Assembly (NCBI RefSeq): GCF_002222655.1
Contig: NZ_CP022423.1
Span: 1,054,001 to 1,118,000, forward strand
DNA length: 64,000 nucleotides
Direction of reading: 5' to 3'
Origin: Vitreoscilla filiformis
GTDB lineage: Bacteria > Pseudomonadota > Gammaproteobacteria > Burkholderiales > Burkholderiaceae_C
Shown in pieces: positions 1 to 64,000 of the stretch. Below the pieces are notes generated by a model that did no database searches, had not been told where the DNA came from, and worked only from the letters and a program-made list of their open reading frames with translations. A program made the translations under genes and the position numbers. Every line of letters begins with the position of its first letter. The first letter of the stretch is position 1.

Positions 1-1080
1 CTTCAACTGGTTGGCGAACACCGGCAGCAGGCGATAGCGGAAGTCCACCACCTTGCCGCCCTTCACATCGAAGTCCATCACGCCCAGGAACTTGCCGTTC
101 GAGCCGGCGTTGGTCACCAGCGTTTTGCCGCCAGCGTTCTCAACCGGGATCGCCACCGGCACGCCGTCGTGGGTGTGGCCGCCGAAAATGGCGTCGATGC
201 CGCGCACGCGGCTGGCCATCTTCAAATCCACATCCATGCCGTTGTGGCTGACAACGACGACGACTTGCGCGCCCTTGCCACGCGCCTCGTCCACCATCTT
301 TTGCATGTTCTCGTCCTGGATGCCGAAGCTCCAGTCCGCCACCATGTAACGCGGGTTGGCGATGGGCGTGTAGGGGAAGGCTTGGCCGATGATGGCGCAG
401 GGCACGCCGTTGATCTCGCGGATCACATACGGCTTGAACACCTGATCGCCAAAGTCATTCGTCTTGACGTTTTGTGCGACGAAGTCCAGCTTGCCGGCGA
501 AGTCCTTCTCGACGATCTCCTTCACCCGCTCCATGCCGTAGGTGAACTCCCAGTGGCCGGTCATCACGTCCACGGTGAGCAGCTTGCAGGCGTCCACCAT
601 GTCTTGCGCGTTCGTCCAGAGGCTGGTGGCGGAGCCTTGCCAGGTGTCGCCGCCGTCCAGCAGCAGGGCGCCGGGGCGGCTGGCTTTCATCATCTTCACC
701 AGCGTGGCCAGGTGCGCAAAGCCGCCGACCTTGCCGTAGCGCCGGGCGGCCTTTTCAAAATTCAAGTAGGTGAAAGCGTGGGCCAAATCGGTGCCGGGGC
801 GGGCGCCCATGGTTTTGAGCAGATGATCCCCGACCAAGTGCGGCAGGTTCCCCTTCATGCTGCCGATGCCCATGTTCACGCTGGGTTCGCGGAAGTAGAT
901 CGGCTTCAACTGCGCGTGGCAGTCCGTCATGTGCAAGAAGCTGACGTTGCCGAACTTGGGCAGGTCGTACAGGCCCTTTTGGGCGGTGGCGGCATCGGCG
1001 TCGGCGTAGCGGCCCAGGCCCATGCCGGCCACCGAGGCCGCGCTCAACACCTGCATGAATTCGCGCTTGCTGATGTTCAT
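1..1080 (-). CDS. soxB: SoxB thiosulfohydrolase, N-terminal 360 residues (cut by window edge)
   Basis: SoxB is the dimanganese hydrolase of the periplasmic Sox complex; it releases sulfate from the sulfonate bound to SoxY. The frame runs from ATG at 1078-1080 to the window edge without a stop; the family is usually about 560 residues, so roughly the last third lies outside. It has the 5'-nucleotidase/metallophosphatase signature: MTDCHAQ (residues 51-57), DGGDTWQGS near 141, a VSHNGMD motif and GGHTHDG. The N-terminus (SKREFMQVLSAAS) resembles a Tat signal, as is usual for SoxB. It is the last visible gene of the sox operon, 15 bp after soxX. Identity is certain; only the C-terminus is unseen. 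Confidence 0.97.
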   Translation of the reverse strand, partial: MNISKREFMQVLSAASVAGMGLGRYADADAATAQKGLYDLPKFGNVSFLHMTDCHAQLKPIYFREPSVNMGIGSMKGNLPHLVGDHLLKTMGARPGTDLAHAFTYLNFEKAARRYGKVGGFAHLATLVKMMKASRPGALLLDGGDTWQGSATSLWTNAQDMVDACKLLTVDVMTGHWEFTYGMERVKEIVEKDFAGKLDFVAQNVKTNDFGDQVFKPYVIREINGVPCAIIGQAFPYTPIANPRYMVADWSFGIQDENMQKMVDEARGKGAQVVVVVSHNGMDVDLKMASRVRGIDAIFGGHTHDGVPVAIPVENAGGKTLVTNAGSNGKFLGVMDFDVKGGKVVDFRYRLLPVFANQLK

Positions 1081-1095
1081 TGGAAAACTTTCGGT

Positions 1096-1755
1096 TCAGT
1101 CTGCGTTAACGGGGGATTTCGGGTCGAGCAGCAGGGCCATCACATGCTTGATCTGCTGTTCATCGAGCAGCCCCTTGTGGCCGAAACGTGGCATCAAGGT
1201 GCAGGCGTTGTAGGCGCTGGCGTTCCACAGCTTGCCCCAGGTGTATTCGACGATGGGGCGGGCATTGGGGGCCGCCGGATCGGCCACACCGCGCAACTTG
1301 CCGTAGTGGTACAGGCTCGGGCCGATGGTGCCGAAGGAAATTTCAGCCTTGGTGATTTGGTGGCAGTTGTAGCAATTGGCACCGTTGGCGCTGGTGGCGG
1401 TGCTCTTGTCCGTCCAAGTCAGGCCCCGACCGTTTTGGGCCAGCTTTTCGCCCTCTTTCCAGTCGCCCAGGTAAACACCATCACGAGGGGGCTGGAGGGT
1501 CGCCAGGGCCGCTTCTTCCAAGCGCTTGAGGGTGGTGGCGTCGGGCGCGTGTTCGCTGGAGCAGGCCGCCTGGTTGGCGTCTTGTTGCAGCCGATCCACC
1601 TTGGCGATGCCTTCGTCACGGAACGAACCCGCCATCATGGCTCTGAATTGCGCGTCCAACTCGGCGGAGGTGGGTGGGCTGGCGCAGCCCGCCAGCAAGC
1701 CCAAGCCGCCCACGGCCAGTGCCGCACCCAACCAGGACAAAGCAGTCTTGTTCAT
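1096..1755 (-). CDS. soxX: SoxX, monohaem c-type cytochrome of the SoxAX complex
   Basis: SoxX pairs with SoxA to couple thiosulfate oxidatively to the SoxY cysteine; the haem of SoxX takes the electrons. The 219-residue protein has one CYNCH haem site in the middle and a downstream LMPRFGH segment whose Met is the expected distal ligand. The N-terminus carries a hydrophobic segment ending in LLAGC, a plausible lipobox, so it may be membrane-anchored by lipid. It lies between soxA and soxB on the same strand with gaps of 15-25 bp, the usual Sox order. It is somewhat longer than small SoxX proteins, with an N-terminal extension before the cytochrome fold. Confidence 0.95.
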   Translation of the reverse strand: MNKTALSWLGAALAVGGLGLLAGCASPPTSAELDAQFRAMMAGSFRDEGIAKVDRLQQDANQAACSSEHAPDATTLKRLEEAALATLQPPRDGVYLGDWKEGEKLAQNGRGLTWTDKSTATSANGANCYNCHQITKAEISFGTIGPSLYHYGKLRGVADPAAPNARPIVEYTWGKLWNASAYNACTLMPRFGHKGLLDEQQIKHVMALLLDPKSPVNAD

Positions 1756-1780
1756 CGGTGTTCCTTTGCGTGTGACGGGT

Positions 1781-2611
1781 TCAGCGCTTGATGGCCGGCG
1801 CGATGGACAGCGCCCCCTTGGCGTTCACGCCCATGTAGACGCCCAAGGCGATGGTGGCTTCCGAGGCGTAGCCCGGGTAGGGGAAGCGTTGCTGGCGGTA
1901 GCAGTCGTTGAGCCGGTGCTGCATGCTCCACAGCTCGCCCGCAGACACGCGATACGCCGGCCAGGCCGCAAAGCCGACGCCGTCGCCGGGGTTGCTGCGC
2001 AGGTCGGGCAGGTCTTGCAGGCGGATGCGTTTGTCCGGTTGGCCGTGGCAGGTGGCGCAGGAAAAATCCATGGGCCCACCGCGATAGAAGAAGGCCCGTT
2101 TGCCCAGTTCGTACAGGCGTTTTTCTTCCGGATGGCGCTGCGGCAGGTTGAAGCGCAGCTCGCGGGATTCGGCGGAAATCCAGGCCGACAACGCTTCCAA
2201 ATTCGGCATCTCACCTTTGCCGAACGGCTGCTTGACGATCTCGGCAGCGTTGAAGCCTTGCAGTGTTTCCATGCACGTCAGCAGGCGGGATTCCAGATCC
2301 TGCACCCGCTTCGTGTCCGAGAAGTAGCGCGGCAGTTCGACCCACGCCCCTTTCACCACCCCCGGCCCTTTGCCCAAATCGCAGGCTTCCAGCGAGGCAT
2401 TTTTGGGGCCACGCTTTTTCTTCCACAGGTCTTCACCTTTGGCTTCGAACAGCTCGGCGGGGTTGCCGTCGGCCAGCATGGCGCGGTATTCGGCGATGCC
2501 ATCGGCGGCGGTTTTTTGCGCCAGGACGGGGCCGGCACTGGCAGCCAACAACGCGGTGCTCAGGGTGAGGGCCACAGGGCGGTGCCGTCGGGGGGGAAGT
2601 GCAGCGGGCAT
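1781..2611 (-). CDS. soxA: SoxA, monohaem L-cysteine S-thiosulfotransferase subunit
   Basis: SoxA is the catalytic subunit of SoxAX, which joins thiosulfate to the C-terminal cysteine of SoxY. I start it at ATG 2609-2611, seven codons inside the longest frame, because a GAGGAG Shine-Dalgarno sits just upstream; this gives 276 residues with a Sec signal ending ...GPVLAQ. Only one haem motif is present (CATCH). The position of the N-terminal haem of dihaem SoxA is replaced by isolated cysteines (EACDLG and LLTCMETL), as in the monohaem class, where they form a disulfide. The NDCYRQQRFP segment carries the cysteine that becomes the persulfide haem ligand. Its position between soxZ and soxX is standard. 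Confidence 0.95.
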   Translation of the reverse strand: MPAALPPRRHRPVALTLSTALLAASAGPVLAQKTAADGIAEYRAMLADGNPAELFEAKGEDLWKKKRGPKNASLEACDLGKGPGVVKGAWVELPRYFSDTKRVQDLESRLLTCMETLQGFNAAEIVKQPFGKGEMPNLEALSAWISAESRELRFNLPQRHPEEKRLYELGKRAFFYRGGPMDFSCATCHGQPDKRIRLQDLPDLRSNPGDGVGFAAWPAYRVSAGELWSMQHRLNDCYRQQRFPYPGYASEATIALGVYMGVNAKGALSIAPAIKR

Positions 2612-2690
2612 GGGGGTCTCCTCGGGATACAAAGACGAACGGGCTGCCCGGCCTGTGCCGGCCAGTGCAACCCGTGGGGCCAGGGGGTGA

Positions 2691-3002
2691 TCAGCTCACC
2701 GTGGCTTCATCGGTGCGGGTGTCGCCCTTGGTGTCTTTCCAAGACACGGCGACTTTGTCCCCGGCCTTGGCGCCCTTGATGGCGAATTGCAAGAACGGGT
2801 TCTTGGACACCGAGGGGCCCCATTGGGCCGTCATCACCACCTTGCCGTTGAGCGCGGCGCTGACTTCTTGGATGAACCAAGCGGGAATCACCTTGCCGGA
2901 CGAATCCTTGCGCTGGCCGGTTTCCATTTCGTGGCTCATCAGCACGCGCACGTTGGCTTTGTCGCCAGACATCTGGGCGCGGATCTTCATCGGGTCTGCC
3001 AT
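2691..3002 (-). CDS. soxZ: SoxZ, partner of the sulfur carrier SoxY
   Basis: SoxZ is a small immunoglobulin-fold protein that forms the SoxYZ heterodimer, the scaffold on which sulfur intermediates are carried. The 103-residue sequence opens MADPMKIRAQ and contains the typical IPAWFIQEV and NPFLQFAIKG segments. There is no signal peptide, consistent with export as a passenger of Tat-exported SoxY. It lies between soxY and soxA in the operon. Length and sequence are ordinary for the family. Confidence 0.96.
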   Translation of the reverse strand: MADPMKIRAQMSGDKANVRVLMSHEMETGQRKDSSGKVIPAWFIQEVSAALNGKVVMTAQWGPSVSKNPFLQFAIKGAKAGDKVAVSWKDTKGDTRTDEATVS

Positions 3003-3058
3003 GGGAAATCTCCTGAAAATTCAATGACGGGAACGCGGGTGGATGGGTGGGCCGGGCC

Positions 3059-3517
3059 TCAGCCGCCGCAGCCGCCCAGCGTGACCTTGACTTCCTTCTG
3101 CGCGAACAGCACCTTGCCGTCGCCCATGATCGCCACGGCGTAGACGTTGGAGGACTGGCCCATCTTCACGCGGGTGCTGAAGTTGGCTTCGACCGCGTCC
3201 GTGACGTCGAACAAAGCGGCCAGCACCGAGGGGTTCTTTTCGATCAAGATCAGCACGCGCTTGACGCCAGGCAGCGCCGTGGCCGCGCCCACGGGCACGA
3301 CCGAGCCGTTTTCGGCGATGTCCGGGCCGCTGACGGTCACGTCCTTGCTTTCGACCGGGGCGCCGGCGCCCAGGGCCTTCATCAAGTCGGCGATGTTTTT
3401 CGCGTCAAAGGCGGCGGTGTTCCAGTTGGCCAGGGCGGGGGTGGGCAGCAAGCCGGCGGCGGCCATCAGGCCGGCCACCGTGGCGCTGCGTGCGAGCATG
3501 TCACGACGGGTTTGCAT
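3059..3517 (-). CDS. soxY: SoxY, covalent sulfur carrier
   Basis: SoxY carries the sulfur substrate covalently on a cysteine at the end of a flexible C-terminal arm. The protein ends in GGCGG, the diagnostic swinging-arm motif. I start it at ATG 3515-3517 (152 residues) although the frame is open much further upstream, because this start has a GGAGATT ribosome site and gives a Tat signal (TRRDMLARS) followed by a hydrophobic stretch. The upstream extension overlaps soxD in another frame and has no Sox character. It sits between soxD and soxZ. Confidence 0.97.
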   Translation of the reverse strand: MQTRRDMLARSATVAGLMAAAGLLPTPALANWNTAAFDAKNIADLMKALGAGAPVESKDVTVSGPDIAENGSVVPVGAATALPGVKRVLILIEKNPSVLAALFDVTDAVEANFSTRVKMGQSSNVYAVAIMGDGKVLFAQKEVKVTLGGCGG

Positions 3518-3543
3518 GGTTGGAATCTCCTTCAGGTTCGGGG

Positions 3544-4656
3544 TCACTTCTTGGCGCCGTCCATCAGCCATTGGGCGATGGCGCGGGCGTCGGCCTCGGG
3601 CAAGGTTTGTGCGGGCATCGGGATCGGGCCCCAAACACCTTGGCCACCAGCGCGAATCTTGCCGGTCAGGTAATCGACACCGTCGGCGCGGCCCGCGTAC
3701 TTGCCTGCAACGTCCTTGAACGAGGGGCCGACGATTTTGTTGTCCACGCTGTGGCAGGCCACGCAGCCGTGTTTGTTGATCAGCGCGCTGCCGCTGGGCG
3801 CAGCGGCGGGCTTGGGTGCCACGGGGGCGACGGGGGCTGCACCGGTGCCCAGCGGGGCGGTCGACTCCGGCTTGGTGGTGTCGGCGCCGATTTGCGCACC
3901 CACCATGCGGTTTTGTTCCGCCAAGTTGCCGTGGTTGTTGCGCGCAAACGCCGGCAGGAACGAGCCGATGTTCGGTTCGGGTGCGCAGTTCGTCATGCAG
4001 GCCACGGCCTTCACGTCGGGCTTGCCGGCGGTTTTCATGCTCTTGCCGGGCCACATGCCGTGATCCAGCGTCATGCCGTTGCGGTTGGGCATGCGAGCCT
4101 GGGCGTCGGCCATGGTTTTGTCCGAGAGCACAAAGTTGTCCGGCACGACCCCGCCCATGTTGAGCAAGTAGGCCAGCACCGAGTAAACCTCATCGGGCTT
4201 GAGCGACTTGGGCGCCGTCCAGGGCATGGCGCGGTTGATGTAGTCGAACAGCGTCGAAACCGTCGGCACTTTCATCAGCGTGGTGCGGCCAGGGAAGCTG
4301 GTGTCGGTGAGTTTGGCGACCCGGCCGGTTTTCACGTCGTCAGCGGTGGTGCCGCCCACCAAGGGGCTGAACACCTCGTTGGATTCGCCAAAAATACCGT
4401 GGCAGTGGGCGCACTTGCCTTCCCAGATGTCCTGGCCGGCGCTGACCGTGCCCGAACCCTTGGGCAGCCCTTTGAAGTCCGGGCGCACATCGATGTCCCA
4501 GGCGGACACTTCCTTGGGCGTGGCGGAACGGCCAATGCCGGGGAATTCCTGCGCACCCGCAGCCCAGGCACTGCCACCCACCGCCCACAGTGCAGCGGCC
4601 ACCGCCACCGCTGAGGCAGCACCCTTCAGGCGCTTGGCATCACGAGAGCTGGACAT
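3544..4656 (-). CDS. soxD: SoxD, dihaem cytochrome subunit of sulfane dehydrogenase
   Basis: SoxD is the cytochrome c partner of the molybdoenzyme SoxC; SoxCD oxidises the sulfane sulfur on SoxY and passes six electrons on. The 370-residue protein has a signal peptide (ending GSAWAA), a first haem site CAHCH near residue 82 and a second, CVACH, near residue 295. They are separated by a linker rich in Ala and Pro (about residues 265-290). The first methionines follow the soxC stop; the reading frames overlap by 17 bp, suggesting translational coupling. Presence of soxCD predicts oxidation of thiosulfate to sulfate without obligate sulfur globules. Confidence 0.95.
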   Translation of the reverse strand: MSSSRDAKRLKGAASAVAVAAALWAVGGSAWAAGAQEFPGIGRSATPKEVSAWDIDVRPDFKGLPKGSGTVSAGQDIWEGKCAHCHGIFGESNEVFSPLVGGTTADDVKTGRVAKLTDTSFPGRTTLMKVPTVSTLFDYINRAMPWTAPKSLKPDEVYSVLAYLLNMGGVVPDNFVLSDKTMADAQARMPNRNGMTLDHGMWPGKSMKTAGKPDVKAVACMTNCAPEPNIGSFLPAFARNNHGNLAEQNRMVGAQIGADTTKPESTAPLGTGAAPVAPVAPKPAAAPSGSALINKHGCVACHSVDNKIVGPSFKDVAGKYAGRADGVDYLTGKIRAGGQGVWGPIPMPAQTLPEADARAIAQWLMDGAKK

Positions 4657-6046
4657 TCTTCACCTCGCCGCTTTCTTGCACCAACCACGACTGGATGGCG
4701 TTGTTGTGGTAGATCGAACGCGTACCGCGCACCGCACGCAACTGCTTGTAAGTGGGCTGGACGTAGCCGGTTTCGTCGGTCGCACGGCTTTGGATGATGG
4801 CGGGTTTGCCATCCCAGACCCAGTTGATGTTGAAGCGCGTCAACGCCTTGCTGTGAACCGGGCCTTCGAGTCGTGCGGTGCGCCAGTTGCGCCCGCCATC
4901 GACCGACACATCCACCTTGGTGACCTTGCCCCGGCCCGACCATGCCAAACCGGTGATGTTGTAAAACCCCTTGTCCAGCAAAATCTGGCCGCCCGAAGGG
5001 GTGGTGACCACGCTCTTGCACTCCTGGATGTTGGTGTACTGCCGGTGCAAGCCGCTGGGTTGCAAGTCGATGTAATGGACGGCTTCGTCTTTGGCCGCAT
5101 AGGGGGCATCACCCACCTCGATGCGGCGCAGATACTTGACCCAGCTCACGCCTTGCACCCCGGGCACCACCAAGCGCAGCGGGTAGCCGTTTTCGGGCCG
5201 CAGCATCTCGCCGTTTTGCCCGTAGGCGACAAACACTTCGCCAGATTCGACCAACTCCATGGGGATGGTGCGGGTCATGGAAGAACCATCAGCGCCTTCG
5301 GCCAGCAGGTAGCGGCCACGTTTGTAGTCCACCCCGCACATGTCCAGCAGGATCTTGAGCGGCACGCCGGTGAACTCGCTGCACGAGATCATGCCGTGGG
5401 TGTACTGCACCGTGGGCACAGCCACGTTGCCCCATTCCACGGCGGTGTTGGCGCCGCATTCGATGAAGTGGAAACGGCTCACCGAGGGCAAGCGCATGAT
5501 CTCGTCCATGGTGAAGACCTTGGGCGACTTCATCAGCGTGGGATCCGAGCCGTTGAGCATCAGGCGGTGCTTGGACGGGTCGATGTCCCACCAGCCTTGG
5601 TGGTGGCGCTCGAAGTGCAGCCCGCTGGGCGTGACGATGCCAAACAGCGACTGCAACGGCGCAAAGGACACCGACGCCTGCGTGGTTTGCGTCAGGCCGG
5701 GGCTTTGGCGCCGTTGCACGTTGGCTTCGTATTTGGAGGGCTTGCCGTAGCCGTCGGTGACCACGCCTTGGCCCAAACCGGTCGAATGGGCCGGCAGGTT
5801 CAGGATGTTGGGATCACCGCCTTCGGTGGGCACTGGGTTGCCTTGGGCCAGCGCGTTGCCGCCAGCACCCACGGCCACCCCGGCGGCAGCGGTCGTGAAG
5901 GCACGGCGGATGAAGTCTCTCCGACCATCGCGGGCTTCGGCAAAGACAGTCTGGACGCCACTGCGATCCAAGAAGTTTTCCGGCGCTTTGCGCAGCCGGC
6001 CCGAGGCCACATCGGGCCGCGTCACAAGGTCATCTTCGGGGTGCAC
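4640..6046 (-). CDS. soxC: SoxC, molybdenum subunit of sulfane dehydrogenase
   Basis: SoxC belongs to the sulfite oxidase family and binds molybdopterin; with SoxD it oxidises SoxY-bound sulfane. The HFIECGAN segment carries the conserved cysteine that ligates Mo. A twin-arginine signal is visible (RRDFIRRAF, about residues 42-50), unusually far from the N-terminus, which is known for SoxC. The start is GTG at 6044-6046, chosen because AGAGGAG lies six bases upstream; no in-frame ATG is nearby. It is the first structural gene after the ArsR-type regulator and overlaps soxD by 17 bp. 468 residues is slightly long for the family because of the N-terminal extension. Confidence 0.95.
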   Translation of the reverse strand: MHPEDDLVTRPDVASGRLRKAPENFLDRSGVQTVFAEARDGRRDFIRRAFTTAAAGVAVGAGGNALAQGNPVPTEGGDPNILNLPAHSTGLGQGVVTDGYGKPSKYEANVQRRQSPGLTQTTQASVSFAPLQSLFGIVTPSGLHFERHHQGWWDIDPSKHRLMLNGSDPTLMKSPKVFTMDEIMRLPSVSRFHFIECGANTAVEWGNVAVPTVQYTHGMISCSEFTGVPLKILLDMCGVDYKRGRYLLAEGADGSSMTRTIPMELVESGEVFVAYGQNGEMLRPENGYPLRLVVPGVQGVSWVKYLRRIEVGDAPYAAKDEAVHYIDLQPSGLHRQYTNIQECKSVVTTPSGGQILLDKGFYNITGLAWSGRGKVTKVDVSVDGGRNWRTARLEGPVHSKALTRFNINWVWDGKPAIIQSRATDETGYVQPTYKQLRAVRGTRSIYHNNAIQSWLVQESGEVKNVQLS

Positions 6047-6078
6047 CAGGAACTCCTCTGGGTGGGTTGATGGTGGAG

Positions 6079-6435
6079 TCAGGGGGAGGGTGTGCAGAAA
6101 TTCAGGCCGGCCAGCGGGGAAGCGGACATCAGGCGCTCCAGCACCGGGCGACGCTCGTCGGCGATGCTGTACAGCACCTGCGCCCCGAGGCGCCGCCGGC
6201 TCACCAAGCCGCAGTGGTAGAGCGTGGCCAGGTGCTGCGACAGCGTCGGCTGCGCCGCACCCAGCCCTTCGGTGAGCTGGCTGACGTTGCGCTCACCTTG
6301 CAGCAGCGCCGCGACGATGCGCAACCGCACCGGTGTGGCCAGCAGGCCAAACAACTCGGCAGCACGCTCGAACACACGATCACGATCAGGGCAGGCCAAA
6401 ATTCTGACTATTAAGATATAAGCAAGCAGTGACAT
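6079..6435 (-). CDS. ArsR/SmtB-family regulator of the sox operon (SoxR-like)
   Basis: A 118-residue winged-helix repressor of the ArsR family: LFGLLATPVRLRIVAALL, then a helix-turn-helix (AAQPTLSQHLATLYHCGLV) and a wing (RRRLGAQVLYSIAD). It lies 32 bp upstream of soxC on the same strand, so it is probably the first gene of the sox transcript. ArsR proteins in this position act as sulfur-responsive repressors through thiol chemistry; cysteines are present near the N-terminus (ACPD), in the recognition region (YHCG) and at the C-terminus (NFCTP). I take ATG at 6433-6435 rather than an upstream TTG; no strong ribosome site marks either. Function as sox repressor is inference from family and position. 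Confidence 0.8.
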   Translation of the reverse strand: MSLLAYILIVRILACPDRDRVFERAAELFGLLATPVRLRIVAALLQGERNVSQLTEGLGAAQPTLSQHLATLYHCGLVSRRRLGAQVLYSIADERRPVLERLMSASPLAGLNFCTPSP

Positions 6436-6561
6436 TATGGGCAAACCAGCCCAGAAGCATTGGTGAAAACGCCAGCGTGTGGTGTCGATGCGGCGCCATA
6501 CGCATGATCTGTGTCAATTTCTTTCTCACCCTGTGGGAACTTTGGAGCCAAGGAGAACGGT

Positions 6562-7338
6562 ATGCAAAGACGAGAGCGTCTGACGAGTACGCGCCGGCAG
6601 TGCCTGCAATGGCTGGGGGGTTGTGGGTGCATGGGTTGGGGGCTGTCGGGGCACGCGGCTTCCGACCCCGATTGGCGTCCCCCCATGGTGGCGCTGGAGG
6701 GGGTGTACGTGCCCGCACTGTTCCTGACGGGCAGCGGCGGCAAGTCGGCTGAAGCGGGACAGCGTGCGCAGGCGGCAATGCAGCGATTGGCCCAGGCGTG
6801 GGTCACACTGCGCCCCACCTTCGCCGGGTTGTGGCCCCGGGACGCTGCGTGGCAGCGCAGCGTGGGGCAGGTTCAGCAGCACATCGACGAGGGCGCACAA
6901 CGGACGCAGCAAGGCGCCTGGGCCGCCGCGCATGAGGCCCTGGAACACGTCCGCGAAGTGCTGGCTCAGGCTCGGCAGGCCAAGGGACTGGTGTTTTTGC
7001 CCGATCGCTACACCGTGTTCCATGCGGAGATGGAAGCGTTGGTGGCTGCGGGGGCGGCGGCAGTGCTCGATCGTCCGGCGCTGCGGGCGCGTTACACCCG
7101 TGCCCGGGCACTGTGGCAGGGCATTGTGGACACCGCAGTCGATGTCGAGCGGGATGGTTTGAGCCCCGCCCGTCAGACCCAGCAAGCGCGGGCGCTGGCC
7201 GAGGAAACGACGGCACTGTCCCTGTTGAGTCAGGCCCTGGATGACGCGGACGATGCCGTGTTGCGCCAGCGCCTGGTGGCCCTCAAAGCGCCGTTCGTGC
7301 GGGCTTATACGGCGTTTGGCCGTGAATTGGAGCGTTGA
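6562..7338 (+). CDS. Exported, largely helical protein of unknown function
   Basis: I do not recognise the family. The 258-residue protein starts at ATG 6562, preceded by AAGGAGA at good spacing. Its N-terminus holds twin arginines (TSTRRQCLQWLGG) and a short Gly-rich hydrophobic stretch, suggesting export, possibly by Tat. The mature part is rich in Ala, Gln, Arg and Glu and looks entirely alpha-helical, with heptad-like Ala/Leu spacing, consistent with a helical bundle. There is no haem motif and no cysteine beyond the leader. It is divergent from the sox operon and overlaps nothing; the rhodanese gene starts 3 bp after its stop, so the two are probably one operon. A periplasmic sulfur-related role is only suggested by context. 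Confidence 0.6.
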   Translation: MQRRERLTSTRRQCLQWLGGCGCMGWGLSGHAASDPDWRPPMVALEGVYVPALFLTGSGGKSAEAGQRAQAAMQRLAQAWVTLRPTFAGLWPRDAAWQRSVGQVQQHIDEGAQRTQQGAWAAAHEALEHVREVLAQARQAKGLVFLPDRYTVFHAEMEALVAAGAAAVLDRPALRARYTRARALWQGIVDTAVDVERDGLSPARQTQQARALAEETTALSLLSQALDDADDAVLRQRLVALKAPFVRAYTAFGRELER

Positions 7339-7340
7339 AC

Positions 7341-7628
7341 ATGTCACACCCCACCCCACCGGCCACGCTCATTGACGTGCGTTCTCCGGGCGAGTTTGCC
7401 AGCGGCCATCTGGCAGGCGCCATCAATTTGCCGCTGGATCAACTTCAGCACAGCATTGGCCGCACCGTGCCCGATGTGGCAACGCCGCTGGTGCTGTACT
7501 GCGCTTCTGGGGCGCGTTCCGCCTTCGCTTGCGGACTGTTGCAGCAGTTGGGGTACACCCAGGTGAGCAACGGGGGCGGCGTCGGGCTGTTGGCCATGCA
7601 GTTGCAGCGGGCCATCGTTCGCGGCTGA
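7341..7628 (+). CDS. Single-domain rhodanese-like protein
   Basis: A 95-residue rhodanese domain. It opens with the LIDVRSPGEFASGHLAGAIN segment typical of the fold and has the active-site loop CASGAR, whose cysteine would carry a persulfide. There is no signal peptide, so it is probably cytoplasmic. The start ATG 7341 lies 3 bp after the stop of the exported unknown protein, with GGAGCG in the end of that gene serving as ribosome site. Stand-alone rhodaneses transfer sulfane sulfur to thiol acceptors; next to a sox operon it may take part in cytoplasmic sulfur handling, but that is inference. Confidence 0.88.
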   Translation: MSHPTPPATLIDVRSPGEFASGHLAGAINLPLDQLQHSIGRTVPDVATPLVLYCASGARSAFACGLLQQLGYTQVSNGGGVGLLAMQLQRAIVRG

Positions 7629-7633
7629 GGCCG

Positions 7634-7993
7634 TCAGAACATCATGTTCTTATCGACGTCCTGCATCTTGCGCCGCGCCAGCGCCAGGTTGGCGCGGTGT
7701 TTGTCCAGCACGAAATAAATGAAGGTACCCTCCTTGCGGGAGGATGGGCGCAGCAAGTGGTATTGCTTGCCCAGGGTGATCAGAATGTCGTCGATGACAT
7801 CATTCAGCCCGAGTTGACGCATGGCCTTGAGCTTGGCGCGGATCACCTCGGTGTTGGCCGCAGCCGCGACTTCCAAATCCAAGCCCGAGCCCGCAGAGCC
7901 CAACATCATGCCGCTCTCTGAGTCCACAACGGCGCAGCACATGGCACCGTCACAAGTCATCATCTCATCCAGGGTTTGGCGAATGGTGGCCAT
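7634..7993 (-). CDS. Roadblock/LC7-domain protein
   Basis: A 119-residue single-domain protein of the Roadblock/LC7 type: the CCAVVDSESGMMLGS hairpin near the N-terminus and a C-terminal FIYFVLDKHRANLALARRKM segment match the fold. In bacteria such proteins often act with small Ras-like GTPases, but no GTPase gene is adjacent here. It converges on the rhodanese gene with 5 bp between stops. A good AAAGGA ribosome site precedes the ATG. Role unknown; only the fold is supported. Confidence 0.75.
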   Translation of the reverse strand: MATIRQTLDEMMTCDGAMCCAVVDSESGMMLGSAGSGLDLEVAAAANTEVIRAKLKAMRQLGLNDVIDDILITLGKQYHLLRPSSRKEGTFIYFVLDKHRANLALARRKMQDVDKNMMF

Positions 7994-8088
7994 CGCAGGT
8001 TCCTTTGGTGGTTGAAAAAACGTGGCGATGCGGCAGAGTCTACGGTGCGATCCACCTCAACCTTCCAATTTCCCGCAGGTAAACCATC

Positions 8089-9012
8089 ATGACCTTGACC
8101 GAATTGCGCTACATCGTGGCGGTGGCGCGTGAGCGGCACTTCGGCCGGGCTGCCGAAGCGTGTTTTGTGTCGCAGCCCACGCTGTCGGTGGCCATCAAAA
8201 AACTGGAGGAGGAGCTCGACGTCAAATTGTTCGAGCGTGGCAGCAGCGAAGTCAGCACCACGCCTCTGGGTGAGGCCATCGTGCGGCAAGCCCAAACAGT
8301 GCTGGAACAGGCCCAAGCCCTGCGCGACATCGCCAAGACCGGCAAAGACCCCCTCACCGGCCCTTTGCGGTTGGGGCTGATTTACACCATCGGCCCGTAC
8401 CTGTTGCCGGAGTTGGTGAGGCAGGCCATTGCCCGAACCCCACAGATGCCGCTGATGTTGCATGAAAACTTCACCGCCAAACTGCTGGACATGCTGCGCG
8501 CCAACGAGTTGGACTGTGCCATCCTGGCCGAGCGCTTTCCGGACGCCGGTTTGGCCGTCGCGCCGCTGTACGACGAACCGTTTTTGGTGGCTGTGCCTGC
8601 GTCACACCCCTTGGCGCAGCGCGGCGCCGTCAGTGCGCAAGAGCTCAAAGAAGAAACCATGCTGCTCCTGGGCGCGGGGCACTGTTTCCGCGACCATGTG
8701 TTGGAGGTGTGCCCCGAATTTGCACGCTTTTCCAGCGACAGTGAAGGCATCCGCCGCAGTTTCGAAGGATCGTCGTTGGAGACGATCAAGCACATGGTGG
8801 CTTCGGGCATGGGGGTGACGGTGGTGCCGGGGCTGTCGGTGCCGCGTGAAGCGCATCCTCACCTGCGGTTTGTCGAGTTTGCGGCCCCGGTGCCGACGCG
8901 CCGCGTCGTGCTGGCATGGCGCAAGAGTTTCACCCGCTACGAGGCGATCGCCGCTTTGCGCAACGCCATCTACGCTTGTGAGCTGTCCGGGGTGGTGCGG
9001 CTGACGGCGTGA
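8089..9012 (+). CDS. oxyR: OxyR, LysR-family peroxide sensor
   Basis: A 307-residue LysR-type regulator with an N-terminal winged helix (TELRYIVAVARERHFGRAAE) and a periplasmic-binding-protein-like effector domain. The motif GHCFRDHVLEVC has two cysteines nine residues apart, the disulfide pair that defines OxyR (C199/C208 in E. coli). This separates it from ordinary LysR proteins. It would activate peroxide defence genes upon oxidation. It is divergent from the Roadblock gene. No catalase or ahp gene is adjacent in this window, so its targets lie elsewhere. Confidence 0.93.
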   Translation: MTLTELRYIVAVARERHFGRAAEACFVSQPTLSVAIKKLEEELDVKLFERGSSEVSTTPLGEAIVRQAQTVLEQAQALRDIAKTGKDPLTGPLRLGLIYTIGPYLLPELVRQAIARTPQMPLMLHENFTAKLLDMLRANELDCAILAERFPDAGLAVAPLYDEPFLVAVPASHPLAQRGAVSAQELKEETMLLLGAGHCFRDHVLEVCPEFARFSSDSEGIRRSFEGSSLETIKHMVASGMGVTVVPGLSVPREAHPHLRFVEFAAPVPTRRVVLAWRKSFTRYEAIAALRNAIYACELSGVVRLTA

Positions 9013-9067
9013 TCAAGCGACAATCCCCCTCTGGATCCCAGACCTTTGCGCCCGCCCGGCGGGACTG

Positions 9068-9874
9068 ATGTTCATGACTACCCACACCCGCGAGTTTTCC
9101 CCCCCGTTTTTCATCATCGGCTGTGTCCGTTCGGGCACCACCATGCTGCGCAACATCTTGCGCAACCATCCGAACTTGGCTTGCCCTGAGGAAACGCACC
9201 TGTATCGCTGGGGGGAGCCTTTCGGTACGCCGGGATTCATGACGCAGTGCAACAACGCTCTGCTCAAGAAACACCGTGAGCTGGATGGCATCAAGGACGG
9301 GGAGTTCAAGCACATCCTGGATCAGTCCATTTCGCGGGGTGATTTGATGGCGCGGTACATGGCGCGTTTCGTCGAAGTGCGCAAACCCACGGCCACGCGG
9401 TGGTTCGACAAAACGCCCCAAAACGTCTACGGCGTGCATTTGATCGCCGAAGATTTCCCAGAGGCCAAATTCATCCACATCGTGCGCAATCCGGTCGAGG
9501 TGGTGTCGAGTTTGCGGCTGGGCAAAGTCGTCAAGGTGCCGAACTTGATGGCGGCCTGCGCTTACTGGAATGAAGCCGCCACATTGATTCACGCGCTGCG
9601 GCGGCGCTCGCCGAACCGGGTGCTGGAGCTGCGCTACGAGGATTTCACCGCCGAACCCGAGCAAGGCATCCGCCAGGTGCTGGACTTTGTGGGAGAGCCC
9701 TTTGACGCCTCTCACTTCACCAACGTGATCACCTACGAAAGCTCGCACAAGGACGAAGGCCTGTTCTCACCCGAAGAGGTCAAAACCATCGAACGCACCT
9801 GCATCAAGGGGCGGCGGATGTATGGTTACGCTGCCAATCCGTTGCCGTACTGGAAACGCAAGGGACAAGCCTGA
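9068..9874 (+). CDS. Sulfotransferase-family protein (PAPS-dependent)
   Basis: A 268-residue soluble protein with both PAPS-binding signatures of the sulfotransferase fold: GCVRSGTTMLRNIL at residues 19-32 (5'-phosphosulfate loop) and IVRNPVEVVSS near residue 139 (3'-phosphate site). Members move a sulfuryl group from PAPS to a sugar, lipid or other hydroxyl. The acceptor cannot be read from the sequence, and no glycan cluster is adjacent. There is an alternative ATG two codons downstream (9074). ilvE follows 58 bp later, but the link looks incidental. Confidence 0.87.
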   Translation: MFMTTHTREFSPPFFIIGCVRSGTTMLRNILRNHPNLACPEETHLYRWGEPFGTPGFMTQCNNALLKKHRELDGIKDGEFKHILDQSISRGDLMARYMARFVEVRKPTATRWFDKTPQNVYGVHLIAEDFPEAKFIHIVRNPVEVVSSLRLGKVVKVPNLMAACAYWNEAATLIHALRRRSPNRVLELRYEDFTAEPEQGIRQVLDFVGEPFDASHFTNVITYESSHKDEGLFSPEEVKTIERTCIKGRRMYGYAANPLPYWKRKGQA

Positions 9875-9932
9875 GTGCCCTTCTAAAATCCCCCGCTTTT
9901 CCCAAGCACACAGACACAAAGGACTTGAAGCC

Positions 9933-10856
9933 ATGGGCATGGACGATCGCGACGGCAAAATCTGGATGGACGGCGAGCTGGTGGACTGGCGCGATGCGAA
10001 GATCCACGTGCTGACCCACACCCTGCACTACGGCTGCGGCGCCTTCGAAGGGGTGCGCGCCTACAAGACCGCCCAGGGAACGGCCATCTTCCGCTTGCGT
10101 GAGCACACCCAGCGCCTGCTCAATTCGGCCAAGATCCTGCGGATGCCGATGCGCTTCGGCTTGGAAGCCCTGGAAGATGCCCAGAAAGCCGTGGTGCGTG
10201 AGAACCAACTCGAAAGCGGCTACCTGCGTCCGCTGATCTGGATTGGTTCCGAAAAGCTGGGGGTTTCGCCCAAGGGCAACACCGTACACGCCATGGTCGC
10301 GGCCTGGCCTTGGGGTGCGTACCTGGGCGAAGAGGGGATGCAGCGCGGCATCCGCGTCAAGACGTCCAGCTACACCCGCCACCACGTCAACATCACCATG
10401 ACGCAGGCCAAGACGGTGTCCAACTACACCAACTCGATCTTGGCCAACATGGAAGCCACCGATGATGGCTACGACGAAGCCCTGCTGCTGGACGCGGCTG
10501 GCTTCGTCTCCGAAGGCGCTGGCGAGAACATTTTCGTCATCAAGGATGGCGTGGTGTACACCCCCGATCTGTCCGCTGGGGCTCTGAACGGCATCACCCG
10601 CAACACCATCTTCCACATCTGCCAAGACTTGGGGCTGGAATTGGTGCAAAAGCGCATCACCCGTGACGAGGTCTACATCTGCGATGAAGCCTTCTTCACC
10701 GGCACAGCCGCCGAAGTCACGCCGATCCGTGAACTCGACCGGGTCACCCTCGGGTGCGGTGCGCGTGGCCCCATCACCGAGAAAATCCAGGCGGCTTTCT
10801 TTGACATCGTCAATGGCCGCAACGAAAAGTATGCCCACTGGCTGACGCTGGTGTGA
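9933..10856 (+). CDS. ilvE: Branched-chain amino acid aminotransferase
   Basis: IlvE is the PLP enzyme that interconverts leucine, isoleucine and valine with their 2-oxo acids using glutamate/2-oxoglutarate. I start it at ATG 9933 (307 residues), preceded by AAAGGA; the frame is open further upstream, but that part overlaps the sulfotransferase gene. It shows the class-IV fold: WMDGELVDW and GCGAFEGVRAY near the N-terminus, the lysine region around TMTQAKTVSNY, and EGAGENIF and GITRNTI downstream, all typical of IlvE. The CHCC zinc-finger gene follows 29 bp later, an arrangement common in Burkholderiales. Confidence 0.95.
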   Translation: MGMDDRDGKIWMDGELVDWRDAKIHVLTHTLHYGCGAFEGVRAYKTAQGTAIFRLREHTQRLLNSAKILRMPMRFGLEALEDAQKAVVRENQLESGYLRPLIWIGSEKLGVSPKGNTVHAMVAAWPWGAYLGEEGMQRGIRVKTSSYTRHHVNITMTQAKTVSNYTNSILANMEATDDGYDEALLLDAAGFVSEGAGENIFVIKDGVVYTPDLSAGALNGITRNTIFHICQDLGLELVQKRITRDEVYICDEAFFTGTAAEVTPIRELDRVTLGCGARGPITEKIQAAFFDIVNGRNEKYAHWLTLV

Positions 10857-10885
10857 TCCGAGCCCTTCATTTGGAGACCGTGAAC

Positions 10886-11092
10886 ATGAGCCAACCCGAA
10901 GCCGTCGTCGAAGTTACCGCCAAGGATCTGCAAGGCCCTGGCGTGGTGTTCTGCCCCAACCCCAAGATGACGCAGTGGAGCAGCCATCCCAAGGTGTATG
11001 TGGATCTGAGCCACAGCGGTGAAGGCCGTTGCCCCTATTGCGGCACGGTCTACCGCCTCAAAGCGGGCGAAAAAATCGCGCACGCTCACTGA
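10886..11092 (+). CDS. CHCC-type zinc-finger protein
   Basis: A 68-residue protein of the zf-CHCC family, related to the small NDUFS6-type complex I zinc protein. The ligands are visible as a cysteine in GVVFCPNP, the histidine near YVDLSHSGEG and the CPYC pair before GTVYRLKAG. ATG 10886 has a TTGGAGACC ribosome site. It follows ilvE in the same direction, and a strong terminator hairpin comes 18 bp after its stop, closing the transcript. The biochemical role in bacteria is not settled. Confidence 0.88.
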   Translation: MSQPEAVVEVTAKDLQGPGVVFCPNPKMTQWSSHPKVYVDLSHSGEGRCPYCGTVYRLKAGEKIAHAH

Positions 11093-11110
11093 GCGGGGCG
11101 TGCCCCATGA

Positions 11111-11146
11111 AAAATGGCCGGTGCCTGCGAGGGCACCGGCCATTTT
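11111..11146. terminator. Rho-independent terminator hairpin
   Basis: A perfect 15-bp inverted repeat (AAAATGGCCGGTGCC, six-base loop, then its complement ending in TTTT). It lies between the zinc-finger gene and the convergent peptidase gene and carries A/T runs on both sides, so it can terminate both transcripts. Confidence 0.9.
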
Positions 11147-11161
11147 CTTGGGCCAGTCGGA

Positions 11162-12064
11162 TCACTGGCACACATAGGCATAAGGTGACTTGCCAGAAGG
11201 ACACGACCCCGGGCAGGGGCTGTGAACCACTTGTCCGTTTTGGCACTTGGGTTCAGGCGCCGTCAGGCGCGGATTGGGCCCCCAGCAGCCGCAGGTTTGC
11301 ATCACCGAGCCTGGGCGCAGCAAGCCTTCGGTGTTGGTTTGCACCGGGGCAGGGGCCTGGCCGGGCAGCAGAGCCATGGCCGCTGGCGCGGTGGAGCCCT
11401 GGTGGGTGGTTTGCGGCATCTTCGCGTTTTGATCGTCGCGGCAACGGGGGTCGGCGCTGCAACTGGAAACCCAACCGTTGGTGATGGCAGCCAGCCGATC
11501 TTGTTTGCCCGGGTGCGTGGGCGTTGGGGTGGACGGGCCGTAGACCTCCATGGCCCGGCGCGCATCTTCCAGCGTAGCGCCCATGCGGTGCAGGATGAAA
11601 CCTGAGTAGTAATCCGCTTCCAACTCCAAGCGCGGGCGGTTACCGTTCTTGCCGAGGGTGTGGCCGTTCAAGTGATGGTCAATTTCGTGGGCTAGCACAC
11701 TCACCGCAGCCCAACGGTTGCCGGTTTGCTGGTTCAGGTTACGAACAAAATACTGGTTGTAAAGGATGTAGCGCTTGCCGTTCTGCGTGACAGCCGCTGC
11801 GTTAAGCACACTGCTGGCCTTCAGCACGAAGTTGGGCACCAAACCCGAAGCGCGAATGATGGCCTTGATGACATCGGAAGCCTCTTGATCGGAGGCGAAT
11901 GTCATGACGTTGTCGGGAATGTCTTCACCAAAATACGCGCATGTATCGTGTCCACCCAAGCGCATGGGCTCCGAGACTTGGGCATGCGCGCCTGACCCAT
12001 GACTGAAGGTGAGGACACCGGCGATGAGTGCGCGAAAAAGTGCGCCAAGAATTGCACGAGACAT
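11162..12064 (-). CDS. Exported zinc metallopeptidase-like protein (HExxH, M48-like)
   Basis: A 300-residue exported protein. A signal peptide ends at GSGAHAQ. The catalytic motif HEIDHH (HExxH) is followed about 25 residues later by ELEADYYSG, whose glutamate would be the third zinc ligand, as in gluzincin M48-like peptidases. The C-terminal third is a low-complexity linker followed by a Cys/Pro-rich module with several cysteines (CGCWG, CPGSCPSG), probably disulfide-linked and outside the catalytic domain. I start at ATG 12062-12064 because the longer frame, opening with TTG, lacks signal character. No partner genes are adjacent. Substrate unknown. Confidence 0.75.
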   Translation of the reverse strand: MSRAILGALFRALIAGVLTFSHGSGAHAQVSEPMRLGGHDTCAYFGEDIPDNVMTFASDQEASDVIKAIIRASGLVPNFVLKASSVLNAAAVTQNGKRYILYNQYFVRNLNQQTGNRWAAVSVLAHEIDHHLNGHTLGKNGNRPRLELEADYYSGFILHRMGATLEDARRAMEVYGPSTPTPTHPGKQDRLAAITNGWVSSCSADPRCRDDQNAKMPQTTHQGSTAPAAMALLPGQAPAPVQTNTEGLLRPGSVMQTCGCWGPNPRLTAPEPKCQNGQVVHSPCPGSCPSGKSPYAYVCQ

Positions 12065-12475
12065 TGCTGTCACCAAGTTGTTGTGTTGGTCTGCACCCCC
12101 TGTGTTATTCGGAAGTTTCGGCAAAGCGTGACCCGCACGTCGTTACAACAATGTGGTAATGCAAACGGCGGAGAGGGGGCTTTTGCCGATCGTCCTCAAT
12201 GGGCCTGTCTGTGCAGGTTCACAGCGAATTGTGCCCCTACCCTCGCGCCATCAAGAGGCCATCGCTCCAGGCAACTCCCGTTGTTAGGGGGGGATTTATG
12301 GATTAGGGGTTGCAAAAAAACACGGGATTTTCATCAAAAACAAATCACCTTAAGGGCAAAAACCAGCAAAAAGCGGACACAGCCCCTCTTAGGCAAGCCA
12401 TTTGGCTGGGGGCTTGGTTGCTTTCGTTACGTGGCATTACATCTGTGCGGTGCGTCCGCGACAGGTGTGTTGCCC
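12065..12475. other. Intergenic stretch, no gene seen
   Basis: 411 bp between the peptidase start and the ybiB stop. It is less GC-rich than its surroundings, with A-rich runs around 12310-12375. I see no coding frame with a credible start, no tRNA and no strong hairpin. It presumably holds the promoter of the peptidase gene. Confidence 0.5.
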
Positions 12476-13402
12476 TCACAACGGGGTTCGCTCGGCCAGG
12501 GCCTGTAAACACCGCACTTGGCGGACGATGGGGGCTGGCGGTGTCAGTGTTCCACGGGTGATGGCCTGAATGTAAGCCGCCGTTTGGCGGGCGTCTTGGC
12601 CGTCGGGCAAATCTGGCAGGGTGTGGAGGCTGCCGCCCTGCGCTTCGATGGACAAAACTTCGTCCAAGTGCCCCTGGACAAAACATTTGAGGGCTGGCAA
12701 GCGCCGCGCATCGGCCACTGGTTCGCCTTCGGTGCCGCGCAGCAGCAGGGCGCTGGCTTGGCTGAGCCCCAAGAACTCCGCCAAACTGACGGCGTACTCC
12801 GGATGCGTATGGTTGACCACGCGCACCCCGTTGGCCACCGCCGGCAGCAACTTGGCCAAAGTATGACCAGGGTTGCGTAAACCCAATACGCCACGCAGGG
12901 CGAGCAGATGTTGCTGCAAACCCGGGTGCAGCACCGAGGTGGGCATGAACACGGGCTGGCCCTGACGCCACTGGGCTTGGGCTTGCTCAGCGGTTTCGAC
13001 GGGGGAGAGCCCCAGCTCGATGAAAATTTGTGCGCTGGTGACACGCCCTGCTTCTTGCAACGGGCCGTGAACCAACACACTCACGCCCTGCTGAGCCAGC
13101 AAGCAGGCCAGCAGGGGGGTCAGGTTGGGCAGCTTGCGGGCGCCGTTGTAGCTGGGCAGCACAACGGCGGGCCCTGGGGCCACCAAACGCAACATGCGTG
13201 GCTCGACGGCCTGCATGAACCCGAGCAGCTCCTCGGGGGTCTCGCCCTTGATGCGCATGGCCAAGGCGAAGGCCCCTTTCTCCAGATCGCTGACTTGGCC
13301 GTCCAGCAGGCGGCCCATCAGATCAGCGGCTTGGGCACGATTCAGCGAGCGCGCACCCTCCTTGCCACGGCCAATGTCTCGCAAATAGGGGGCAATGCTC
13401 AT
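12476..13402 (-). CDS. ybiB: YbiB (TrpD2) family nucleic-acid-binding protein
   Basis: A 308-residue homologue of anthranilate phosphoribosyltransferase that belongs to the YbiB/TrpD2 group: N-terminal helical domain (YLRDIGRGKEGARSL) and a Rossmann-like phosphoribosyltransferase body. In place of the PRPP-binding glycine-rich loop of TrpD there is a divergent sequence (LPSYNGARKLPN). YbiB proteins bind nucleic acids rather than make phosphoribosyl anthranilate. It is the last gene after nasA on the same strand, 72 bp apart, a pairing common in Burkholderiales nitrate clusters; its role in nitrate assimilation is unknown. Confidence 0.85.
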   Translation of the reverse strand: MSIAPYLRDIGRGKEGARSLNRAQAADLMGRLLDGQVSDLEKGAFALAMRIKGETPEELLGFMQAVEPRMLRLVAPGPAVVLPSYNGARKLPNLTPLLACLLAQQGVSVLVHGPLQEAGRVTSAQIFIELGLSPVETAEQAQAQWRQGQPVFMPTSVLHPGLQQHLLALRGVLGLRNPGHTLAKLLPAVANGVRVVNHTHPEYAVSLAEFLGLSQASALLLRGTEGEPVADARRLPALKCFVQGHLDEVLSIEAQGGSLHTLPDLPDGQDARQTAAYIQAITRGTLTPPAPIVRQVRCLQALAERTPL

Positions 13403-13474
13403 TGATTCTCACCTTGGGATGCATGGACACCCAAGATTGTGGCCTTCGCTGGGTGTCCCGGTGAGTTGCTGGGC

Positions 13475-16276
13475 TCAACGCTGCATTGCGGTGAGCGGCT
13501 GGGGGGCGATGCTTTTGGCCAAGGTGCGCAGCGTGGGCAGGCACGAGCCGCAGTTGGTGCCGCAGCGCAGGCGCTCTTGCAGGTGCTGCACCCGCTCTTC
13601 GACACGCCCCGCACAGCGGGACAGCTCGGTGCGAATCGCCTCCTCGCTGACGTTGAAACACGTACACACCTGGGGGCTGCGGGGCGCGCTGGCCTGGGTC
13701 AGACGGTGGGCGGGGGCCAACAGGTGCCGTCCGGGCATGGGCAGGGGGTCGTGGGCTTCCAGCAGGGTGCGCAGCCACGATTCACCCCGCGCATCGCCTG
13801 CGAGCCAGAAAGCGTGCAGCACGTCGCGGCCATTCGCGTCGCGCTGGAGGCGCAGGGCGCGCTGCTGGTGGCGTTGCAGGTCGTGGTAGACCAGCACCGA
13901 AGGGCCGTCGATGCGCAAGGCTTGGCGGATGGGGGCCAATACGGCCTCATCCACCGCTTGGGCCGCCCCCGCCCGCAGCAGCAAGCCGACACGCCCTTGG
14001 GCATCCGGCTCCCGACCGAACGGCAGGAGGCAGGCCCAGCCAAAAGCATCCAGGGTTGGTTTGAGCTGCTCGCGCACGGCCAGGGCTTCGGCTTGCGGCA
14101 GCCAGGCCATGGCGGTGAGTCGCCACGGCAGACGCGCTGGGGCCAAGCGCACGGCGCAGTGCTTGAGTTCGGGCTGTTTCGAACGCGGGCAGGTGCTGGG
14201 CAACGTCAGGCCGTTGACGCCCTGCATGGGCTGGCCATTCGAGTCTTGCCCGCGCAGCACTTCCCGGCCCCAATGCATGGGGATGAAGGTTTGGCCGGGC
14301 TGCACGCTGTCGCTCGCTCGGGCGCCCAACACCACCTCGCCTCGGCGTGAGGTGACGCGCACCAAATCACCGTCGCGCAGTTGCAGGCGCTGCATGTCGC
14401 CGGGGTGAATGTCGATCACCGGTTCGCCCTCGTGGCCCAGCAGGCGGCCCAGGGTGCCGGTGCGGCTCATGCCGTGCCACTGATCGCGCAGCCGGCCCGT
14501 GAGCAGGCTGAAGGGGTAGGCGTCGTCGGTGGGTTCGGCCAGCGGGGTGAAGGGCACGTCGGCAAAGCGGGCCCGGCCATCGGGGGTGGCGAATTGGCCG
14601 TCCTCGTACAGACGTGCCTGCCCGTGGGGCTGGCCTTCACGCAGCGGCCATTGTTGGGGGCCTTGCTGGTCGAGCAGGGCGTAGCTCAGACCGGTGATGT
14701 CCAGGTCGCGGCCCCGGGTCGTTTCCCGGTGTTCCTGCCAGACGGCTTCGGCCGAGGCGTAGTCGAACAGCGCGGCGCGTTCGGGGGCGATGCGCTGGGC
14801 CAGACGGCGGGCGACGTCCGCTGCGATGTGCCAATCCGGACGCGCTTGCCCAGCAGGTGCCACCGCCGCCCGCACCCGGCTGATGCGCCGCTCGCTGTTG
14901 GTAACGGTGCCCTCCTTTTCCCCCCAAGTGGCCGCAGGCAACAAGATGTCGGCATGGGCGGCGGTGGCCGTGGTGAGAAAAGCCTCCTGCACGATCACCA
15001 GTTCAGCCCGTTCCAATGCCCGGCGCACGGTGGCCTGATCCGGCAGCGATTGGGCCGGGTTGGTGCAAGCGATCCACAAGGCTTTGACTTGGCCGTCGGC
15101 GGCGGCTTCAAACAAATCGACGGCGGTGCGGCCCGGGGTGGCGGGCACGTCCGGCACGCCCCACAGCCGCGCCACTTCGGCACGGTGGACGGGGTTGGCC
15201 AGGTCGCGGTGCGCAGACAGCAGGTTGGCCAACCCCCCGACCTCACGCCCACCCATGGCATTGGGCTGGCCGGTCAAGCTGAACGGCCCTGCCCCTGGGC
15301 GGCCAATTTGGCCCGTGGCCAAGTGCAGGTTGATGAGCGCGGCGTTTTTGTCGGTGCCGCTGCTGCTTTGGTTCAAACCTTGGCAGTAGAGGCTCAGGGT
15401 TGGGGTGTCGCGGCCAAACCATTGGGCGGCGGTGAGGAGGTCGGCCTCGCGCAGTCCGGTTAGGCGTGCGGTTTCGCTCGGGGTGAAACCTTGGACACGG
15501 GCTTGCAGCGCCGCAAAACCTTGGGTGTGGCGGTCGATGAAGGCGGCATCGTGGTGGCCGTCGCGCAGCAGCAGATGCAGCAGGCCGTGGTACAGCGCCA
15601 CGTCGCTGCCGGGGCGCAGGGCCAGATGCAAGTCGGCCTGTTCCGCAGTTTCCGTGCGGCGCGGATCGACCACGATCCACTTCTGTGCCGGGTTGGTGCG
15701 GCGCGCATCCTCCAAGCGGCGGAACAGGATCGGGTGGGCCCAAGCCATGTTGCTGCCTGTGATGAACACGGTTTGCGCCAGGGCCAAATCGTCATAACTG
15801 CACGGCGGGGCATCGGCGCCCAGCGTGGCTTTGTAGCCCGCCACCGCGCTGGACATGCACAGGCGCGAGTTGGTGTCGATGTGGTTGGTGCCGATCAATC
15901 CTTTGACCAGCTTGTTGAAGACGTAATAGTCCTCGGTGAGCAACTGCCCGGAGACGTAAACGCCCAAGGCATCGGGCCCATGGGTTTGGTAGAGGTTGGC
16001 CAGGCGCTGGGCGGTGTCGTCCAGCGCTGTGTCCCATGACACCGCTTCGGGCGCAGCGCCACGGGCTGGGCGGCGCATCGGGTGCAGCAAGCGGGTTTGC
16101 TGGGTGACGCTGTCGGCGGCCGTCAGGTGCAAGGTGGAGCCCTTGGTACACAAGCGGCCAAAGTTGGCAGGATGGTCGGGATCCCCCCGCACGCCGAGAA
16201 TGCGCGGGCCATCACTCTCGATGATGACGCCACAGCCTACGCCGCAATAAGGGCAGGTCGATCGGGTCTGGGTCAT
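13475..16276 (-). CDS. nasA: Assimilatory nitrate reductase, catalytic subunit
   Basis: This cytoplasmic molybdopterin enzyme reduces nitrate to nitrite for nitrogen assimilation. The 933-residue protein starts with a [4Fe-4S] motif (CPYCGVGCGV with a later LCTKG cysteine), followed by the bis-MGD oxidoreductase domains and a molydopterin-dinucleotide-binding domain. It ends with a BFD-like [2Fe-2S] module (CTCFNV, then CGTNCGSC, in the last 70 residues), as in NasA/NasC of Proteobacteria, which receives electrons from a flavoprotein. The exported sensor gene ends 28 bp upstream on the same strand. The nearby NirB-like FAD protein is a candidate electron donor. Confidence 0.95.
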   Translation of the reverse strand: MTQTRSTCPYCGVGCGVIIESDGPRILGVRGDPDHPANFGRLCTKGSTLHLTAADSVTQQTRLLHPMRRPARGAAPEAVSWDTALDDTAQRLANLYQTHGPDALGVYVSGQLLTEDYYVFNKLVKGLIGTNHIDTNSRLCMSSAVAGYKATLGADAPPCSYDDLALAQTVFITGSNMAWAHPILFRRLEDARRTNPAQKWIVVDPRRTETAEQADLHLALRPGSDVALYHGLLHLLLRDGHHDAAFIDRHTQGFAALQARVQGFTPSETARLTGLREADLLTAAQWFGRDTPTLSLYCQGLNQSSSGTDKNAALINLHLATGQIGRPGAGPFSLTGQPNAMGGREVGGLANLLSAHRDLANPVHRAEVARLWGVPDVPATPGRTAVDLFEAAADGQVKALWIACTNPAQSLPDQATVRRALERAELVIVQEAFLTTATAAHADILLPAATWGEKEGTVTNSERRISRVRAAVAPAGQARPDWHIAADVARRLAQRIAPERAALFDYASAEAVWQEHRETTRGRDLDITGLSYALLDQQGPQQWPLREGQPHGQARLYEDGQFATPDGRARFADVPFTPLAEPTDDAYPFSLLTGRLRDQWHGMSRTGTLGRLLGHEGEPVIDIHPGDMQRLQLRDGDLVRVTSRRGEVVLGARASDSVQPGQTFIPMHWGREVLRGQDSNGQPMQGVNGLTLPSTCPRSKQPELKHCAVRLAPARLPWRLTAMAWLPQAEALAVREQLKPTLDAFGWACLLPFGREPDAQGRVGLLLRAGAAQAVDEAVLAPIRQALRIDGPSVLVYHDLQRHQQRALRLQRDANGRDVLHAFWLAGDARGESWLRTLLEAHDPLPMPGRHLLAPAHRLTQASAPRSPQVCTCFNVSEEAIRTELSRCAGRVEERVQHLQERLRCGTNCGSCLPTLRTLAKSIAPQPLTAMQR

Positions 16277-16303
16277 GGGGGGGCTTCTTTCAGGGCAGGA
16301 AGG

Positions 16304-17110
16304 TCATGCGCCGAGGCGCACGTATTGCTGGGTGATGCGGTCCATCAACTCCAGCAGGTTTTCGCTGGCGACGAACACTTCGGCAGCGTCTTTGGCGGTG
16401 ATGCGCTCGTCACGTCCCGCTGCCGACTCCAAGAACACCCACTGCTGACGGGCCAGCAGCAGTTCTTGTTTCAGGGCGGGGGTGGTTTGCGGGGCAGCGT
16501 CCAGGCGGCTCAGGTTGCGGGTGAACTCAGCGCGAGCGGCATCGACTTGGGTGTGGAGATCGGTGGGCGCGCTTTTCCACAGCATGACCAAGTGAGATTT
16601 GGCGATGAACTGGCTCAGCATGCGCTGGCGGCCTGCCAGGTTCACCAATTCGCTGATCGGTTGGGCGGCATGCTGCTCCAGGGCTTGGGTCAGTTGGTGA
16701 GCCTGGGCGAGGACGCGGCCATCCAGTCCGAGCAAGGCCGGCACCAGCGGTTGAGCGGGTGGCGAGGCCGTCAGGCGGGACTTGAATTCGTTCCACAGCG
16801 GTTCGAGCTGGCCATGTGCGCTGCGGGTGGTGGGGTTGGGCAGCAGGGGTTTGAGGTCGGTTTGCACGCGCTCGAACTGCGCCACCGAGTCTTGCAGCAC
16901 GCGGGCCGCCCGTTTGGTTTCGACGTTCTGCCCGACCGCCAGCCACGCTTTGGACAGGCGCTGGCTGAGCATGCGCAAGCTGCCCGCCTTGTTGATCAGT
17001 TCAGGGAGTTCGGAGGCCGAGGGGGTGCGGGCGGTTTGTCCCCAAGTGGGCCAGGGGGCCACCACCGAACAACTGGCCAGCAGCAGGTGACGACGCGGAA
17101 TGGAAGGCAT
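16304..17110 (-). CDS. Exported PilJ/NIT-type sensor-domain protein
   Basis: A 268-residue protein with an N-terminal signal (RRHLLLASC, possible lipobox cysteine). It contains two copies of the PilJ-type nitrate/nitrite-sensing helix motif: INKAGSLRMLSQRL near residue 39 and VNLAGRQRMLSQFI near residue 158. These correspond to the P-box-like helices of NarX/NarQ-type sensors. It has no output domain, so it would be a free or lipid-anchored periplasmic nitrate/nitrite-binding protein. It is encoded just upstream of nasA and shares its motif pair with the ANTAR regulator at 22154-23431. Ligand binding is inferred from the family. Confidence 0.8.
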   Translation of the reverse strand: MPSIPRRHLLLASCSVVAPWPTWGQTARTPSASELPELINKAGSLRMLSQRLSKAWLAVGQNVETKRAARVLQDSVAQFERVQTDLKPLLPNPTTRSAHGQLEPLWNEFKSRLTASPPAQPLVPALLGLDGRVLAQAHQLTQALEQHAAQPISELVNLAGRQRMLSQFIAKSHLVMLWKSAPTDLHTQVDAARAEFTRNLSRLDAAPQTTPALKQELLLARQQWVFLESAAGRDERITAKDAAEVFVASENLLELMDRITQQYVRLGA

Positions 17111-17240
17111 GGTGTTTCTTTCGGATCGTGGAGCGGTTCAAGAAAACGGCTGACACAGGCTTAACGCCCCGTGCCTCGTTCCAGTATGGCCAGTGCAGTT
17201 TGGGTTTCCTTGATTTGCCTTCTCGTCCGTCCGACAGCTT

Positions 17241-18476
17241 TTAGTCAGCTTGATGTGTGTCAAGACTCTGGGGTTCGCCAAACATCAGTTCATCGCGTAA
17301 CTCGCCGATGGCGCGGTGCTCCCGGATGAGCTTGAAATACCAGTTGCCATCCAGGGTGTCGCCGTACAAGCAGGCGCCGACCAGGGTGTTGTCACGCAGC
17401 ACCAGCTTTTTGTAGACCCGGTCCAGCGGGTCGTTCAGGATCAGTTGCTGGGTGTGGGCGTCGCCCATGAAATCCCCGGCAGAAAACAGCTCAATGCCCG
17501 TGACTTTGAGCTTGGCACTGGTGGTGCTGCCGGTGTAAACCACGCCCGCGCCTTGACCCGCCAGGTGAGCGGCCAACACCTTGGCCTGTTCAAACAGCGG
17601 AGCCACCAGGCCGTAAGCTACCCCCCGGTGGTTGGCGCATTCGCCCACGGCCCAGATGGCTGGGTCGCTGGTTTGCAACCGATCGTCCACCACGACGCCC
17701 CGCTGGCAGTGCAGGCCAGCGCGTTCGGCCAGCTCAGTGTGGGGGCGGATGCCGGCGGCCATCACCACCAAGTCAGCGGGTACGACGCTGCCATCGGCCA
17801 GTTGAACGGCGCTCACGCGGCCCGAGGTGTCCCCGTGCAGCGCCTGCGTTTGCGCCCCGAGGTGGAAGGTGATGCCGCGTGCTTCCAGCGATTCGCGCAG
17901 CAACTGACCTGCGGCGGCATCGAGCTGGCGCTCCATCAACCAAGCGCCGAGGTGGATCACGGCCACGTCCATGCCGCGCTGGCGCAGGCCGTTGGCCGCT
18001 TCCAGACCGAGCACGCCGCCGCCGATCACCACGGCCCGGCGGTGGGTGCGGGCGGTGTCGATCATGGTGTGGGTGTCGGCGATGTCGCGGTAGGCGATCA
18101 CCCCGTCGAGGGTGTGCCCAGGGATCGGCGGCACGAAGGGCAGGGAGCCCGTGGCCAAGATCAGTTGGTCGTAGGTCGTGGTGCGGCCATCGGCGGCGGT
18201 CACGGTGCGGGCGGCGCGGTCGATGCTCACCACTTTCTGGCCCAGGTGCAGGGTGATGCCCTGTGCGGCATACCAAGACAGCGGGTTGAGCACGATGTCG
18301 TCGAGCGTTTGCTCCCCCGCCAGCACCGGTGAGAGCAAGATGCGGTTGTAGTTGGGGTGCGGCTCGGCGCCGAACACGGTGATGTCGTAGCGATTCGGGG
18401 CCAGCTTGAGCAACTCTTCGAGCGTGCGCACGCCGGCCATGCCGTTGCCAATCATCACGAGGCGGGGTTTGTTCAT
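17241..18476 (-). CDS. NirB-like FAD/NAD(P)H oxidoreductase without sirohaem domains
   Basis: A 411-residue protein equal to the N-terminal half of the NADH nitrite reductase large subunit: FAD-binding GNGMAGVRTLEELL at the start, an NAD(P)H-binding loop (VVIGGGVLGLEAANGL) near residue 148, and a C-terminal dimerisation-like part with the NirB-type sequence YKKLVLRDN. It stops where the [2Fe-2S] and sirohaem domains of a roughly 800-residue NirB would begin, so it cannot reduce nitrite. In nitrate clusters such proteins are thought to pass electrons to NasA; that is the likeliest role here. I start at ATG 18474-18476; the longer frame upstream lacks similarity. Confidence 0.85.
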   Translation of the reverse strand: MNKPRLVMIGNGMAGVRTLEELLKLAPNRYDITVFGAEPHPNYNRILLSPVLAGEQTLDDIVLNPLSWYAAQGITLHLGQKVVSIDRAARTVTAADGRTTTYDQLILATGSLPFVPPIPGHTLDGVIAYRDIADTHTMIDTARTHRRAVVIGGGVLGLEAANGLRQRGMDVAVIHLGAWLMERQLDAAAGQLLRESLEARGITFHLGAQTQALHGDTSGRVSAVQLADGSVVPADLVVMAAGIRPHTELAERAGLHCQRGVVVDDRLQTSDPAIWAVGECANHRGVAYGLVAPLFEQAKVLAAHLAGQGAGVVYTGSTTSAKLKVTGIELFSAGDFMGDAHTQQLILNDPLDRVYKKLVLRDNTLVGACLYGDTLDGNWYFKLIREHRAIGELRDELMFGEPQSLDTHQAD

Positions 18477-18827
18477 CGCGGGGCGGTGGAGCAGGGGTGA
18501 AACATCGCCCGGCGTACCATCTCGCCACTGGCATGTCAGATCGTCACGGGAAGAACACACACGCCCAGACGACACCCCATCTGCGCAGCGCAGAGGGCGG
18601 ACGAGCATGCAGGATCAAGTCGGGAGGCCGAAGCCGGTGAGACGCTGGTGGTGGCCGACGCTGGCACACCATGCAGGAGGGAGGGGGCACGAGGGCCCTC
18701 GCGCTCACGCAAGTGCTGTACCAGCTCAGAGCGGGGTGCCCAGCGCGGGGTACGCCCATCCTTGGTGCGCCCCGCAGGGCGATGCACCGGAAACAAGCAT
18801 TTCAACCCCTTTCTCCCTGGGATCACC
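18477..18827. other. Divergent intergenic region between nirB-like gene and kinase
   Basis: 351 bp with no credible gene. It must hold both promoters. Read on the minus strand it contains an 8-bp stem with an AGCGTC loop (separate entry), a self-complementary CGAGGGCCCTCG and a TCTGCGC/GCGCAGA repeat. It is a likely long leader for the NirB-like transcript. Confidence 0.5.
18649..18671 (-). promoter_or_regulatory. Candidate ANTAR-target hairpin with AxxGxx hexaloop
   Basis: On the minus strand, in the leader of the NirB-like gene: stem TGGTG-(T bulge)-GCC, loop AGCGTC, then GGC-CACCA; eight base pairs with one bulged T. Known ANTAR targets are paired hairpins with six-base loops having A at position 1 and G at position 4, which this loop has. 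The expected second hairpin was not found, so this is a candidate only. Confidence 0.4.
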
Positions 18828-20555
18828 ATGAGTTTTGCGGTGGACATCGGTTACGCCAGCCACAAAGGCCCGCGCAGCGTGAACGAAGATTTTGGCGGCG
18901 CCGTGCGCGCCTGCGCCCCGGAAGCCCATCGTGGGCTGATTGCCGCCGTGGCCGATGGGGTGTCCAGCGGTGGCGAGGGGCTGGTCGCAGCCCAAACCAC
19001 GGTGATGGGCCTGTTGGGTGACTTTTTTGCCACCCCGGCGACTTGGGAGCCCACGGTGGCGCTGGATCGGCTCATCGGGGCGCAGAACGCTTGGCTGGTC
19101 GATCACAACCGCCGCCGCAGCGACCGGGCCGCGCTGACCACGCTCACCGCGCTGGCGCTGCAAGGTCAAACATGGACGCTGGCCCACGTCGGCGACACCC
19201 GCGCTTGGTTGTGGCGCCCGGGGCCGCAAGGGGGTGAGTTGAGCGTCTTGACCCAAGACCACGCCTTTGATCACCCCGACCAACGCAGCCGCTTGACCCG
19301 CGCCATGGGGCTGGACGATGGCGTGCGTTTGGACTTTGCCCAAGGCGATGTGCGTCTGGGTGACGTGTTTGTGTTGACCAGCGACGGCGTCCACGGGCCG
19401 CTCAAGGCGGCGCGTTTGGCGGCGTTGGCGCAGCAAGACGGCACCGCGCAAGCCGCCGCCGAGGCGCTGGTTCACGCGGCGCTGGAGGCGGGTGGGCAGG
19501 ACAACGCCAGTGCCTTGCTCATCCGCGTCACCGGGTTGGATGCGCGCCAGTTGGACGACGATTTGGTGGACGCCCGGCGCTTGCCCGCACCGCCCCTGCT
19601 CAAAGTCGGGGATGTGCTGGACGGCTACACCCTCACCGCCAAGGTGGCAGACACCGGGGTGCATGTGCTGTACCAAGCGCGCAGCCCCAGCGGCGCATTG
19701 GTGGTGATCAAAACGCTGCACCCGAGCCGGGCGGGTGACCCCGAGGAGCGGGTCATGCTGGCGCATGAGGCATGGTTGGGCCAGAAAGTCACCCAACTCG
19801 GTGGGCAGGGGCGGCTCTTTTTTGTCGGCGTGCATGAGCGGCCCAGCCAGGCCAGCGCGTTCTACACGGTGTTCGATTGGCACCACGGGCGCACGTTGGA
19901 GCAGATCATGGCCGCTGGCGGCCCCCCCGCCGTGGCGGACGTGGTGGCCGCTGGCGTGGCGTGGGTCCGGGGGTTGGCGCTGTTGCATCGCCACGGCGTG
20001 ATTCACCGCGACATCAAACCCGGCAACCTCTATTTGTGCGACGACGGGCGCTGGCGCATCCTCGACCTGGGGGTGGCCCTGAGTGGCCGCGAGAGCGCCG
20101 CCCAGCGCGAGCTGCACGCGGGCACACCGAGTTACATGAACCCCGAGCAGTGGGACGAGGGCGGCGTGGCCAGCCCCGGCAGCGATTTGTTCGCGCTGGG
20201 GGTGACGCTGTATCAGTGGCTCACCGGGCGCTTGCCTTATGGCGAGATCGAACCCTACCAACGCGGGCGCTACCGGCGCGACCCGCCCGGCGCCTCGCGG
20301 CTGCGCCCCGATGTGCCGATGTGGCTCGACCACCTGTTGGCCAAAGCCATCGCCCGCGATGCCCGGCAACGCTTCGAAACCGCCGAAGAGTTGCTGCTGG
20401 CGCTGGAGCGGGGCGCCTCACGCCCCTTGGGTTCACCCGCGAGCACGCCGTTGCTCCAGCGTGACCCGCTGGCGGTGTGGCAGTTGGCGTTTGGGTTGTC
20501 CGCGTTGCTGAACGTGGTGCTGCTGCTGGCGCTGCTGGTGTTGCCACGCGGATGA
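18828..20555 (+). CDS. Fused PP2C-type phosphatase and Ser/Thr protein kinase
   Basis: A 575-residue protein with two opposed domains. Residues 1-240 are a PP2C phosphatase (DIGYASHKGPRSVNEDF, ADGVSSGGEG, LTSDGVHG, GGQDNAS). Residues about 265-540 are a Hanks-type kinase with VVIKTLHP (ATP lysine), the catalytic loop HRDIKPGN near 391 and DLG instead of DFG at the metal-binding site. The C-terminus is a single hydrophobic segment (LNVVLLLALLVLP) that would anchor it to the inner membrane. The longer upstream frame is ignored because ATG 18828 begins the PP2C domain. Such fusions recur in Burkholderiales nitrate clusters; substrate unknown. Confidence 0.88.
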   Translation: MSFAVDIGYASHKGPRSVNEDFGGAVRACAPEAHRGLIAAVADGVSSGGEGLVAAQTTVMGLLGDFFATPATWEPTVALDRLIGAQNAWLVDHNRRRSDRAALTTLTALALQGQTWTLAHVGDTRAWLWRPGPQGGELSVLTQDHAFDHPDQRSRLTRAMGLDDGVRLDFAQGDVRLGDVFVLTSDGVHGPLKAARLAALAQQDGTAQAAAEALVHAALEAGGQDNASALLIRVTGLDARQLDDDLVDARRLPAPPLLKVGDVLDGYTLTAKVADTGVHVLYQARSPSGALVVIKTLHPSRAGDPEERVMLAHEAWLGQKVTQLGGQGRLFFVGVHERPSQASAFYTVFDWHHGRTLEQIMAAGGPPAVADVVAAGVAWVRGLALLHRHGVIHRDIKPGNLYLCDDGRWRILDLGVALSGRESAAQRELHAGTPSYMNPEQWDEGGVASPGSDLFALGVTLYQWLTGRLPYGEIEPYQRGRYRRDPPGASRLRPDVPMWLDHLLAKAIARDARQRFETAEELLLALERGASRPLGSPASTPLLQRDPLAVWQLAFGLSALLNVVLLLALLVLPRG

Positions 20556-20570
20556 GCGGGGCGTGGGCGG

Positions 20571-21830
20571 TCAGCCCACGCGGCGCACCCCGGTTGGCCG
20601 GGCGTCACCGGACGCGGGGTTGAGTCGCGCCCGACCGCCTTTTTCCGCCCAGGTGCGCGTCCAACGCACTTGCATCTTGCGCATCAACAGCAGCATCAGC
20701 ACCGAGAACACCGACATCACGACAAACCCCAGGAAGAAACTGCCAGTTTGTTGCTTGACGTTGCCCATCAGCATCGGCACCAAGCCGCCGCCCAGGGCAC
20801 CGATTTCACCGATCATCGAACCCGCCACGGCGGTGGACATCGGCCAGCGCAGCGGCACGAGTTGGAACAGCGCACCGTTGCCCGCCCCCAGCGCGGCGAA
20901 GCACACGATGAGCAGCAGCGTGGTCAACACCACCGAATGCGCCACCAGGCCCACGCCCACCAGGCCGAAGGCCACCACCACCAACACCACGGTCAGGGTG
21001 TTCACGCCGCCCCAACGGTCTGAAATCCAGCCGCCGAAGATGCGCACCACCGAGCCCATCAGCGCCGCCAGCATGGTGAGCTGGCCGGCTTGCACTTTGG
21101 AGACGCCGAACTGATCGTAGTAATAGGTCGGCAAGAAGGTGGTGATGCCGATGAAACCGCCAAACGTGACGACGTAAATCAGGCTGAACACCCAGCCGTC
21201 TCTTTCCAGCAGGCAGGCCAGATGCTCTTTCATGTTGGCGTGTTCGTCGCGGTCGGGCGGCTCCTTGGCCAAGAAGGCCACCACGGCCATCGGCACAAAC
21301 GAAGCCAGCGCGGCGATGCCGTACACCGCTTGCCAGCCGAACTTCTGTGCCAGCGGTGGCGCCAGCAGCGCCGCCAGTGCCGTGCCGCCGTTGCCCGCCC
21401 CCACCAAGCCCATGGCCAGGCCCTTGTACTGCGGCGGGAACCAGCCCGACCCCAGCGACATGGCCACACCGAAACTGGCCCCCGCTACACCGAGCAAGAA
21501 GGCCATCTTGATCATGTCGTCGTAGCTGTGAACGAAGAAGTAGCCAAACGCCATGGTGAAGGTGATCAGGCTCAACTCGACCAGCGTGGCCGTTTTGCGC
21601 CCGACGTACTGCGCCAACAGCCCCAGCGGGAAGCGCATCACCGCCCCGGCAATGATGGGAATGGACAGCAGCGTGCCCTTTTGCGCCGGGGTGAGGTTGA
21701 ACTCCTCGCTGATGAACGGCGCCATGGCGCCGTTGAGCACCCAGATGACGAACGAGAACATCAAATAGAAAAACGCGGCGAACAGCGTGGGGCCGTGGCC
21801 GGCGCGCAGGAACTGGCGAAAGTCGGTCAT
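20571..21830 (-). CDS. NarK/NasA-family nitrate/nitrite transporter (MFS)
   Basis: A 419-residue major facilitator with 12 predicted membrane segments. The nitrate-signature glycines are visible in GLVGAGNGGTALAALL and again in AALGAGNGALFQL, and the conserved MRFPLGLLAQYVGRK loop has the substrate-binding arginine. It would import nitrate for NasA. It starts at ATG 21828-21830, four to five codons inside the longest frame, to fit the normal N-terminus. It is convergent with the kinase (15 bp between stops) and divergent from the ANTAR regulator, which probably controls it. Confidence 0.9.
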   Translation of the reverse strand: MTDFRQFLRAGHGPTLFAAFFYLMFSFVIWVLNGAMAPFISEEFNLTPAQKGTLLSIPIIAGAVMRFPLGLLAQYVGRKTATLVELSLITFTMAFGYFFVHSYDDMIKMAFLLGVAGASFGVAMSLGSGWFPPQYKGLAMGLVGAGNGGTALAALLAPPLAQKFGWQAVYGIAALASFVPMAVVAFLAKEPPDRDEHANMKEHLACLLERDGWVFSLIYVVTFGGFIGITTFLPTYYYDQFGVSKVQAGQLTMLAALMGSVVRIFGGWISDRWGGVNTLTVVLVVVAFGLVGVGLVAHSVVLTTLLLIVCFAALGAGNGALFQLVPLRWPMSTAVAGSMIGEIGALGGGLVPMLMGNVKQQTGSFFLGFVVMSVFSVLMLLLMRKMQVRWTRTWAEKGGRARLNPASGDARPTGVRRVG

Positions 21831-22153
21831 GGTGAACGAACACAAAAAAGAAGGGAGGACGCGCCGCCGTGTTCAAGCCTCTGCGAGGTCATGCGCCTGC
21901 GCAGGGGCTGAACGTGATGAAGGAGAATCGAACCGGCTCCCCGGCACGGGAGCATGCGTGGCGATGGGGCAACCACGCGGCGCGTCGTGGACGCGACTTC
22001 GGCAAAGAGGAACTTTGCGCGGCGGCGATGGGTTTTGGTGCGCCGTTGCACCGGAAGCGAGCCAATCAAGCAAGACCCATGCCCCGAATCGGGTATCGTG
22101 CCCATCATCGGTGCAGATGGTCTCATCGTCCACGATCCTTGCAGGATGTCCCC
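21831..22153. other. Divergent intergenic region between nitrate transporter and ANTAR regulator
   Basis: 323 bp without a credible gene. On the minus strand it can form several hairpins: one with loop AACGGC (separate entry), CGCGTC/GACGCG near 21988, GCAAAG/CTTTGC near 22003-22019, and GCTCCC/GGGAGC near 21935-21952. None is followed by a clear U-tract. Confidence 0.45.
22037..22052 (-). promoter_or_regulatory. Possible ANTAR-target hairpin upstream of nitrate transporter
   Basis: Minus strand: GGTGC stem, loop AACGGC, GCACC. The loop has A at position 1 and G at position 4, as in ANTAR-binding hairpins. The stem is only five pairs and no partner hairpin is evident; chance occurrence is possible. 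Confidence 0.28.
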
Positions 22154-23431
22154 ATGTTGTCGATTCAACTGCTGTCTTTGTCCGCCCTGGCAGACACCCC
22201 TTGGCCTGAGCGCATCCACACGGCGCTGACCCGTGCCGGTGCCCGCGTGCACGGGCTTGGTGCCGCTCCCGACGCGGTTTGCACCCTGGTGTTGGCCCAA
22301 GCCGACGAACTGTTGTCATGGTTGCCCGCCCAGGGCGGTGCGCTGGGCGCGGGCCCGCTGGTGTGGGTCGGCCCAGCGGCGGCGGGAACGGCGTGGGAGG
22401 CCTTGGTGGCGCAAGGGGTGTCGAGCTGGTGGCCGCTGGCGTCCTGGCCCGACGAGGTGGCGGCCACCGTCTGGCTGACCGAGGCCTTGGCGTTCGAGCT
22501 GGCGCGCTGGCGCCAGCAGCAGACGCTGCACCGCCAACTCCACCAGTTGCGCACCCAGATGGACGAGCGCAAATGGGTCGATCGCGCCAAAGGTTTGTTG
22601 ATGAGCACGCGCGGCATGGCCGAAGATGATGCGTTCCGATTGCTGCGCAGCGCGGCCATGCATGCCAATCTGCGGGTGGGCGAGGTGTCGCGCTCGGTGG
22701 TGGAGGCGTCGGTGTGGGCCGAGGCGATCAACCGGTCGGGGCAGTTGCGCATGTTGTCGCAGCGGTTGGTGAAACTGGCCGCGCAGCGCCTGCTCGGGGT
22801 CGATGCGCGCCGGGCGCGCACGCTGCAACACCAAGCCCGTTTGCGGGTGGAAGACAACTTGGCGCACCTGGCCGCGCTGCCACCGCTGGCGCAGGGCCCG
22901 CAGGCCTTGACCGAGGCGCTGGCCTGTGTCACCCGGGCGTGGGCGGTGTTGGGGCCGGTGCTGGAGCAGCGTCCGGGGCCGCTCACGCTGCTGGAGGCCG
23001 ACCAACACGCCGAAGCCCTGTTGCAAGCCGCCGAAGCGCTGACCGACGCCTTGGAGTTGCACGGCGCGCGGCGCTCGCTGCACATCGTCAACCTGTGCGG
23101 GCGCCAGCGCATGCGCGTGCAGCGCCTGGCCAAGGATGCGCTGCTGGCGACCTTGCCCGATCAGTTGGCACGCGCCCAAGCGCTGGGGCCGTTGCTGGAT
23201 GCGTTTGAGGCGGCGCTGTTGGAGTTGGAGCGCGCGCCGCTGTCCACCCCGGACACGCGAGGGTTGTTGGCCGAAGCCCGCGACGAGTGGCTGCGCTTGC
23301 TGCGCGGCTTGCGCACGGCCGAGGCGAGCGAGGGGCGCGCGGCCTTGGCCGGCTCCTCCGATGCGCTGCTGGGGCTGTTCGAGCGCCTCACCGAGGCGTA
23401 CGAACACAGCTTGCACGTCATCATGGCGTGA
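22154..23431 (+). CDS. ANTAR-domain antiterminator with nitrate-sensing PilJ/NIT-type domain
   Basis: A 425-residue regulator. Residues 1-115 are a degenerate receiver-like domain. Residues about 135-185 are an ANTAR RNA-binding domain (DRAKGLLMSTRGMAEDDAFRLL), which binds hairpin pairs to prevent transcription termination. Residues about 190-425 contain the sensor motif twice, INRSGQLRMLSQRL and VNLCGRQRMRVQRL. NasR of Klebsiella combines the same functions in the opposite order (sensor first, ANTAR last). No membrane segment is visible, so it senses cytoplasmic nitrate. It is divergent from the transporter and its last 11 bp overlap the acr3 end. The start ATG 22154 is chosen over the longer frame. 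Confidence 0.88.
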   Translation: MLSIQLLSLSALADTPWPERIHTALTRAGARVHGLGAAPDAVCTLVLAQADELLSWLPAQGGALGAGPLVWVGPAAAGTAWEALVAQGVSSWWPLASWPDEVAATVWLTEALAFELARWRQQQTLHRQLHQLRTQMDERKWVDRAKGLLMSTRGMAEDDAFRLLRSAAMHANLRVGEVSRSVVEASVWAEAINRSGQLRMLSQRLVKLAAQRLLGVDARRARTLQHQARLRVEDNLAHLAALPPLAQGPQALTEALACVTRAWAVLGPVLEQRPGPLTLLEADQHAEALLQAAEALTDALELHGARRSLHIVNLCGRQRMRVQRLAKDALLATLPDQLARAQALGPLLDAFEAALLELERAPLSTPDTRGLLAEARDEWLRLLRGLRTAEASEGRAALAGSSDALLGLFERLTEAYEHSLHVIMA

Positions 23432-24449
23432 GGCGTTGCGCGTACCAGCCCCGGCTGCGGTTGACGACGCGCACCACCGCGAGCATCACCGGCACCTCGA
23501 TCAACACCCCGACCACCGTGGCCAGCGCCGCGCCCGACTCGAAGCCAAAGAGGCTGATGGCGGCGGCCACCGCCAGCTCAAAGAAGTTGCTGGCGCCGAT
23601 CAGGCAGGACGGGCCGGCCACATCGTGCGCCTCGCCCAACCGGCGGTTGAGCCAGTAGGCCAGCGCGGCGTTGAACACCACTTGAATCAGGATGGGCACC
23701 GCCAGCAGGGCGATCACCAGCGGCTGCTTCAAGATCGCCTCGCCTTGGAAAGCGAACAGCAGCACCAACGTGGCCAACAAGGCGCTGATCGACCAGGGGC
23801 CGATCTTGGCCAGCGCGGCGTCCAACGCAGCGGGCCCACGCGCCAGCAGCGCCCGGCGCCCCAGTTGCGCCAGCACCACCGGAATGACGATGTAGAGCGC
23901 CACCGAGATCAGCAGCGTGGCCCACGGCACGGTGATGGACGAGAGGCCCAGCAGCAGCGCCACGATGGGGGCGAAGGCGAACACCATGATGCTGTCGTTC
24001 AGCGCCACCTGGCTCAAGGTGAAGAGCGGCTGCCCGCCCACCAGCCGGCTCCACACGAACACCATCGCCGTACACGGCGCAGCGGCCAGCAGGATGAGGC
24101 CGGCGATGTAGCTGTCCAGTTGCTCGGCGGGCAGCCACGGGGCGAAGACTTGGCGCACAAAAATCCAGCCCAGCAGCGCCATCGAAAACGGCTTGACGGC
24201 CCAGTTGATGAACAGCGTCACGCCGATGCCGCGCCAGTGCTGGCGCACTTGGTGCAGCGCGCCGAAGTCCACCTTCAGCAGCATGGGGATGATCATCACC
24301 CAGATGAGCAGCCCCACCGGCAGGTTGACCTGGGCCACCTCCATGCGGCCAATGGCTTGCACCGGGCCGGGCAGCACCTGACCCAGCGCCACACCCGCGA
24401 CGATGCACAGAAACACCCAGACGCTCAAAAAACGCTCGAACACGTTCAT
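23421..24449 (-). CDS. acr3: Arsenite efflux permease, ACR3 family
   Basis: ACR3 exports arsenite across the inner membrane. The 342-residue protein has about ten membrane segments and the family's conserved cysteine region, AAAPCTAMVFVWS. Start at ATG 24447-24449 with AAGGAGCC upstream. It is the last gene of the ars operon, after two arsenate reductase genes, so arsenate is first reduced and then expelled. Its 3' end overlaps the convergent ANTAR regulator by 11 bp. Confidence 0.95.
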   Translation of the reverse strand: MNVFERFLSVWVFLCIVAGVALGQVLPGPVQAIGRMEVAQVNLPVGLLIWVMIIPMLLKVDFGALHQVRQHWRGIGVTLFINWAVKPFSMALLGWIFVRQVFAPWLPAEQLDSYIAGLILLAAAPCTAMVFVWSRLVGGQPLFTLSQVALNDSIMVFAFAPIVALLLGLSSITVPWATLLISVALYIVIPVVLAQLGRRALLARGPAALDAALAKIGPWSISALLATLVLLFAFQGEAILKQPLVIALLAVPILIQVVFNAALAYWLNRRLGEAHDVAGPSCLIGASNFFELAVAAAISLFGFESGAALATVVGVLIEVPVMLAVVRVVNRSRGWYAQRLTP

Positions 24450-24460
24450 GGGAGGCTCCT

Positions 24461-24964
24461 TCACGAACGACCGATGGCGTTGAGCGCGGCGTGCAGTTCG
24501 GCAGGCGAGAGCCGATCCAGCGGCAGCGCCAGCAGTTGCAACAGGCGGTAGCCGATGGCTTGGCGCGTGAGTTCAAACGCCCGGCGCTTGCCCGCGTCGC
24601 CGCCTTCGGCGTGGGACGGGTCGGGGTAGCCCCAATGCACTTTCACCGGCTGGCCGGCGCCGCCGAAGAAGACGGGGCAGGTTTCGGCTGCCGCGCTGTC
24701 GCACACGGTGATGACGATGGACAGCGGCGGGGCGCCCTCACGGGTGAACTCGTCCCAGCTTTTGCTGCGGTAGCCGGTGGTGTCGATCCCGGCTTGTTGG
24801 AGGGCTTCCAGGGCGAAGGGGTTGAGCCGGCCACTGGGGGCGCTGCCGGCGCTGTGGGCGCGGACATCGCGCCCGAGCTGGGCAGCCAGGTGGTTGAGCA
24901 TCCCTTCGGCGAGCACGCTGCGCGCCGAGTTGTGGGTGCAGAGGATGAGGACGTGAACAGTCAT
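24461..24964 (-). CDS. arsC: Arsenate reductase, low-molecular-weight phosphatase type (second copy)
   Basis: A 167-residue protein of the LMW tyrosine phosphatase fold, with the catalytic loop CTHNSARS at residues 9-16. Further cysteines (TVCDSA and ETCPVFF) correspond to the redox pair used by thioredoxin-linked ArsC. It reduces arsenate to arsenite. It is the downstream of two adjacent arsC genes, which are clearly related but diverged (loop CTHNSARS here, CTGNSARS in the other). The ending PLDRLSPAELHAALNAIG is typical of proteobacterial versions. It lies between arsC-1 and acr3 with gaps of 9-11 bp. Confidence 0.93.
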   Translation of the reverse strand: MTVHVLILCTHNSARSVLAEGMLNHLAAQLGRDVRAHSAGSAPSGRLNPFALEALQQAGIDTTGYRSKSWDEFTREGAPPLSIVITVCDSAAAETCPVFFGGAGQPVKVHWGYPDPSHAEGGDAGKRRAFELTRQAIGYRLLQLLALPLDRLSPAELHAALNAIGRS

Positions 24965-24973
24965 GGTGGGAAT

Positions 24974-25459
24974 TCAGCGAGTGCCGATGGCACGGATTTC
25001 CTGCTGGATGGCCAGCGCCTCCAGGCTGTGCAGCGGCAAGGCCAGCATGAGTTGCAGGCGACGTTGCAGGGTGATGAGGGCATCTTTGAACGCCCGCTCA
25101 GCGCTGGCAGGGTCAGCAGCAGCCGGATCGGGCATGCCCCAGTGGGCTGTCATGGGTTGGCCGGGCCACACGGGGCAGACTTCGCCGCCGGCTTGATCGC
25201 ACACGGTGAACACGAAGTCCAGATGGGGGGCATCGGCGGCAGCGAATTCTTCCCAACCTTTGCTGCGCAGACCCGTGGTGGGAATGTGGTTGTCCGCCAG
25301 CACGGCAAGCGTCAGCGGATGCACGGCCCCTTTGGGTTGACTGCCAGCGGAGAAGGCCCGGAAGCGTGTCGGGGCCATCTTGTTCAACAGCGCTTCGGCC
25401 AAGATGGAGCGCGCCGAATTGCCGGTGCAAACGAACAGCACGTTGTAGATCTTGCTCAT
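24974..25459 (-). CDS. arsC: Arsenate reductase, low-molecular-weight phosphatase type (first copy)
   Basis: A 161-residue LMW-phosphatase-type ArsC: VLFVCTGNSARSILAEALL opens the protein, and TVCDQAGGEVCPVWPG carries the two redox cysteines. Reaction as for the downstream copy. The start is ATG 25457-25459 with GAGGTG upstream; the frame remains open further up but runs through arsI. Two tandem copies that differ this much suggest either different reductant preference or an old duplication kept in the operon. Confidence 0.94.
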   Translation of the reverse strand: MSKIYNVLFVCTGNSARSILAEALLNKMAPTRFRAFSAGSQPKGAVHPLTLAVLADNHIPTTGLRSKGWEEFAAADAPHLDFVFTVCDQAGGEVCPVWPGQPMTAHWGMPDPAAADPASAERAFKDALITLQRRLQLMLALPLHSLEALAIQQEIRAIGTR

Positions 25460-25470
25460 GTTCACCTCTT

Positions 25471-25935
25471 TCAGCAGCACGACGAGCTGGATTTGACCGG
25501 GATGCCAATCGGCTTGCCACGCGGGGCGCAGCAGGCCGACGCGCCGGCGGGCGCTTCGCTTTCGCGGAACACGGGGATGTTGCCCAGCGTGTGGAAGTGC
25601 TCCCAGGCGATGCCTTGCGGGTCGGTGATCCAGTGTTTTTCGCTTTGGGCGTAGCAGCAGGTGGTGGCGCCTTCGTCCAGCAAGGCCAGGTCGGCGGCTT
25701 GGGCGCGGGCTTTGAGGGCGGCCAGCTCGGCCGGGTCGTCGGTTTGGAAACCGAGGTGATCCAGGCCCGGTTCGTGGCCTCGGGTGGAGATGGCGAAGTT
25801 CACCGCCGGGTCGTCCAGCATCCACTTGGCGTAATCGGCTTCGACGCGGCTGGGCGCAGCGTCAAACAACTTGGCATAGAAGGCGATGCTGGCGGCCAGG
25901 TCGGCCACATGCAGATGAACGTGAAAGCGCTTCAT
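25471..25935 (-). CDS. arsI: ArsI/CadI-family glyoxalase-fold protein (organoarsenical lyase candidate)
   Basis: A 154-residue vicinal-oxygen-chelate protein. ArsI uses Fe(II) and O2 to cleave the carbon-arsenic bond of trivalent methyl or phenyl arsenicals. The expected features are present: metal ligands HVHLHV near the N-terminus, GLDHLGFQT in the middle and AWEHFHTL near residue 115, plus the vicinal pair TTCCYA that binds As(III). The C-terminus is unusually cysteine-rich (ASACCAPRG and a final SSSSCC), common in the ArsI/CadI group. It overlaps arsR by four bases (ATGA) and precedes arsC. C-As lyase activity is inferred; the family also includes cadmium-induced proteins of unclear function. 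Confidence 0.85.
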   Translation of the reverse strand: MKRFHVHLHVADLAASIAFYAKLFDAAPSRVEADYAKWMLDDPAVNFAISTRGHEPGLDHLGFQTDDPAELAALKARAQAADLALLDEGATTCCYAQSEKHWITDPQGIAWEHFHTLGNIPVFRESEAPAGASACCAPRGKPIGIPVKSSSSCC

Positions 25936-26276
25936 GAGGGTTCCTTGTCAACAAGATCACAGTCAACGGCCGACGGGCCGCAATCACAGGGCTGGCCCTG
26001 GCAGCAGTGGGCGGTGAGGTAACTCAGCAGCGCGTTCATCTGCCCAAACTCCGGGCGATAGATGAGATTGCGCCCCTCGCGCTGCACCGACACCAGCCCG
26101 GCGTGCATCAGCTCCTTCAGATGAAAGGACAGCGTCGAGGCCGGCACCGCCAGCGTTTCGGCCAGCGCCGTGGGCGTGAGGCCCTGCGGCCCCGCACCGA
26201 CCAAGGCCCGGAACACGCGCAAGCGAGCGGCTTGCGCCAAGGCCGCCAAAGCGGCTACGGCATCTTTTTCTTCCAT
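25932..26276 (-). CDS. arsR: ArsR, arsenic-responsive repressor with C-terminal cysteines
   Basis: A 114-residue winged-helix repressor, first gene of the ars operon. The helix-turn-helix is around ALAETLAVPASTLSFHLKELM. The DNA-binding helix lacks the CVCDLC motif of E. coli ArsR; instead the C-terminus has CCQGQPCDCG and a later cysteine, the arrangement of ArsR proteins that bind As(III) near the C-terminus. I start at ATG 26274-26276, since the longer frame starts inside the divergent promoter. An inverted repeat begins three bases upstream of this ATG. It overlaps arsI by ATGA. Confidence 0.92.
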   Translation of the reverse strand: MEEKDAVAALAALAQAARLRVFRALVGAGPQGLTPTALAETLAVPASTLSFHLKELMHAGLVSVQREGRNLIYRPEFGQMNALLSYLTAHCCQGQPCDCGPSAVDCDLVDKEPS

Positions 26277-26279
26277 GAT

Positions 26280-26301
26280 TCGATTTTTATGGAAATATCG
26301 A
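26280..26301. promoter_or_regulatory. Candidate ArsR operator
   Basis: Inverted repeat TCGATnTTT ... AAAnATCGA, nine-base arms with one mismatch each, in the AT-rich gap between arsR and the divergent rhodanese gene and directly against the arsR start codon. Position and AT-rich form fit an ArsR-family operator. Confidence 0.5.
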
Positions 26302-26383
26302 AAACAAACAAGCCCCGCACAAACGTCAAGTTGGTTTGGATACCCAATGCCGTATGCTGGCACCCCTTTGAAGGAGACACACT

Positions 26384-26806
26384 GTGAGCATTCGCCCTTG
26401 GTTTTGGATCGGCATCGCCGCCCTCGGGCTGCATGGCCCAGGGCTGGCGCAGGCCGATCCGGCCACCGTCAGCGCGCTGGAAGGCTATTTCGATTTTGTG
26501 GATGCCAACGCCGGCACCATCACGCCGGAGCAAATCGGGCCGGAGGATCTGCGCAAGTTTTGGGTGCTCGATGTGCGCGATGCCGCGCAGTTCAAGCAAG
26601 ACCATGTGCCGGGCGCGGTGAACATCGAGTGGCGCCAAGTCTTCGCCCAGCGCGCCAAGCTCCCGCGTGACAAAACCATCCTCGTGTACTGCAACACCAG
26701 CTCGTTTGCCGCCCAGGTGGCGATGGCGCTGCGCATGGACGGGTTTGAGAACGTGCGGTTGCTGTATGGGGGGTTCAATGCGTGGAAGGTTCAGGCCCGT
26801 CGCTGA
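26384..26806 (+). CDS. Exported rhodanese-like protein
   Basis: A 140-residue protein: signal peptide ending GPGLAQA, then a rhodanese domain with LDVRDAAQFKQDHVPGAVN and the active-site segment VYCNTSSFAAQ, whose cysteine would carry sulfur. It is therefore a periplasmic rhodanese. GTG at 26384 is the start, with AAGGAGA upstream. It is divergent from the ars operon and may share its control region, though nothing in the protein ties it to arsenic. Its loop (CNTSSF) differs from that of the cytoplasmic rhodanese at 7341-7628. Confidence 0.85.
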   Translation: MSIRPWFWIGIAALGLHGPGLAQADPATVSALEGYFDFVDANAGTITPEQIGPEDLRKFWVLDVRDAAQFKQDHVPGAVNIEWRQVFAQRAKLPRDKTILVYCNTSSFAAQVAMALRMDGFENVRLLYGGFNAWKVQARR

Positions 26807-26847
26807 CGCTAGGAGGGGATGAGCTCAGAACGGGACGGGCTCAATGC

Positions 26848-27249
26848 TTACTTCAGCACAAACCGCACCGTACCCAGCGGTTTACCGGCCAGCGTCACCA
26901 CCGCCACCGCTTTGGTGCCCGCTGCCAACTTGAAGCTGCCACGGGCTTCGAGTTTGTCGCCAGCCGATTGGAGGGTGACTTCTTGTTTATCTGCCCCCGT
27001 CAACAGCGTGAGCTTGGCGCTGGCCTGGGCCAGGTCGGCGGGTTTACCGTGATCGCGCAGATAAAGCTGAAGCAGCGCCGGTTGTGCCACCAGCTCGTAA
27101 TCCATGTCGCGCACTTCCATGACCACACCGCCGTGCAGTGGCTTGTGCTCGTGGGCGTGTGCATGGCCATCGCCAGCGGCTTGGGCCATGCCGGCCCAGC
27201 TCAGCCAAGCGGTCAGGATCAGGGTGGGGAGCGCAGTTTTGCGGAACAT
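26848..27249 (-). CDS. Exported His-rich protein of the metal-efflux cluster
   Basis: A 133-residue exported protein. The signal peptide ends at MAQAA, and the mature part starts with a histidine-rich stretch (GDGHAHAHEHKPLHGG) followed by a small beta-rich domain. I do not recognise a named family. It lies 90 bp downstream of the RND pump gene, same strand, so it probably belongs to the efflux operon; a periplasmic metal-binding role is suggested by the histidines. The gap before it (27250-27339) contains GC-rich repeats that could form a hairpin. Confidence 0.7.
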   Translation of the reverse strand: MFRKTALPTLILTAWLSWAGMAQAAGDGHAHAHEHKPLHGGVVMEVRDMDYELVAQPALLQLYLRDHGKPADLAQASAKLTLLTGADKQEVTLQSAGDKLEARGSFKLAAGTKAVAVVTLAGKPLGTVRFVLK

Positions 27250-27339
27250 GATCGTCCTTTGCGTGAAACGTGGAGGAAACCGGAGCGCCGGGAGGCGCCC
27301 CGAAAAAGGGCCCGGCTGGGCCCCTGCGTGCAGCGCTTC

Positions 27340-30300
27340 TTACAGCGCTTCGGCGTCCTTGGCATCCATCAGCCGTTCGGCATCACGGCGGCCAAAACGC
27401 CAGAACATCAGCGGGGTGAGGAAGGTGTCCAGCAGCGTGGAGCTGATGAGCCCGAAGAAGATCACCACGGCCACCGGATGCAGCACCTCGGTGCCTGGGC
27501 GCTCGGCCTCAAACAGCAGCGGGGCCAGTGCGAAGGCGGTCACCAAGGCCGTCATCAGCACCGGCGCCAGGCGTTCGGCCGAACCGCGCAGGATCATGGA
27601 CAGATCAAACTCTTCGCCCTCAAAGCGCATCAGGTTGATGTAGTGGCTCACCTTGAGGATGCCGTTGCGCACCGAAATGCCTGCCAGCGTGATGAAGCCC
27701 ACCAGGGCCGCCACCGACAGTGGCTGGCCCGACCACCACAGCCCCAGCACCGCGCCCACCAGCGCCAGCGGGATGTTGACCATGATGAGCGCCGACAGCC
27801 GCACCGACTGGTAGCGGCTGTAGAGCACCACGAACATCAGCACCAGCGAGACGATGGACAGCAGCCCCACCAGGCGTGACGCTTCTTCCTGCGCCTGGAA
27901 CTGCCCACCCAGGGTGATGAAGGCGCCTTCGGGCAGGCGGGTGGCGGCCACCACCTGCCGGATGTCGGCCACCACCTCGGACAGCGCCCGGCCGGAGGCA
28001 TTGGCCGAGAGCACGATGCGGCGTTTGCCGTCGTCGCGGTTCACCTGGTTCGGGCCGTCCCCTTCTTCAATCGTCGCCAAGCGCGACAGCGGCACCCGGC
28101 CCAGCGGCGTTTCCAGCAGCACCCCGCCCAGCCCTTGTGGGCCACGAGCGGCTTCCGGCAACCGCACCACCAAAGCAAAGCGCCGCCCGCCTTCGACGAT
28201 TTGCGTCACCTTCTCGCCTTCCACCAGCGCTTGCAAAGTGGCGAGCAACTGTGGCACCGGCACGCCGTATTGCGCAGCAGCGGCGTAATCCACCCGCACT
28301 TTGAGCTGAGGCGCCAGCACCTGCTTTTCGATCTGCAAGTCCGCCAGACCAGAGATGCCCGCCAGACGGCCCCTCAGCGCATCGGCCTGGGCACGCAGCA
28401 TGTCCAGGTCTTCGCCGTAGATCTTGATGGCGATCTGCGAGCGCACCCCCGACAGCATGTGGTCGATGCGGTGTGAGATCGGCTGGCCGATCTCCAACGC
28501 GGCCGGCAGGTTGGCCAGCCGGGCGCGGATGTCGGCTTTGATCTCGTCCATGCTGCGTGTCAGTTCGGCGCTGGGCAGCAGCCCAACATCCAACTCGCTC
28601 ACATGCACACCTTCGGCGTGTTCATCCAGCTCGGCCCGGCCACTGCGACGCCCCACATGCGTCACCTCCGGCACTTGTGACACCAGCACCTCGGCTTGAC
28701 GCGCCAGCGCCGTGGTTTCGGCCAGGGTGACACCGGGATTCAAGCGCAACCCGATCAGCAACGTGCCTTCGCTGAACGGCGGCAAGAAGGTGGTGGGGAA
28801 AAACGGCACCGCCGCCACCGCCATGGTCACCACCACCCCGGCGCCAGCCAGCACGGCACGAGGCCGGGCCAGCACGGCTTGCAGGGCACGGCGATAGCCA
28901 GCCTTGAGCCAGGCTAGCAAGCGCGTGTCCCCGTGGTCGAGAGTCCTCATGCGCGGCAGCAGGTAGAAGCTCAACACCGGCGTCACCGTCACCGACACCA
29001 CCAGCGAAGCCAGCGTCGATACGATGAACGCAATGCCCAGCGGCACGAACAGCTTGCCTTCCAGCCCCGGCAGCGCGAACAGCGGGATGAACACCAGCAC
29101 GATGATCACCGTGGCGTAAAGAATGGCCGAGCGCACCTCCATCGAGGCGCGCGCCACCAGCTCCAGCGGGTGCAGCCGGTGCTGCGGATGGCGGGCCCGG
29201 TCTTCCTTCAGGCGGCGCAGCACGTTTTCCACGTCCACCACCGCATCGTCCACCAGACCGCCGATGGCGATGGCCAAACCGCCCAGCGTCATGGTGTTGA
29301 TGGACAGCCCGAAGTAGCCAAACACCAGCGCTGTGATGCAGATGGACACGGGAATGGCCGTGAGCGCAATCACCGTGGGCCGCAACGTGCCCAAGAAGAA
29401 GAACAGGATCACCGCCACGAACACCGACGCCCCGATCAGCTTGCCTTGCAGCGTGGTGATGGAAGCTTCGATGAAACTGGCTTGGCGGAAGGTGACACGC
29501 GGCGCCTCCATGCCCGCCGGCAGCGAGGCGCGCAGGCCTGCCAGGGCGTCTTCAATCTGGCGCGTCAGGGTGATGGTGTCGGCTGTGGGCTGCTTTTGCA
29601 CGCCCAGGATGACGGCGGGCTGGCCTTCAAAGCCGGCATCGCCCCGCTTGGGCGCGGCGGCAAACGTCACTTCGGCGATCTGCTGCAACAAGATGGGTTG
29701 CGGCGCCCCACCTCCGGCTGGGGTTTTGGCCGTCAGCGCCAGGTTGCGCAAGTCCTCCAGCCGCGAGGTGCGCCCCAAGTGGCGAATCAACACCTCACGC
29801 CCGTTGACCTCCAGAAAACCCCCCGAGCTGTTGGCGGCAAAGCCTTTGAGCGCGGTTTCCAGTTGCTCTTGCGAGATGCCCAGCTCCGCCATGCGGGCGG
29901 TGTTGGGCTGCACCTGGAACTGGCGCACCTCACCGCCAATGGGGATGACTTGCGCCACCCCCGGCACCGACATCAAGCGCGGTCGCAGCACCCAGTCGGC
30001 GTACTCACGCACGGCCATCGGGCTGATCTTTTTGGGATCGACCGGAATGGCGATTTGCATGATCTCGCCCATGATGGAGCTGATCGGCCCCATGCGGGGC
30101 ACCACGCCTTCGGGTAGTCCTTCCTCCATGGCCGTCAGGCGCTCAGAAACGAGCTGACGGGCCCGGAAGATGTCAGTACTCCAGTTGAAGGTGACGTAGA
30201 GGAACGACAGCCCGGCCGACGAAGTAGAACGCACCGTTTCCACGCCCGGTAGGCCGTTCATGGTGGTTTCCAGCGGCACGGTGATGAGCTGCTCGACCTC

Positions 30301-30477
30301 CTCGGCGGCCATGCCCCCGGCCTCGGTCATGAGGGTGACGGTGGGTTTGTTGAGATCTGGGAACACGTCCACCGGCGTGCGCGACAGGGTGAAGGCGCCG
30401 TAGGCCATGAGCACCACGCTGGCGATGATCACCAGCAGGCGGTTAGCCAGGCTGCTGTGCAACAACCACTTGAACAT
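27340..30477 (-). CDS. Heavy-metal efflux RND transporter (CzcA/CusA family)
   Basis: A 1045-residue inner-membrane proton antiporter of the HME-RND family, the pump of a tripartite exporter. It has the usual 12-segment layout: TM1 near the N-terminus with RTPVDVFPDLNKPTV after it, two large periplasmic loops, and TM4 containing IGGLVDDAVVDVEN with several acidic residues for proton relay. That signature differs from the DGAVVIVEN type of CzcA and the DAAIVMIEN type of CusA, so I leave the metal open. I start at ATG 30475-30477; the longer frame runs into the adaptor gene. The adaptor and outer-membrane genes lie upstream on the same strand. Confidence 0.92.
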   Translation of the reverse strand: MFKWLLHSSLANRLLVIIASVVLMAYGAFTLSRTPVDVFPDLNKPTVTLMTEAGGMAAEEVEQLITVPLETTMNGLPGVETVRSTSSAGLSFLYVTFNWSTDIFRARQLVSERLTAMEEGLPEGVVPRMGPISSIMGEIMQIAIPVDPKKISPMAVREYADWVLRPRLMSVPGVAQVIPIGGEVRQFQVQPNTARMAELGISQEQLETALKGFAANSSGGFLEVNGREVLIRHLGRTSRLEDLRNLALTAKTPAGGGAPQPILLQQIAEVTFAAAPKRGDAGFEGQPAVILGVQKQPTADTITLTRQIEDALAGLRASLPAGMEAPRVTFRQASFIEASITTLQGKLIGASVFVAVILFFFLGTLRPTVIALTAIPVSICITALVFGYFGLSINTMTLGGLAIAIGGLVDDAVVDVENVLRRLKEDRARHPQHRLHPLELVARASMEVRSAILYATVIIVLVFIPLFALPGLEGKLFVPLGIAFIVSTLASLVVSVTVTPVLSFYLLPRMRTLDHGDTRLLAWLKAGYRRALQAVLARPRAVLAGAGVVVTMAVAAVPFFPTTFLPPFSEGTLLIGLRLNPGVTLAETTALARQAEVLVSQVPEVTHVGRRSGRAELDEHAEGVHVSELDVGLLPSAELTRSMDEIKADIRARLANLPAALEIGQPISHRIDHMLSGVRSQIAIKIYGEDLDMLRAQADALRGRLAGISGLADLQIEKQVLAPQLKVRVDYAAAAQYGVPVPQLLATLQALVEGEKVTQIVEGGRRFALVVRLPEAARGPQGLGGVLLETPLGRVPLSRLATIEEGDGPNQVNRDDGKRRIVLSANASGRALSEVVADIRQVVAATRLPEGAFITLGGQFQAQEEASRLVGLLSIVSLVLMFVVLYSRYQSVRLSALIMVNIPLALVGAVLGLWWSGQPLSVAALVGFITLAGISVRNGILKVSHYINLMRFEGEEFDLSMILRGSAERLAPVLMTALVTAFALAPLLFEAERPGTEVLHPVAVVIFFGLISSTLLDTFLTPLMFWRFGRRDAERLMDAKDAEAL

Positions 30478-30487
30478 GGCAGCCCTT

Positions 30488-31639
30488 TCAGCGCACTTGG
30501 TTGATGAGGGTGGCGCCTTGGGTGGCAACACGCTCGCCAGCACTCAGGCCCGCCGTGATGGCCACCTGAACACCGTCCAGCGGTTCCACCGTCACCACCC
30601 GGGGCGCAAAACGCTCCGGCGCGGCCTTGACCCAGACGATGTTCTGGTTGGCGGGGTTTTTCAGCAGGGCTGTGACTGGTACGGCCACGCCTTGCACCTG
30701 GCTGCGGCGCTGCACGAACACCCGCACCGGCTGCCCCACGGCCAACGCACCGAGCGCCGCTCCTTGCGCGCCGAACGACAGCGGCAAAGCCTGCTCACGC
30801 AGGCTGTGGGCCGTCCCGAGGAAACGCAGGGGCACACGCTGCTCCCCCACGGCCAAGGTGGCGGAGGCGATGTCCAGCGCCAAGGCCGGGTCGTACGCCA
30901 GAGCCTCGATGCGCAGCCGCGCTGGATCGACGATCTCGAACACCAGCTCGCGTGCATCCACCACCTGCCCAGCCACCGCCTGGGCCGCTGCGATGACGCC
31001 GGACACCGGAGCGATCAGCGCCTCACGCGCTGCCACACCGCCGGTCAGCGCGGCCACGCGGGCGGCCAAGCTCTGTACCTCACTTTGGGCGGCTTCCAGC
31101 TCCTTGCGTGGCACGGTGTCGGCCAGTTCGGTCAGGCGGGCCAGGCGCTTGTCGGCCAGCGCTTGTGCGGCCCGCAGCTCGGCCAACTGCGCTTGCTGGC
31201 CCGCCAGCTCCAACGGTGCCGCCGAGGCCTGCACATAGGCCAGTACCTGGCCTTTGCGCACCGACTGGCCCAGCTCCGGCAAGCCGTTGGGGCCGGGCTC
31301 CAGGCGCCCCGCGTTCAAGGCCTGCACCTTGCCGCCGGCGTTCGGATCCATCAGCACCCGAGCGTTGAGTTCCACACTGCGCGGCAGAGCCGCTGCAACA
31401 GTGAGCACCGTGCGCACCCCCAACTGGCGCTGAGCCGGTTTGGGCAGAAACACACTGCCATCGGGCAGGCGCTGCGGGCCGTTGGCGTTGGCCACAGCGG
31501 GCGTGTCCCCGTGATCGTGGCCCTCGCCGGCTTGAATGGGCGAGGCAAAAACGCTCAGCAAGGCCAAAGCCAGGCCAGCGGGGATGCAGCGGGCAGGCAT
31601 CAAGGTTGCCGACGCGCGCAAAGAAGCGAAAACAGTCAT
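30488..31639 (-). CDS. Periplasmic adaptor of heavy-metal efflux (CzcB/CusB type)
   Basis: A 383-residue membrane fusion protein joining the RND pump to the outer-membrane channel. It has a signal peptide (ending ASPIQA), then GEGHDHG, a lipoyl-like half (LGQSVRKGQVLAYVQASAAP), a helical hairpin (AELRAAQALADKRLARLTEL), the second half-motif (LIAPVSGVIAAAQAVAGQVV) and a beta-barrel/membrane-proximal end. Start at ATG 31637-31639. The gene lies 10 bp before the pump gene. The His motif after the signal also occurs in the neighbouring protein at 31657-32208. Confidence 0.9.
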   Translation of the reverse strand: MTVFASLRASATLMPARCIPAGLALALLSVFASPIQAGEGHDHGDTPAVANANGPQRLPDGSVFLPKPAQRQLGVRTVLTVAAALPRSVELNARVLMDPNAGGKVQALNAGRLEPGPNGLPELGQSVRKGQVLAYVQASAAPLELAGQQAQLAELRAAQALADKRLARLTELADTVPRKELEAAQSEVQSLAARVAALTGGVAAREALIAPVSGVIAAAQAVAGQVVDARELVFEIVDPARLRIEALAYDPALALDIASATLAVGEQRVPLRFLGTAHSLREQALPLSFGAQGAALGALAVGQPVRVFVQRRSQVQGVAVPVTALLKNPANQNIVWVKAAPERFAPRVVTVEPLDGVQVAITAGLSAGERVATQGATLINQVR

Positions 31640-31656
31640 GTCAAACCCCTGGTGGC

Positions 31657-32208
31657 TCAAGACAAAGTGGACGAGCGCATGGCCGCGCGGCGACGCCACG
31701 CCCAGCCGAGCAGCCCCAGGCCCAGCACCCCGGCACTGCCGCCGATGACCCAGAAGGACAGGATGGAACCGGTTTCGGTGTGGACCTCAGCGGCTTCGGC
31801 GTGGATGTCCAGCTCGCCGGCCAGCAGATCGACCTCGTCGCCTACCGTCACCGTGGCAGTGACGGGCAGCACCCCTGGGGGCGGCTCTTGCGGCAAAGTC
31901 ACCACGAATGTCGCGTTGTCATGCGCTTGCGCCACCACCTTGGTCGCTCCCAATTCCAGTTCGATGCGGGCTTGTTTGACGGGGCGGTTGTCATCGGCGC
32001 GATCCAGGTAGAGCGTGAGCTGGTGGCCTTGCAGCACGCCCACCAGCTCAAAGGCCTCGGAGCTGGCCGTCAGGCGCGGCAGGGTTGGGCTGGCGGCGGC
32101 CGCTGGGGCTTCGCCATGATCGTGGCCTTCTCCGGCGTAGGCCGCAGGCAGCAGCCCCAAGGCGGCGCACAGCAGGGCCGCCACCCAAAGGTGAAAACGT
32201 TTCATCAT
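31657..32208 (-). CDS. Exported/membrane-anchored His-tagged protein between efflux genes
   Basis: A 183-residue protein: signal peptide ending PAAYA, mature start GEGHDHGEAP, a beta-rich domain (about residues 45-140) and one C-terminal membrane segment (VIGGSAGVLGLGLLGWAW) followed by arginines. The topology puts the domain in the periplasm, anchored to the inner membrane. It lies between the outer-membrane and adaptor genes of the efflux operon. I do not recognise the family; it is likely a metal-efflux accessory protein. The start ATG 32206-32208 is followed by a second ATG. Confidence 0.7.
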   Translation of the reverse strand: MMKRFHLWVAALLCAALGLLPAAYAGEGHDHGEAPAAAASPTLPRLTASSEAFELVGVLQGHQLTLYLDRADDNRPVKQARIELELGATKVVAQAHDNATFVVTLPQEPPPGVLPVTATVTVGDEVDLLAGELDIHAEAAEVHTETGSILSFWVIGGSAGVLGLGLLGWAWRRRAAMRSSTLS

Positions 32209-32243
32209 GAAATTCCGTGTGCAGGTGAATGGGGAACGCCGCG

Positions 32244-33527
32244 TCACTGCGGCAGCAGCCCGAGGGCTTGGCGCCAGGCCGAAAGCGCGGCGGCCAGCTC
32301 AATGCGGCTGCGGGCGTGTTGGCGGGTGGCTTCGGCGCTTTCCGCTTCGGCGCGCAAGCGGGTGGGCAAATCGCTTTCCCCCAGCTTGAACGCCTTTTCG
32401 ACGAAGCTGCGCAGCTCCTGCGCCAATTGCTGGCGGGTTTGGCTGGCGGCCAACTGTGCGCGAGCGGCTGCCAGGCGCTGGGCACTGGCTTCCCGTTCGG
32501 CAAGCAGCCGCAGGCGGGCCTGCTCCAATTGCGCCCAGGCTTGTTGCGCCTCGGCTTGGGCAGCGTGCTGCCGGGCCACATGCCGGGAGCCTGTGCCGAA
32601 AGGCCAGCGCACCCCCAGCACCAAGCGCTGGTCGTAGCGTTCCCCTCGGGTGCCGCGATCACTTTGCAACCCCACGGTCAATTCGGGGTTGGCACGGCTT
32701 TCGGTGTCGATCAGGGCGGCGGCTTGCTCGGCAGCGCGCGCTTGATCGCGCCACGGCGCCAGAGCGGGGTGGTCTTCTGGCAGCGCGGGCGGGCCTTCGG
32801 GATCGGCGGCAGGTGTCTCGGGCAAGGGCTCGGGTTGCACCTCAAGAGCCGGATCGGGGGGCGTACCCAGCAAGCCCTGCAAGGGCACCACGCGCTGGCT
32901 CAGTTCTGCCTGAGCCTGTGCCACGGCGGCTTGGGCTGCTGCCACGGCTCCTTCGGCCTGATGCTGATCGGCGCGCGCCAGCTCGCCAGCAGCCACCCGG
33001 CGCCGCACATCGGTGGCTAGGCGCTGGTGGTTGTCGAGCTGATCGCGGGCCGTGGCCAGATTGAGGCGGGCCTGTTGCCAAGCCCACCAGGCTTCGCGCA
33101 AGGTGGCGGCCAGGTGCCACTGGGCGGCGCGTTGCTGGCTCTCCAGCGCAACGGCTTCCGCGTCGGCCAGGGCTTGGCTGCGCTGGCGCTGCCCCGGCAG
33201 CCACAGCGGCACGGCCACGCCGATGTCCAGCGATTGCGCTCCTTGGCGGCGCCAGGGTCGGTCGCTGCTGACGCTGGTTTCCAGCACAGGGGGCTCTGGC
33301 GTCCACCGACGGGCACCGTCCTGCGCAGCGCGCAGGGCCTCACGCCGAGCTGTGGCGGATTGCGCTTCGGGTTGATGCGCCCAGGCCGTGGCAAACGCCT
33401 GAGCCAAGGGGGTTTCGGTGGCCCAAGCCACCAGGCTGCTGCACAGCAGCAGCGCCGTCGTGCTGTTGCGGGCCAAGCGCTGGCCGCCGCAAGACACGCG
33501 GAAAAGGGAAGAAACGATGCGTGGCAT
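32244..33527 (-). CDS. TolC-family outer-membrane factor (CzcC/CusC type)
   Basis: A 427-residue outer-membrane efflux protein with a signal sequence (ending VAWATE), two halves of long Ala/Gln/Arg-rich helices and the usual TolC-type repeat; for example ARQHAAQAEAQQAWAQLEQA in the second half. It would form the exit channel of the RND pump encoded downstream. The sequence is relatively short and compact, as for CzcC. A 108-bp gap separates it from the CzcI-like gene and can fold into a three-branched RNA (see 33560-33637). Confidence 0.87.
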   Translation of the reverse strand: MPRIVSSLFRVSCGGQRLARNSTTALLLCSSLVAWATETPLAQAFATAWAHQPEAQSATARREALRAAQDGARRWTPEPPVLETSVSSDRPWRRQGAQSLDIGVAVPLWLPGQRQRSQALADAEAVALESQQRAAQWHLAATLREAWWAWQQARLNLATARDQLDNHQRLATDVRRRVAAGELARADQHQAEGAVAAAQAAVAQAQAELSQRVVPLQGLLGTPPDPALEVQPEPLPETPAADPEGPPALPEDHPALAPWRDQARAAEQAAALIDTESRANPELTVGLQSDRGTRGERYDQRLVLGVRWPFGTGSRHVARQHAAQAEAQQAWAQLEQARLRLLAEREASAQRLAAARAQLAASQTRQQLAQELRSFVEKAFKLGESDLPTRLRAEAESAEATRQHARSRIELAAALSAWRQALGLLPQ

Positions 33528-33559
33528 CCGATGCTCCAGAGGTGAACAAGACCCAGGGA

Positions 33560-33637
33560 GATCGGCGAGCGGCGCGGGCCAAGCCCGGCAGCGGGTTACG
33601 GATGGAAATGTGAAACCCGGTGAACCCCTCGCCGATC
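33560..33637 (-). ncRNA. Candidate structured leader RNA before the efflux outer-membrane gene
   Basis: Read on the minus strand, a 10-bp helix GATCGGCGAG/CTCGCCGATC (33628-33637 with 33560-33569) closes two inner hairpins: CGGGTT/AACCCG (33614-33619 with 33592-33597) and CGGGC-TTG-GCCCG (33583-33587 with 33575-33579). Together they form a three-way junction. It ends 32 bp before the TolC-family start codon and begins over the stop of the CzcI-like gene. No known riboswitch consensus was recognised. A chance fold in GC-rich DNA cannot be excluded, but the closing helix is perfect. Confidence 0.4.
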
Positions 33638-34004
33638 AGGCGAGGGCGTGCCACTGCGGGCGTTCAGGTGGAGCGGCGATGACGCTGTTCAAGCGTGATG
33701 TCGATCCTTCAGGCACCGGTGACTGGCGCACTTCGGCCGACCACGGCGCATGGGTGAGCAAAACGCCCAGACAGCACCCACCACCATGGTGGCAATCCAG
33801 ATCGACGATGCCGGAGACGGCCGGGGCTGCGGCATCAAGCGCCGATGTTTGGGCGACCGGCTGATCCGCGTGAGCACGGCTGTGCTCGTGGTGGCCGAGA
33901 TGCGTCTGCTCACTGGCTTCATGCGCGCAGTACGCTGCCACCGCCGCCCAACTGGATTGGATTGGCAGCAGCACAAGCAGGAAGAGACAAAGCCAGCGAC
34001 GCAT
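33636..34004 (-). CDS. CzcI-like exported metal-resistance accessory protein
   Basis: A 122-residue small exported protein: signal peptide ending QSSWAA, then a His/Cys-containing mature part (YCAHEASEQTHLGHHEHSRAHAD, here abridged by motif: HLGHHEH) and DCHHGGGCCLG. It resembles CzcI, a small protein encoded ahead of czcCBA in Cupriavidus, in size, position and content. The function of CzcI is poorly known. Start at ATG 34002-34004 rather than an upstream codon, to place the signal at the N-terminus. Confidence 0.7.
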   Translation of the reverse strand: MRRWLCLFLLVLLPIQSSWAAVAAYCAHEASEQTHLGHHEHSRAHADQPVAQTSALDAAAPAVSGIVDLDCHHGGGCCLGVLLTHAPWSAEVRQSPVPEGSTSRLNSVIAAPPERPQWHALA

Positions 34005-34027
34005 GGGGCGGCAGTGTAGCAGTGGCC

Positions 34028-34672
34028 TCAAGCGGCTAAATGGGCCGCTCGACGTTCAGCCAGCGCCTGCGTGATCACCGTGTGCGCCCCGCTCAGTGCC
34101 AGCACCGCCATTACCCCCGCCACCAGCAGATCAGGCAACGCGCTGCCCGTGCCCAGCACACCCAGCGCGGCCAGCATCACGGCCACATTGCCAATCGCAT
34201 CGTTGCGGCTGCACAGCCAAACGGAGCGCATGTTGGCGTCGCCCTCGCGCCAGGCGTACAGCATGAGTGCGACGGCGGCGTTGGCCGCCAGCGCCAGCGC
34301 GCCAATCACGCCCATCGTCATCGGCTCCGGGACGTCGCCCGACAGCGCGTTCCAGCTGGCCTTGCCCAGCACGAACACGCCGAATGCGCCCATCGTCAGC
34401 CCTTTGAGCAAAGCGGCGTTGGCCCGCATCCGGGGCGATTGGCCCAGCACCCACAGCGACACGCCGTAGTTGGCCGCATCGCCCAAAAAATCCACCGCAT
34501 CGGCCCAGAGCGACACCGAGCCGGAGCGCCAGCCGCCCAGCAGCTCAACGACGAACATGGCGGCGTTGACCCACAACGCGATCAGCAGCACGCGGCGGTA
34601 GCGGGGGCGGGTGGTGGCGCCGGGCGCCGCAGGCACGGCGCAGCAGCCGTGGTGGTGACAGGTGTCGGACAT
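34028..34672 (-). CDS. Cation diffusion facilitator (CDF) metal exporter
   Basis: A 214-residue inner-membrane exporter with about six membrane segments. It has a His/Cys-rich N-terminus (SDTCHHHGCC), the metal site residues in LWADAVDFLGDAANY (TM2) and SRNDAIGNVAV (TM5), and lacks the usual C-terminal cytoplasmic domain, so it is the short form. It would expel Zn, Cd or a similar divalent ion with proton exchange. It is divergent from the MerR-family regulator at 34776, with a 19-bp-spacer promoter in between. Start at ATG 34670-34672. Confidence 0.88.
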   Translation of the reverse strand: MSDTCHHHGCCAVPAAPGATTRPRYRRVLLIALWVNAAMFVVELLGGWRSGSVSLWADAVDFLGDAANYGVSLWVLGQSPRMRANAALLKGLTMGAFGVFVLGKASWNALSGDVPEPMTMGVIGALALAANAAVALMLYAWREGDANMRSVWLCSRNDAIGNVAVMLAALGVLGTGSALPDLLVAGVMAVLALSGAHTVITQALAERRAAHLAA

Positions 34673-34713
34673 GGAGAACCCCTTTGCAAACAAGCCGTCG
34701 ATGAGATGGCGGC

Positions 34714-34744
34714 ATTGCAAACCTTGGAGTCACTCCAGAGTCAA
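34714..34744 (-). promoter_or_regulatory. MerR-type promoter and operator for the CDF gene
   Basis: On the minus strand: -35 TTGACT (34739-34744), a 19-bp spacer and -10 TGCAAT (34714-34719). The long 19-bp spacer is the hallmark of MerR-activated promoters, and the spacer holds the palindrome TGGAGTCACTCCA (34725-34737). It lies 42 bp upstream of the CDF start. Confidence 0.7.
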
Positions 34745-34775
34745 GCCTTGCGTACGATCGAGCCGGAGGGATTTC

Positions 34776-35186
34776 ATGAAAATCGGCGAACTGGCGGCAC
34801 AAACCGGCACCTCGGTGGACACCATCCGCTATTACGAGCGGCTGGGGCTGTGGCCCCTGCCGGCGCGCACCGAGGGCAACTATCGGCACTACCGCTCCGA
34901 ACATGTGGAGCGGCTGAACTTCATCCGCCACAGCCGCGCTTTGGGGATGAGCTTGGAAGACGTCCGCACCTTGCTGCGCCTGAAGGACGATCCGCACGCC
35001 GATTGCCGAGGGGTGGATCAGCTGCTGGCCAGCCACCTGAATCGGGTGGCACAGCAAATTGCCGCGCTGCAAGCCCTGGCCACCCAGCTTCAGGCGCTGC
35101 GAGCGTGTTGTCAGGGGCCGAGTCGGGCAGCCGATTGCGGCATCTTGGATGGATTGGCCCACACCCACGAGCGCGCCAGCCAGTAG
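34776..35186 (+). CDS. MerR-family metal sensor (CadR/PbrR/ZntR group)
   Basis: A 136-residue activator: MKIGELAAQTGTSVDTIRYYERLGL is the MerR helix-turn-helix (shown by MKIGELAAQTG and IRYYERLGL). A dimerisation helix follows, and the C-terminal metal loop has cysteines in DCRGVDQL and in ACCQGPSRAADCGILDG. This Cys pattern is that of the Cd/Pb/Zn sensors. It would bind the 19-bp-spacer promoter of the divergent CDF gene and activate it by twisting DNA. Start at ATG 34776 with GGAGGG upstream. Its last 76 bp overlap the convergent nickel-transporter gene. Confidence 0.9.
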   Translation: MKIGELAAQTGTSVDTIRYYERLGLWPLPARTEGNYRHYRSEHVERLNFIRHSRALGMSLEDVRTLLRLKDDPHADCRGVDQLLASHLNRVAQQIAALQALATQLQALRACCQGPSRAADCGILDGLAHTHERASQ

Positions 35187-35950
35187 CTGCCCGCCACGGT
35201 GCCCACGACGATGGCACCGAACATCAGCTCTTTGCCCTCCGTCCAGCCGTCAAATGCCGGCGACAGCATCTTGGCCAGGCCCATGCCGCCCACCAGCAAA
35301 CTCACGCCCGCCACGGCCACGCCCATCAGGCGCGAGGCCAGGGCTGCGATTTGATCGGCCCGGGCAATGAGGCGCGAAATCCACCAGCCGTTCAAGCCAT
35401 CGGTGACGAGCATCCCGAGCACGAACAAGCCGCCCAGCAGCAGCGCATGGGCCACGCCACCGAACTGCGTGGCCGTGGCGGCAAACAGCGCCGATTGGCT
35501 CACGGTGTCGAACGACAGCGCGAACAGCGCGCCCACCCCCGCCACCCCGGCCGGGCTGCGGGCTTGCGCCAGCGTGCCCAGCCAGCGCCCTTTCCAACCC
35601 ACGGGGGCGACGATCTCGCCCGGCGCTGTCGCCAGCACGGCCCGCAAGTTCACCAGGCCCAAGCCGATGAGAAAGGCGATGGAAATCCACGCGCCCAGTG
35701 CATCCAGCCACTCGGGCGCCTCCCAGCGTTCGCTCACCGCGCCGACAAACGCCGCGATGCCCAACACCACCAAGCCATGCCCGATCGAAAACAAGGTGCC
35801 GCAATAACGCGCCACCGTCAGACCTCGGCGTTGGTTCAGGCGCGTCAGGCCGTCGATGGTGGCGAGGTGGTCGGCGTCAAAGCCGTGGCGCATGCCCAGC
35901 AAAAACACCACGGCGCACAGGGCGCCCCAGTCGGTTGGTAAGTCGTGCAT
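35111..35950 (-). CDS. Nickel/cobalt transporter, NiCoT (HoxN/NixA) family
   Basis: A 279-residue permease with about eight membrane segments. The NiCoT signature RHGFDADHLATIDGLTR lies in TM2 (the HX4DH motif), and SFDTVSQSALFA corresponds to the second conserved motif. It imports Ni2+ (or Co2+), needed for hydrogenase or urease, for example. It has a perfect NikR-like operator 14 bp upstream of its start and nikR further upstream on the same strand, so it is almost certainly repressed by Ni-NikR. The 3' end overlaps the MerR-family gene by 76 bp in convergent orientation. Confidence 0.93.
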   Translation of the reverse strand: MHDLPTDWGALCAVVFLLGMRHGFDADHLATIDGLTRLNQRRGLTVARYCGTLFSIGHGLVVLGIAAFVGAVSERWEAPEWLDALGAWISIAFLIGLGLVNLRAVLATAPGEIVAPVGWKGRWLGTLAQARSPAGVAGVGALFALSFDTVSQSALFAATATQFGGVAHALLLGGLFVLGMLVTDGLNGWWISRLIARADQIAALASRLMGVAVAGVSLLVGGMGLAKMLSPAFDGWTEGKELMFGAIVVGTVAGSYWLARSWVWANPSKMPQSAARLGP

Positions 35951-35963
35951 GGATGGGTTCCGG

Positions 35964-35994
35964 TTGTATGAAGAAAATGAAAATTTTCATACAA
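35964..35994. promoter_or_regulatory. NikR operator
   Basis: A perfect inverted repeat TTGTATGAA-N13-TTCATACAA, containing the GTATGA/TCATAC half-sites of the NikR operator known in E. coli (there 16 bases apart, here 15). It lies between nikR and the nickel-transporter start. Confidence 0.8.
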
Positions 35995-36012
35995 GAAGCG
36001 TGCCCAAGGGAT

Positions 36013-36042
36013 GGGTTCCCTTCGACTTCGCTCAGGGAACGC
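36013..36042. repeat. REP-like inverted repeat
   Basis: GTTCCCT (36015-36021) and AGGGAAC (36034-36040) flank TCGACTTCGCTC. The cccttcgac...ctcaggg core is a dispersed intergenic repeat familiar in Burkholderiales genomes. It lies between nikR and its target gene. Confidence 0.55.
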
Positions 36043-36094
36043 CCACCCCACACCACCCCGGTTAAACACTTGCCGGAGTGGATGTTTCAGTGAT

Positions 36095-36553
36095 TCAACC
36101 GTGACCAGTCCGACCGGGCAGATGCAAGTGAGCGTGGCCGTGCGCGGGCGCCTCGGCCATGGGCACCAGATGCAAGCTGCCGTGGCTCACCCCGGGTTGG
36201 GCCATCACCGATTGGGCGAAGGTCTGCACCTGCGCCGTGGGGCCGCGCAGGATCACCACTTCGATGCAGTGATCGTGATCCAGGTGCGCGTGGGTGGTGG
36301 ACACCGTCAGCGCGTGGTGGGCGTGCTGCATGTCGGTCAGCCGCAGCGCGAGCTGGCGCTGGTGGTGGTTGTAGACGTAGCTCAGGGTGGCGATGCACGG
36401 CCCGTCCGGCTGGGCGTGGGTGCGCGCTTGGCCCATGTCGGCGCGCAGCAAGTCGCGGAAGGCTTCGGAGCGGTTGGCGTAGCCGCGTTGGGCGATGAGG
36501 GCCTCGAAGGCATCGGCCAAATCATCGTCCAGGGAAATGGTGAGGCGTTTCAT
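36095..36553 (-). CDS. nikR: NikR, nickel-responsive repressor
   Basis: A 152-residue ribbon-helix-helix regulator: N-terminal MKRLTISLDDDLADAFE and an ACT-like metal domain. The nickel site is visible as HAHLDHDHC (two His and the Cys), preceded by another His in the tetramer-facing strand. The C-terminus is His-rich (APAHGHAHLHLPG), an extension beyond the standard protein of about 135 residues. With nickel it binds GTATGA/TCATAC sites; such a site precedes the transporter gene downstream. nikR and the transporter are encoded on the same strand, 144 bp apart. Confidence 0.95.
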   Translation of the reverse strand: MKRLTISLDDDLADAFEALIAQRGYANRSEAFRDLLRADMGQARTHAQPDGPCIATLSYVYNHHQRQLALRLTDMQHAHHALTVSTTHAHLDHDHCIEVVILRGPTAQVQTFAQSVMAQPGVSHGSLHLVPMAEAPAHGHAHLHLPGRTGHG

Positions 36554-36637
36554 GCCGGCATTTCACCGCAGGCGTGGCTCACACCGCCCACACTCTCTGG
36601 CAGGATGCGCGCGCCGTTGGTTCTTTCGGAGACTTCT

Positions 36638-37132
36638 GTGAAACGCTGCTTCCCCGCTTTGCTGTTGTGCTTGCCGCTGTGGGTGTCGGCACAGAGCGCC
36701 GGCCCGGCTTCGGGCCACGCCCATGCGCATCATGCCGCTCCCGTGGGTGACACGCGCCAAGCCGTTGCCTTCCCGGCGCCCATGCGGGCGCAAACGCTGG
36801 CCAACATGCGCGACCACTTGTTGGCCTTGACCGAAATTCAAGAAGCCCTGGCGCGGCGTGACTTCGACGGGGCGGGCCAACTGGCCGAACGACGGCTCGG
36901 GATGTCGTCCCTGCACACGCATGGCGCGCACGATGTGGCGGGCTTCATGCCCCCGGCGATGCAGGCCTTGGGCACGGCCATGCACCGTTCCGCCAGCCAG
37001 TTCGCGGTGGTCGCTCAGGAGGCGTCTGTCACCGGGGACTTGAGCGCCGCTCTGGCCGCGCTGGCCAAGGTTGGGCGCACCTGCGTGAGTTGCCACGAGG
37101 GTTTCCGGCTCGAAACCGCGCCAGCCCACTGA
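36638..37132 (+). CDS. Exported cytochrome c'-like protein
   Basis: A 164-residue exported protein with a C-terminal haem site (CVSCHEGF) in the last 20 residues, the arrangement of cytochrome c'/c556 four-helix proteins. The signal peptide ends WVSAQS and is followed by a His-rich stretch (GHAHAHHAA). I choose GTG at 36638, which has TTCGGAGAC seven bases upstream, over ATG 36605, which has a weak site. Such cytochromes carry electrons or bind gases in the periplasm; its partner is unknown. It stands alone between nikR and lipA. Confidence 0.8.
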   Translation: MKRCFPALLLCLPLWVSAQSAGPASGHAHAHHAAPVGDTRQAVAFPAPMRAQTLANMRDHLLALTEIQEALARRDFDGAGQLAERRLGMSSLHTHGAHDVAGFMPPAMQALGTAMHRSASQFAVVAQEASVTGDLSAALAALAKVGRTCVSCHEGFRLETAPAH

Positions 37133-37157
37133 GCTTGGGCAAGGTGCGCCGCGAGGC

Positions 37158-38141
37158 TCAGACCACGCCGGCGCCGGCGGCCTGCTGATCCGCGTGGTAG
37201 CTGGAGCGCACCATCGCGCCCACGGCGGCGTGGGTGAAGCCCATTTCCTTGGCCTGTTCCTCGAACATCTTGAAAGTGTCCGGGTGAACGTAGCGGCGCA
37301 CTGGCAGGTGGTGGCCGCTCGGGGCCAGGTATTGGCCGATGGTCAGCATGTCGATGTTGTGGGCGCGCATGTCGCGCATCACGTCGAGGATTTCCTCGTC
37401 GGTCTCGCCCAGACCCACCATCAGGCCGCTCTTGGTCGGCACATGCGGCACTTCTTCCTTGAAGCGCTTCAACAGCGTCAGGCTGAACTGGTAGTCCGCG
37501 CCGGGGCGCGCTTCTTTGTAGAGGCGCGGCACGGTTTCCAGGTTGTGGTTCATCACGTCCGGCGGGGTGGCCTTGAGGATGTCCAGCGCTTTGTCGAGGC
37601 GGCCCCGGAAATCCGGCACCAGCACTTCGATGCGCGTGGCGGGCGATTGCTCGCGCACCTGCTGGATGCACTCGGCGTAGTGGCCGGCGCCGCCGTCGCG
37701 CAGATCGTCACGATCCACGCTGGTGATCACCACATATTTCAGCTTCATGGCCGCGATGGTCTTGGCCAGGTTGCCCGGCTCGGCGGTGTCCAGCGGATCG
37801 GGGCGGCCATGGCCCACGTCGCAAAACGGGCAGCGGCGGGTGCATTTGTCCCCCATGATCATGAAGGTGGCCGTGCCGTGGCCGAAGCATTCGCCGATGT
37901 TGGGGCAGCTCGCCTCTTCGCAAACGGTGTGCAGCTTGTGCTCACGCAGGATTTGCTTGATTTCGTAGAAGCGCGTGGTCGGGCTGCCGGCTTTGACCCG
38001 AATCCAATCGGGTTTTTTCAGCGTTTCCGCCGGCACGATTTTGATGGGAATGCGTGCCGTCTTGGCCTGGGCTTTTTGCTTGGCGGTGGCGTCGTAGTCG
38101 GCGGCCGACTTGGCTTCGTGGGTGATGTTTTGGGTGGCCAT
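37158..38141 (-). CDS. lipA: Lipoyl synthase
   Basis: LipA is a radical SAM enzyme that inserts two sulfur atoms into the octanoyl chain on lipoyl domains. The 327-residue protein has both [4Fe-4S] sets: [12 protein letters not shown] (auxiliary cluster, destroyed to supply sulfur) and CTRRCPFC (radical SAM). The C-terminal RSSYHAD contains the serine that ligates the auxiliary cluster. lipB is 18 bp upstream on the same strand, giving lipB-lipA as in many bacteria. Confidence 0.97.
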
Positions 38142-38159
38142 GGGGTTCAGCGGCTCGTT

Positions 38160-38822
38160 TCAGTGGCTCAAATGGGCGGCCAGCCGATCGGCCAGCCGTT
38201 CAGACACTTCAGCCGGATCGGCCGAAACGCCCAGTGTAGAAAGGTCAACGGTGCGCAAGCCCGCGTAACCGCACGGATTGATGCGCAAAAACGGCTCTAA
38301 ATTCATCGCCACATTGAGCGAAACGCCGTGGTAGGTGCAGTGGTTGCTCACCTTGATGCCCAACTGGGCGATTTTGCCCAGCCCCTCGAACGGGTCTTGG
38401 CGCGGGCCGGTGGGCAACCCAGCGGCGAACGGATCGGCCAGGTTCACATAAATGCCCGGCGCACTGTTCACCCGAAAGCCAATCACGCCCCAGTGTTCCA
38501 AGGTTTGGATCACCGCCGTTTCCAGCCGGAAGACGTATTCCTTGACGAAGATGCCCAGCCGTCGCAGGTCGATCAGCGGGTAAATCACCACTTGGCCGGG
38601 GCCGTGGTACGTCACTTGGCCGCCTCGGTTGCTGCGCACCACGGGGATGTCCCCGGGCATGAGCAGATGCTCTTCCTTGCCGGCCACGCCTTGGGTGAAC
38701 ACCGGCGGGTGTTTGACCAACCAGAGTTCATCGGGCGTGTCGGGCGTGCGCGCCTCGGTGAAGCGGCGCATGGCGTCGAAGGTGGTGTCGTAGGGCACCT
38801 CGCCCCAGTCACGGCGTTGCAT
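38160..38822 (-). CDS. lipB: Octanoyl-ACP:protein N-octanoyltransferase
   Basis: LipB moves octanoyl from ACP to the lipoyl domain lysine, the step before LipA. The family signature [12 protein letters not shown] and the downstream [12 protein letters not shown] (catalytic lysine region) are present, as is the conserved cysteine in [13 protein letters not shown]. 220 residues. The start ATG 38820-38822 overlaps the stop of the YbeD-like gene (TGATG), implying translational coupling. A GTG lies one codon upstream. Confidence 0.96.
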
Positions 38823-39097
38823 CACAGCACGATTTTGACCATCGGATGGGTGGTCAGCGTGCGGTACAGCTCGTCGAGCTGCTCGCGGCTGGTGGCGGTG
38901 ATGGTCAGTGTCACGCCCAGGTATTTGCCGCCCGAGCTGGGGCGGGTTTCCAGGCGGGCCGGGGTGAAAGCCGGGTCGAACTGCTGGGCCACCCTCACCA
39001 TGGCCTCCACAAAGCCTTCGACGTGCAGGCCCATCACCTTGATGGGGAAGTCACTCGGGTACTCGATGAGCGATTGCTCGGGCGGAATGTCACGCAT
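38822..39097 (-). CDS. ybeD: YbeD/DUF493 family protein
   Basis: A 91-residue small protein of the YbeD (UPF0250/DUF493) family, an ACT-like fold: [18 protein letters not shown] and [17 protein letters not shown] are the recognisable strands. It is almost always next to lipB, as here, but its role is unsettled. The start ATG 39095-39097 is chosen because the longer frame is only a shadow of the aminotransferase gene. Its stop overlaps the lipB start. Confidence 0.9.
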
Positions 39098-39108
39098 CTT
39101 GGAAAACG

Positions 39109-40008
39109 TCAGAGAGAAGGTTCGCGCTTGGCGCGTTGGTAGGCTTCGTAGAGTCGGGCGTACACCGGGCCGGGCTTGCCCCGCAGCGCGCCGTGGCCCA
39201 CGCCGTCGCCGTCCAGCCGGGTGACGGCCAGGACTTCTTTGCCCGCCGAGCTGAGCAACACCTCGTCGGCGGTGCGCAGGTCGGATTCGCTGATGGGCCG
39301 CAAGTTGAACGGAATTTCCAACTCCGCGCACAACTCGCGCAGCAAACCCACACGCACGCCTTCGAGGACGTGGCCATCGTCCATCAACGGCCCGAGCAAG
39401 GCGCCTTCGCGCACCACCCACACATTGCTCGACGCGCCCTCGGTGAGCCACGGCCCGCCGTGTTCGCCGTCGCGCAGCAAGATCGTTTCGGTGGCGCCGG
39501 CGTCGGCCGACACTTGGCGGGCCAGCACATTGCCCAGCAGCGAGATGCTCTTGATGTCCCCGCGCTGCCAGCGCACATCCCGCGCCGTGACGCAGTGCGC
39601 GCCGTGGTGGCGCTCGGCCTCGGGCACCGGTTTGAGCGGGGTGCTCATGATGAACACCGTGGGCGTGGGGTCGGCCACCATGGCGTGATCGCGCAGGGCG
39701 ACGCCGCGTGTGATCTGGAGGTAGAGCATCTGATCGTCGAACGGCTGGGCGTCGATGATGCGGTGCAGCCGCGCCAGCCAAGCCTCGCGCTCGTGCAGGC
39801 TGGGCAGGCGCAGTTGGGCCAGGTTGCGCTCCAGGCGGGCGATGTGGGCGTCAAAACAAAACGGGCGCCGGGCGTACACCGGGATGGCCTCGTACACCCC
39901 GTCGCCGAAGATGAAACCCCGGTCGAGCACCGACACCTTGGCCTCGTTCAGCGGCAGCAGCTCGCCGTTGAGGTCGCACAACAGGGTGGGAAGCAGTGGG
40001 TCGTTCAT
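39109..40008 (-). CDS. Class-IV aminotransferase, probable D-amino acid aminotransferase
   Basis: A 299-residue PLP enzyme of fold type IV, related to D-alanine aminotransferase and IlvE. The N-terminus has VSVLDRGFIFGDGVYEAIPVY (motif DRGFIFGDGVYE), and the PLP lysine lies in DIKSISLLGNVLA, the arrangement of D-amino acid transaminases. The ybeD-lipB-lipA block follows at 11 bp, and the dacC-like gene precedes it. With a D-Ala-D-Ala carboxypeptidase next door, a role in D-alanine supply is plausible; 4-amino-4-deoxychorismate lyase is a less likely alternative. Confidence 0.85.
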   Translation of the reverse strand: MNDPLLPTLLCDLNGELLPLNEAKVSVLDRGFIFGDGVYEAIPVYARRPFCFDAHIARLERNLAQLRLPSLHEREAWLARLHRIIDAQPFDDQMLYLQITRGVALRDHAMVADPTPTVFIMSTPLKPVPEAERHHGAHCVTARDVRWQRGDIKSISLLGNVLARQVSADAGATETILLRDGEHGGPWLTEGASSNVWVVREGALLGPLMDDGHVLEGVRVGLLRELCAELEIPFNLRPISESDLRTADEVLLSSAGKEVLAVTRLDGDGVGHGALRGKPGPVYARLYEAYQRAKREPSL

Positions 40009-40064
40009 CGAGCGATTCTCCTTGCAGATACGGGGCAGACGCAGGGCTGGGGTCGTTCACCCGG

Positions 40065-41225
40065 TCACTTGAGCCACAGCCGCAGCGCGTCCCAAGCCCG
40101 GCCGAACATGCCGGCCTGGGGGACATCTTCCTGCACCAGCAGCGGCAAATCCACCATCGGCACATTGCTCCCGGTCAAGACCCGGATGGTGCCCACGCGC
40201 TGCCCCTTGGTGAGCGGCGCCACGAGGGGATCGGTGCGCGTCAGCGTGGTTTTGAGCTGCTGCCCCTGGCCACGCGGCACGGCAACGAACACCGTGCCCG
40301 AGCTGCCGAGTTTGACCTCGTTGAGTTTGCCCTTCCACACCGGCACCGTCGTCAGCACGGGGGTGGTTTTGAACATGGGCACGGCCTCGTAGGCGGTGTA
40401 ACCCCAGTTGAGCAACTTTTGGCTTTCGTTGGCGCGGGCCTGCATGGACGCTGTGCCCATGACCACGGACAGCAGCCGGCGCGGGCCATGTTCCGCGTTG
40501 CGCTGGGCCGAGGCGATGAGGCAGTAACCGGCCGCGTCGGTGAAGCCGGTTTTCATGCCATCGACGCTGGCATCGCGTTTGAGCAGCAGGTTGCGGTTTT
40601 CTTGCCGGATGCCGCCGTAGCTGTACTCCTTCATCGAGTAGTAGGCCGCGTAGCGATCCGGAAAGTCGCGCACGATTTGCTGGGCGATCAGGGCCAGTTC
40701 GCGGGCCGTGCTGCCGTGCCCGGCTTCGGTCAGGCCGGTGACGTTGCGGAATTGGGTGTTTTTCAGCCCCCACGCCTTGGCTTGCTCGTTCATGCGGGCC
40801 ACAAACGCTTCGACCGTGCCGGCCACGCCTTCGGCCAGCACCACGGCGGCGTCGTTGCCGGATTGGACGATCATGCCTTTGAGCAGCTCGTCCACCGTGG
40901 GCGTCATCCGGGGTTCCAGAAACATCAGCGAGCCGCCGTGTTTACGCTCTGTCCAAGCCCGATCAGACACAGTCATGCGTTGATTCAGGGTGATTTTCTT
41001 GTCACGCAGGGCCTGAAACACCACGTAAGCCGTCATCAACTTGGTGAGCGACGCGGGCTCGGCGGGGGCGTCGGCGTTGTGTTCAGCCAGCACTTGGTTG
41101 GCCGTCAGATCGACCAGCAAATAACCCCGAGCGGCGATCTCAGGCGCCGGTGGCGTTTGAGCGTGGGCAGCACCGGCCCCAAGCAGACAGGTACTGAGAA
41201 AAAGAGCGGCGAGACGGCGGGTCAT
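40065..41225 (-). CDS. D-Ala-D-Ala carboxypeptidase (PBP5/6 family)
   Basis: A 386-residue penicillin-binding protein that trims the terminal D-Ala from peptidoglycan pentapeptides. Signal peptide ending AAHAQ; catalytic SLTKLMTAY (SxxK), QSGNDAAV (SxN) and KTGFTDAAG (KTG) motifs in order; then the small C-terminal beta domain and an amphipathic end (DALRLWLK) for membrane attachment, as in DacA/DacC. It stands upstream of the aminotransferase on the same strand. Confidence 0.95.
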   Translation of the reverse strand: MTRRLAALFLSTCLLGAGAAHAQTPPAPEIAARGYLLVDLTANQVLAEHNADAPAEPASLTKLMTAYVVFQALRDKKITLNQRMTVSDRAWTERKHGGSLMFLEPRMTPTVDELLKGMIVQSGNDAAVVLAEGVAGTVEAFVARMNEQAKAWGLKNTQFRNVTGLTEAGHGSTARELALIAQQIVRDFPDRYAAYYSMKEYSYGGIRQENRNLLLKRDASVDGMKTGFTDAAGYCLIASAQRNAEHGPRRLLSVVMGTASMQARANESQKLLNWGYTAYEAVPMFKTTPVLTTVPVWKGKLNEVKLGSSGTVFVAVPRGQGQQLKTTLTRTDPLVAPLTKGQRVGTIRVLTGSNVPMVDLPLLVQEDVPQAGMFGRAWDALRLWLK

Positions 41226-41293
41226 GTCACGAGCGGGAAGTGAAGGGCGCTGCGACCCAATGAGGGCCGCAGGGGGTTTGGCACAGCGGTCAG

Positions 41294-41917
41294 TCAGTGC
41301 CAGGCGCCCAGGATGATCGATTTGAGCAGCCCAAGCTGCCCGTGGAAGAAGTGGCCAACGCCTGGCACCACCACGACGGGCAGGGCTTGCGGTCGGGCCC
41401 AGTCCAGCGTGGCGGACAGGGGCACCACCTCGTCGGCCTCACCGTGGATCACCACGGTGTTGGCCGGCACGGCGGCGACTTCAAAATTCACCGTGGCCGG
41501 CCCGACCAGCACCAACCGTTCCGCCGGGGCGCTGGCCGCAATTTGGGCCGCTGCTTGGCTGGCCACGTAGGCCCCGAAAGAAAAGCCGGCCAGCACCAGC
41601 GGCAAGTCGGGGTTACGTTGCGCGGCGATGACGGCCAGGGCGTCATCGACTTCGCCCCGTCCTTCGTCCCACTGGCCTTCCGACCCGGCTACGCCTCGGA
41701 AGTTGAAACGCACCGCCCGGTAACCCAGTTGCACGAACGTGCGCGCCAGGGTTTGAGCGACCTTGTTGTCCATGGTGCCGCCGTGCAGCGGGTGGGGGTG
41801 GCAGATCACGGCCACGCCGCGCAAGCCGGTGGCGGGCAGGTGCGGCGGCTCGTCGATGGCCACGGCCAGCGTGCCGGTGGGGCCGGGGAGGGTGCAGCGT
41901 CGGGTATGGGCGTTCAT
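41294..41917 (-). CDS. Alpha/beta hydrolase
   Basis: A 207-residue alpha/beta hydrolase. The nucleophile elbow is AGFSFGAYVA (serine in GFSFG), an HPHPLHGGTM oxyanion region sits near residue 40, and the catalytic histidine is in VGHFFHGQ near the C-terminus. There is no signal peptide. This CocE/dienelactone-hydrolase-like family is common in Proteobacteria with no fixed substrate. The start ATG 41915-41917 overlaps the ferredoxin-like gene by 4 bp (ATGA), so the two are translated together. Confidence 0.82.
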   Translation of the reverse strand: MNAHTRRCTLPGPTGTLAVAIDEPPHLPATGLRGVAVICHPHPLHGGTMDNKVAQTLARTFVQLGYRAVRFNFRGVAGSEGQWDEGRGEVDDALAVIAAQRNPDLPLVLAGFSFGAYVASQAAAQIAASAPAERLVLVGPATVNFEVAAVPANTVVIHGEADEVVPLSATLDWARPQALPVVVVPGVGHFFHGQLGLLKSIILGAWH

Positions 41918-42240
41918 CGACCCACCTCGGCAGGCAGCACCAGGCGTTGCACGGGCTGGCCGTTTTTCAGGTGAGATTCGACGATCTCGTCGATGTCGGT
42001 GGTGTCCACAAAGGTGTACCACGTGCCTTCGGGGTAAACCACAGCCACAGGCGCGCCGGCGCAGCGATCCAAGCAGCCCGCTTTGTTGACCCGCACGCCA
42101 CCCGGGCCAGCCAGCCCAGCGGCTTTGACCTGCTGCTTGCAGTGGTCGAATGCAGCATGCGCCGCGTGTGGGGCGCAGCAAGCCTGACCGCCATCGCGCT
42201 GGTTCAGGCAAAAGAAGATGTGGTGCTTGTAGTAGCTCAT
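41914..42240 (-). CDS. Thioredoxin-like [2Fe-2S] ferredoxin
   Basis: A 108-residue ferredoxin of the thioredoxin-like type. Cluster cysteines are seen at FFCLNQRDGGQACC and CLDRCAG. It matches the stand-alone family found across Proteobacteria and related to the NuoE C-terminal domain. It is likely a cytoplasmic one-electron carrier, partner unknown. It precedes and overlaps the hydrolase gene. Confidence 0.85.
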   Translation of the reverse strand: MSYYKHHIFFCLNQRDGGQACCAPHAAHAAFDHCKQQVKAAGLAGPGGVRVNKAGCLDRCAGAPVAVVYPEGTWYTFVDTTDIDEIVESHLKNGQPVQRLVLPAEVGR

Positions 42241-42275
42241 GGGCGGATTGTAGAAAGCCCCCTAGTTATAGGGGG

Positions 42276-43430
42276 TCAGGTGGCGGGCTTGAAAGGGCGT
42301 GATCGCAGGGGCAGGGCCAAGCGGCGTATCAACCAAGCGCCAGCGGCCAAAGGCCAGAGCCAGCCGATCCATTGCGCCAGTCCGTGGAAGCGCACAAACC
42401 GGCTTTGTTCCCAGCCTTGGAGGGTTTGGTTCAGGTAAGGGTCCTCCGGGGCTTGGATGACGAGCAGACACAGCAGCGCCAATCCCGCCAGCCCCAGACC
42501 CGCTGAGAGGCGCTGGGGCACCCACGCCAAGCCCAGCGCCAGGCCAACGGCGCTCACCAGAGCGGCAGGCACCGCTGGGGACACCCAAGCCAGCGCGTGT
42601 TCGGGGCCGAAGTTCAACGCCGCCGAGCAGGTCGCGCCCAGGGCTGCCAGGCCCGTCAGGGCGGGCACCATGGCCATGCGGCGCCAAGGGGTGCGGGTGA
42701 TGGTGTGGCTCAGCAAACACGGACACAGCAAACCCAGCAGCACCATGAACCCCTCCACCAGCAGAGGCAAACGGGCCTCGCTCACGGTGAGTTCAGCGAT
42801 CAGCTCCAGAGGGGCCTGCGCCCAGGGGACATCGATGAGCCAGTCGATCAGCGTGTCTTGGACGCGCACCCAGCTCGGGCCCAGCCCCAGGGGAACCGAC
42901 GTTGGAAACAACAAAGCCGCAGGCCACAGCCACAGCAACACCAAGGCTCCGGTGCTGTGCTGGATGAACCAGCGTTCGCGCCAATGGTGCCAGCGGTCGA
43001 GCCAGTCCAGGCGTTCCAGCACCCAGCCGAGCCCGGCACCGACGGCGCCGCCGCCGGTGTTGAGCAGCCAGTCCAGCATTGAGGGATAACGCCGGGGCAG
43101 GAAGTGTTGCACCACTTCCATCAGGTAAGACAGCAGCGCTGGCCCTGCAACGGCGATCAACAGGCAGACCAGCGCGGGATGATGCTGACGGCGTCCTGCC
43201 ACGTAGAGCAAGATGCCCAGCGGCACATACCCGACGAAGTTGGCCCAACTGTCGAACGTGCCCCACCAGCGGGGCAGTTGCAGCCACAGCACGTCATGCC
43301 AGTGGACAGCGCCGCCGGGCCAATGCCAGTCCGAAAAGGGGTAGAGGCTGGCATAGACCACCAGCGCCGCCAACGCCAACGCCAGCCCGGTGGCGGAGCT
43401 GCGGCGTCTGGGCTGCGCGGCCGGAGGCAT
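42276..43430 (-). CDS. VanZ-family membrane protein
   Basis: A 384-residue membrane protein with about ten predicted segments. The N-terminal third has the VanZ-like pattern: DSWANFVGYVPLGILLYV and SMLDWLLNTGGGAVGAGLG, with LMEVVQHFLPRR between (acidic/His residues in the membrane). VanZ proteins are linked to glycopeptide tolerance in Gram-positives, but most members, like this one, have unknown function. It starts 12 bp after the hemJ stop in the same direction. Confidence 0.8.
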   Translation of the reverse strand: MPPAAQPRRRSSATGLALALAALVVYASLYPFSDWHWPGGAVHWHDVLWLQLPRWWGTFDSWANFVGYVPLGILLYVAGRRQHHPALVCLLIAVAGPALLSYLMEVVQHFLPRRYPSMLDWLLNTGGGAVGAGLGWVLERLDWLDRWHHWRERWFIQHSTGALVLLWLWPAALLFPTSVPLGLGPSWVRVQDTLIDWLIDVPWAQAPLELIAELTVSEARLPLLVEGFMVLLGLLCPCLLSHTITRTPWRRMAMVPALTGLAALGATCSAALNFGPEHALAWVSPAVPAALVSAVGLALGLAWVPQRLSAGLGLAGLALLCLLVIQAPEDPYLNQTLQGWEQSRFVRFHGLAQWIGWLWPLAAGAWLIRRLALPLRSRPFKPAT

Positions 43431-43442
43431 GGGGCCGCTGGG

Positions 43443-43886
43443 TCAGAAGGGCTTGACCACCACCAGCACCACGGTGGCGGCGAACAGCAGCACGGTGATC
43501 TCGTTGAACACCCGGAACCAGCGGTGGCTGCGTTGATTGGCTTGCTGCTCGAACTGGCGCAACAGGTGGCGGCAGTAGCCCTGGTAGCCCAGCGTCAAGG
43601 TGACGAGGGTGAGTTTGGCGTGCATCCAACCGTTGCCGGGGCCTTTCAAGCCGATGCCGTAGTGGAGCCACAGCACCAAGCCCAGCGCCAGCGCGATCGT
43701 CATCAGAATCATGCCGAAGCGGTGCAGCTTGTGACCCATGAGCAGCAGGCGCGCACGTTCGGCGTGGCTGTCCGGCGGCACCATGGCCAAGTTGACGAAG
43801 ATGCGTGGCAGATAAAACAGGCCGGCGAACCAGCTTGCCACGAACACGATGTGGAAGGCCTTGACCCAGAGGTACGCATTGCTCAT
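43443..43886 (-). CDS. hemJ: HemJ-type protoporphyrinogen IX oxidase
   Basis: A 147-residue membrane protein with four segments. WVKAFHIVFVASWFAGLFYLPRIFV contains the family's conserved His and Arg (motifs KAFHI and FYLPR), and NGWMHAKLTL has the conserved lysine. HemJ oxidises protoporphyrinogen IX in haem synthesis when HemG/HemY is missing. Its neighbour is hemB, divergent, which supports the call. Start at ATG 43884-43886. Confidence 0.88.
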   Translation of the reverse strand: MSNAYLWVKAFHIVFVASWFAGLFYLPRIFVNLAMVPPDSHAERARLLLMGHKLHRFGMILMTIALALGLVLWLHYGIGLKGPGNGWMHAKLTLVTLTLGYQGYCRHLLRQFEQQANQRSHRWFRVFNEITVLLFAATVVLVVVKPF

Positions 43887-43940
43887 GGGTGGAATTATCC
43901 GGTGGCCCCTGCGCAGCGAAGGGCAGGGCAGAAAAGAAAG

Positions 43941-43964
43941 AGCCCCGGCCAAAGGGCCGAGGCT
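43941..43964 (-). terminator. Terminator hairpin with T-rich tail upstream of hemJ
   Basis: On the minus strand AGCCTCGGCC (43955-43964), four-base loop, then GGCCGGGGCT (43941-43950), one mismatch, followed by CTTTCTTTTC. It is a rho-independent terminator by form. It lies upstream of hemJ rather than after a gene, so it either ends a small RNA or attenuates hemJ. AGGCTTT/AAAGCCT (43960-43974) can pair instead and would disrupt the terminator. Confidence 0.65.
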
Positions 43965-44075
43965 TTAAAAGCCTTGACGCTGTCATCACGTGAAGGCACC
44001 TGCTCAGGGAGGAAAAGCAGGGAGGTCAACCCATCCGGGCATCGCTCAGGTACGAACTTTACCACCACATGGGCT
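43941..44075 (-). ncRNA. Candidate small RNA or hemJ attenuator leader
   Basis: Minus-strand stretch ending at the terminator above. It contains a CCTGCT/AGCAGG hairpin (43999-44020 region) whose loop exposes UCCUCCC, and a second CCUCCC copy just before it; both are anti-Shine-Dalgarno-like. The 5' end is a guess; TATGGT near 44078-44083 could be a -10 element. Confidence 0.3.
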
Positions 44076-44177
44076 CGCTACCATAGGGTCTGGCCGATCA
44101 GGGGTGCGCAAAATGGGTTTTGAAACACTCCGGACACATTTGCCCGCCGTCCTGCGTTGCACTCGCTTCTTTTTTGA

Positions 44178-45194
<1,017 letters not shown>

Positions 45195-45207
45195 AGGCAG
45201 ATCGGAC

Positions 45208-46311
45208 ATGCGCATCTTTCACATCACGCCGGAGCGTTTCGAGGAGCTGCCTGCGCTGCCTCAGACGGTGCCGGACACGGGTTTTCTGTGGGTCGGCTGC
45301 GGGCGTCGGGTGTTTGAGGTGCAGCGTGAGCCGATTCAGGCCGCATTGGGGCGGTGGGGGGTCGGGGCGTTGGTGGATCTGCACCTGAGCGACTTGCTCA
45401 ACGCCCAACTGCCTTCCCATTACGACGACACTTCGTGGTACGACTTGCTGGTGTTTCGCCGCCTGGCGCCCAGCAACAACAGCCGGGATTTGTTTGTCGA
45501 TGACGAGCACGGCACGCTGGCCGGTGCCCGGCGAGCGTTGGAGGCGATTGACACCAGTCCGGTCGGGTTCGCTGTCTTCGACCGCGTGTTGTTGACCGTC
45601 CACCCGACGGATTGTCAAGTGCGCGAGTATTTTGCGCAGCGCCTGGCGCAGCACTCCAAAGAAACGGACCTGCGCGGCAGCGGGCGGTTGCCCGCCAGTC
45701 CTGCGGAGCTGATGCTGCGCATGCTCAACCACATGGTGGACAGCTACCTGGAGTTGCGCCGTTTGCTGACACGTCAGCTCACCACGTTGCAGACGGCCTT
45801 GCTCAATCCGCGCAGCCAGTTCGATGACTGGGAGGTGCTGCTGGCCTCGCGGGACACGCTGCACATGCTCGAAGACACCTGCGAGGATCAGCGCAGCGCC
45901 GTGCAAGAGTGGATCGACGCGCTTGATGAATGGCCCCAAGAATCTGACCCCGAGGCGCGGCGTGAGCGCGAACTGCTGAGGGTGCGTTCGCGTGATGTGC
46001 TGGAGCACATCGAACGGGTGCTCAGCCATGTGCGGCGGTTACAGCAGTCGGCGGAGGCGGCGGTGCAGATGCACTTTTCGGCGCTGGGCCATCGCACCAA
46101 CGACATCATGCGCACCCTCACCGCGCTGACGGCCATTTTTTTGCCGCTCAACCTCATCACCGGCATTTTCGGGATGAACTTCGATGAGTTGCCGCTGATC
46201 CACAACCGCGATGGGTTTTGGTTGGCAGCGTTTTTGATGATGTCGGTGGCGTTGGCGCTGGTGTGGCTGTTCTGGCGCCAGCGGTATTTGGGGCGCAACG
46301 CCAAGCGGTAA
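45208..46311 (+). CDS. corA: CorA-family magnesium/cobalt transporter
   Basis: A 367-residue CorA protein: a long helical cytoplasmic domain and two C-terminal membrane segments. The first (ALTAIFLPLNLITGIFGMNF) ends in the diagnostic GMN motif, and the second (WLAAFLMMSVALALVWLF) is followed by basic residues. It mediates Mg2+ influx (also Co2+, Ni2+). The gene follows hemB on the same strand; HemB here appears Mg-dependent, but a functional link is conjecture. Confidence 0.94.
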   Translation: MRIFHITPERFEELPALPQTVPDTGFLWVGCGRRVFEVQREPIQAALGRWGVGALVDLHLSDLLNAQLPSHYDDTSWYDLLVFRRLAPSNNSRDLFVDDEHGTLAGARRALEAIDTSPVGFAVFDRVLLTVHPTDCQVREYFAQRLAQHSKETDLRGSGRLPASPAELMLRMLNHMVDSYLELRRLLTRQLTTLQTALLNPRSQFDDWEVLLASRDTLHMLEDTCEDQRSAVQEWIDALDEWPQESDPEARRERELLRVRSRDVLEHIERVLSHVRRLQQSAEAAVQMHFSALGHRTNDIMRTLTALTAIFLPLNLITGIFGMNFDELPLIHNRDGFWLAAFLMMSVALALVWLFWRQRYLGRNAKR

Positions 46312-46338
46312 TCTTCCGCCAGTCTCCTCCCGCCAGCC

Positions 46339-47352
46339 TCAACCGGCTTGCAACGGCATGATGGGGGCGACAGGCTCAGGCGCCAGCAGCGTCCCATCGC
46401 GCAGGCCGCGTGCGGTGCCCATGCACAAGCCCAAGATGATGATGGAGGCCAGTGCCAGCAGCACTGGCCCGAGCACGGCCAGCAAGCCGCTGCCCGGCGT
46501 GGCCAACCGCAGCGTGAGCGCCGCCAAAGCTGCCAGCGGGAAGCTCATGCCCCAATGGGCGACCGAAAACGCCAACCCCCGCAAGCGCGCAGCCAATGTG
46601 GCCACCCACAGCAGGCTGAACAGCGCCATGCCCCAGCACAGCCAGCCGATGAGCAGCGGCGCTCCCAGTTGCAGGCTGGACAGCCCCACCACCGCTGGCG
46701 GTGCGATGAAAATGAACGTGGTCGGCAAGAGGCGCTCCGGCCACGTGCCTTGCACCGCCAGGCGCACCACCAACAGCACCAGCACCACGGGCCAAAACAT
46801 CAGGCCGAGACCGAACTGCGCGGCGGCCCACTCTTCATGCCCGAGCGGCACCCCCGCCAGCGGTGCCAGCACGTTGCCGACGATCGGAATGAACAGCGCC
46901 GGGGTGACGCTGGCCCACTGCAACCCACCGGCCTTGTTGCCCAACCACCAGCGCGACAGCACCCACAGCGTCACGCCGAACTGCCCGATGGCGCCCAGCC
47001 ACCACAGGGCGGCGCCCCAGGTCGTGGGGCCGAGCAAAGCAGTGGCGACGGTGGCCATCAGCATCACTGCAATCGGCACAGCAGCGACGAAGGTGTGACG
47101 CACGGGGTGTTTCAGATCATCGGCCCAAGCTTCGGGGTGACGCTGCCAGCGCACCCACGATGCGCCGAGCAACACCAACAACACCAAGGCCGCCAAGGCG
47201 CCGATCACCAGGGCGATGCCGGTGGCCATCTCCCCCATGAGCGGCGCCGCACGGTGCCAAGCCAGGGACAGGCCGCTCAAGCCCATGACGGTGGCGAACC
47301 AACCGGGAAATAAAAACTTGAGCGCAGCAGGGGGAGAGGCGGGAAAGGTCAT
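46339..47352 (-). CDS. SLAC1/TDT-family anion channel-like transporter
   Basis: A 337-residue membrane protein with ten predicted segments, of the TDT/SLAC1 family (TehA, C4-dicarboxylate carriers and sulfite exporters). The start FLFPGWFATVMGLSGLSLAW and the ALWWLGAIGQFGVTLWVLSRW segment match the fold. Substrate cannot be read off; anions such as tellurite, nitrate, sulfite or dicarboxylates occur in the family. In this sulfur-oxidising setting sulfite export is possible. Start at ATG 47350-47352; divergent from the DsrE gene. Confidence 0.8.
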   Translation of the reverse strand: MTFPASPPAALKFLFPGWFATVMGLSGLSLAWHRAAPLMGEMATGIALVIGALAALVLLVLLGASWVRWQRHPEAWADDLKHPVRHTFVAAVPIAVMLMATVATALLGPTTWGAALWWLGAIGQFGVTLWVLSRWWLGNKAGGLQWASVTPALFIPIVGNVLAPLAGVPLGHEEWAAAQFGLGLMFWPVVLVLLVVRLAVQGTWPERLLPTTFIFIAPPAVVGLSSLQLGAPLLIGWLCWGMALFSLLWVATLAARLRGLAFSVAHWGMSFPLAALAALTLRLATPGSGLLAVLGPVLLALASIIILGLCMGTARGLRDGTLLAPEPVAPIMPLQAG

Positions 47353-47411
47353 GAGTGGTTGAAAGATGTGGATACAGTGGCCGGTATTCTGAACAAACCG
47401 GAGATGTCTGC

Positions 47412-47825
47412 ATGATGCTGCGCAATGCAACCCTGGGTGTGGTGTGGGGCTGGATGGCCCTGTGCGCCCAGGCCCAGGACAGGGTGGTCTACCACGTCAA
47501 CGATGCCGCGACACAGGCCCCCTTGGCGCTGCGCTACATCGGCAACCAGCTCGACCACGATCCGGCCACCCAAGTCACCCTGGTGGCGCACGGTGCGGGG
47601 GTCGATTTCCTCATGGAAGGCGCCAAGGATCGCCAGGGTGTGGCTTATGCCTCTGCTGTGGCGGCGCTCAAGGCGCGGGGCGTGCATTTCGAGGTGTGCC
47701 AGGTGACGATGAAAAACCGCAACCTGCGGCCCGACCAGTTTCTCTTGGAAGCCGAATACACCCCCGCTGGGGCCGTGCGCCTGACCAAGTTGCAGATGCA
47801 AGGCTGGGCCTACATCAAGCCGTGA
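47412..47825 (+). CDS. Exported DsrE-family protein
   Basis: A 137-residue protein with an N-terminal signal (ending CAQAQ) and a DsrE-like domain: RVVYHVNDAATQAPLALRYI, VTLVAHGAGVDFLM. There is one cysteine in the DsrE position (FEVCQVTMKN). Cytoplasmic DsrE proteins carry sulfane sulfur in oxidation pathways; this one is exported. ATG 47412 has GGAG upstream and is followed by a second ATG. It converges on the TauE/SafE gene, overlapping it by 16 bp. Confidence 0.85.
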   Translation: MMLRNATLGVVWGWMALCAQAQDRVVYHVNDAATQAPLALRYIGNQLDHDPATQVTLVAHGAGVDFLMEGAKDRQGVAYASAVAALKARGVHFEVCQVTMKNRNLRPDQFLLEAEYTPAGAVRLTKLQMQGWAYIKP

Positions 47826-48670
47826 GTGGGGGCCGCGCTGGCCCAACTCAGCAGTGCTTTGGCCGCCATCGTCAAGGTGACGCCGGCACACAGTAAGGCA
47901 AAAATTTGCTGCAAGCGACGGCCCGCCAGTCGATGAGCCACTTGCCGGCCCAGCAGCAGTGCGCTGGCCGCGCCCAGGCCGAATGGTGCGGCCACGCTCC
48001 ACGGAAAGGTGCCATGCCCCGCCGCAGCGGTGATGCCTCCCATGGACACCAGCGCAATCACCGCCAACGAGGTGGCGGCGATGCCACGCGGTGAAATGTC
48101 GGTGTGGCGCGTCAGCGCTGGCACGATGACGAAGCCTCCGCCCACGCCCAGCAACCCACTCAACAGCCCGGACAACATGCCGATCCCCGCCAGTGCCCGG
48201 GCACAGGGGCGGGTCCATGTCAGGCGGCCTTCGTTGGGGTTGATGCGGCAGGGGCGGCGCTCCTGAGGGAGTTGCGGCTCTTCGCCGGCGGGGGTGGGGG
48301 CCGCGTCGCTGCGCGATGCCCGCCACATGCGCCAAGCCGATTGGCCCATCACCACCGAGAACATCAACATCAGCGGCGCCGTGGGCAGGTGTTGCGCCAA
48401 CCACACCCCCAGCGGTGCCAGCGCCATGCCTGTCAGGCCGATGAGCGCGGCGGCGCGGTAGCGCACCAGCCCATCGCGCAGCCCGAGCACGGCGCCCAGC
48501 CCCGACGCCAATCCCACCGCGACCAGCGCGACCGGGGCCGCTTGTTGCATCGGCAGGCGCAGGCCAAACACCAGCAGCGGCACCGCCAAACTGCCCCCGC
48601 CGGCCCCGGTCAAGGCCAAGATCACCCCGACGATGGCGCCCAGCCCGCCTGCCAGCAGCGTGTTGTCCAT
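47810..48670 (-). CDS. TauE/SafE-family anion (sulfite) exporter
   Basis: A 286-residue membrane protein with eight predicted segments and the two TauE/SafE repeats: GAIVGVILALTGAGGGSLAVPLL at the start and MLSGLLSGLLGVGGGFVIVPAL in the middle (shown by the G-G-G motifs TGAGGG and GVGGGF). The family exports sulfite, sulfoacetate or related anions. Next to a DsrE gene and in a Sox organism, sulfite is the likeliest substrate. It lies 8 bp after the methyltransferase stop, the last gene of a four-gene minus-strand operon. Confidence 0.87.
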   Translation of the reverse strand: MDNTLLAGGLGAIVGVILALTGAGGGSLAVPLLVFGLRLPMQQAAPVALVAVGLASGLGAVLGLRDGLVRYRAAALIGLTGMALAPLGVWLAQHLPTAPLMLMFSVVMGQSAWRMWRASRSDAAPTPAGEEPQLPQERRPCRINPNEGRLTWTRPCARALAGIGMLSGLLSGLLGVGGGFVIVPALTRHTDISPRGIAATSLAVIALVSMGGITAAAGHGTFPWSVAAPFGLGAASALLLGRQVAHRLAGRRLQQIFALLCAGVTLTMAAKALLSWASAAPTHGLM

Positions 48671-48678
48671 GATCCGCG

Positions 48679-49380
48679 TCAGGCGTTGCGACGCAACAGA
48701 CGCACCCACATCGGACGGGTGAATACCAGCCCGTCGGCGCCCAGGTGCGGACGCAGCGCGGCTTGCACTTCGGCCCGTTTGGCATCGTCGATGGCGTGAT
48801 CCACGAACGTGGGGAACAACATGCGCTGCTCGAAGGCCTCGATGCTGGCGAAGTGCGCTGGCATGTCGAACCGCTCGCAGGCTTCTTCTCGCCAAGTGCC
48901 GACAGCGATGGCGGCATCGAGTGCCGCTTGGGCGGCGGCGCGCACCACGCCTTCATCGTTGTAGAGTTTGACGATGTCGTTCAGGGCGCCGTCGTAGACC
49001 GGCTCGCTCACATACAGCCAGCCGCCCGGGCGCAACACACGCGCCACCTCGGCCAACGCCTGCGCCATGTGATCCACCGGGACATGGTGCAACGATTTGA
49101 GCATCAACGCGCCATCAAAGCGCCCATCGGGCAGCGGGATGTGTTCCGCGCCGCCAGCCAGAAACACCAACCCTGCTTGCGGCTCAGCCAGGTTTTTGAC
49201 GTGCTGGCGCATGTCGGTTTCCAGGCCCATGACGTGGGCGCCTGCAAAACGCCCCACCAAACTGCGGGCCAAGCGAGCGGCCCCGCAACCCAGTTCAATC
49301 AATTGGGCCCCGGGCAGGGGCACCAGGCGGGCCAGCACGTCGAGTTCGTCGGCAATGAGCGGGGTATCGGCAGTGTTCAT
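48679..49380 (-). CDS. Class I SAM-dependent methyltransferase
   Basis: A 233-residue methyltransferase with motif I LIELGCGAARLARSL, motif II near GLETD, and a post-I segment DGALMLKSLHHVP, the UbiE/class-XI (Methyltransf_11) pattern. No transmembrane part. Substrate unknown. The start ATG 49378-49380 overlaps the TlpA-like gene by four bases (ATGA), so these two are coupled. Confidence 0.82.
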   Translation of the reverse strand: MNTADTPLIADELDVLARLVPLPGAQLIELGCGAARLARSLVGRFAGAHVMGLETDMRQHVKNLAEPQAGLVFLAGGAEHIPLPDGRFDGALMLKSLHHVPVDHMAQALAEVARVLRPGGWLYVSEPVYDGALNDIVKLYNDEGVVRAAAQAALDAAIAVGTWREEACERFDMPAHFASIEAFEQRMLFPTFVDHAIDDAKRAEVQAALRPHLGADGLVFTRPMWVRLLRRNA

Positions 49381-50237
49381 CGGTGAGAGGCTGAGGAGGA
49401 TGACGAAGGGGATGGGCGCAACGCCCGCAACTCGGTTTCCAGCGCCACGGCGGTGAGGATGCCAAAGTGGCGTGACACCACTTGGCCATGCGCGTCGTAA
49501 AACACCGTGGTTGGCAAGCCGGGGGAGCCCAAGGCCGGGCCCAGGGCGCGGGCGCTGTCGAGCCAGACATGGTCAGGTGTCCAGCCTGGGTCGTTCAGGT
49601 AAGCACGGACGGCAGCCGCGCTCTCGCCTTGGTTGACGAACAGGATGTCCAGCTCGGTTTCGCGGCGCTGGGTGGCAACCAGCAAGGGCATTTCCGCTCG
49701 GCAGGGGCCACACCAACTGGCCCAAAGGTTGACCACGCGGGGCCGTCCGGTGGCTTGACCCAGGTGCAGCACCTGGGCCGACCCGTAGAGTGCCTGCACC
49801 GGCACCGACACCGGTGGCGGCGGGCGTCCCACACCGAGCGCCCACCCCAGCATCAATGCTCCGCTGGCGCTGAGGGTACACGCGCCCCACACGGGCCGGC
49901 GCAGCCCTGGCGTGTGCCGCAGACCCCAGGCCAGCGCGATCACGCCGGCGAGTCCGCCGGCGACCCACGAGGCGCCCCCATCGCGCACATCCAGCACGCT
50001 CCACGGGGACGACGCGAACACCTCGGCGTGTCGCACCACATGGCCCAACCGCGCCGCCAACCCACCCACCAGCGCGGCCACCATCACCACCTGACCGGCG
50101 CGTGCGGCTTGTGCCGGGACATCAGGCGCCAGATGCCGGGCCCAGCGCTCAGCGCCCCACGACGCCCACCACACCGCCCCGAGCCACAGCACCGGAAGCA
50201 ACGGCAACGCCACAGGGCCCAGGGAAATCGACAGCAT
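49377..50237 (-). CDS. TlpA/DsbE-like thioredoxin with N-terminal membrane domain
   Basis: A 286-residue protein. The N-terminal half has about four membrane segments of the type seen in prolipoprotein diacylglyceryl transferase-like fusions (GGLAARLGHVVRH, ASWVAGGLAG). The C-terminal half is a TlpA-like thioredoxin with active site WASWCGPCRAEMPLL. The thioredoxin part would face the periplasm and reduce disulfides, for example in cytochrome c maturation. It is encoded 15 bp after the DUF3422 gene and overlaps the methyltransferase. Confidence 0.85.
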   Translation of the reverse strand: MLSISLGPVALPLLPVLWLGAVWWASWGAERWARHLAPDVPAQAARAGQVVMVAALVGGLAARLGHVVRHAEVFASSPWSVLDVRDGGASWVAGGLAGVIALAWGLRHTPGLRRPVWGACTLSASGALMLGWALGVGRPPPPVSVPVQALYGSAQVLHLGQATGRPRVVNLWASWCGPCRAEMPLLVATQRRETELDILFVNQGESAAAVRAYLNDPGWTPDHVWLDSARALGPALGSPGLPTTVFYDAHGQVVSRHFGILTAVALETELRALRPSPSSSSSASHR

Positions 50238-50252
50238 GGGGAGGAGGGTTCA

Positions 50253-51572
50253 TCAATGACCACCCGCGTCGTGCAACTTGGCGTGAATGCGTTGGGTGGC
50301 TTTCCATACCCCCCACAGTACCACAGGAATCAAACTGCCCGCGAGCACTTCGGGATTGAGCGGCAAGCCCGCGCCCTTGAGGGCTTTGCCGCCGTACAGC
50401 ACCAAACTGACCATGTAATAAGAGATGGCGGCGATGGACAAACCCTCCACCGTCGATTGCAGCTTGAGTTGCAGCTCCTGCCCCCGCGTGAGTTTGGCCA
50501 GCAGTTGCTGGTTTTGCGCTTCGGTGGCGATGTCCACCCGCGTGCGCAGCAAGGCGCTGGCGCGTTCGATGCGCTGCGACAGCCCAGCCAAGCGTCGCTC
50601 CGTGGCCGCCACGGTGGCGATGGCGGGTGAGAAGCGGTGTTGCATGAACACCCCGAGCGTCTGCGTGCCCGGGATGGCCACCTCGCGCAGCTCGCCAATG
50701 CGCTGGCGCACCAGCTCGGCATAAGCTTGGGTGGCGGAAAAGCGGTAACTGTGTTCCGCCGTGGCCCGTTCGATTCCCGCTGCGACGTGGATCAAACGGT
50801 GCAACAGATCGGGCTCGGAGGTGCTGCTGCTCTCCAAATGGGCGGTGATCTGCGCCAACCCGGCTTCGGCTTCCGCCAGTTGCGGGGTGAGCGACTTGGC
50901 CGACGGCAGCCCCCGCAGCGCCATCAACCGGTAAGTTTCCAGCTCTAACAGACGTTGCGAAATGCGGCCCGCACGGGTTTCCGTGGTGCCCGGTGGGGCG
51001 ATCACCAGCATGCGTTCAAACCCCGAATCGCGCAGGCGAAAGTTGGTGACGGCCAGGGAGTGCCCGCCTCCGAGCAGCGATGCGAGCACGGTGCGACCGC
51101 CCATCCAGCGTTGTGCCAGGGCCAGCACGGCGTGGGGATCGGTGATGTCGTGGGTGACCATCGCCAGCTTGATGGCGGCCACGGTGCGCCCCGGAATGCC
51201 CGCCAACCATGCCGCCGGCAGCACCAGATGGCTCAGCAGCTCGGGTTCCTCAGCACCGAGTTGAGCCGAATCCGGCAGGGGTTGTACCAACGAGTAGCGC
51301 GTGAACTCGGTGTGGCGCTCCCACTTCAGGGTGAATCCGGGTCGCCGCAGGCGCAAAAAATGGCCCCGTAAATCGGCCTGCGGCAGCGCTTCCAACCCTG
51401 GCAAACGGCGCAGGTGTTCCCACTCCTGTTCCCGGCTGACGCCTTCATTGAGCACGGCCACGTACACCACCAAAGCAGGCAGCCGGATGCGCGCCGATGG
51501 ACGGGCGTGGATTTCGTTGTGCAGCAGTTCGCGTTGGGCGTCGTTGGGGGGGAGTGCGGTGAGGGCAGTCAT
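50253..51572 (-). CDS. DUF3422 family membrane protein
   Basis: A 439-residue protein of the DUF3422 family: N-terminal LHNEIHARPSARIRLPA is characteristic, a long soluble coiled region follows, and two hydrophobic segments lie near the C-terminus (IAAISYYMVSLVLYGG and LAGSLIPVVLWGVW). Function unknown. It heads the minus-strand run with the TlpA-like, methyltransferase and TauE/SafE genes. The start ATG 51570-51572 is taken because the upstream frame is a shadow of the cytochrome gene leader. Confidence 0.88.
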   Translation of the reverse strand: MTALTALPPNDAQRELLHNEIHARPSARIRLPALVVYVAVLNEGVSREQEWEHLRRLPGLEALPQADLRGHFLRLRRPGFTLKWERHTEFTRYSLVQPLPDSAQLGAEEPELLSHLVLPAAWLAGIPGRTVAAIKLAMVTHDITDPHAVLALAQRWMGGRTVLASLLGGGHSLAVTNFRLRDSGFERMLVIAPPGTTETRAGRISQRLLELETYRLMALRGLPSAKSLTPQLAEAEAGLAQITAHLESSSTSEPDLLHRLIHVAAGIERATAEHSYRFSATQAYAELVRQRIGELREVAIPGTQTLGVFMQHRFSPAIATVAATERRLAGLSQRIERASALLRTRVDIATEAQNQQLLAKLTRGQELQLKLQSTVEGLSIAAISYYMVSLVLYGGKALKGAGLPLNPEVLAGSLIPVVLWGVWKATQRIHAKLHDAGGH

Positions 51573-51690
51573 GGTGGGCCAAAGAGAAACAGTCGCCAGC
51601 CGGGCAGCAAGTATGGGGCCCGCTGTTGTTAAGCCGACCCTAATGCGGGCGGCCAAGAATACCCCTGTCGGTTTCACAGGAGGTGGAGAC

Positions 51691-52083
51691 ATGCGCAGGG
51701 CGAACAAAGCCGCACGCGGCCCCGGGTGGGGGCTGGTTGCGGGGTTATCTATCGCGTTGGTGGGATGCGGTGGGGGGACGGACGAGTCCGCCAGCGCCGC
51801 TGAGGCCACCGCTGCAACGGCGGCCAGGGCTGTGGCCGTGCAAGAGGCCAGCTTGGGCCAGCCGGCCAACACCACGGGGCGGTTGCTGGCGTCCAACTGT
51901 TTCCAATGCCACGGCACGGGGGGCATGGGCGGGTTGGAAAAAATTCGGGGAGGGGAGGTCAGCGAAGTGCGCGAATACCGCGACCTGCTGCGCCAACCCG
52001 CCAACCAAGACATCATGGCCGCGCACGCCCAGGGTTACACCGACGCGCAGATCGCCGCCATCATCCAATACCTCCAGCAATGA
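51691..52083 (+). CDS. fccA: Cytochrome subunit of flavocytochrome c sulfide dehydrogenase
   Basis: A 130-residue monohaem cytochrome c with haem site CFQCHGTGG near residue 71 and a signal ending in a lipobox-like LVGCGGG, so it may be lipid-anchored in the periplasm. With FccB it oxidises sulfide and passes electrons to cytochrome c. ATG 51691 has an AGGTGGAG ribosome site. It is smaller than dihaem FccA of Allochromatium; monohaem forms are usual in Betaproteobacteria. The fccB start lies within 21 bp. Confidence 0.88.
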   Translation: MRRANKAARGPGWGLVAGLSIALVGCGGGTDESASAAEATAATAARAVAVQEASLGQPANTTGRLLASNCFQCHGTGGMGGLEKIRGGEVSEVREYRDLLRQPANQDIMAAHAQGYTDAQIAAIIQYLQQ

Positions 52084-52103
52084 ATCGCACCGGGAGTGAT
52101 GCC

Positions 52104-53477
52104 ATGCAAACGAATGGAAATGGAGCGGTGTCACGGCGCCGTTGGTTGGCCTGGGGGTTGGCTGGCCTTGGGGGCAGCACCGTCGGTTCGATGGGCTGGG
52201 CGGGCAGCGGCACGTCCGTGACCTTGCCGCTGGCGCAGACCGGTTTGACCGGGCGCATCGTGGTGATCGGGGGCGGTATGGCCGGCACCACGGTGGCCAA
52301 GTACCTGCGCTTGTGGGGCGGCACCGGTGTACAGGTGACGTTGGTGGAAACCGAGGCGCATTACACCTCGCACATCATGAGCAACCTCGTGCTGAACGGC
52401 AGCCGGGATGTGGCTTCGCTGCGTTACACCCACGATCGCATCGTCAGTGCTTACGGTGTCAAGCGCCAGCGGGGCACGGTCAAACGCATCAACACTGCAA
52501 CGCAGCGCGTGATCCTCACCGATGGCACTCGCTTGCCCTACGACCGGGTGATCGTGGCTCCGGGGGTGCAATTCGATGAAGCCTACGGCCTCACCCAAGC
52601 CGACTACGCCACACGCACGCCCCATGCCTGGCGTGCTGGCGCACAAACCACGCTCTTGCGCCAGCAGATCGCCGCCATGAAGCCAGGGGATGTGTTTGTG
52701 ATGACGATTCCCAAAGCGCCTTACCGCTGCCCGCCCGGGCCGTACGAGCGCGCTTGCTTGGTGGCCGATCACCTCAAACGCCGCTTGGGTGCCGCTGCCC
52801 GGGTGGTGGTGCTGGATGCGAATGCCACCATCCAAGCCGAGCCGGAAAACTTCCACCGGGCGTTCACCCAGATTCATGCGGGGGTGATCGACTACCGCAC
52901 CGATGTCACCGACGTGCAGATCGATCCGCTGACCCGCCGCGTGAGTTGGACAGAGCTCAGTGGCGATACCGTGGATCTTCAAGCGGCGGTGATCAACCCG
53001 ATTCCGCCGCACCGGGCCACCGGCAGCGAGCCCGGGGACTGGCTGGCGCAGGCGGGCGTGATCAACAGCAGCGACGGGCGTTGGGCGGTGGTGGATGTGT
53101 TGAACTACGAATCCACAGCGGTGCCGCGTGTTCACATCATCGGGGACGCCGCACAGTGTGGGCTGCCCAAAGCGGGGCACGTGGCCAATCAAGAGGCCAA
53201 GATTTGCGCCGATGCCGTTTTGCGGGCGTTGGGCCAACGGGCACCCGATCCGGCACCGGTGGCCAACTCGGCGTGTTACTCACCGATCACGGCCAACACG
53301 GCGTCGTGGCTCACGGCGGTGTACCAGTACGACCCGGTCACGCGCAGCATGAAAGTCGCCGCCGACAACGGCAGCACCCTCACTGGCCGCGCCATTGAGG
53401 CCGCGCAGATCAACAGCGCGAACTTTCGCCAGATGCAAGGGTGGTTCACCGCTCTGATGGGCGATACCTTCGCCTGA
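52104..53477 (+). CDS. fccB: Flavoprotein subunit of flavocytochrome c sulfide dehydrogenase
   Basis: A 457-residue periplasmic flavoprotein. A Tat signal (SRRRWLAWGL) precedes the FAD-binding segment IVVIGGGMAGTTVAKYL. The redox-active cysteines of FccB/SQR proteins are present: one in KAPYRCPPGPYERAC and one in GDAAQCGLPKAGHVA. It oxidises sulfide to sulfur/polysulfide. I start at ATG 52104 with GGGAGTG upstream; an in-frame ATG at 52080, overlapping the fccA stop, would add eight residues. Together with sox this gives the cell both sulfide and thiosulfate oxidation. Confidence 0.93.
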   Translation: MQTNGNGAVSRRRWLAWGLAGLGGSTVGSMGWAGSGTSVTLPLAQTGLTGRIVVIGGGMAGTTVAKYLRLWGGTGVQVTLVETEAHYTSHIMSNLVLNGSRDVASLRYTHDRIVSAYGVKRQRGTVKRINTATQRVILTDGTRLPYDRVIVAPGVQFDEAYGLTQADYATRTPHAWRAGAQTTLLRQQIAAMKPGDVFVMTIPKAPYRCPPGPYERACLVADHLKRRLGAAARVVVLDANATIQAEPENFHRAFTQIHAGVIDYRTDVTDVQIDPLTRRVSWTELSGDTVDLQAAVINPIPPHRATGSEPGDWLAQAGVINSSDGRWAVVDVLNYESTAVPRVHIIGDAAQCGLPKAGHVANQEAKICADAVLRALGQRAPDPAPVANSACYSPITANTASWLTAVYQYDPVTRSMKVAADNGSTLTGRAIEAAQINSANFRQMQGWFTALMGDTFA

Positions 53478-53504
53478 ATCGGTTGGAATCGGCGGGGCTG
53501 GTTA

Positions 53505-53522
53505 TATCAGTGAATGCTGATA
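53505..53522. promoter_or_regulatory. Perfect inverted repeat upstream of the SoxH-like gene
   Basis: TATCAG-N6-CTGATA, a perfect 6+6 palindrome in an AT-rich pocket between fccB and the metallo-hydrolase gene, 40 bp upstream of that start. It looks like a dimeric repressor site. The cognate regulator is unknown; the sox ArsR-type protein is a candidate. Confidence 0.45.
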
Positions 53523-53562
53523 GTATTGCGGGCTTTCCTTCTTCTTCTATGTGGAGACTGCC

Positions 53563-54582
53563 ATGCCCTTGCCGATTCCCTCCATGTCGCGTCGAACGGC
53601 CTTGCGTTGGGGCGGCGTGCTGGCCGCAGCGTCCAGCACGCCGCACTGGCTGCCGCTGGCGCGTGCCGCCGATGAGTTCATTCGCGGCCCTGCCGTGCCC
53701 GACTATCCACTCAAGCGCCTGAGCCCACGCGTGGCGATGGTGTGGACGCCAGACGGTTTTCCCACCCCCGAGAACCGGGGCATGATGGCCAACATCACCT
53801 TTGTCCAGACCTCCGAGGGCGTGGTGGTGGTGGACACCGGGGCATCGGTGCAAATCGGGGAAATGGCGGTGCGCCGGCTGCGCACGCTCACCGACCGGCC
53901 TGTGGTGGCCATCATCAACACCCATTACCACGGTGACCACTTTTTGGGCAACCAAGCGTTCGTGCAGGCGTCTGGTGCTGCGCTGCCGATCTACGCTCAT
54001 CCGGTGACGCGCCAGCACATCGCGGGGGTCGAAGGCAACCTCTGGCGTTCGATGATGGAGCGCTGGACGAATGGCGCGACGCTGGGCACAGACGTGGTGG
54101 TGCCCAACCGCGAGGCGGGTCATGGCACCGAGCTGCGTTTCGGTGATACCACGTTGCGCCTGCACCATCACGGCACGGCCCACACGCCGGGTGATGTGTG
54201 TGTGGAGGTGGTGCAAGATCGGGTGGTGTGCGTGGGGGATGTGGCCATGAACCGGCGCATCGCCAATCTCGACGAGGGCAGTTTCTTGGGAACCCTGCGC
54301 ACCTTCGATGCACTGGAGCGCGACACCCGCGCCACGCTGTGGGTGCCCGGCCACGGGGACGCCAGCGCCACTTTGTTGACCGAGCAGCGCGCGTTGTTTG
54401 AAGGCATTTACCGCACGTGTGAACAGGCGGTGAAAGAGGGGCAACCGCTGGAAAGCGCCAAACCGCGTGTGCTGGCCGATGCACGGGTGAAGAAGTTTGC
54501 GCAGGGCACCCAAGGATGGGATGGCAACATCGGGAAGTACATCAGCATCGCCTACTTGGAGGCGGAGAAGGAGGCGTTTTGA
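53563..54582 (+). CDS. SoxH-like exported metallo-beta-lactamase-fold hydrolase
   Basis: A 339-residue protein with a Tat-like signal (MSRRTALRWGG) and a metallo-beta-lactamase fold: NTHYHGDHFLGN is the HxHxDH metal motif, with further ligand histidines in HHHGTAHTPGD and WVPGHGDAS. SoxH-type proteins of this family accompany sox genes and certain quinoprotein systems; their reaction is not established. It follows fccAB with an 85-bp gap and its own upstream palindrome. ATG 53563 has GTGGAG upstream. Confidence 0.83.
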   Translation: MPLPIPSMSRRTALRWGGVLAAASSTPHWLPLARAADEFIRGPAVPDYPLKRLSPRVAMVWTPDGFPTPENRGMMANITFVQTSEGVVVVDTGASVQIGEMAVRRLRTLTDRPVVAIINTHYHGDHFLGNQAFVQASGAALPIYAHPVTRQHIAGVEGNLWRSMMERWTNGATLGTDVVVPNREAGHGTELRFGDTTLRLHHHGTAHTPGDVCVEVVQDRVVCVGDVAMNRRIANLDEGSFLGTLRTFDALERDTRATLWVPGHGDASATLLTEQRALFEGIYRTCEQAVKEGQPLESAKPRVLADARVKKFAQGTQGWDGNIGKYISIAYLEAEKEAF

Positions 54583-55205
54583 GCGCGTTTTTCTGGGACG
54601 AACGTTTTGCCGAGCCGGGCTACAAGTACGGCACGGCCCCGAATGCCTTTTTGCGTCAGCAGTGGCCGATGCTGGCGCTGCCCGCGTCCTTACCGCGTGT
54701 GCTGGTGCCAGGGGATGGGGAAGGTCGCAACGGCGTGTGGCTTGCACAGCAGGGGGCGCAAGTGCAAGCCGTGGACGCGTCAGAGGTGGGGCTGCGCAAA
54801 GCGCACGCTTTGGCCCGGCACACCGGCCCAGAGGTGGCCACCCGCTATGGCACCGAGGTGGCCGATTTGGCGTTGTGGTCACCTGAACCTGGCGCCTGGG
54901 ATGCTGTGGTGCTGGTCTACACCCATTTGCCAAGCCCCCTGCGCCGGACGGTGCATGCCCGTCTTGCCCAAGGGTTGAAACCGGGTGGCGTGCTGCTGCT
55001 GGAGGCGTTTCATCCGGCGCAGTTGGGGTTCAGCAGTGGGGGCCCGCGTGACGCGGACATGCTCTACACCCTGGCCACCTTGCGCGAAGATTTCGCGGGG
55101 CAGCTCGACGAAACCCTGGGCTGGGAAGGCACCATTCACCTGGACGAAGGCCCCGGCCACCAAGGCCCAGCCCATGTGACACGCTGGATCGGGGTCAGGC
55201 GCTGA
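54579..55205 (+). CDS. Class I SAM-dependent methyltransferase (TTG start)
   Basis: A 208-residue methyltransferase with motif I VLVPGDGEGRNGVWLAQQG and acidic post-I residue (VQAVDAS), resembling TehB/thiopurine-like enzymes. Start is TTG at 54579, overlapping the preceding stop (TTTTGA) and preceded by AAGGAGG; the longer frame is a shadow of the SoxH-like gene. Coupled translation with that gene suggests a shared process, perhaps methylation of a sulfur or chalcogen compound, which is conjecture. Confidence 0.78.
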   Translation: MSAFFWDERFAEPGYKYGTAPNAFLRQQWPMLALPASLPRVLVPGDGEGRNGVWLAQQGAQVQAVDASEVGLRKAHALARHTGPEVATRYGTEVADLALWSPEPGAWDAVVLVYTHLPSPLRRTVHARLAQGLKPGGVLLLEAFHPAQLGFSSGGPRDADMLYTLATLREDFAGQLDETLGWEGTIHLDEGPGHQGPAHVTRWIGVRR

Positions 55206-55311
55206 GGCGCGGGCGCACCCGCAAATCACGCAAGACCCGCTCGGCGGTCATGTGGCAGGGGCGGGCCAGCAACACCGCCGCCATGACCAAACGCGCAGGG
55301 CTGCGCTCCCT

Positions 55312-56316
55312 TTATTCGAACGGACGTGGGCGCGGCGTGGCATCCGTGGACGGCGGCAGAATCGGCAGGGCGAACTTCGGCTGCTCGCCAGTCAGCGTCT
55401 TGAGGAAAGCCACGATTTTGGCGTTCTCATCGGCGGTGAATTGTTTGCCCAGTTGCAGGCGGCCCATGATGTCCACCGCTTGGGTCAGCGTTGCGGCCTC
55501 GCCGTCGTGGAAATACGGGTAGGTCAACTCGACGTTGCGCAGGGTCGGCACCTTGAAGTTGAAGCGATCTGCATCTTTACCGGTCACGGCCATACGGCCT
55601 TCGGCAGGGCTGCTGGCCTTGTACGGGGCCACGACGCCCATTTTCTGGAACGAGTTGCCCCCCACCGCTGGGCCGTTGTGGCAGGCCACACAGCCGCTGT
55701 TCTTGAACAGTTGGTAGCCGGCCAGTTCGTCGGCGGTGATGGCCTTCTTGTCACCCTTGAGCCATTTGTCGAAGCGCGAATTCGGGGTGACCAGTGTTTC
55801 TTCAAAAGCCGCAATGGCCTTGGTGACTTGCTCGATGTCGAGGGTGTCTTTTTTGAACACCTTCTTGAACTCGGCTTGGTAAGCGGGGATCGAGGTCAGC
55901 ACCTCAACGGCGAGCTGGTGCGTGAAAGCCATTTCACCTGGATTGGCGATCGGGCCGCCGGCTTGGGCTTGCAAGTCTTTGGCGCGCCCGTCCCAGAACT
56001 GGGCCAAGTTCATGCTGGAGTTGAGCACGGTGGGGGCGTTGATTGGGCCTTTTTGCCAGTTGTGACCGATGGACGTTTTGAGGTTGTCCGTGCCGCCCAT
56101 GCTCAGGTTGTGGCACGAGTTGCAGGAGATGAATCCCGACTTGGACAGGCGCGGTTCAAAGTAAAGCTTCTTGCCCAACTCGACCAGCGCTGGATCACCC
56201 ACTTTGGCGGCTTTGATGGGCTGAATCGGTTCCGGGCTGGCGGCTTGTACCGTGGCCGTGCCCATCGTGACACCGAACACCATCACCGCCGCAGCGGTCA
56301 CCCAAGAGGAACTCAT
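55312..56316 (-). CDS. Dihaem cytochrome c peroxidase
   Basis: A 334-residue periplasmic peroxidase with two haem sites, CNSCH near residue 65 and CVACH near 210, plus a signal ending VQAAS. It reduces H2O2 to water with electrons from cytochrome c. The segment KVPTLRNVELTYPYFHDG is typical of bacterial CCP/MauG. Start at ATG 56314-56316. It is convergent with the methyltransferase gene, with 106 bp between. It may protect the periplasmic Sox/Fcc system. Confidence 0.92.
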   Translation of the reverse strand: MSSSWVTAAAVMVFGVTMGTATVQAASPEPIQPIKAAKVGDPALVELGKKLYFEPRLSKSGFISCNSCHNLSMGGTDNLKTSIGHNWQKGPINAPTVLNSSMNLAQFWDGRAKDLQAQAGGPIANPGEMAFTHQLAVEVLTSIPAYQAEFKKVFKKDTLDIEQVTKAIAAFEETLVTPNSRFDKWLKGDKKAITADELAGYQLFKNSGCVACHNGPAVGGNSFQKMGVVAPYKASSPAEGRMAVTGKDADRFNFKVPTLRNVELTYPYFHDGEAATLTQAVDIMGRLQLGKQFTADENAKIVAFLKTLTGEQPKFALPILPPSTDATPRPRPFE

Positions 56317-56451
56317 GATCACACCTTTATCGCCCGTTGGCAGACGTTGCATTCGCGTACGGCCGGGCTGTCAAACCGTGCGAGTGGCATTTCTGGACGC
56401 TGTCCAAATTGCGGCGTCATTCCATCTTCAAACCGATGGGCCTCGATGGAC

Positions 56452-56539
56452 GATCTCCTCTTGTTTGAGGAAGGTTTGATCACCAACATCACCGCCAGCC
56501 TGATCGGTAACAGCCTCAGCTTCAAGCGCTCAAGGCGCC
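56452..56539 (+). pseudogene. Degraded fragment of a cbbL gene
   Basis: The translated stretch [20 protein letters not shown] matches [20 protein letters not shown] of the intact CbbL downstream (from about residue 111). At DNA level 53 of 60 bases agree over 56461-56520 compared with 57977-58036. The fragment then lacks one C relative to cbbL (ttcaag-cgctcaagg), which breaks the frame. It has no start or stop of its own and overlaps the 3' end of cbbR, whose stop codon lies inside it. Confidence 0.85.
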
Positions 56540-57504
56540 GTGAAAGGAGCGTCTCCCAGGAAGGGCCGGTCGTGCGCAGCCAGCCAGGCTTCGCCTTGCT
56601 CCAAGATGAAATAACGAAACGCCTCAGCCGCCGGTGAAAGCAGTTTGGCTTGCAGATGCACCACGTTCCAACTGCGCATCACGGGCGTGTGCTCCACCGG
56701 GATTAGCAGCAGTTCGCGGGCGCGCAGCTCCAAACCCAAGGTGTGTAGGCTCAGGAAACCCAGGCCCATGCCGGCCATCACCGCTTGTTTGATGGTTTCG
56801 TTGCTGGGCATGACCATGCCGATGTGCGGCTCGATGCGGTGCTCGTGAAAGAACCGATCCATCAGCGCCCGCGTTCCTGAAGCCGCTTCCCGCACCAGCA
56901 AGGGGTGGTGCGCCAGGGCCGATAAAGGCGGATCCCCCTGCGCCAACACCGGATGCCCCGGCGGTGCCACGAACACGTGCGGATGCGCCGCGAATGGCTC
57001 GGCCCGCGTGGCCAACTCACGCGGCGGGCGGCCCATGATCGCCAAATCCACCTCCCCCGCTGCCAGCAGCGCCACCAGCTCCTCGCGGTTGGCACCCACC
57101 TGCAAGCGCAGCTCCACGCCGGGGTGTTCTTCGCGGAAACGCGCCAGCAAGCGCGGCACGAAGTACTTGGCTGTGCTCACCAACCCGACGCTGAGCAAAC
57201 CCGTTTCCAGGCGGCGAAAACGCAGCATGGCGTCGTCCGCGTCCTTCAGTGTGGCCAGCAGGCGCTTGGCGTAAACGAGGAAGTATTCGCCGGCAGTGCT
57301 CAAGCTGACCTTGCGGCCTTGGCGGTCGAACAGCGGCAGAGCGATGGCGGCTTCCAGCTCCTTGACCTGCATGGTCACCGCCGGAGGGGTGAGGTGCAGC
57401 GCCTCGGCGGCACGGGCAAAACTCAAGTGCCGTGCCACTTCGGTGAAGACGCGCAGTTGGCGGAAGGTGATGTTGCGAGTCTGTGATGGGGCAACGAGGG
57501 ACAT
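56530..57504 (-). CDS. cbbR: CbbR, LysR-family regulator of CO2 fixation
   Basis: A 324-residue LysR-type activator: helix-turn-helix in TFRQLRVFTEVARHLSFARAAEALHLTPPAVTMQ (key parts FRQLRVF and AVTMQVKELE) and an effector domain. Position immediately divergent from cbbL and similarity to CbbR make the assignment firm. It would activate cbbLS when metabolites such as RuBP or NADPH signal need. I start at ATG 57502-57504, with AAAGGGGG upstream; the longer frame runs through the operator. Its 3' end reads into the cbbL fragment, so the last residues (DAPFTAP) are derived from antisense cbbL sequence. Confidence 0.93.
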   Translation of the reverse strand: MSLVAPSQTRNITFRQLRVFTEVARHLSFARAAEALHLTPPAVTMQVKELEAAIALPLFDRQGRKVSLSTAGEYFLVYAKRLLATLKDADDAMLRFRRLETGLLSVGLVSTAKYFVPRLLARFREEHPGVELRLQVGANREELVALLAAGEVDLAIMGRPPRELATRAEPFAAHPHVFVAPPGHPVLAQGDPPLSALAHHPLLVREAASGTRALMDRFFHEHRIEPHIGMVMPSNETIKQAVMAGMGLGFLSLHTLGLELRARELLLIPVEHTPVMRSWNVVHLQAKLLSPAAEAFRYFILEQGEAWLAAHDRPFLGDAPFTAP

Positions 57505-57523
57505 GAGGAAACCCCCTTTCAAT

Positions 57524-57568
57524 TTAGTTTTGCTGAATTGGAAACCAACAATTTGTGAATTTACCTGA
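57524..57568. promoter_or_regulatory. Probable CbbR binding sites
   Basis: Two copies of the CbbR-type motif TNA-N7-TNA: TTA-N7-TGA at 57524-57536 and TGA-N7-TGA at 57556-57568, in the 139-bp cbbR-cbbL gap, 32 bp apart (about three helix turns). Confidence 0.6.
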
Positions 57569-57607
57569 GTCATGGGGCTTTCTACAGTCCTGGCATCGCA
57601 GCACTGA

Positions 57608-59113
<1,506 letters not shown>

Positions 59114-59149
59114 GCCACATCCTCCCCACCCGAATCGGAGACACCCGCC

Positions 59150-59587
59150 ATGATGACCAACCCGACCGGCCGGCTCACCCAAGGCCAGTTTAGCTTCTTG
59201 CCCGACTTGACGGACGCGGAAATTGCCGCGCAGATTCAGTACGGGCTGAACCAGGGTTATGCCTGGAGCATCGAGACCACCGACGATCCGCACCCGCGCA
59301 ACACCTACTGGGACATGTTCGGTATGCCCATGTTTGACTTGCAGGACGCGGCTGGCGTGCTGCTGGAGTTGAACAACTGCCGGGCGATGTTCCCGAACCA
59401 CTACATCCGCCTCATGGCGTTTGACAGCACGCGGGGCGTGGAGTCCATCACGATGAGTTTCATCGTCAACCGTCCGGCCAAGGAGATGGGGTTCGGTCTG
59501 GTGCGCCAGGAGGTGCAAGGCCGCAGCTTGCGCTACACCGTCCACAGCTATGCCACCGACCGTCCGGAGACGCAGCGGTATTGCTGA
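59150..59587 (+). CDS. cbbS: RuBisCO form I small subunit (red-type)
   Basis: A 145-residue small subunit of red type: GQFSFLPDLTDAEIAAQIQYGL near the N-terminus and the extended C-terminus (FGLVRQEVQGRSLRYTVHSYATDRPE) that forms the beta-hairpin of red RuBisCO. GGAGAC lies upstream of ATG 59150; a second ATG follows at once. It completes the holoenzyme with CbbL. A dyad terminator-like repeat lies 13 bp after the stop. Confidence 0.96.
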   Translation: MMTNPTGRLTQGQFSFLPDLTDAEIAAQIQYGLNQGYAWSIETTDDPHPRNTYWDMFGMPMFDLQDAAGVLLELNNCRAMFPNHYIRLMAFDSTRGVESITMSFIVNRPAKEMGFGLVRQEVQGRSLRYTVHSYATDRPETQRYC

Positions 59588-59599
59588 CGGCACGGTGCC

Positions 59600-59622
59600 C
59601 CCTCTCCCCTTGTGGGAGAGGG
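59600..59622. terminator. Perfect dyad after cbbS (terminator or dispersed repeat)
   Basis: CCCTCTCCC, loop CTTGT, GGGAGAGGG: nine perfect pairs. No U-tract follows. CCCTCTCCC dyads are a dispersed repeat type in Proteobacteria, so it may serve either as terminator or only as a repeat. Confidence 0.55.
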
Positions 59623-59669
59623 CTGGGGGGAGGGGGAGTCCCTTCACCCACATCACCAGCTTCCCTAGG

Positions 59670-59712
59670 TGAAGCCGCGCGCGATAAATCCAGCCCACCG
59701 CGCGCGATAAAT
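59670..59712 (-). repeat. Prophage right terminus with two transposase-site-like repeats
   Basis: Starts TGAAGC, as does the Mu right end, and contains the 15-bp direct repeat CCGCGCGCGATAAAT twice, at 59675-59689 and 59698-59712 (23-bp spacing, about two helix turns). Mu's right end has comparable repeated MuA sites including CACGATAAAT. Base 59670 is taken as the first phage base; 59665-59669 (CTAGG) would be the five-base target copy. Confidence 0.7.
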
Positions 59713-59755
59713 AACAGGCCAGAGTAGTTGCAGCCTGTGCAATAGATTTGCAGAG

Positions 59756-60610
59756 CTACGGCAGCGCATCCGCCGCACGCGGGGAAATCCACAGCACCTC
59801 GGTGCGTGGTTGTCGCAAAACTCCCACAGCAAAATGCGCCCGCTCCACCCGCCGCCACCCCACCAGCATCTCGTCGTACAGCGCGGACGGGTATCCGGCC
59901 AGCACCACCATCCCCTTGCAGCCCAGTAGCACCTCCAGCAGCTCGACATGCTGTTGCGTGGTCAGCTCATGCCGGTAGCCTGTGTCGGATCGAGTGGAGG
60001 GGACGTAGGGGGGATCGACGAAATGCAGCGTCTGGGGCGTGTCCTGGGCTTTGATCACGGCCAGCGCATCACGGCACTCGATCACCACGCCTTGCAGCCG
60101 ACGCCGGACAGCCACCAAGCTGCGCGGGTACGTGACCCATTCGCCGGCCTTGCCCCTGCCTGACCCCGTGCGGTGCCGCGCGTCGGCAAACGACCGCTTG
60201 CGCGGATCGAACACCGATGCGTGGTGAAACGACAAATAGGCGCGAATGATCGTGCGCTGAGCCGTCACCACCGGATCGGTAGACGACATGAACGCCTGGT
60301 CAAACTCGGCGCGGGCGTAGGGTGTGCGGCGCAGCTTGCGCATCAGCGCTGCGCATTGCATCGGGTCTTGGATGACGCGGAACAGCGACACGATCTCACT
60401 GTCGAGGTCGTTGTAGACCTCAATCTCGCTGCGGGTCTTGCGCATCAGCACGCTGGCCGCGCCACCAAACGGCTCGACGTAAATGCGGTGGGGTGGAAGG
60501 TGCCGAAGCACCCACGGGGCAATCGCCCACTTGCCTCCAAAGTAGCGCAGCACCGCCCGCTTGGGGCCATCAGCGGCCAAGCTGGCCGGTTTGGTTGTCG
60601 TCTGGTTCAC
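59756..60610 (-). CDS. Phage DNA adenine methylase (D12 class)
   Basis: A 284-residue N6-adenine methyltransferase: AdoMet-binding LRYFGGKWAIAPWVL near residue 22, EPFGGAASVLM, and the catalytic HFVDPPYVPS (DPPY) near residue 198. The order matches Dam-like D12-class enzymes. Start is GTG at 60608-60610. It lies between a Com-like gene and the prophage end, where Mu carries mom, so it probably protects phage DNA from host restriction. Its first 41 bp overlap the Com-like gene. Confidence 0.9.
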   Translation of the reverse strand: MNQTTTKPASLAADGPKRAVLRYFGGKWAIAPWVLRHLPPHRIYVEPFGGAASVLMRKTRSEIEVYNDLDSEIVSLFRVIQDPMQCAALMRKLRRTPYARAEFDQAFMSSTDPVVTAQRTIIRAYLSFHHASVFDPRKRSFADARHRTGSGRGKAGEWVTYPRSLVAVRRRLQGVVIECRDALAVIKAQDTPQTLHFVDPPYVPSTRSDTGYRHELTTQQHVELLEVLLGCKGMVVLAGYPSALYDEMLVGWRRVERAHFAVGVLRQPRTEVLWISPRAADALP

Positions 60611-60779
60611 AGAGCCGTCCTCGTTGATGAGTCGCTCTGTGGCGATCGGGGGATTGCGGGATCGTGTCCCTGGTCACGTCGCACATGGTGCCGCATCGCG
60701 GGCATTTGATTTGCACTCGGCCGATAAACCGTGCACGCGCCAGCAGCTTGTTACAGCCGCACCTGATTTCCTCATTCAT
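60570..60779 (-). CDS. Com-like zinc-finger translational regulator
   Basis: A 69-residue protein starting MNEEIRCGCNKLLARARF and continuing QIKCPRCGTMC: two Cys pairs about 19 residues apart, the pattern of Mu Com (IRCKNCNKLL...IRCPRC), which binds the mom mRNA leader and allows its translation. Here it precedes and overlaps an adenine methylase gene by 41 bp. The frame is open 35 codons further upstream, but the Com-type start at 60777-60779 is more likely. Confidence 0.8.
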   Translation of the reverse strand: MNEEIRCGCNKLLARARFIGRVQIKCPRCGTMCDVTRDTIPQSPDRHRATHQRGRLCEPDDNQTGQLGR

Positions 60780-60879
60780 TTTGCAAGCCTGTTGCAATTT
60801 CTGCCACGTAGGCTCCACCTGCTGCGCGCGCAGTAGTGGGGCCTTGGCCGGCTTGCAGCTCCTTCTGCATGACGGGGCC

Positions 60880-60905
60880 GCCACCGGTGCTCCAGCACCG
60901 GTGGC
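60880..60905. terminator. Strong inverted repeat downstream of the tail genes
   Basis: GCCACCGGTGCT and its complement, 12 perfect pairs with a two-base centre, located 14 bp beyond the stop of the small tail gene. No T-tract, so termination is possible but not assured. Confidence 0.45.
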
Positions 60906-60919
60906 AGTCGCCCCACTCT

Positions 60920-61153
60920 TTAAATGTCGATTTCGACGTAGGTCATCCCTGGCGCGCTGCCTTCGATGACGCCGGCGCGCACGAACACCGTAGCGCCGGC
61001 AGCAGGCGCATCGCCTCGGGCCGTGATCCGATCGCCGCCAGGCAGCTCCACCACGGCCACACCTTGGCTCACGCTGACCACCGTACCCACTTGCACCGGC
61101 ACATCCAGTCCCAGCGCGTCGCGCAGGGCGCGATACAGGTTAGGGCTGCTCAT
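60920..61153 (-). CDS. Small phage protein, probably tail/baseplate associated
   Basis: A 77-residue beta-rich protein (VPVQVGTVVSVSQGVAVVELPGG, then ITARGDAPAAGATVFVRAG) that looks like a small OB/SH3-like barrel. It overlaps the stop of the large tail protein by 14 bp (start ATG 61151-61153). No named family recognised; the operon position supports a structural virion role. Confidence 0.6.
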   Translation of the reverse strand: MSSPNLYRALRDALGLDVPVQVGTVVSVSQGVAVVELPGGDRITARGDAPAAGATVFVRAGVIEGSAPGMTYVEIDI

Positions 61154-63275
61154 AGGTCTGCACTCCAATCGTCTGCCACACGCTGGCCCGCCCAGCTTGA
61201 ATTGACAAGCTGCGCGTCATCCCCAGGCGAGTCAAATCGCCGTCCACGTACTGCACCAGCTTGCCGGGGACGATGGCGCCGGTTTGGGCGAGTACCGGCA
61301 GACGAAGTTGCACCAGCGCTTGTCGCCCCACGTCCGACAGCACCGGCAACGCCCTGGCACGGGCTGCCTGCACATCCGTACACAGAGCGTCCGTGATCAT
61401 CGGCGCCACCAAATCGCCCGCCGTGCCGCCACGGGTGACGCGCCCGAGAACGCCCCCCGCCGTAGTCCCTGAGACAAACACCCGGCTGTAGATGGCCTTC
61501 GACGTCCACTCGATCCCCTCTTGGCGCACCACGGCGGCAGGCAGCTCGATGTCAGGCACCAGGCTGTCCCAGGCCCATGGCGCAGCCAGGTAGCGCGGCA
61601 GAACCATCAATTCGTTCCCGGCGGGGGAAGATTGGACATACCCACCCGCCGCCTCGGCAATGCGACAGATCGCACTGATCGGCGTGCCTTGGTGGCTCCA
61701 CACGCCTGCTGGAACCAGCCAATCTGGCACCTGCCAATCAATGGCCCAGTCGCTTGGCACGCCATTGGTGGCCAGTGTGTCGAGCGCCAACTGTTGCGTC
61801 ATTGCCGCCACGACGGCGTTGTTGAACGTGCGCTTGGCTGCATAAGGAGCGTCCCAAATGGCCGAGGCGCTGCGCCCACCGATCGACAGCGACGACTTGC
61901 TCCACTCACGGTCGCGCTGCGCCGACTCCACGATCACCCGCCACACCTGCCCATTGACATGTGCCAGCAGTTCGCAGGCCGCTGCGCCTGCTGCCGGCGC
62001 CAGTTTGGCCTGATCGCTGGCCGCAATCGACGCGCTCCAGCGCCATGCCCAGCTATCTACATCCGCACTGAGGGTCAGTGAGGTGCAGTTGATGGCGGTG
62101 CCGTCGTCCGCCCGAACCAGTTGAACGTCATTGATCACGAGGTACACCCTCCGCGCCGGGACGATGATCCCTGGCAATAGCTGTCGATCACAGCGGAAAA
62201 TCAGATGCGGACTGGCCGGCGCTGGAACAAAAAACCGCAGGTCAGGCGTGCGCGGCCCGCAGCAGGTGTTGACGGGGATCACCGACCCCGGCATCACGCT
62301 GACGCCAGGCGGTGGCCTGACCGCATCCCGGCTCGACGCCTGCCACACCAGCGGCATCGGGGTCGCCACCTGCCACTGATCCGGTCGCGCGGTATGTCGC
62401 GGCGCGGCCGGGCGCGCTCGAACGTCCAACCACGGGCGGGCTGTGCGCAGCAAATCACGCTGTTTGAAGGCCGCGCCGCTGCCCATCTGCCGTGCATCCG
62501 CGTGCGTCACCTGCGCCGCCACCTGGCAGCGTTGGTGATCCCGGTGCCTGTACCGCGCACCAGCGGACAGCCGCCGGGCGTCTATTTGTCGCATCGTGGC
62601 TGTGCTGCCGAGGCGGGCGGTATCGACCTGCATCAGGCGGGCACCTTGGTGCATGGTTCGAAGCGGCGCATACGTCACCGCTGCTTGCACGGCCACCGGG
62701 GCGGATGGGGCCATCACAGCCACCACAGCCGCATCCAGTGTCACGGCGCGCTGGTGGCTTACGCCGATATCACGGGCCGGCCCCCGCGACACATCGGCGT
62801 CGTACACCCCCACCCCAGCCGGCACGACAGGCCCGCCCACTTGCACGGCAGCCACGGCGGTCACGGCATTGGCCTGCAAGGTGGCCACGGGCACCACACT
62901 CGGCAGCGTCACTGCCGCCTGCACCGCGACACCCAGCACCGCCGCACCCGCAGGCGCAACCGTTGGCAGCGTCACCGCTGCTTGAACAGCCACCCCAACA
63001 ACGCCCGCGCCGGCAGGCACGACACGCGGAAGGATCACCGCCGCCTGCGCCGCCACACCAAGCACTACCGCACCCGCAGGCGTGACCGCCGGCAGCGTCA
63101 CGGCGACTTGCGCCAGCCGCCCCAGCGCCTCGTACGTGACCCCTGCGGTCAGCGTCACCCCCGGCAACCCCACCGCCATCTGCGCCGCAAACACCGGCGC
63201 GGTGCCGTCGTCGCCGAACAGCAGCGCCGACGATGCGGGCAACCCCGCCGCAAATCGCAGGTCGGTGGTGGCCAC
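61140..63275 (-). CDS. Large phage tail/baseplate protein with 21-residue repeats
   Basis: A 711-residue protein with GTG start (63273-63275). Residues about 40-125 consist of a near-perfect 21-residue repeat of the form VTLPxVxPAGAxVLGVAxQAA, four to five copies. The C-terminal half (from about residue 370) is a globular, Trp-rich domain typical of tail hub or baseplate proteins (WAWRWSASIAASDQAKL, DWLVPAGVWSHQGTPIS). I cannot give a Mu-gp equivalent. It lies in the tail operon, just after two short genes. Confidence 0.7.
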   Translation of the reverse strand: MATTDLRFAAGLPASSALLFGDDGTAPVFAAQMAVGLPGVTLTAGVTYEALGRLAQVAVTLPAVTPAGAVVLGVAAQAAVILPRVVPAGAGVVGVAVQAAVTLPTVAPAGAAVLGVAVQAAVTLPSVVPVATLQANAVTAVAAVQVGGPVVPAGVGVYDADVSRGPARDIGVSHQRAVTLDAAVVAVMAPSAPVAVQAAVTYAPLRTMHQGARLMQVDTARLGSTATMRQIDARRLSAGARYRHRDHQRCQVAAQVTHADARQMGSGAAFKQRDLLRTARPWLDVRARPAAPRHTARPDQWQVATPMPLVWQASSRDAVRPPPGVSVMPGSVIPVNTCCGPRTPDLRFFVPAPASPHLIFRCDRQLLPGIIVPARRVYLVINDVQLVRADDGTAINCTSLTLSADVDSWAWRWSASIAASDQAKLAPAAGAAACELLAHVNGQVWRVIVESAQRDREWSKSSLSIGGRSASAIWDAPYAAKRTFNNAVVAAMTQQLALDTLATNGVPSDWAIDWQVPDWLVPAGVWSHQGTPISAICRIAEAAGGYVQSSPAGNELMVLPRYLAAPWAWDSLVPDIELPAAVVRQEGIEWTSKAIYSRVFVSGTTAGGVLGRVTRGGTAGDLVAPMITDALCTDVQAARARALPVLSDVGRQALVQLRLPVLAQTGAIVPGKLVQYVDGDLTRLGMTRSLSIQAGRASVWQTIGVQTYEQP
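62902..63153. repeat. 63-bp tandem repeats inside the tail gene
   Basis: GGCAGCGTCAC-type units begin at 62902, 62965, 63028 (variant GGAAGGATC) and 63091, spaced exactly 63 bp, i.e. 21 codons; a degenerate fifth unit follows. They encode the 21-residue repeat of the large tail protein. Confidence 0.8.
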
Positions 63276-63282
63276 GAGCGGC

Positions 63283-63669
63283 TTACGTCAGCGTCAGGCT
63301 GGTCAGGCGGACAAAACCGCCGGCATACAGCGCCACCGCCGACAGGATGACTTCATGTCCACTCCCAGCGATCCCGACGGACATGTCCAACAGGGCCGCG
63401 CCCGCTGACGTGGACAGCCGCGCCCATCCCGCCGTGCCCGACGCGGCCACCGTCGCATCAGCCGTTGCAGAGACCGTCAACACGCCCGCCACTGGCGCCG
63501 CCACGGTGGCCGACATCACCAGATCAGCCAGCAGCGTGCCCGTGGCCGCCGTCTGGGGCGTTGCCGGTGCGGCGCCCGTGTAAATTTTGAGCCGAGCTGG
63601 GCCGGCGGTGAGCAGCGAGCGCAGGGCTTCTGCCCGCGCCGCAATGAGAACGTCTGATTGATTGGCCAT
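63283..63669 (-). CDS. Phage protein, tail-operon member
   Basis: A 128-residue protein starting MANQSDVLIAARAEALRSLL with an Ala/Thr-rich beta-type body (LKIYTGAAPATPQTAATGTLLADLVM). This resembles small tail-fibre-adjacent phage proteins of siphovirus or transposable phages. Start ATG 63667-63669 is just after the stop of the next gene. Function not assigned. Confidence 0.6.
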   Translation of the reverse strand: MANQSDVLIAARAEALRSLLTAGPARLKIYTGAAPATPQTAATGTLLADLVMSATVAAPVAGVLTVSATADATVAASGTAGWARLSTSAGAALLDMSVGIAGSGHEVILSAVALYAGGFVRLTSLTLT

Positions 63670-63671
63670 GG

Positions 63672-64000
63672 TTACTCCAAGGTGGGCGCGAGCCCGTCGG
63701 CGATCAGGGCGCGGTACGTCCCGGCGTTGTCGTGGCACACCACCGAGTACGTGTCGGCCACGGAGAGCCCATCGAACCGGTACAGCCCATCCGTGCCCGA
63801 CCACGTCTCACGCACCACGCGCCTCAGCCGCTCCGAGATCAGCAGCACCCGCCGCGCCAGCGGTGTCACTGGCGGCCCCAGCACGGCCACGGAACCCGCG
63901 ATCACGCCGGGCCCACCATCAATGTCTCGGGCCGATGGCGCCAAATCAGGCAACACCGATGCCACCGCACCGCCGGGCGCACCGCTGGCTGTCAGGCCGC
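63672..64000 (-). CDS. C-terminal part of a phage tail-type protein (cut by window edge)
   Basis: The frame is open from the window edge to 63672, about 109 codons. The end (GLYRFDGLSVADTYSVVCHDNAG) looks like a carboxypeptidase-regulatory-like beta-sandwich, common in tail fibres. The 5' part is outside the window, so the start and full identity are unknown. Confidence 0.55.
   Translation of the reverse strand, partial: GLTASGAPGGAVASVLPDLAPSARDIDGGPGVIAGSVAVLGPPVTPLARRVLLISERLRRVVRETWSGTDGLYRFDGLSVADTYSVVCHDNAGTYRALIADGLAPTLE

Follow-up and report, generated by a model that had tools for sequence, protein, structure and literature searches.

The described systems closest to the locus reported here are transposable phages and a host operon. 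Phage Mu makes a 5-bp target duplication, and its early and late genes are co-directional (PMC5977238, PMC8705779). Phage B3 of Pseudomonas (Beetrevirus, NC_006548.1) makes a 6-bp duplication (PMC8705779), and an inverted early operon is a feature of the B3-like group (PMC5977238). Transposable prophages of Leptospira also have a 6-bp duplication, with TA at both ends (PMC8705779). On the host side, the reference is the bacterial cbbLSX operon with red-type Rubisco (PMC9833100).

We analyzed a 64,000-bp window of the Vitreoscilla filiformis genome (C1:1054001-1118000, where C1 is a contig of 3.46 Mb). As in the cbbLSX operon, cbbR-cbbLS and cbbX plus Calvin-cycle genes are present; the difference is that here prophage DNA lies between cbbS and cbbX. 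The prophage adjoining cbbS is called ph1, and a second one, met next to cbbX, is called ph2. The explanation that we consider very probable as a whole is as follows: ph1 is B3-like and present five times, an insertion marked by CCTAGG took place between cbbS and cbbX, the inserted DNA is a ph1-ph2 composite, and ph1 spread later. The features are listed in Table 1.

Table 1. Features of the cbb locus and of the ph1 copies. Positions are those of the window unless preceded by C1; flanks are the six bases before TGAAGC (right) and the six bases past the left end (left)
Feature	Position	Strand	Details
LysR-type regulator, cbbR by position	56530..57573	-	divergent from cbbL; Pfam LysR_substrate 8.2e-53, HTH_1 9.6e-22
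cbbL, Rubisco large subunit	57644..59113	+	Pfam RuBisCO_large 4.5e-129
cbbS, Rubisco small subunit	59150..59587	+	Pfam RuBisCO_small 4.1e-37
Perfect 9-bp dyad, 5-base loop	59600..59622	.	after cbbS; CCCTCTCCC/GGGAGAGGG
CCTAGG half-duplication after cbbS	59664..59669		partner C1:662785-662790, 8 bp before cbbX ATG
ph1 copy C right terminus	59670..59712	+	TGAAGC + two 15-bp repeats; five-copy comparison, shuffles, alignment to B3-like right ends
Phage DNA adenine methyltransferase	59756..60610	-	Pfam MethyltransfD12 5e-19; phrog_56 5.4e-54
Small ORF upstream of methyltransferase	60570..60884	-	Com-like by eye only
Phage tail protein	61140..63275	-	phrog_6079 5.2e-114
ph1 copy A	C1:102827-141507		38,681 bp; right ACTGCG, left GCAGGG
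ph1 copy B	C1:682657-721339	reverse	38,683 bp; right GAGTGT, left CTTGTG
ph1 copy C (the window's)	C1:1113670-1152350		38,681 bp; window part 59670..64000; right CCTAGG, left ACTGCG
ph1 copy D	C1:1582072-1620752	reverse	38,681 bp; right GCAGGG, left TGCTGC
ph1 copy E	C1:3452594 to contig end, resumes C1:1-9000		split by contig ends; right TGCTGC, left GAGTGT

The prophage terminus beyond cbbS

The original prediction put a TGAAGC at 59670, 82 bp past cbbS, followed by a repeat present twice at 23-bp spacing. The sequence agrees: the cbbS stop ends at 59587, TGAAGC runs from 59670 after a gap of 82 bp, and CCGCGCGCGATAAAT occupies 59675-59689 and 59698-59712, a period of 23 bp. With at most 2 mismatches allowed, CCGCGCGCGATAAAT has 2 matches in the window, where the mean expectation is 0.13 and none of 100 shuffles gave two or more. 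Genome-wide, the exact 14-mer CGCGCGCGATAAAT has 10 matches, all on C1, which make up five pairs; the reversed control pattern has none in the whole genome. The sequence from TGAAGC inward is common to all five copies and the sequence outside differs, so that host DNA stops at this point. A chance repeat or a non-phage repeat at 59670 is ruled out by the shuffles, the genome-wide pairs, and the five shared copies. The two 15-bp repeats are presumably transposase-binding sites. As for the proposal that the host sequence ends at a dyad after cbbS, the dyad is real, the end itself is at TGAAGC, and dyads of this type are dispersed, with 30 cases in 849 kb of the genome's own sequence.

The original prediction had called for an alignment of this terminus, and the ph1 right end does align with its counterparts in B3, Ps59, JBD18, and Fc22. 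These four likewise have two tandem sites within the first 45 bp, and in B3, as in ph1, the sites are ~23 bp apart. Among viral contigs, a 34-base right-end pattern has no exact match. Transposases 31-55% identical to that of ph1 are encoded at 62 viral loci; the CGCGATAAA motif is absent from the stretches examined in five of these.

Family searches covered 21 ph1 ORFs, 20 of them in PHROGs and some in Pfam, and four had no match. One strand encodes the methyltransferase at the right end, tail proteins, the tape measure, the major tail protein, a head-tail adaptor, a neck protein, MuF, a Mu portal, and the large and small terminase subunits. The opposite strand encodes a KilA-N protein, a MuA-type transposase (phrog_310, 3.5e-59), a MuB-type protein (phrog_296, 5e-45), and a late activator. 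Thus, by ORF strands and families, the early operon is inverted relative to the late genes. The termini are TG...CA, with TGAAGC at all five right ends and TTCA at all five left ends. With head and tail genes and a size of 38,681 bp, within the range of ~36-40 kb for such prophages, ph1 is apparently a complete transposable prophage. Three further partial phrog_310 (MuA-type) matches lie at C1:1820008-1821405, C1:2262961-2264148, and C3:31470-32906, C3 being a 40-kb contig.

B3 and ph1 are alike in several respects. Their sizes are 38,439 and 38,681 bp, both have the transposase operon opposite the late genes and a Mor-like gene adjacent to the left end, both start with TG, and both encode a methyltransferase. 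The ph1 transposase is ~36% identical to that of B3 over 94% of its length. The methyltransferase gene is at the right end in ph1 but mid-genome in B3; in B3 it is preceded by a gene annotated as similar to Mu Com, to be compared with the small ORF at 60570..60884. With Mu, ph1 shares MuA- and MuB-type proteins, the Mu portal, and MuF; it is unlike Mu in its 6-bp duplication (see below) and in its opposed early and late genes. The label of a Mu-like right end therefore stands in the sense of a transposable prophage, but because of these two differences ph1 is B3-like rather than strictly Mu-like. As expected for the family, its transposition should be replicative.

Five ph1 copies and their flanks

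The five ph1 copies are near-identical and all lie on C1. Only four alignment columns, each a single-base indel, distinguish copies A-D from one another. Copy E consists of pieces of 12,302 and 9,000 bp, with ~17.4 kb missing. Aligned with copy C, its longer piece has 19 differing columns, mostly indels, 18 of which are in the outer 2.1 kb; five further differing columns in that stretch are reference padding. The outer 2.1 kb, at the contig end, corresponds to C1:3462.8-3464.9 kb. The near-identity of the copies suggests recent activity. Outside this genome, the first 331 bases of ph1 gave a single 42-base match, at 81%, in the 15 other genomes of the genus, and a scan of genome contigs found 10 distant prophage loci, nine in Acinetobacter and one in Moraxella.

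As assembled, no ph1 copy is flanked by a matching direct repeat. Nonetheless, four of the five right-end hexamers recur at the left end of another copy, the pairs being A-C, D-A, E-D, and B-E (right end named first). In random 5 × 5 draws, two or more flank matches arose in 5 of 100,000. When partner flanks are joined, stop-to-stop frames of 675, 557, and 666 codons result at three sites; the 675-codon frame, split by the phage, contains a histidine-kinase H-box by eye. The fourth join is intergenic by eye, between genes taken by eye for phhA and ccoG. Its two halves did not lie side by side in any of the 15 other genus genomes searched; 4 of the 15 matched the phhA half strongly but had the other half elsewhere or matched it weakly. 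The flank pairs across copies, together with the long joined frames, indicate that the duplication is 6 bp and that the pairs are genuine. Thus ph1 sits at unrelated sites, each with a short duplication, and in the assembly the pairing runs across copies, never within one.

The duplication had been given as CTAGG. It is real near cbbS, where it is the 6-bp CCTAGG and not a 5-bp repeat, but the left end of copy C lacks the expected CTAGG, the flank there being ACTGCG. A ph1 left end followed by CCTAGG has no match in the genome, because the partner adjoins the left end of ph2. CTTGTG, the unpaired left flank of copy B, was tried as partner of CCTAGG and ruled out, as 3 of 6 bases are alike.

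A proposed composite between cbbS and cbbX

A cbbL search of 60 genomes (this one and 59 others) gave 28 with matches. Fifteen other genomes had full-length matches at the threshold of at least 75% identity, the range being 75-94%, and downstream DNA was taken from 7 of these 15. The cbbX block is downstream of cbbS in all seven. In five (G001, G003, G006, G010, and G026) it lies no more than ~200 bp past cbbS; in the other two (G007 and G032) a single gene, a ribulose-phosphate epimerase by eye, intervenes. In V. filiformis, the single cbbX is at C1:661838-662674 (reverse), ~450 kb from cbbS as assembled, and its block has the order cbbX, fructose-bisphosphatase, phosphoribulokinase, transketolase, then aldolase. 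The fructose-bisphosphatase gene (L062:15600-16850, reverse) changes frame mid-gene, its 204-aa ORF spanning only positions 148-332 of the 334 of the profile; the change is either a genuine frameshift or a long-read indel.

Since cbbS and cbbX are neighbors in the relatives, prophage DNA entered between them here, which bears out the earlier proposal that a phage separated cbbLS from cbbX. Judging from gene order, the prophage DNA parts cbbX, cbbF, cbbP, and cbbT from cbbR-cbbLS, and its insertion would have severed them from the cbbR-cbbLS promoter. An AGGAG before cbbX is a possible ribosome-binding site, which the duplication may have kept. Among the matches listed in a literature search (titles and abstract openings), none described a prophage splitting a cbb operon.

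Outward from the left end of copy B are 19,866 bp that start with CTTGTG and are followed by CCTAGGAGCTTCCC and then the start of cbbX. These 19,866 bp (~C1:662.8-682.7 kb; L012/L062) are a part of ph2, a second Mu-like prophage. The ten ORFs searched include a cut head protease, MuB- and MuA-type proteins, a large terminase, a portal, and a neck protein; the head protease is severed at CTTGTG, and the MuA-type transposase is 35% identical to that of ph1. No tail gene was found among these ten ORFs and no right end was seen. Thus ph2 is a truncated, not a complete, transposable prophage. The original prediction asked whether cbbX follows the left end of the phage; it does so, with CCTAGG, at the left end of ph2, though not at that of ph1 copy C.

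The ph2 left end matches that of B3 at 29 of 48 bases, and none of 38,000 other 48-mers of the region is as good. Its ungapped match to the ph1 left end, 20 of 48, is not above chance, 399 of 38,000 positions being equally good. The ph2 end terminates in TA, whereas those of B3 and ph1 have CA; comparing it with the B3 and ph1 left ends led us to discard an inner TTCA as the ph2 terminus. Part of the ph2 gene order is inverted, with the large terminase, portal, and neck genes pointing toward the left end. The MuB side abuts the head protease, whereas in B3 the early operon is beside the left end. A search of the inversion ends revealed no inverted repeats of 9 bp or more.

With the duplications joined, the site reads as follows: cbbS, CCTAGG, ph1 (38,681 bp), CTTGTG with the remaining ph2 sequence (19,866 bp including CTTGTG), CCTAGG, cbbX. 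The unit from the ph1 right end to the ph2 left end is 58,547 bp. In it ph1 lies inside ph2, and the right half of ph2 and one CTTGTG are gone. We read the CCTAGG halves as the duplication made when DNA inserted, in one event, between these two genes.

Because ph2 lacks its right half and right end, the history of the composite is a reconstruction. ph1 would earlier have jumped into ph2 at CTTGTG, within the head-protease gene. After that, the ph1-ph2 pair may have moved as one element, with one transposase accepting both ends; alternatively, the right half of ph2 may have resembled that of ph1, and a later deletion through recombination of these two halves would have removed a piece. Neither history calls for a coincidence. 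That one transposase could pair a TG end with a TA end is a proposal; the ph1 right end and the ph2 left end both carry GCGCGATAAATCC. Finally, ph1 would have spread to four more sites, with a 6-bp duplication at each.

Chromosome order: misassembly or real rearrangement

Six DnaA boxes at C1:47911-48441 coincide with a switch in GC skew, so oriC is likely at C1:47.9-48.4 kb. The dnaA gene, at 74.5-76.6 kb, is ~26 kb off, and further DnaA boxes are at 39.2 and 76.7-77.2 kb of C1. Skew was fitted over 197 sampled 5-kb bins with two replichores and the origin fixed at the DnaA boxes. The duplication-joined order gave R2 0.377, rank 1 of 64, and placed the terminus at 0.499 of the circle; the assembled order gave R2 0.12, rank 41 of 64. 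The joined order ties to three decimals with the next one, and at least four other orders are within 0.002. Over all 384 orders, the joined order ranks 6 and the assembled order 234. When the origin is left free, the assembled order does slightly better (residual 0.0175 versus 0.0187) and the orders are not separated. From the fixed-origin fit, the joined order is probably the long-standing arrangement, and the assembled order either arose very recently or reflects misassembly.

Each of the four ph1 duplications has its two halves at different copies in the assembly, and together they make one unbroken chain, c-a-d-e-b-z. One chain is formed by 12 of the 64 single-circle pairings, 22 of the 64 have no intact pair, and six orders of undoing the events retain one circle at every step. 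Serial replicative transposition fits the chain, and recombination or misassembly can also give it. The meaning of the CCTAGG junctions is independent of how the flanks came to be exchanged. It could be argued that CCTAGG is a coincidence, ph1 and ph2 having entered independently and later deletions having made the present ends. ph2 is indeed rearranged and truncated, and the 37.7-kb stretch around it contains another CCTAGG. Against this, the six bases are exactly at two independently defined phage termini (~1/4096 at a fixed position), and the site is between genes that are adjacent in relatives. We hold coincidence to be very improbable.

For the flank exchange itself, we lean toward misassembly: reads shorter than 38.7 kb could not have bridged five copies, and wrong flanks would have been joined. 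Each copy would then keep its own duplication, and only ph1 and the ph2 remnant, 58.5 kb in all, would really separate cbbS from cbbX. The single-base indels that distinguish copies A-D resemble long-read errors, and copy E is broken at the contig ends with its differences concentrated in the outer 2.1 kb; both observations suggest that the assembly was built from long reads about as long as the repeat or shorter. In addition, in the joined order the origin coincides with the skew switch and the terminus falls at 0.499, the assembled order gives the 541-kb A-B segment the wrong polarity, and multi-copy prophages of such a kind in a genome are reported to lead to misassembly (PMC8705779). On the other hand, four copies were carried through whole, where an assembler failing at repeats might refuse, and all five junctions must be wrong and yet form a single chain. 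A real exchange, by whatever route, is a substantial possibility. One route, homologous recombination between identical copies after ordinary insertions, producing inversions, is served by identical 38.7-kb repeats in both orientations. A bacterial genome in several inverted forms via repeats is on record (PMC3072379), although the repeats in that case are gene repeats and IS elements rather than Mu-like prophages. We think this route unlikely, as several crossovers are needed for no copy to retain its own pair (22 of 64), the single chain comes from 12 of 64 pairings, and the resulting skew polarity is poor. The other route is serial intrachromosomal replicative transposition from the copy at cbb, where every event inverts a segment and splits the new 6-bp duplication between two copies. 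It accounts for five copies and six flanks in a single directed chain with six workable undo orders, and the Shapiro model explains inversions tied to a transposon copy (PMC3562280). It would have to be very recent given the poor skew polarity, and 12 of 64 single-circle pairings yield such a chain as well; we consider this route doubtful. Its fullest form, in which the assembled order is real, a 58.5-kb TG/TA element split the operon, and four replicative transpositions scrambled the chromosome, is improbable. No paper in our literature search contained terms for all four of the following: a Mu-like prophage, inversion of the chromosome, multiple copies, and transposition.

The locus is of interest in two ways. 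Rubisco and its activase gene are parted by prophage DNA with both halves of the scar legible, and a single strain suffices to study the effect of uncoupling cbbX, cbbF, cbbP, and cbbT from cbbLS. Moreover, the 6-bp duplications of multi-copy transposable prophages tell which flanks match, a general check on assemblies, and here they contradict the assembly at five of five copies. Were the fullest form of the serial-transposition reading true, this natural genome would preserve a legible history of successive Mu-type inversions.

Among known systems, the flanks resemble Mu-mediated inversions and deletions under the Shapiro model, in which duplications are split between two copies as they are here (PMC3562280); the pattern at hand is known from an assembly only, not from molecules. 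The Leptospira prophages have TA at both ends, whereas the composite combines a ph2 TA left end with a ph1 TG right end. Transposable-phage DNA splitting a metabolic operon is an event of a known kind, well preserved in this genome. What is unusual is the two-phage composite, together with five copies whose scars contradict the assembly.
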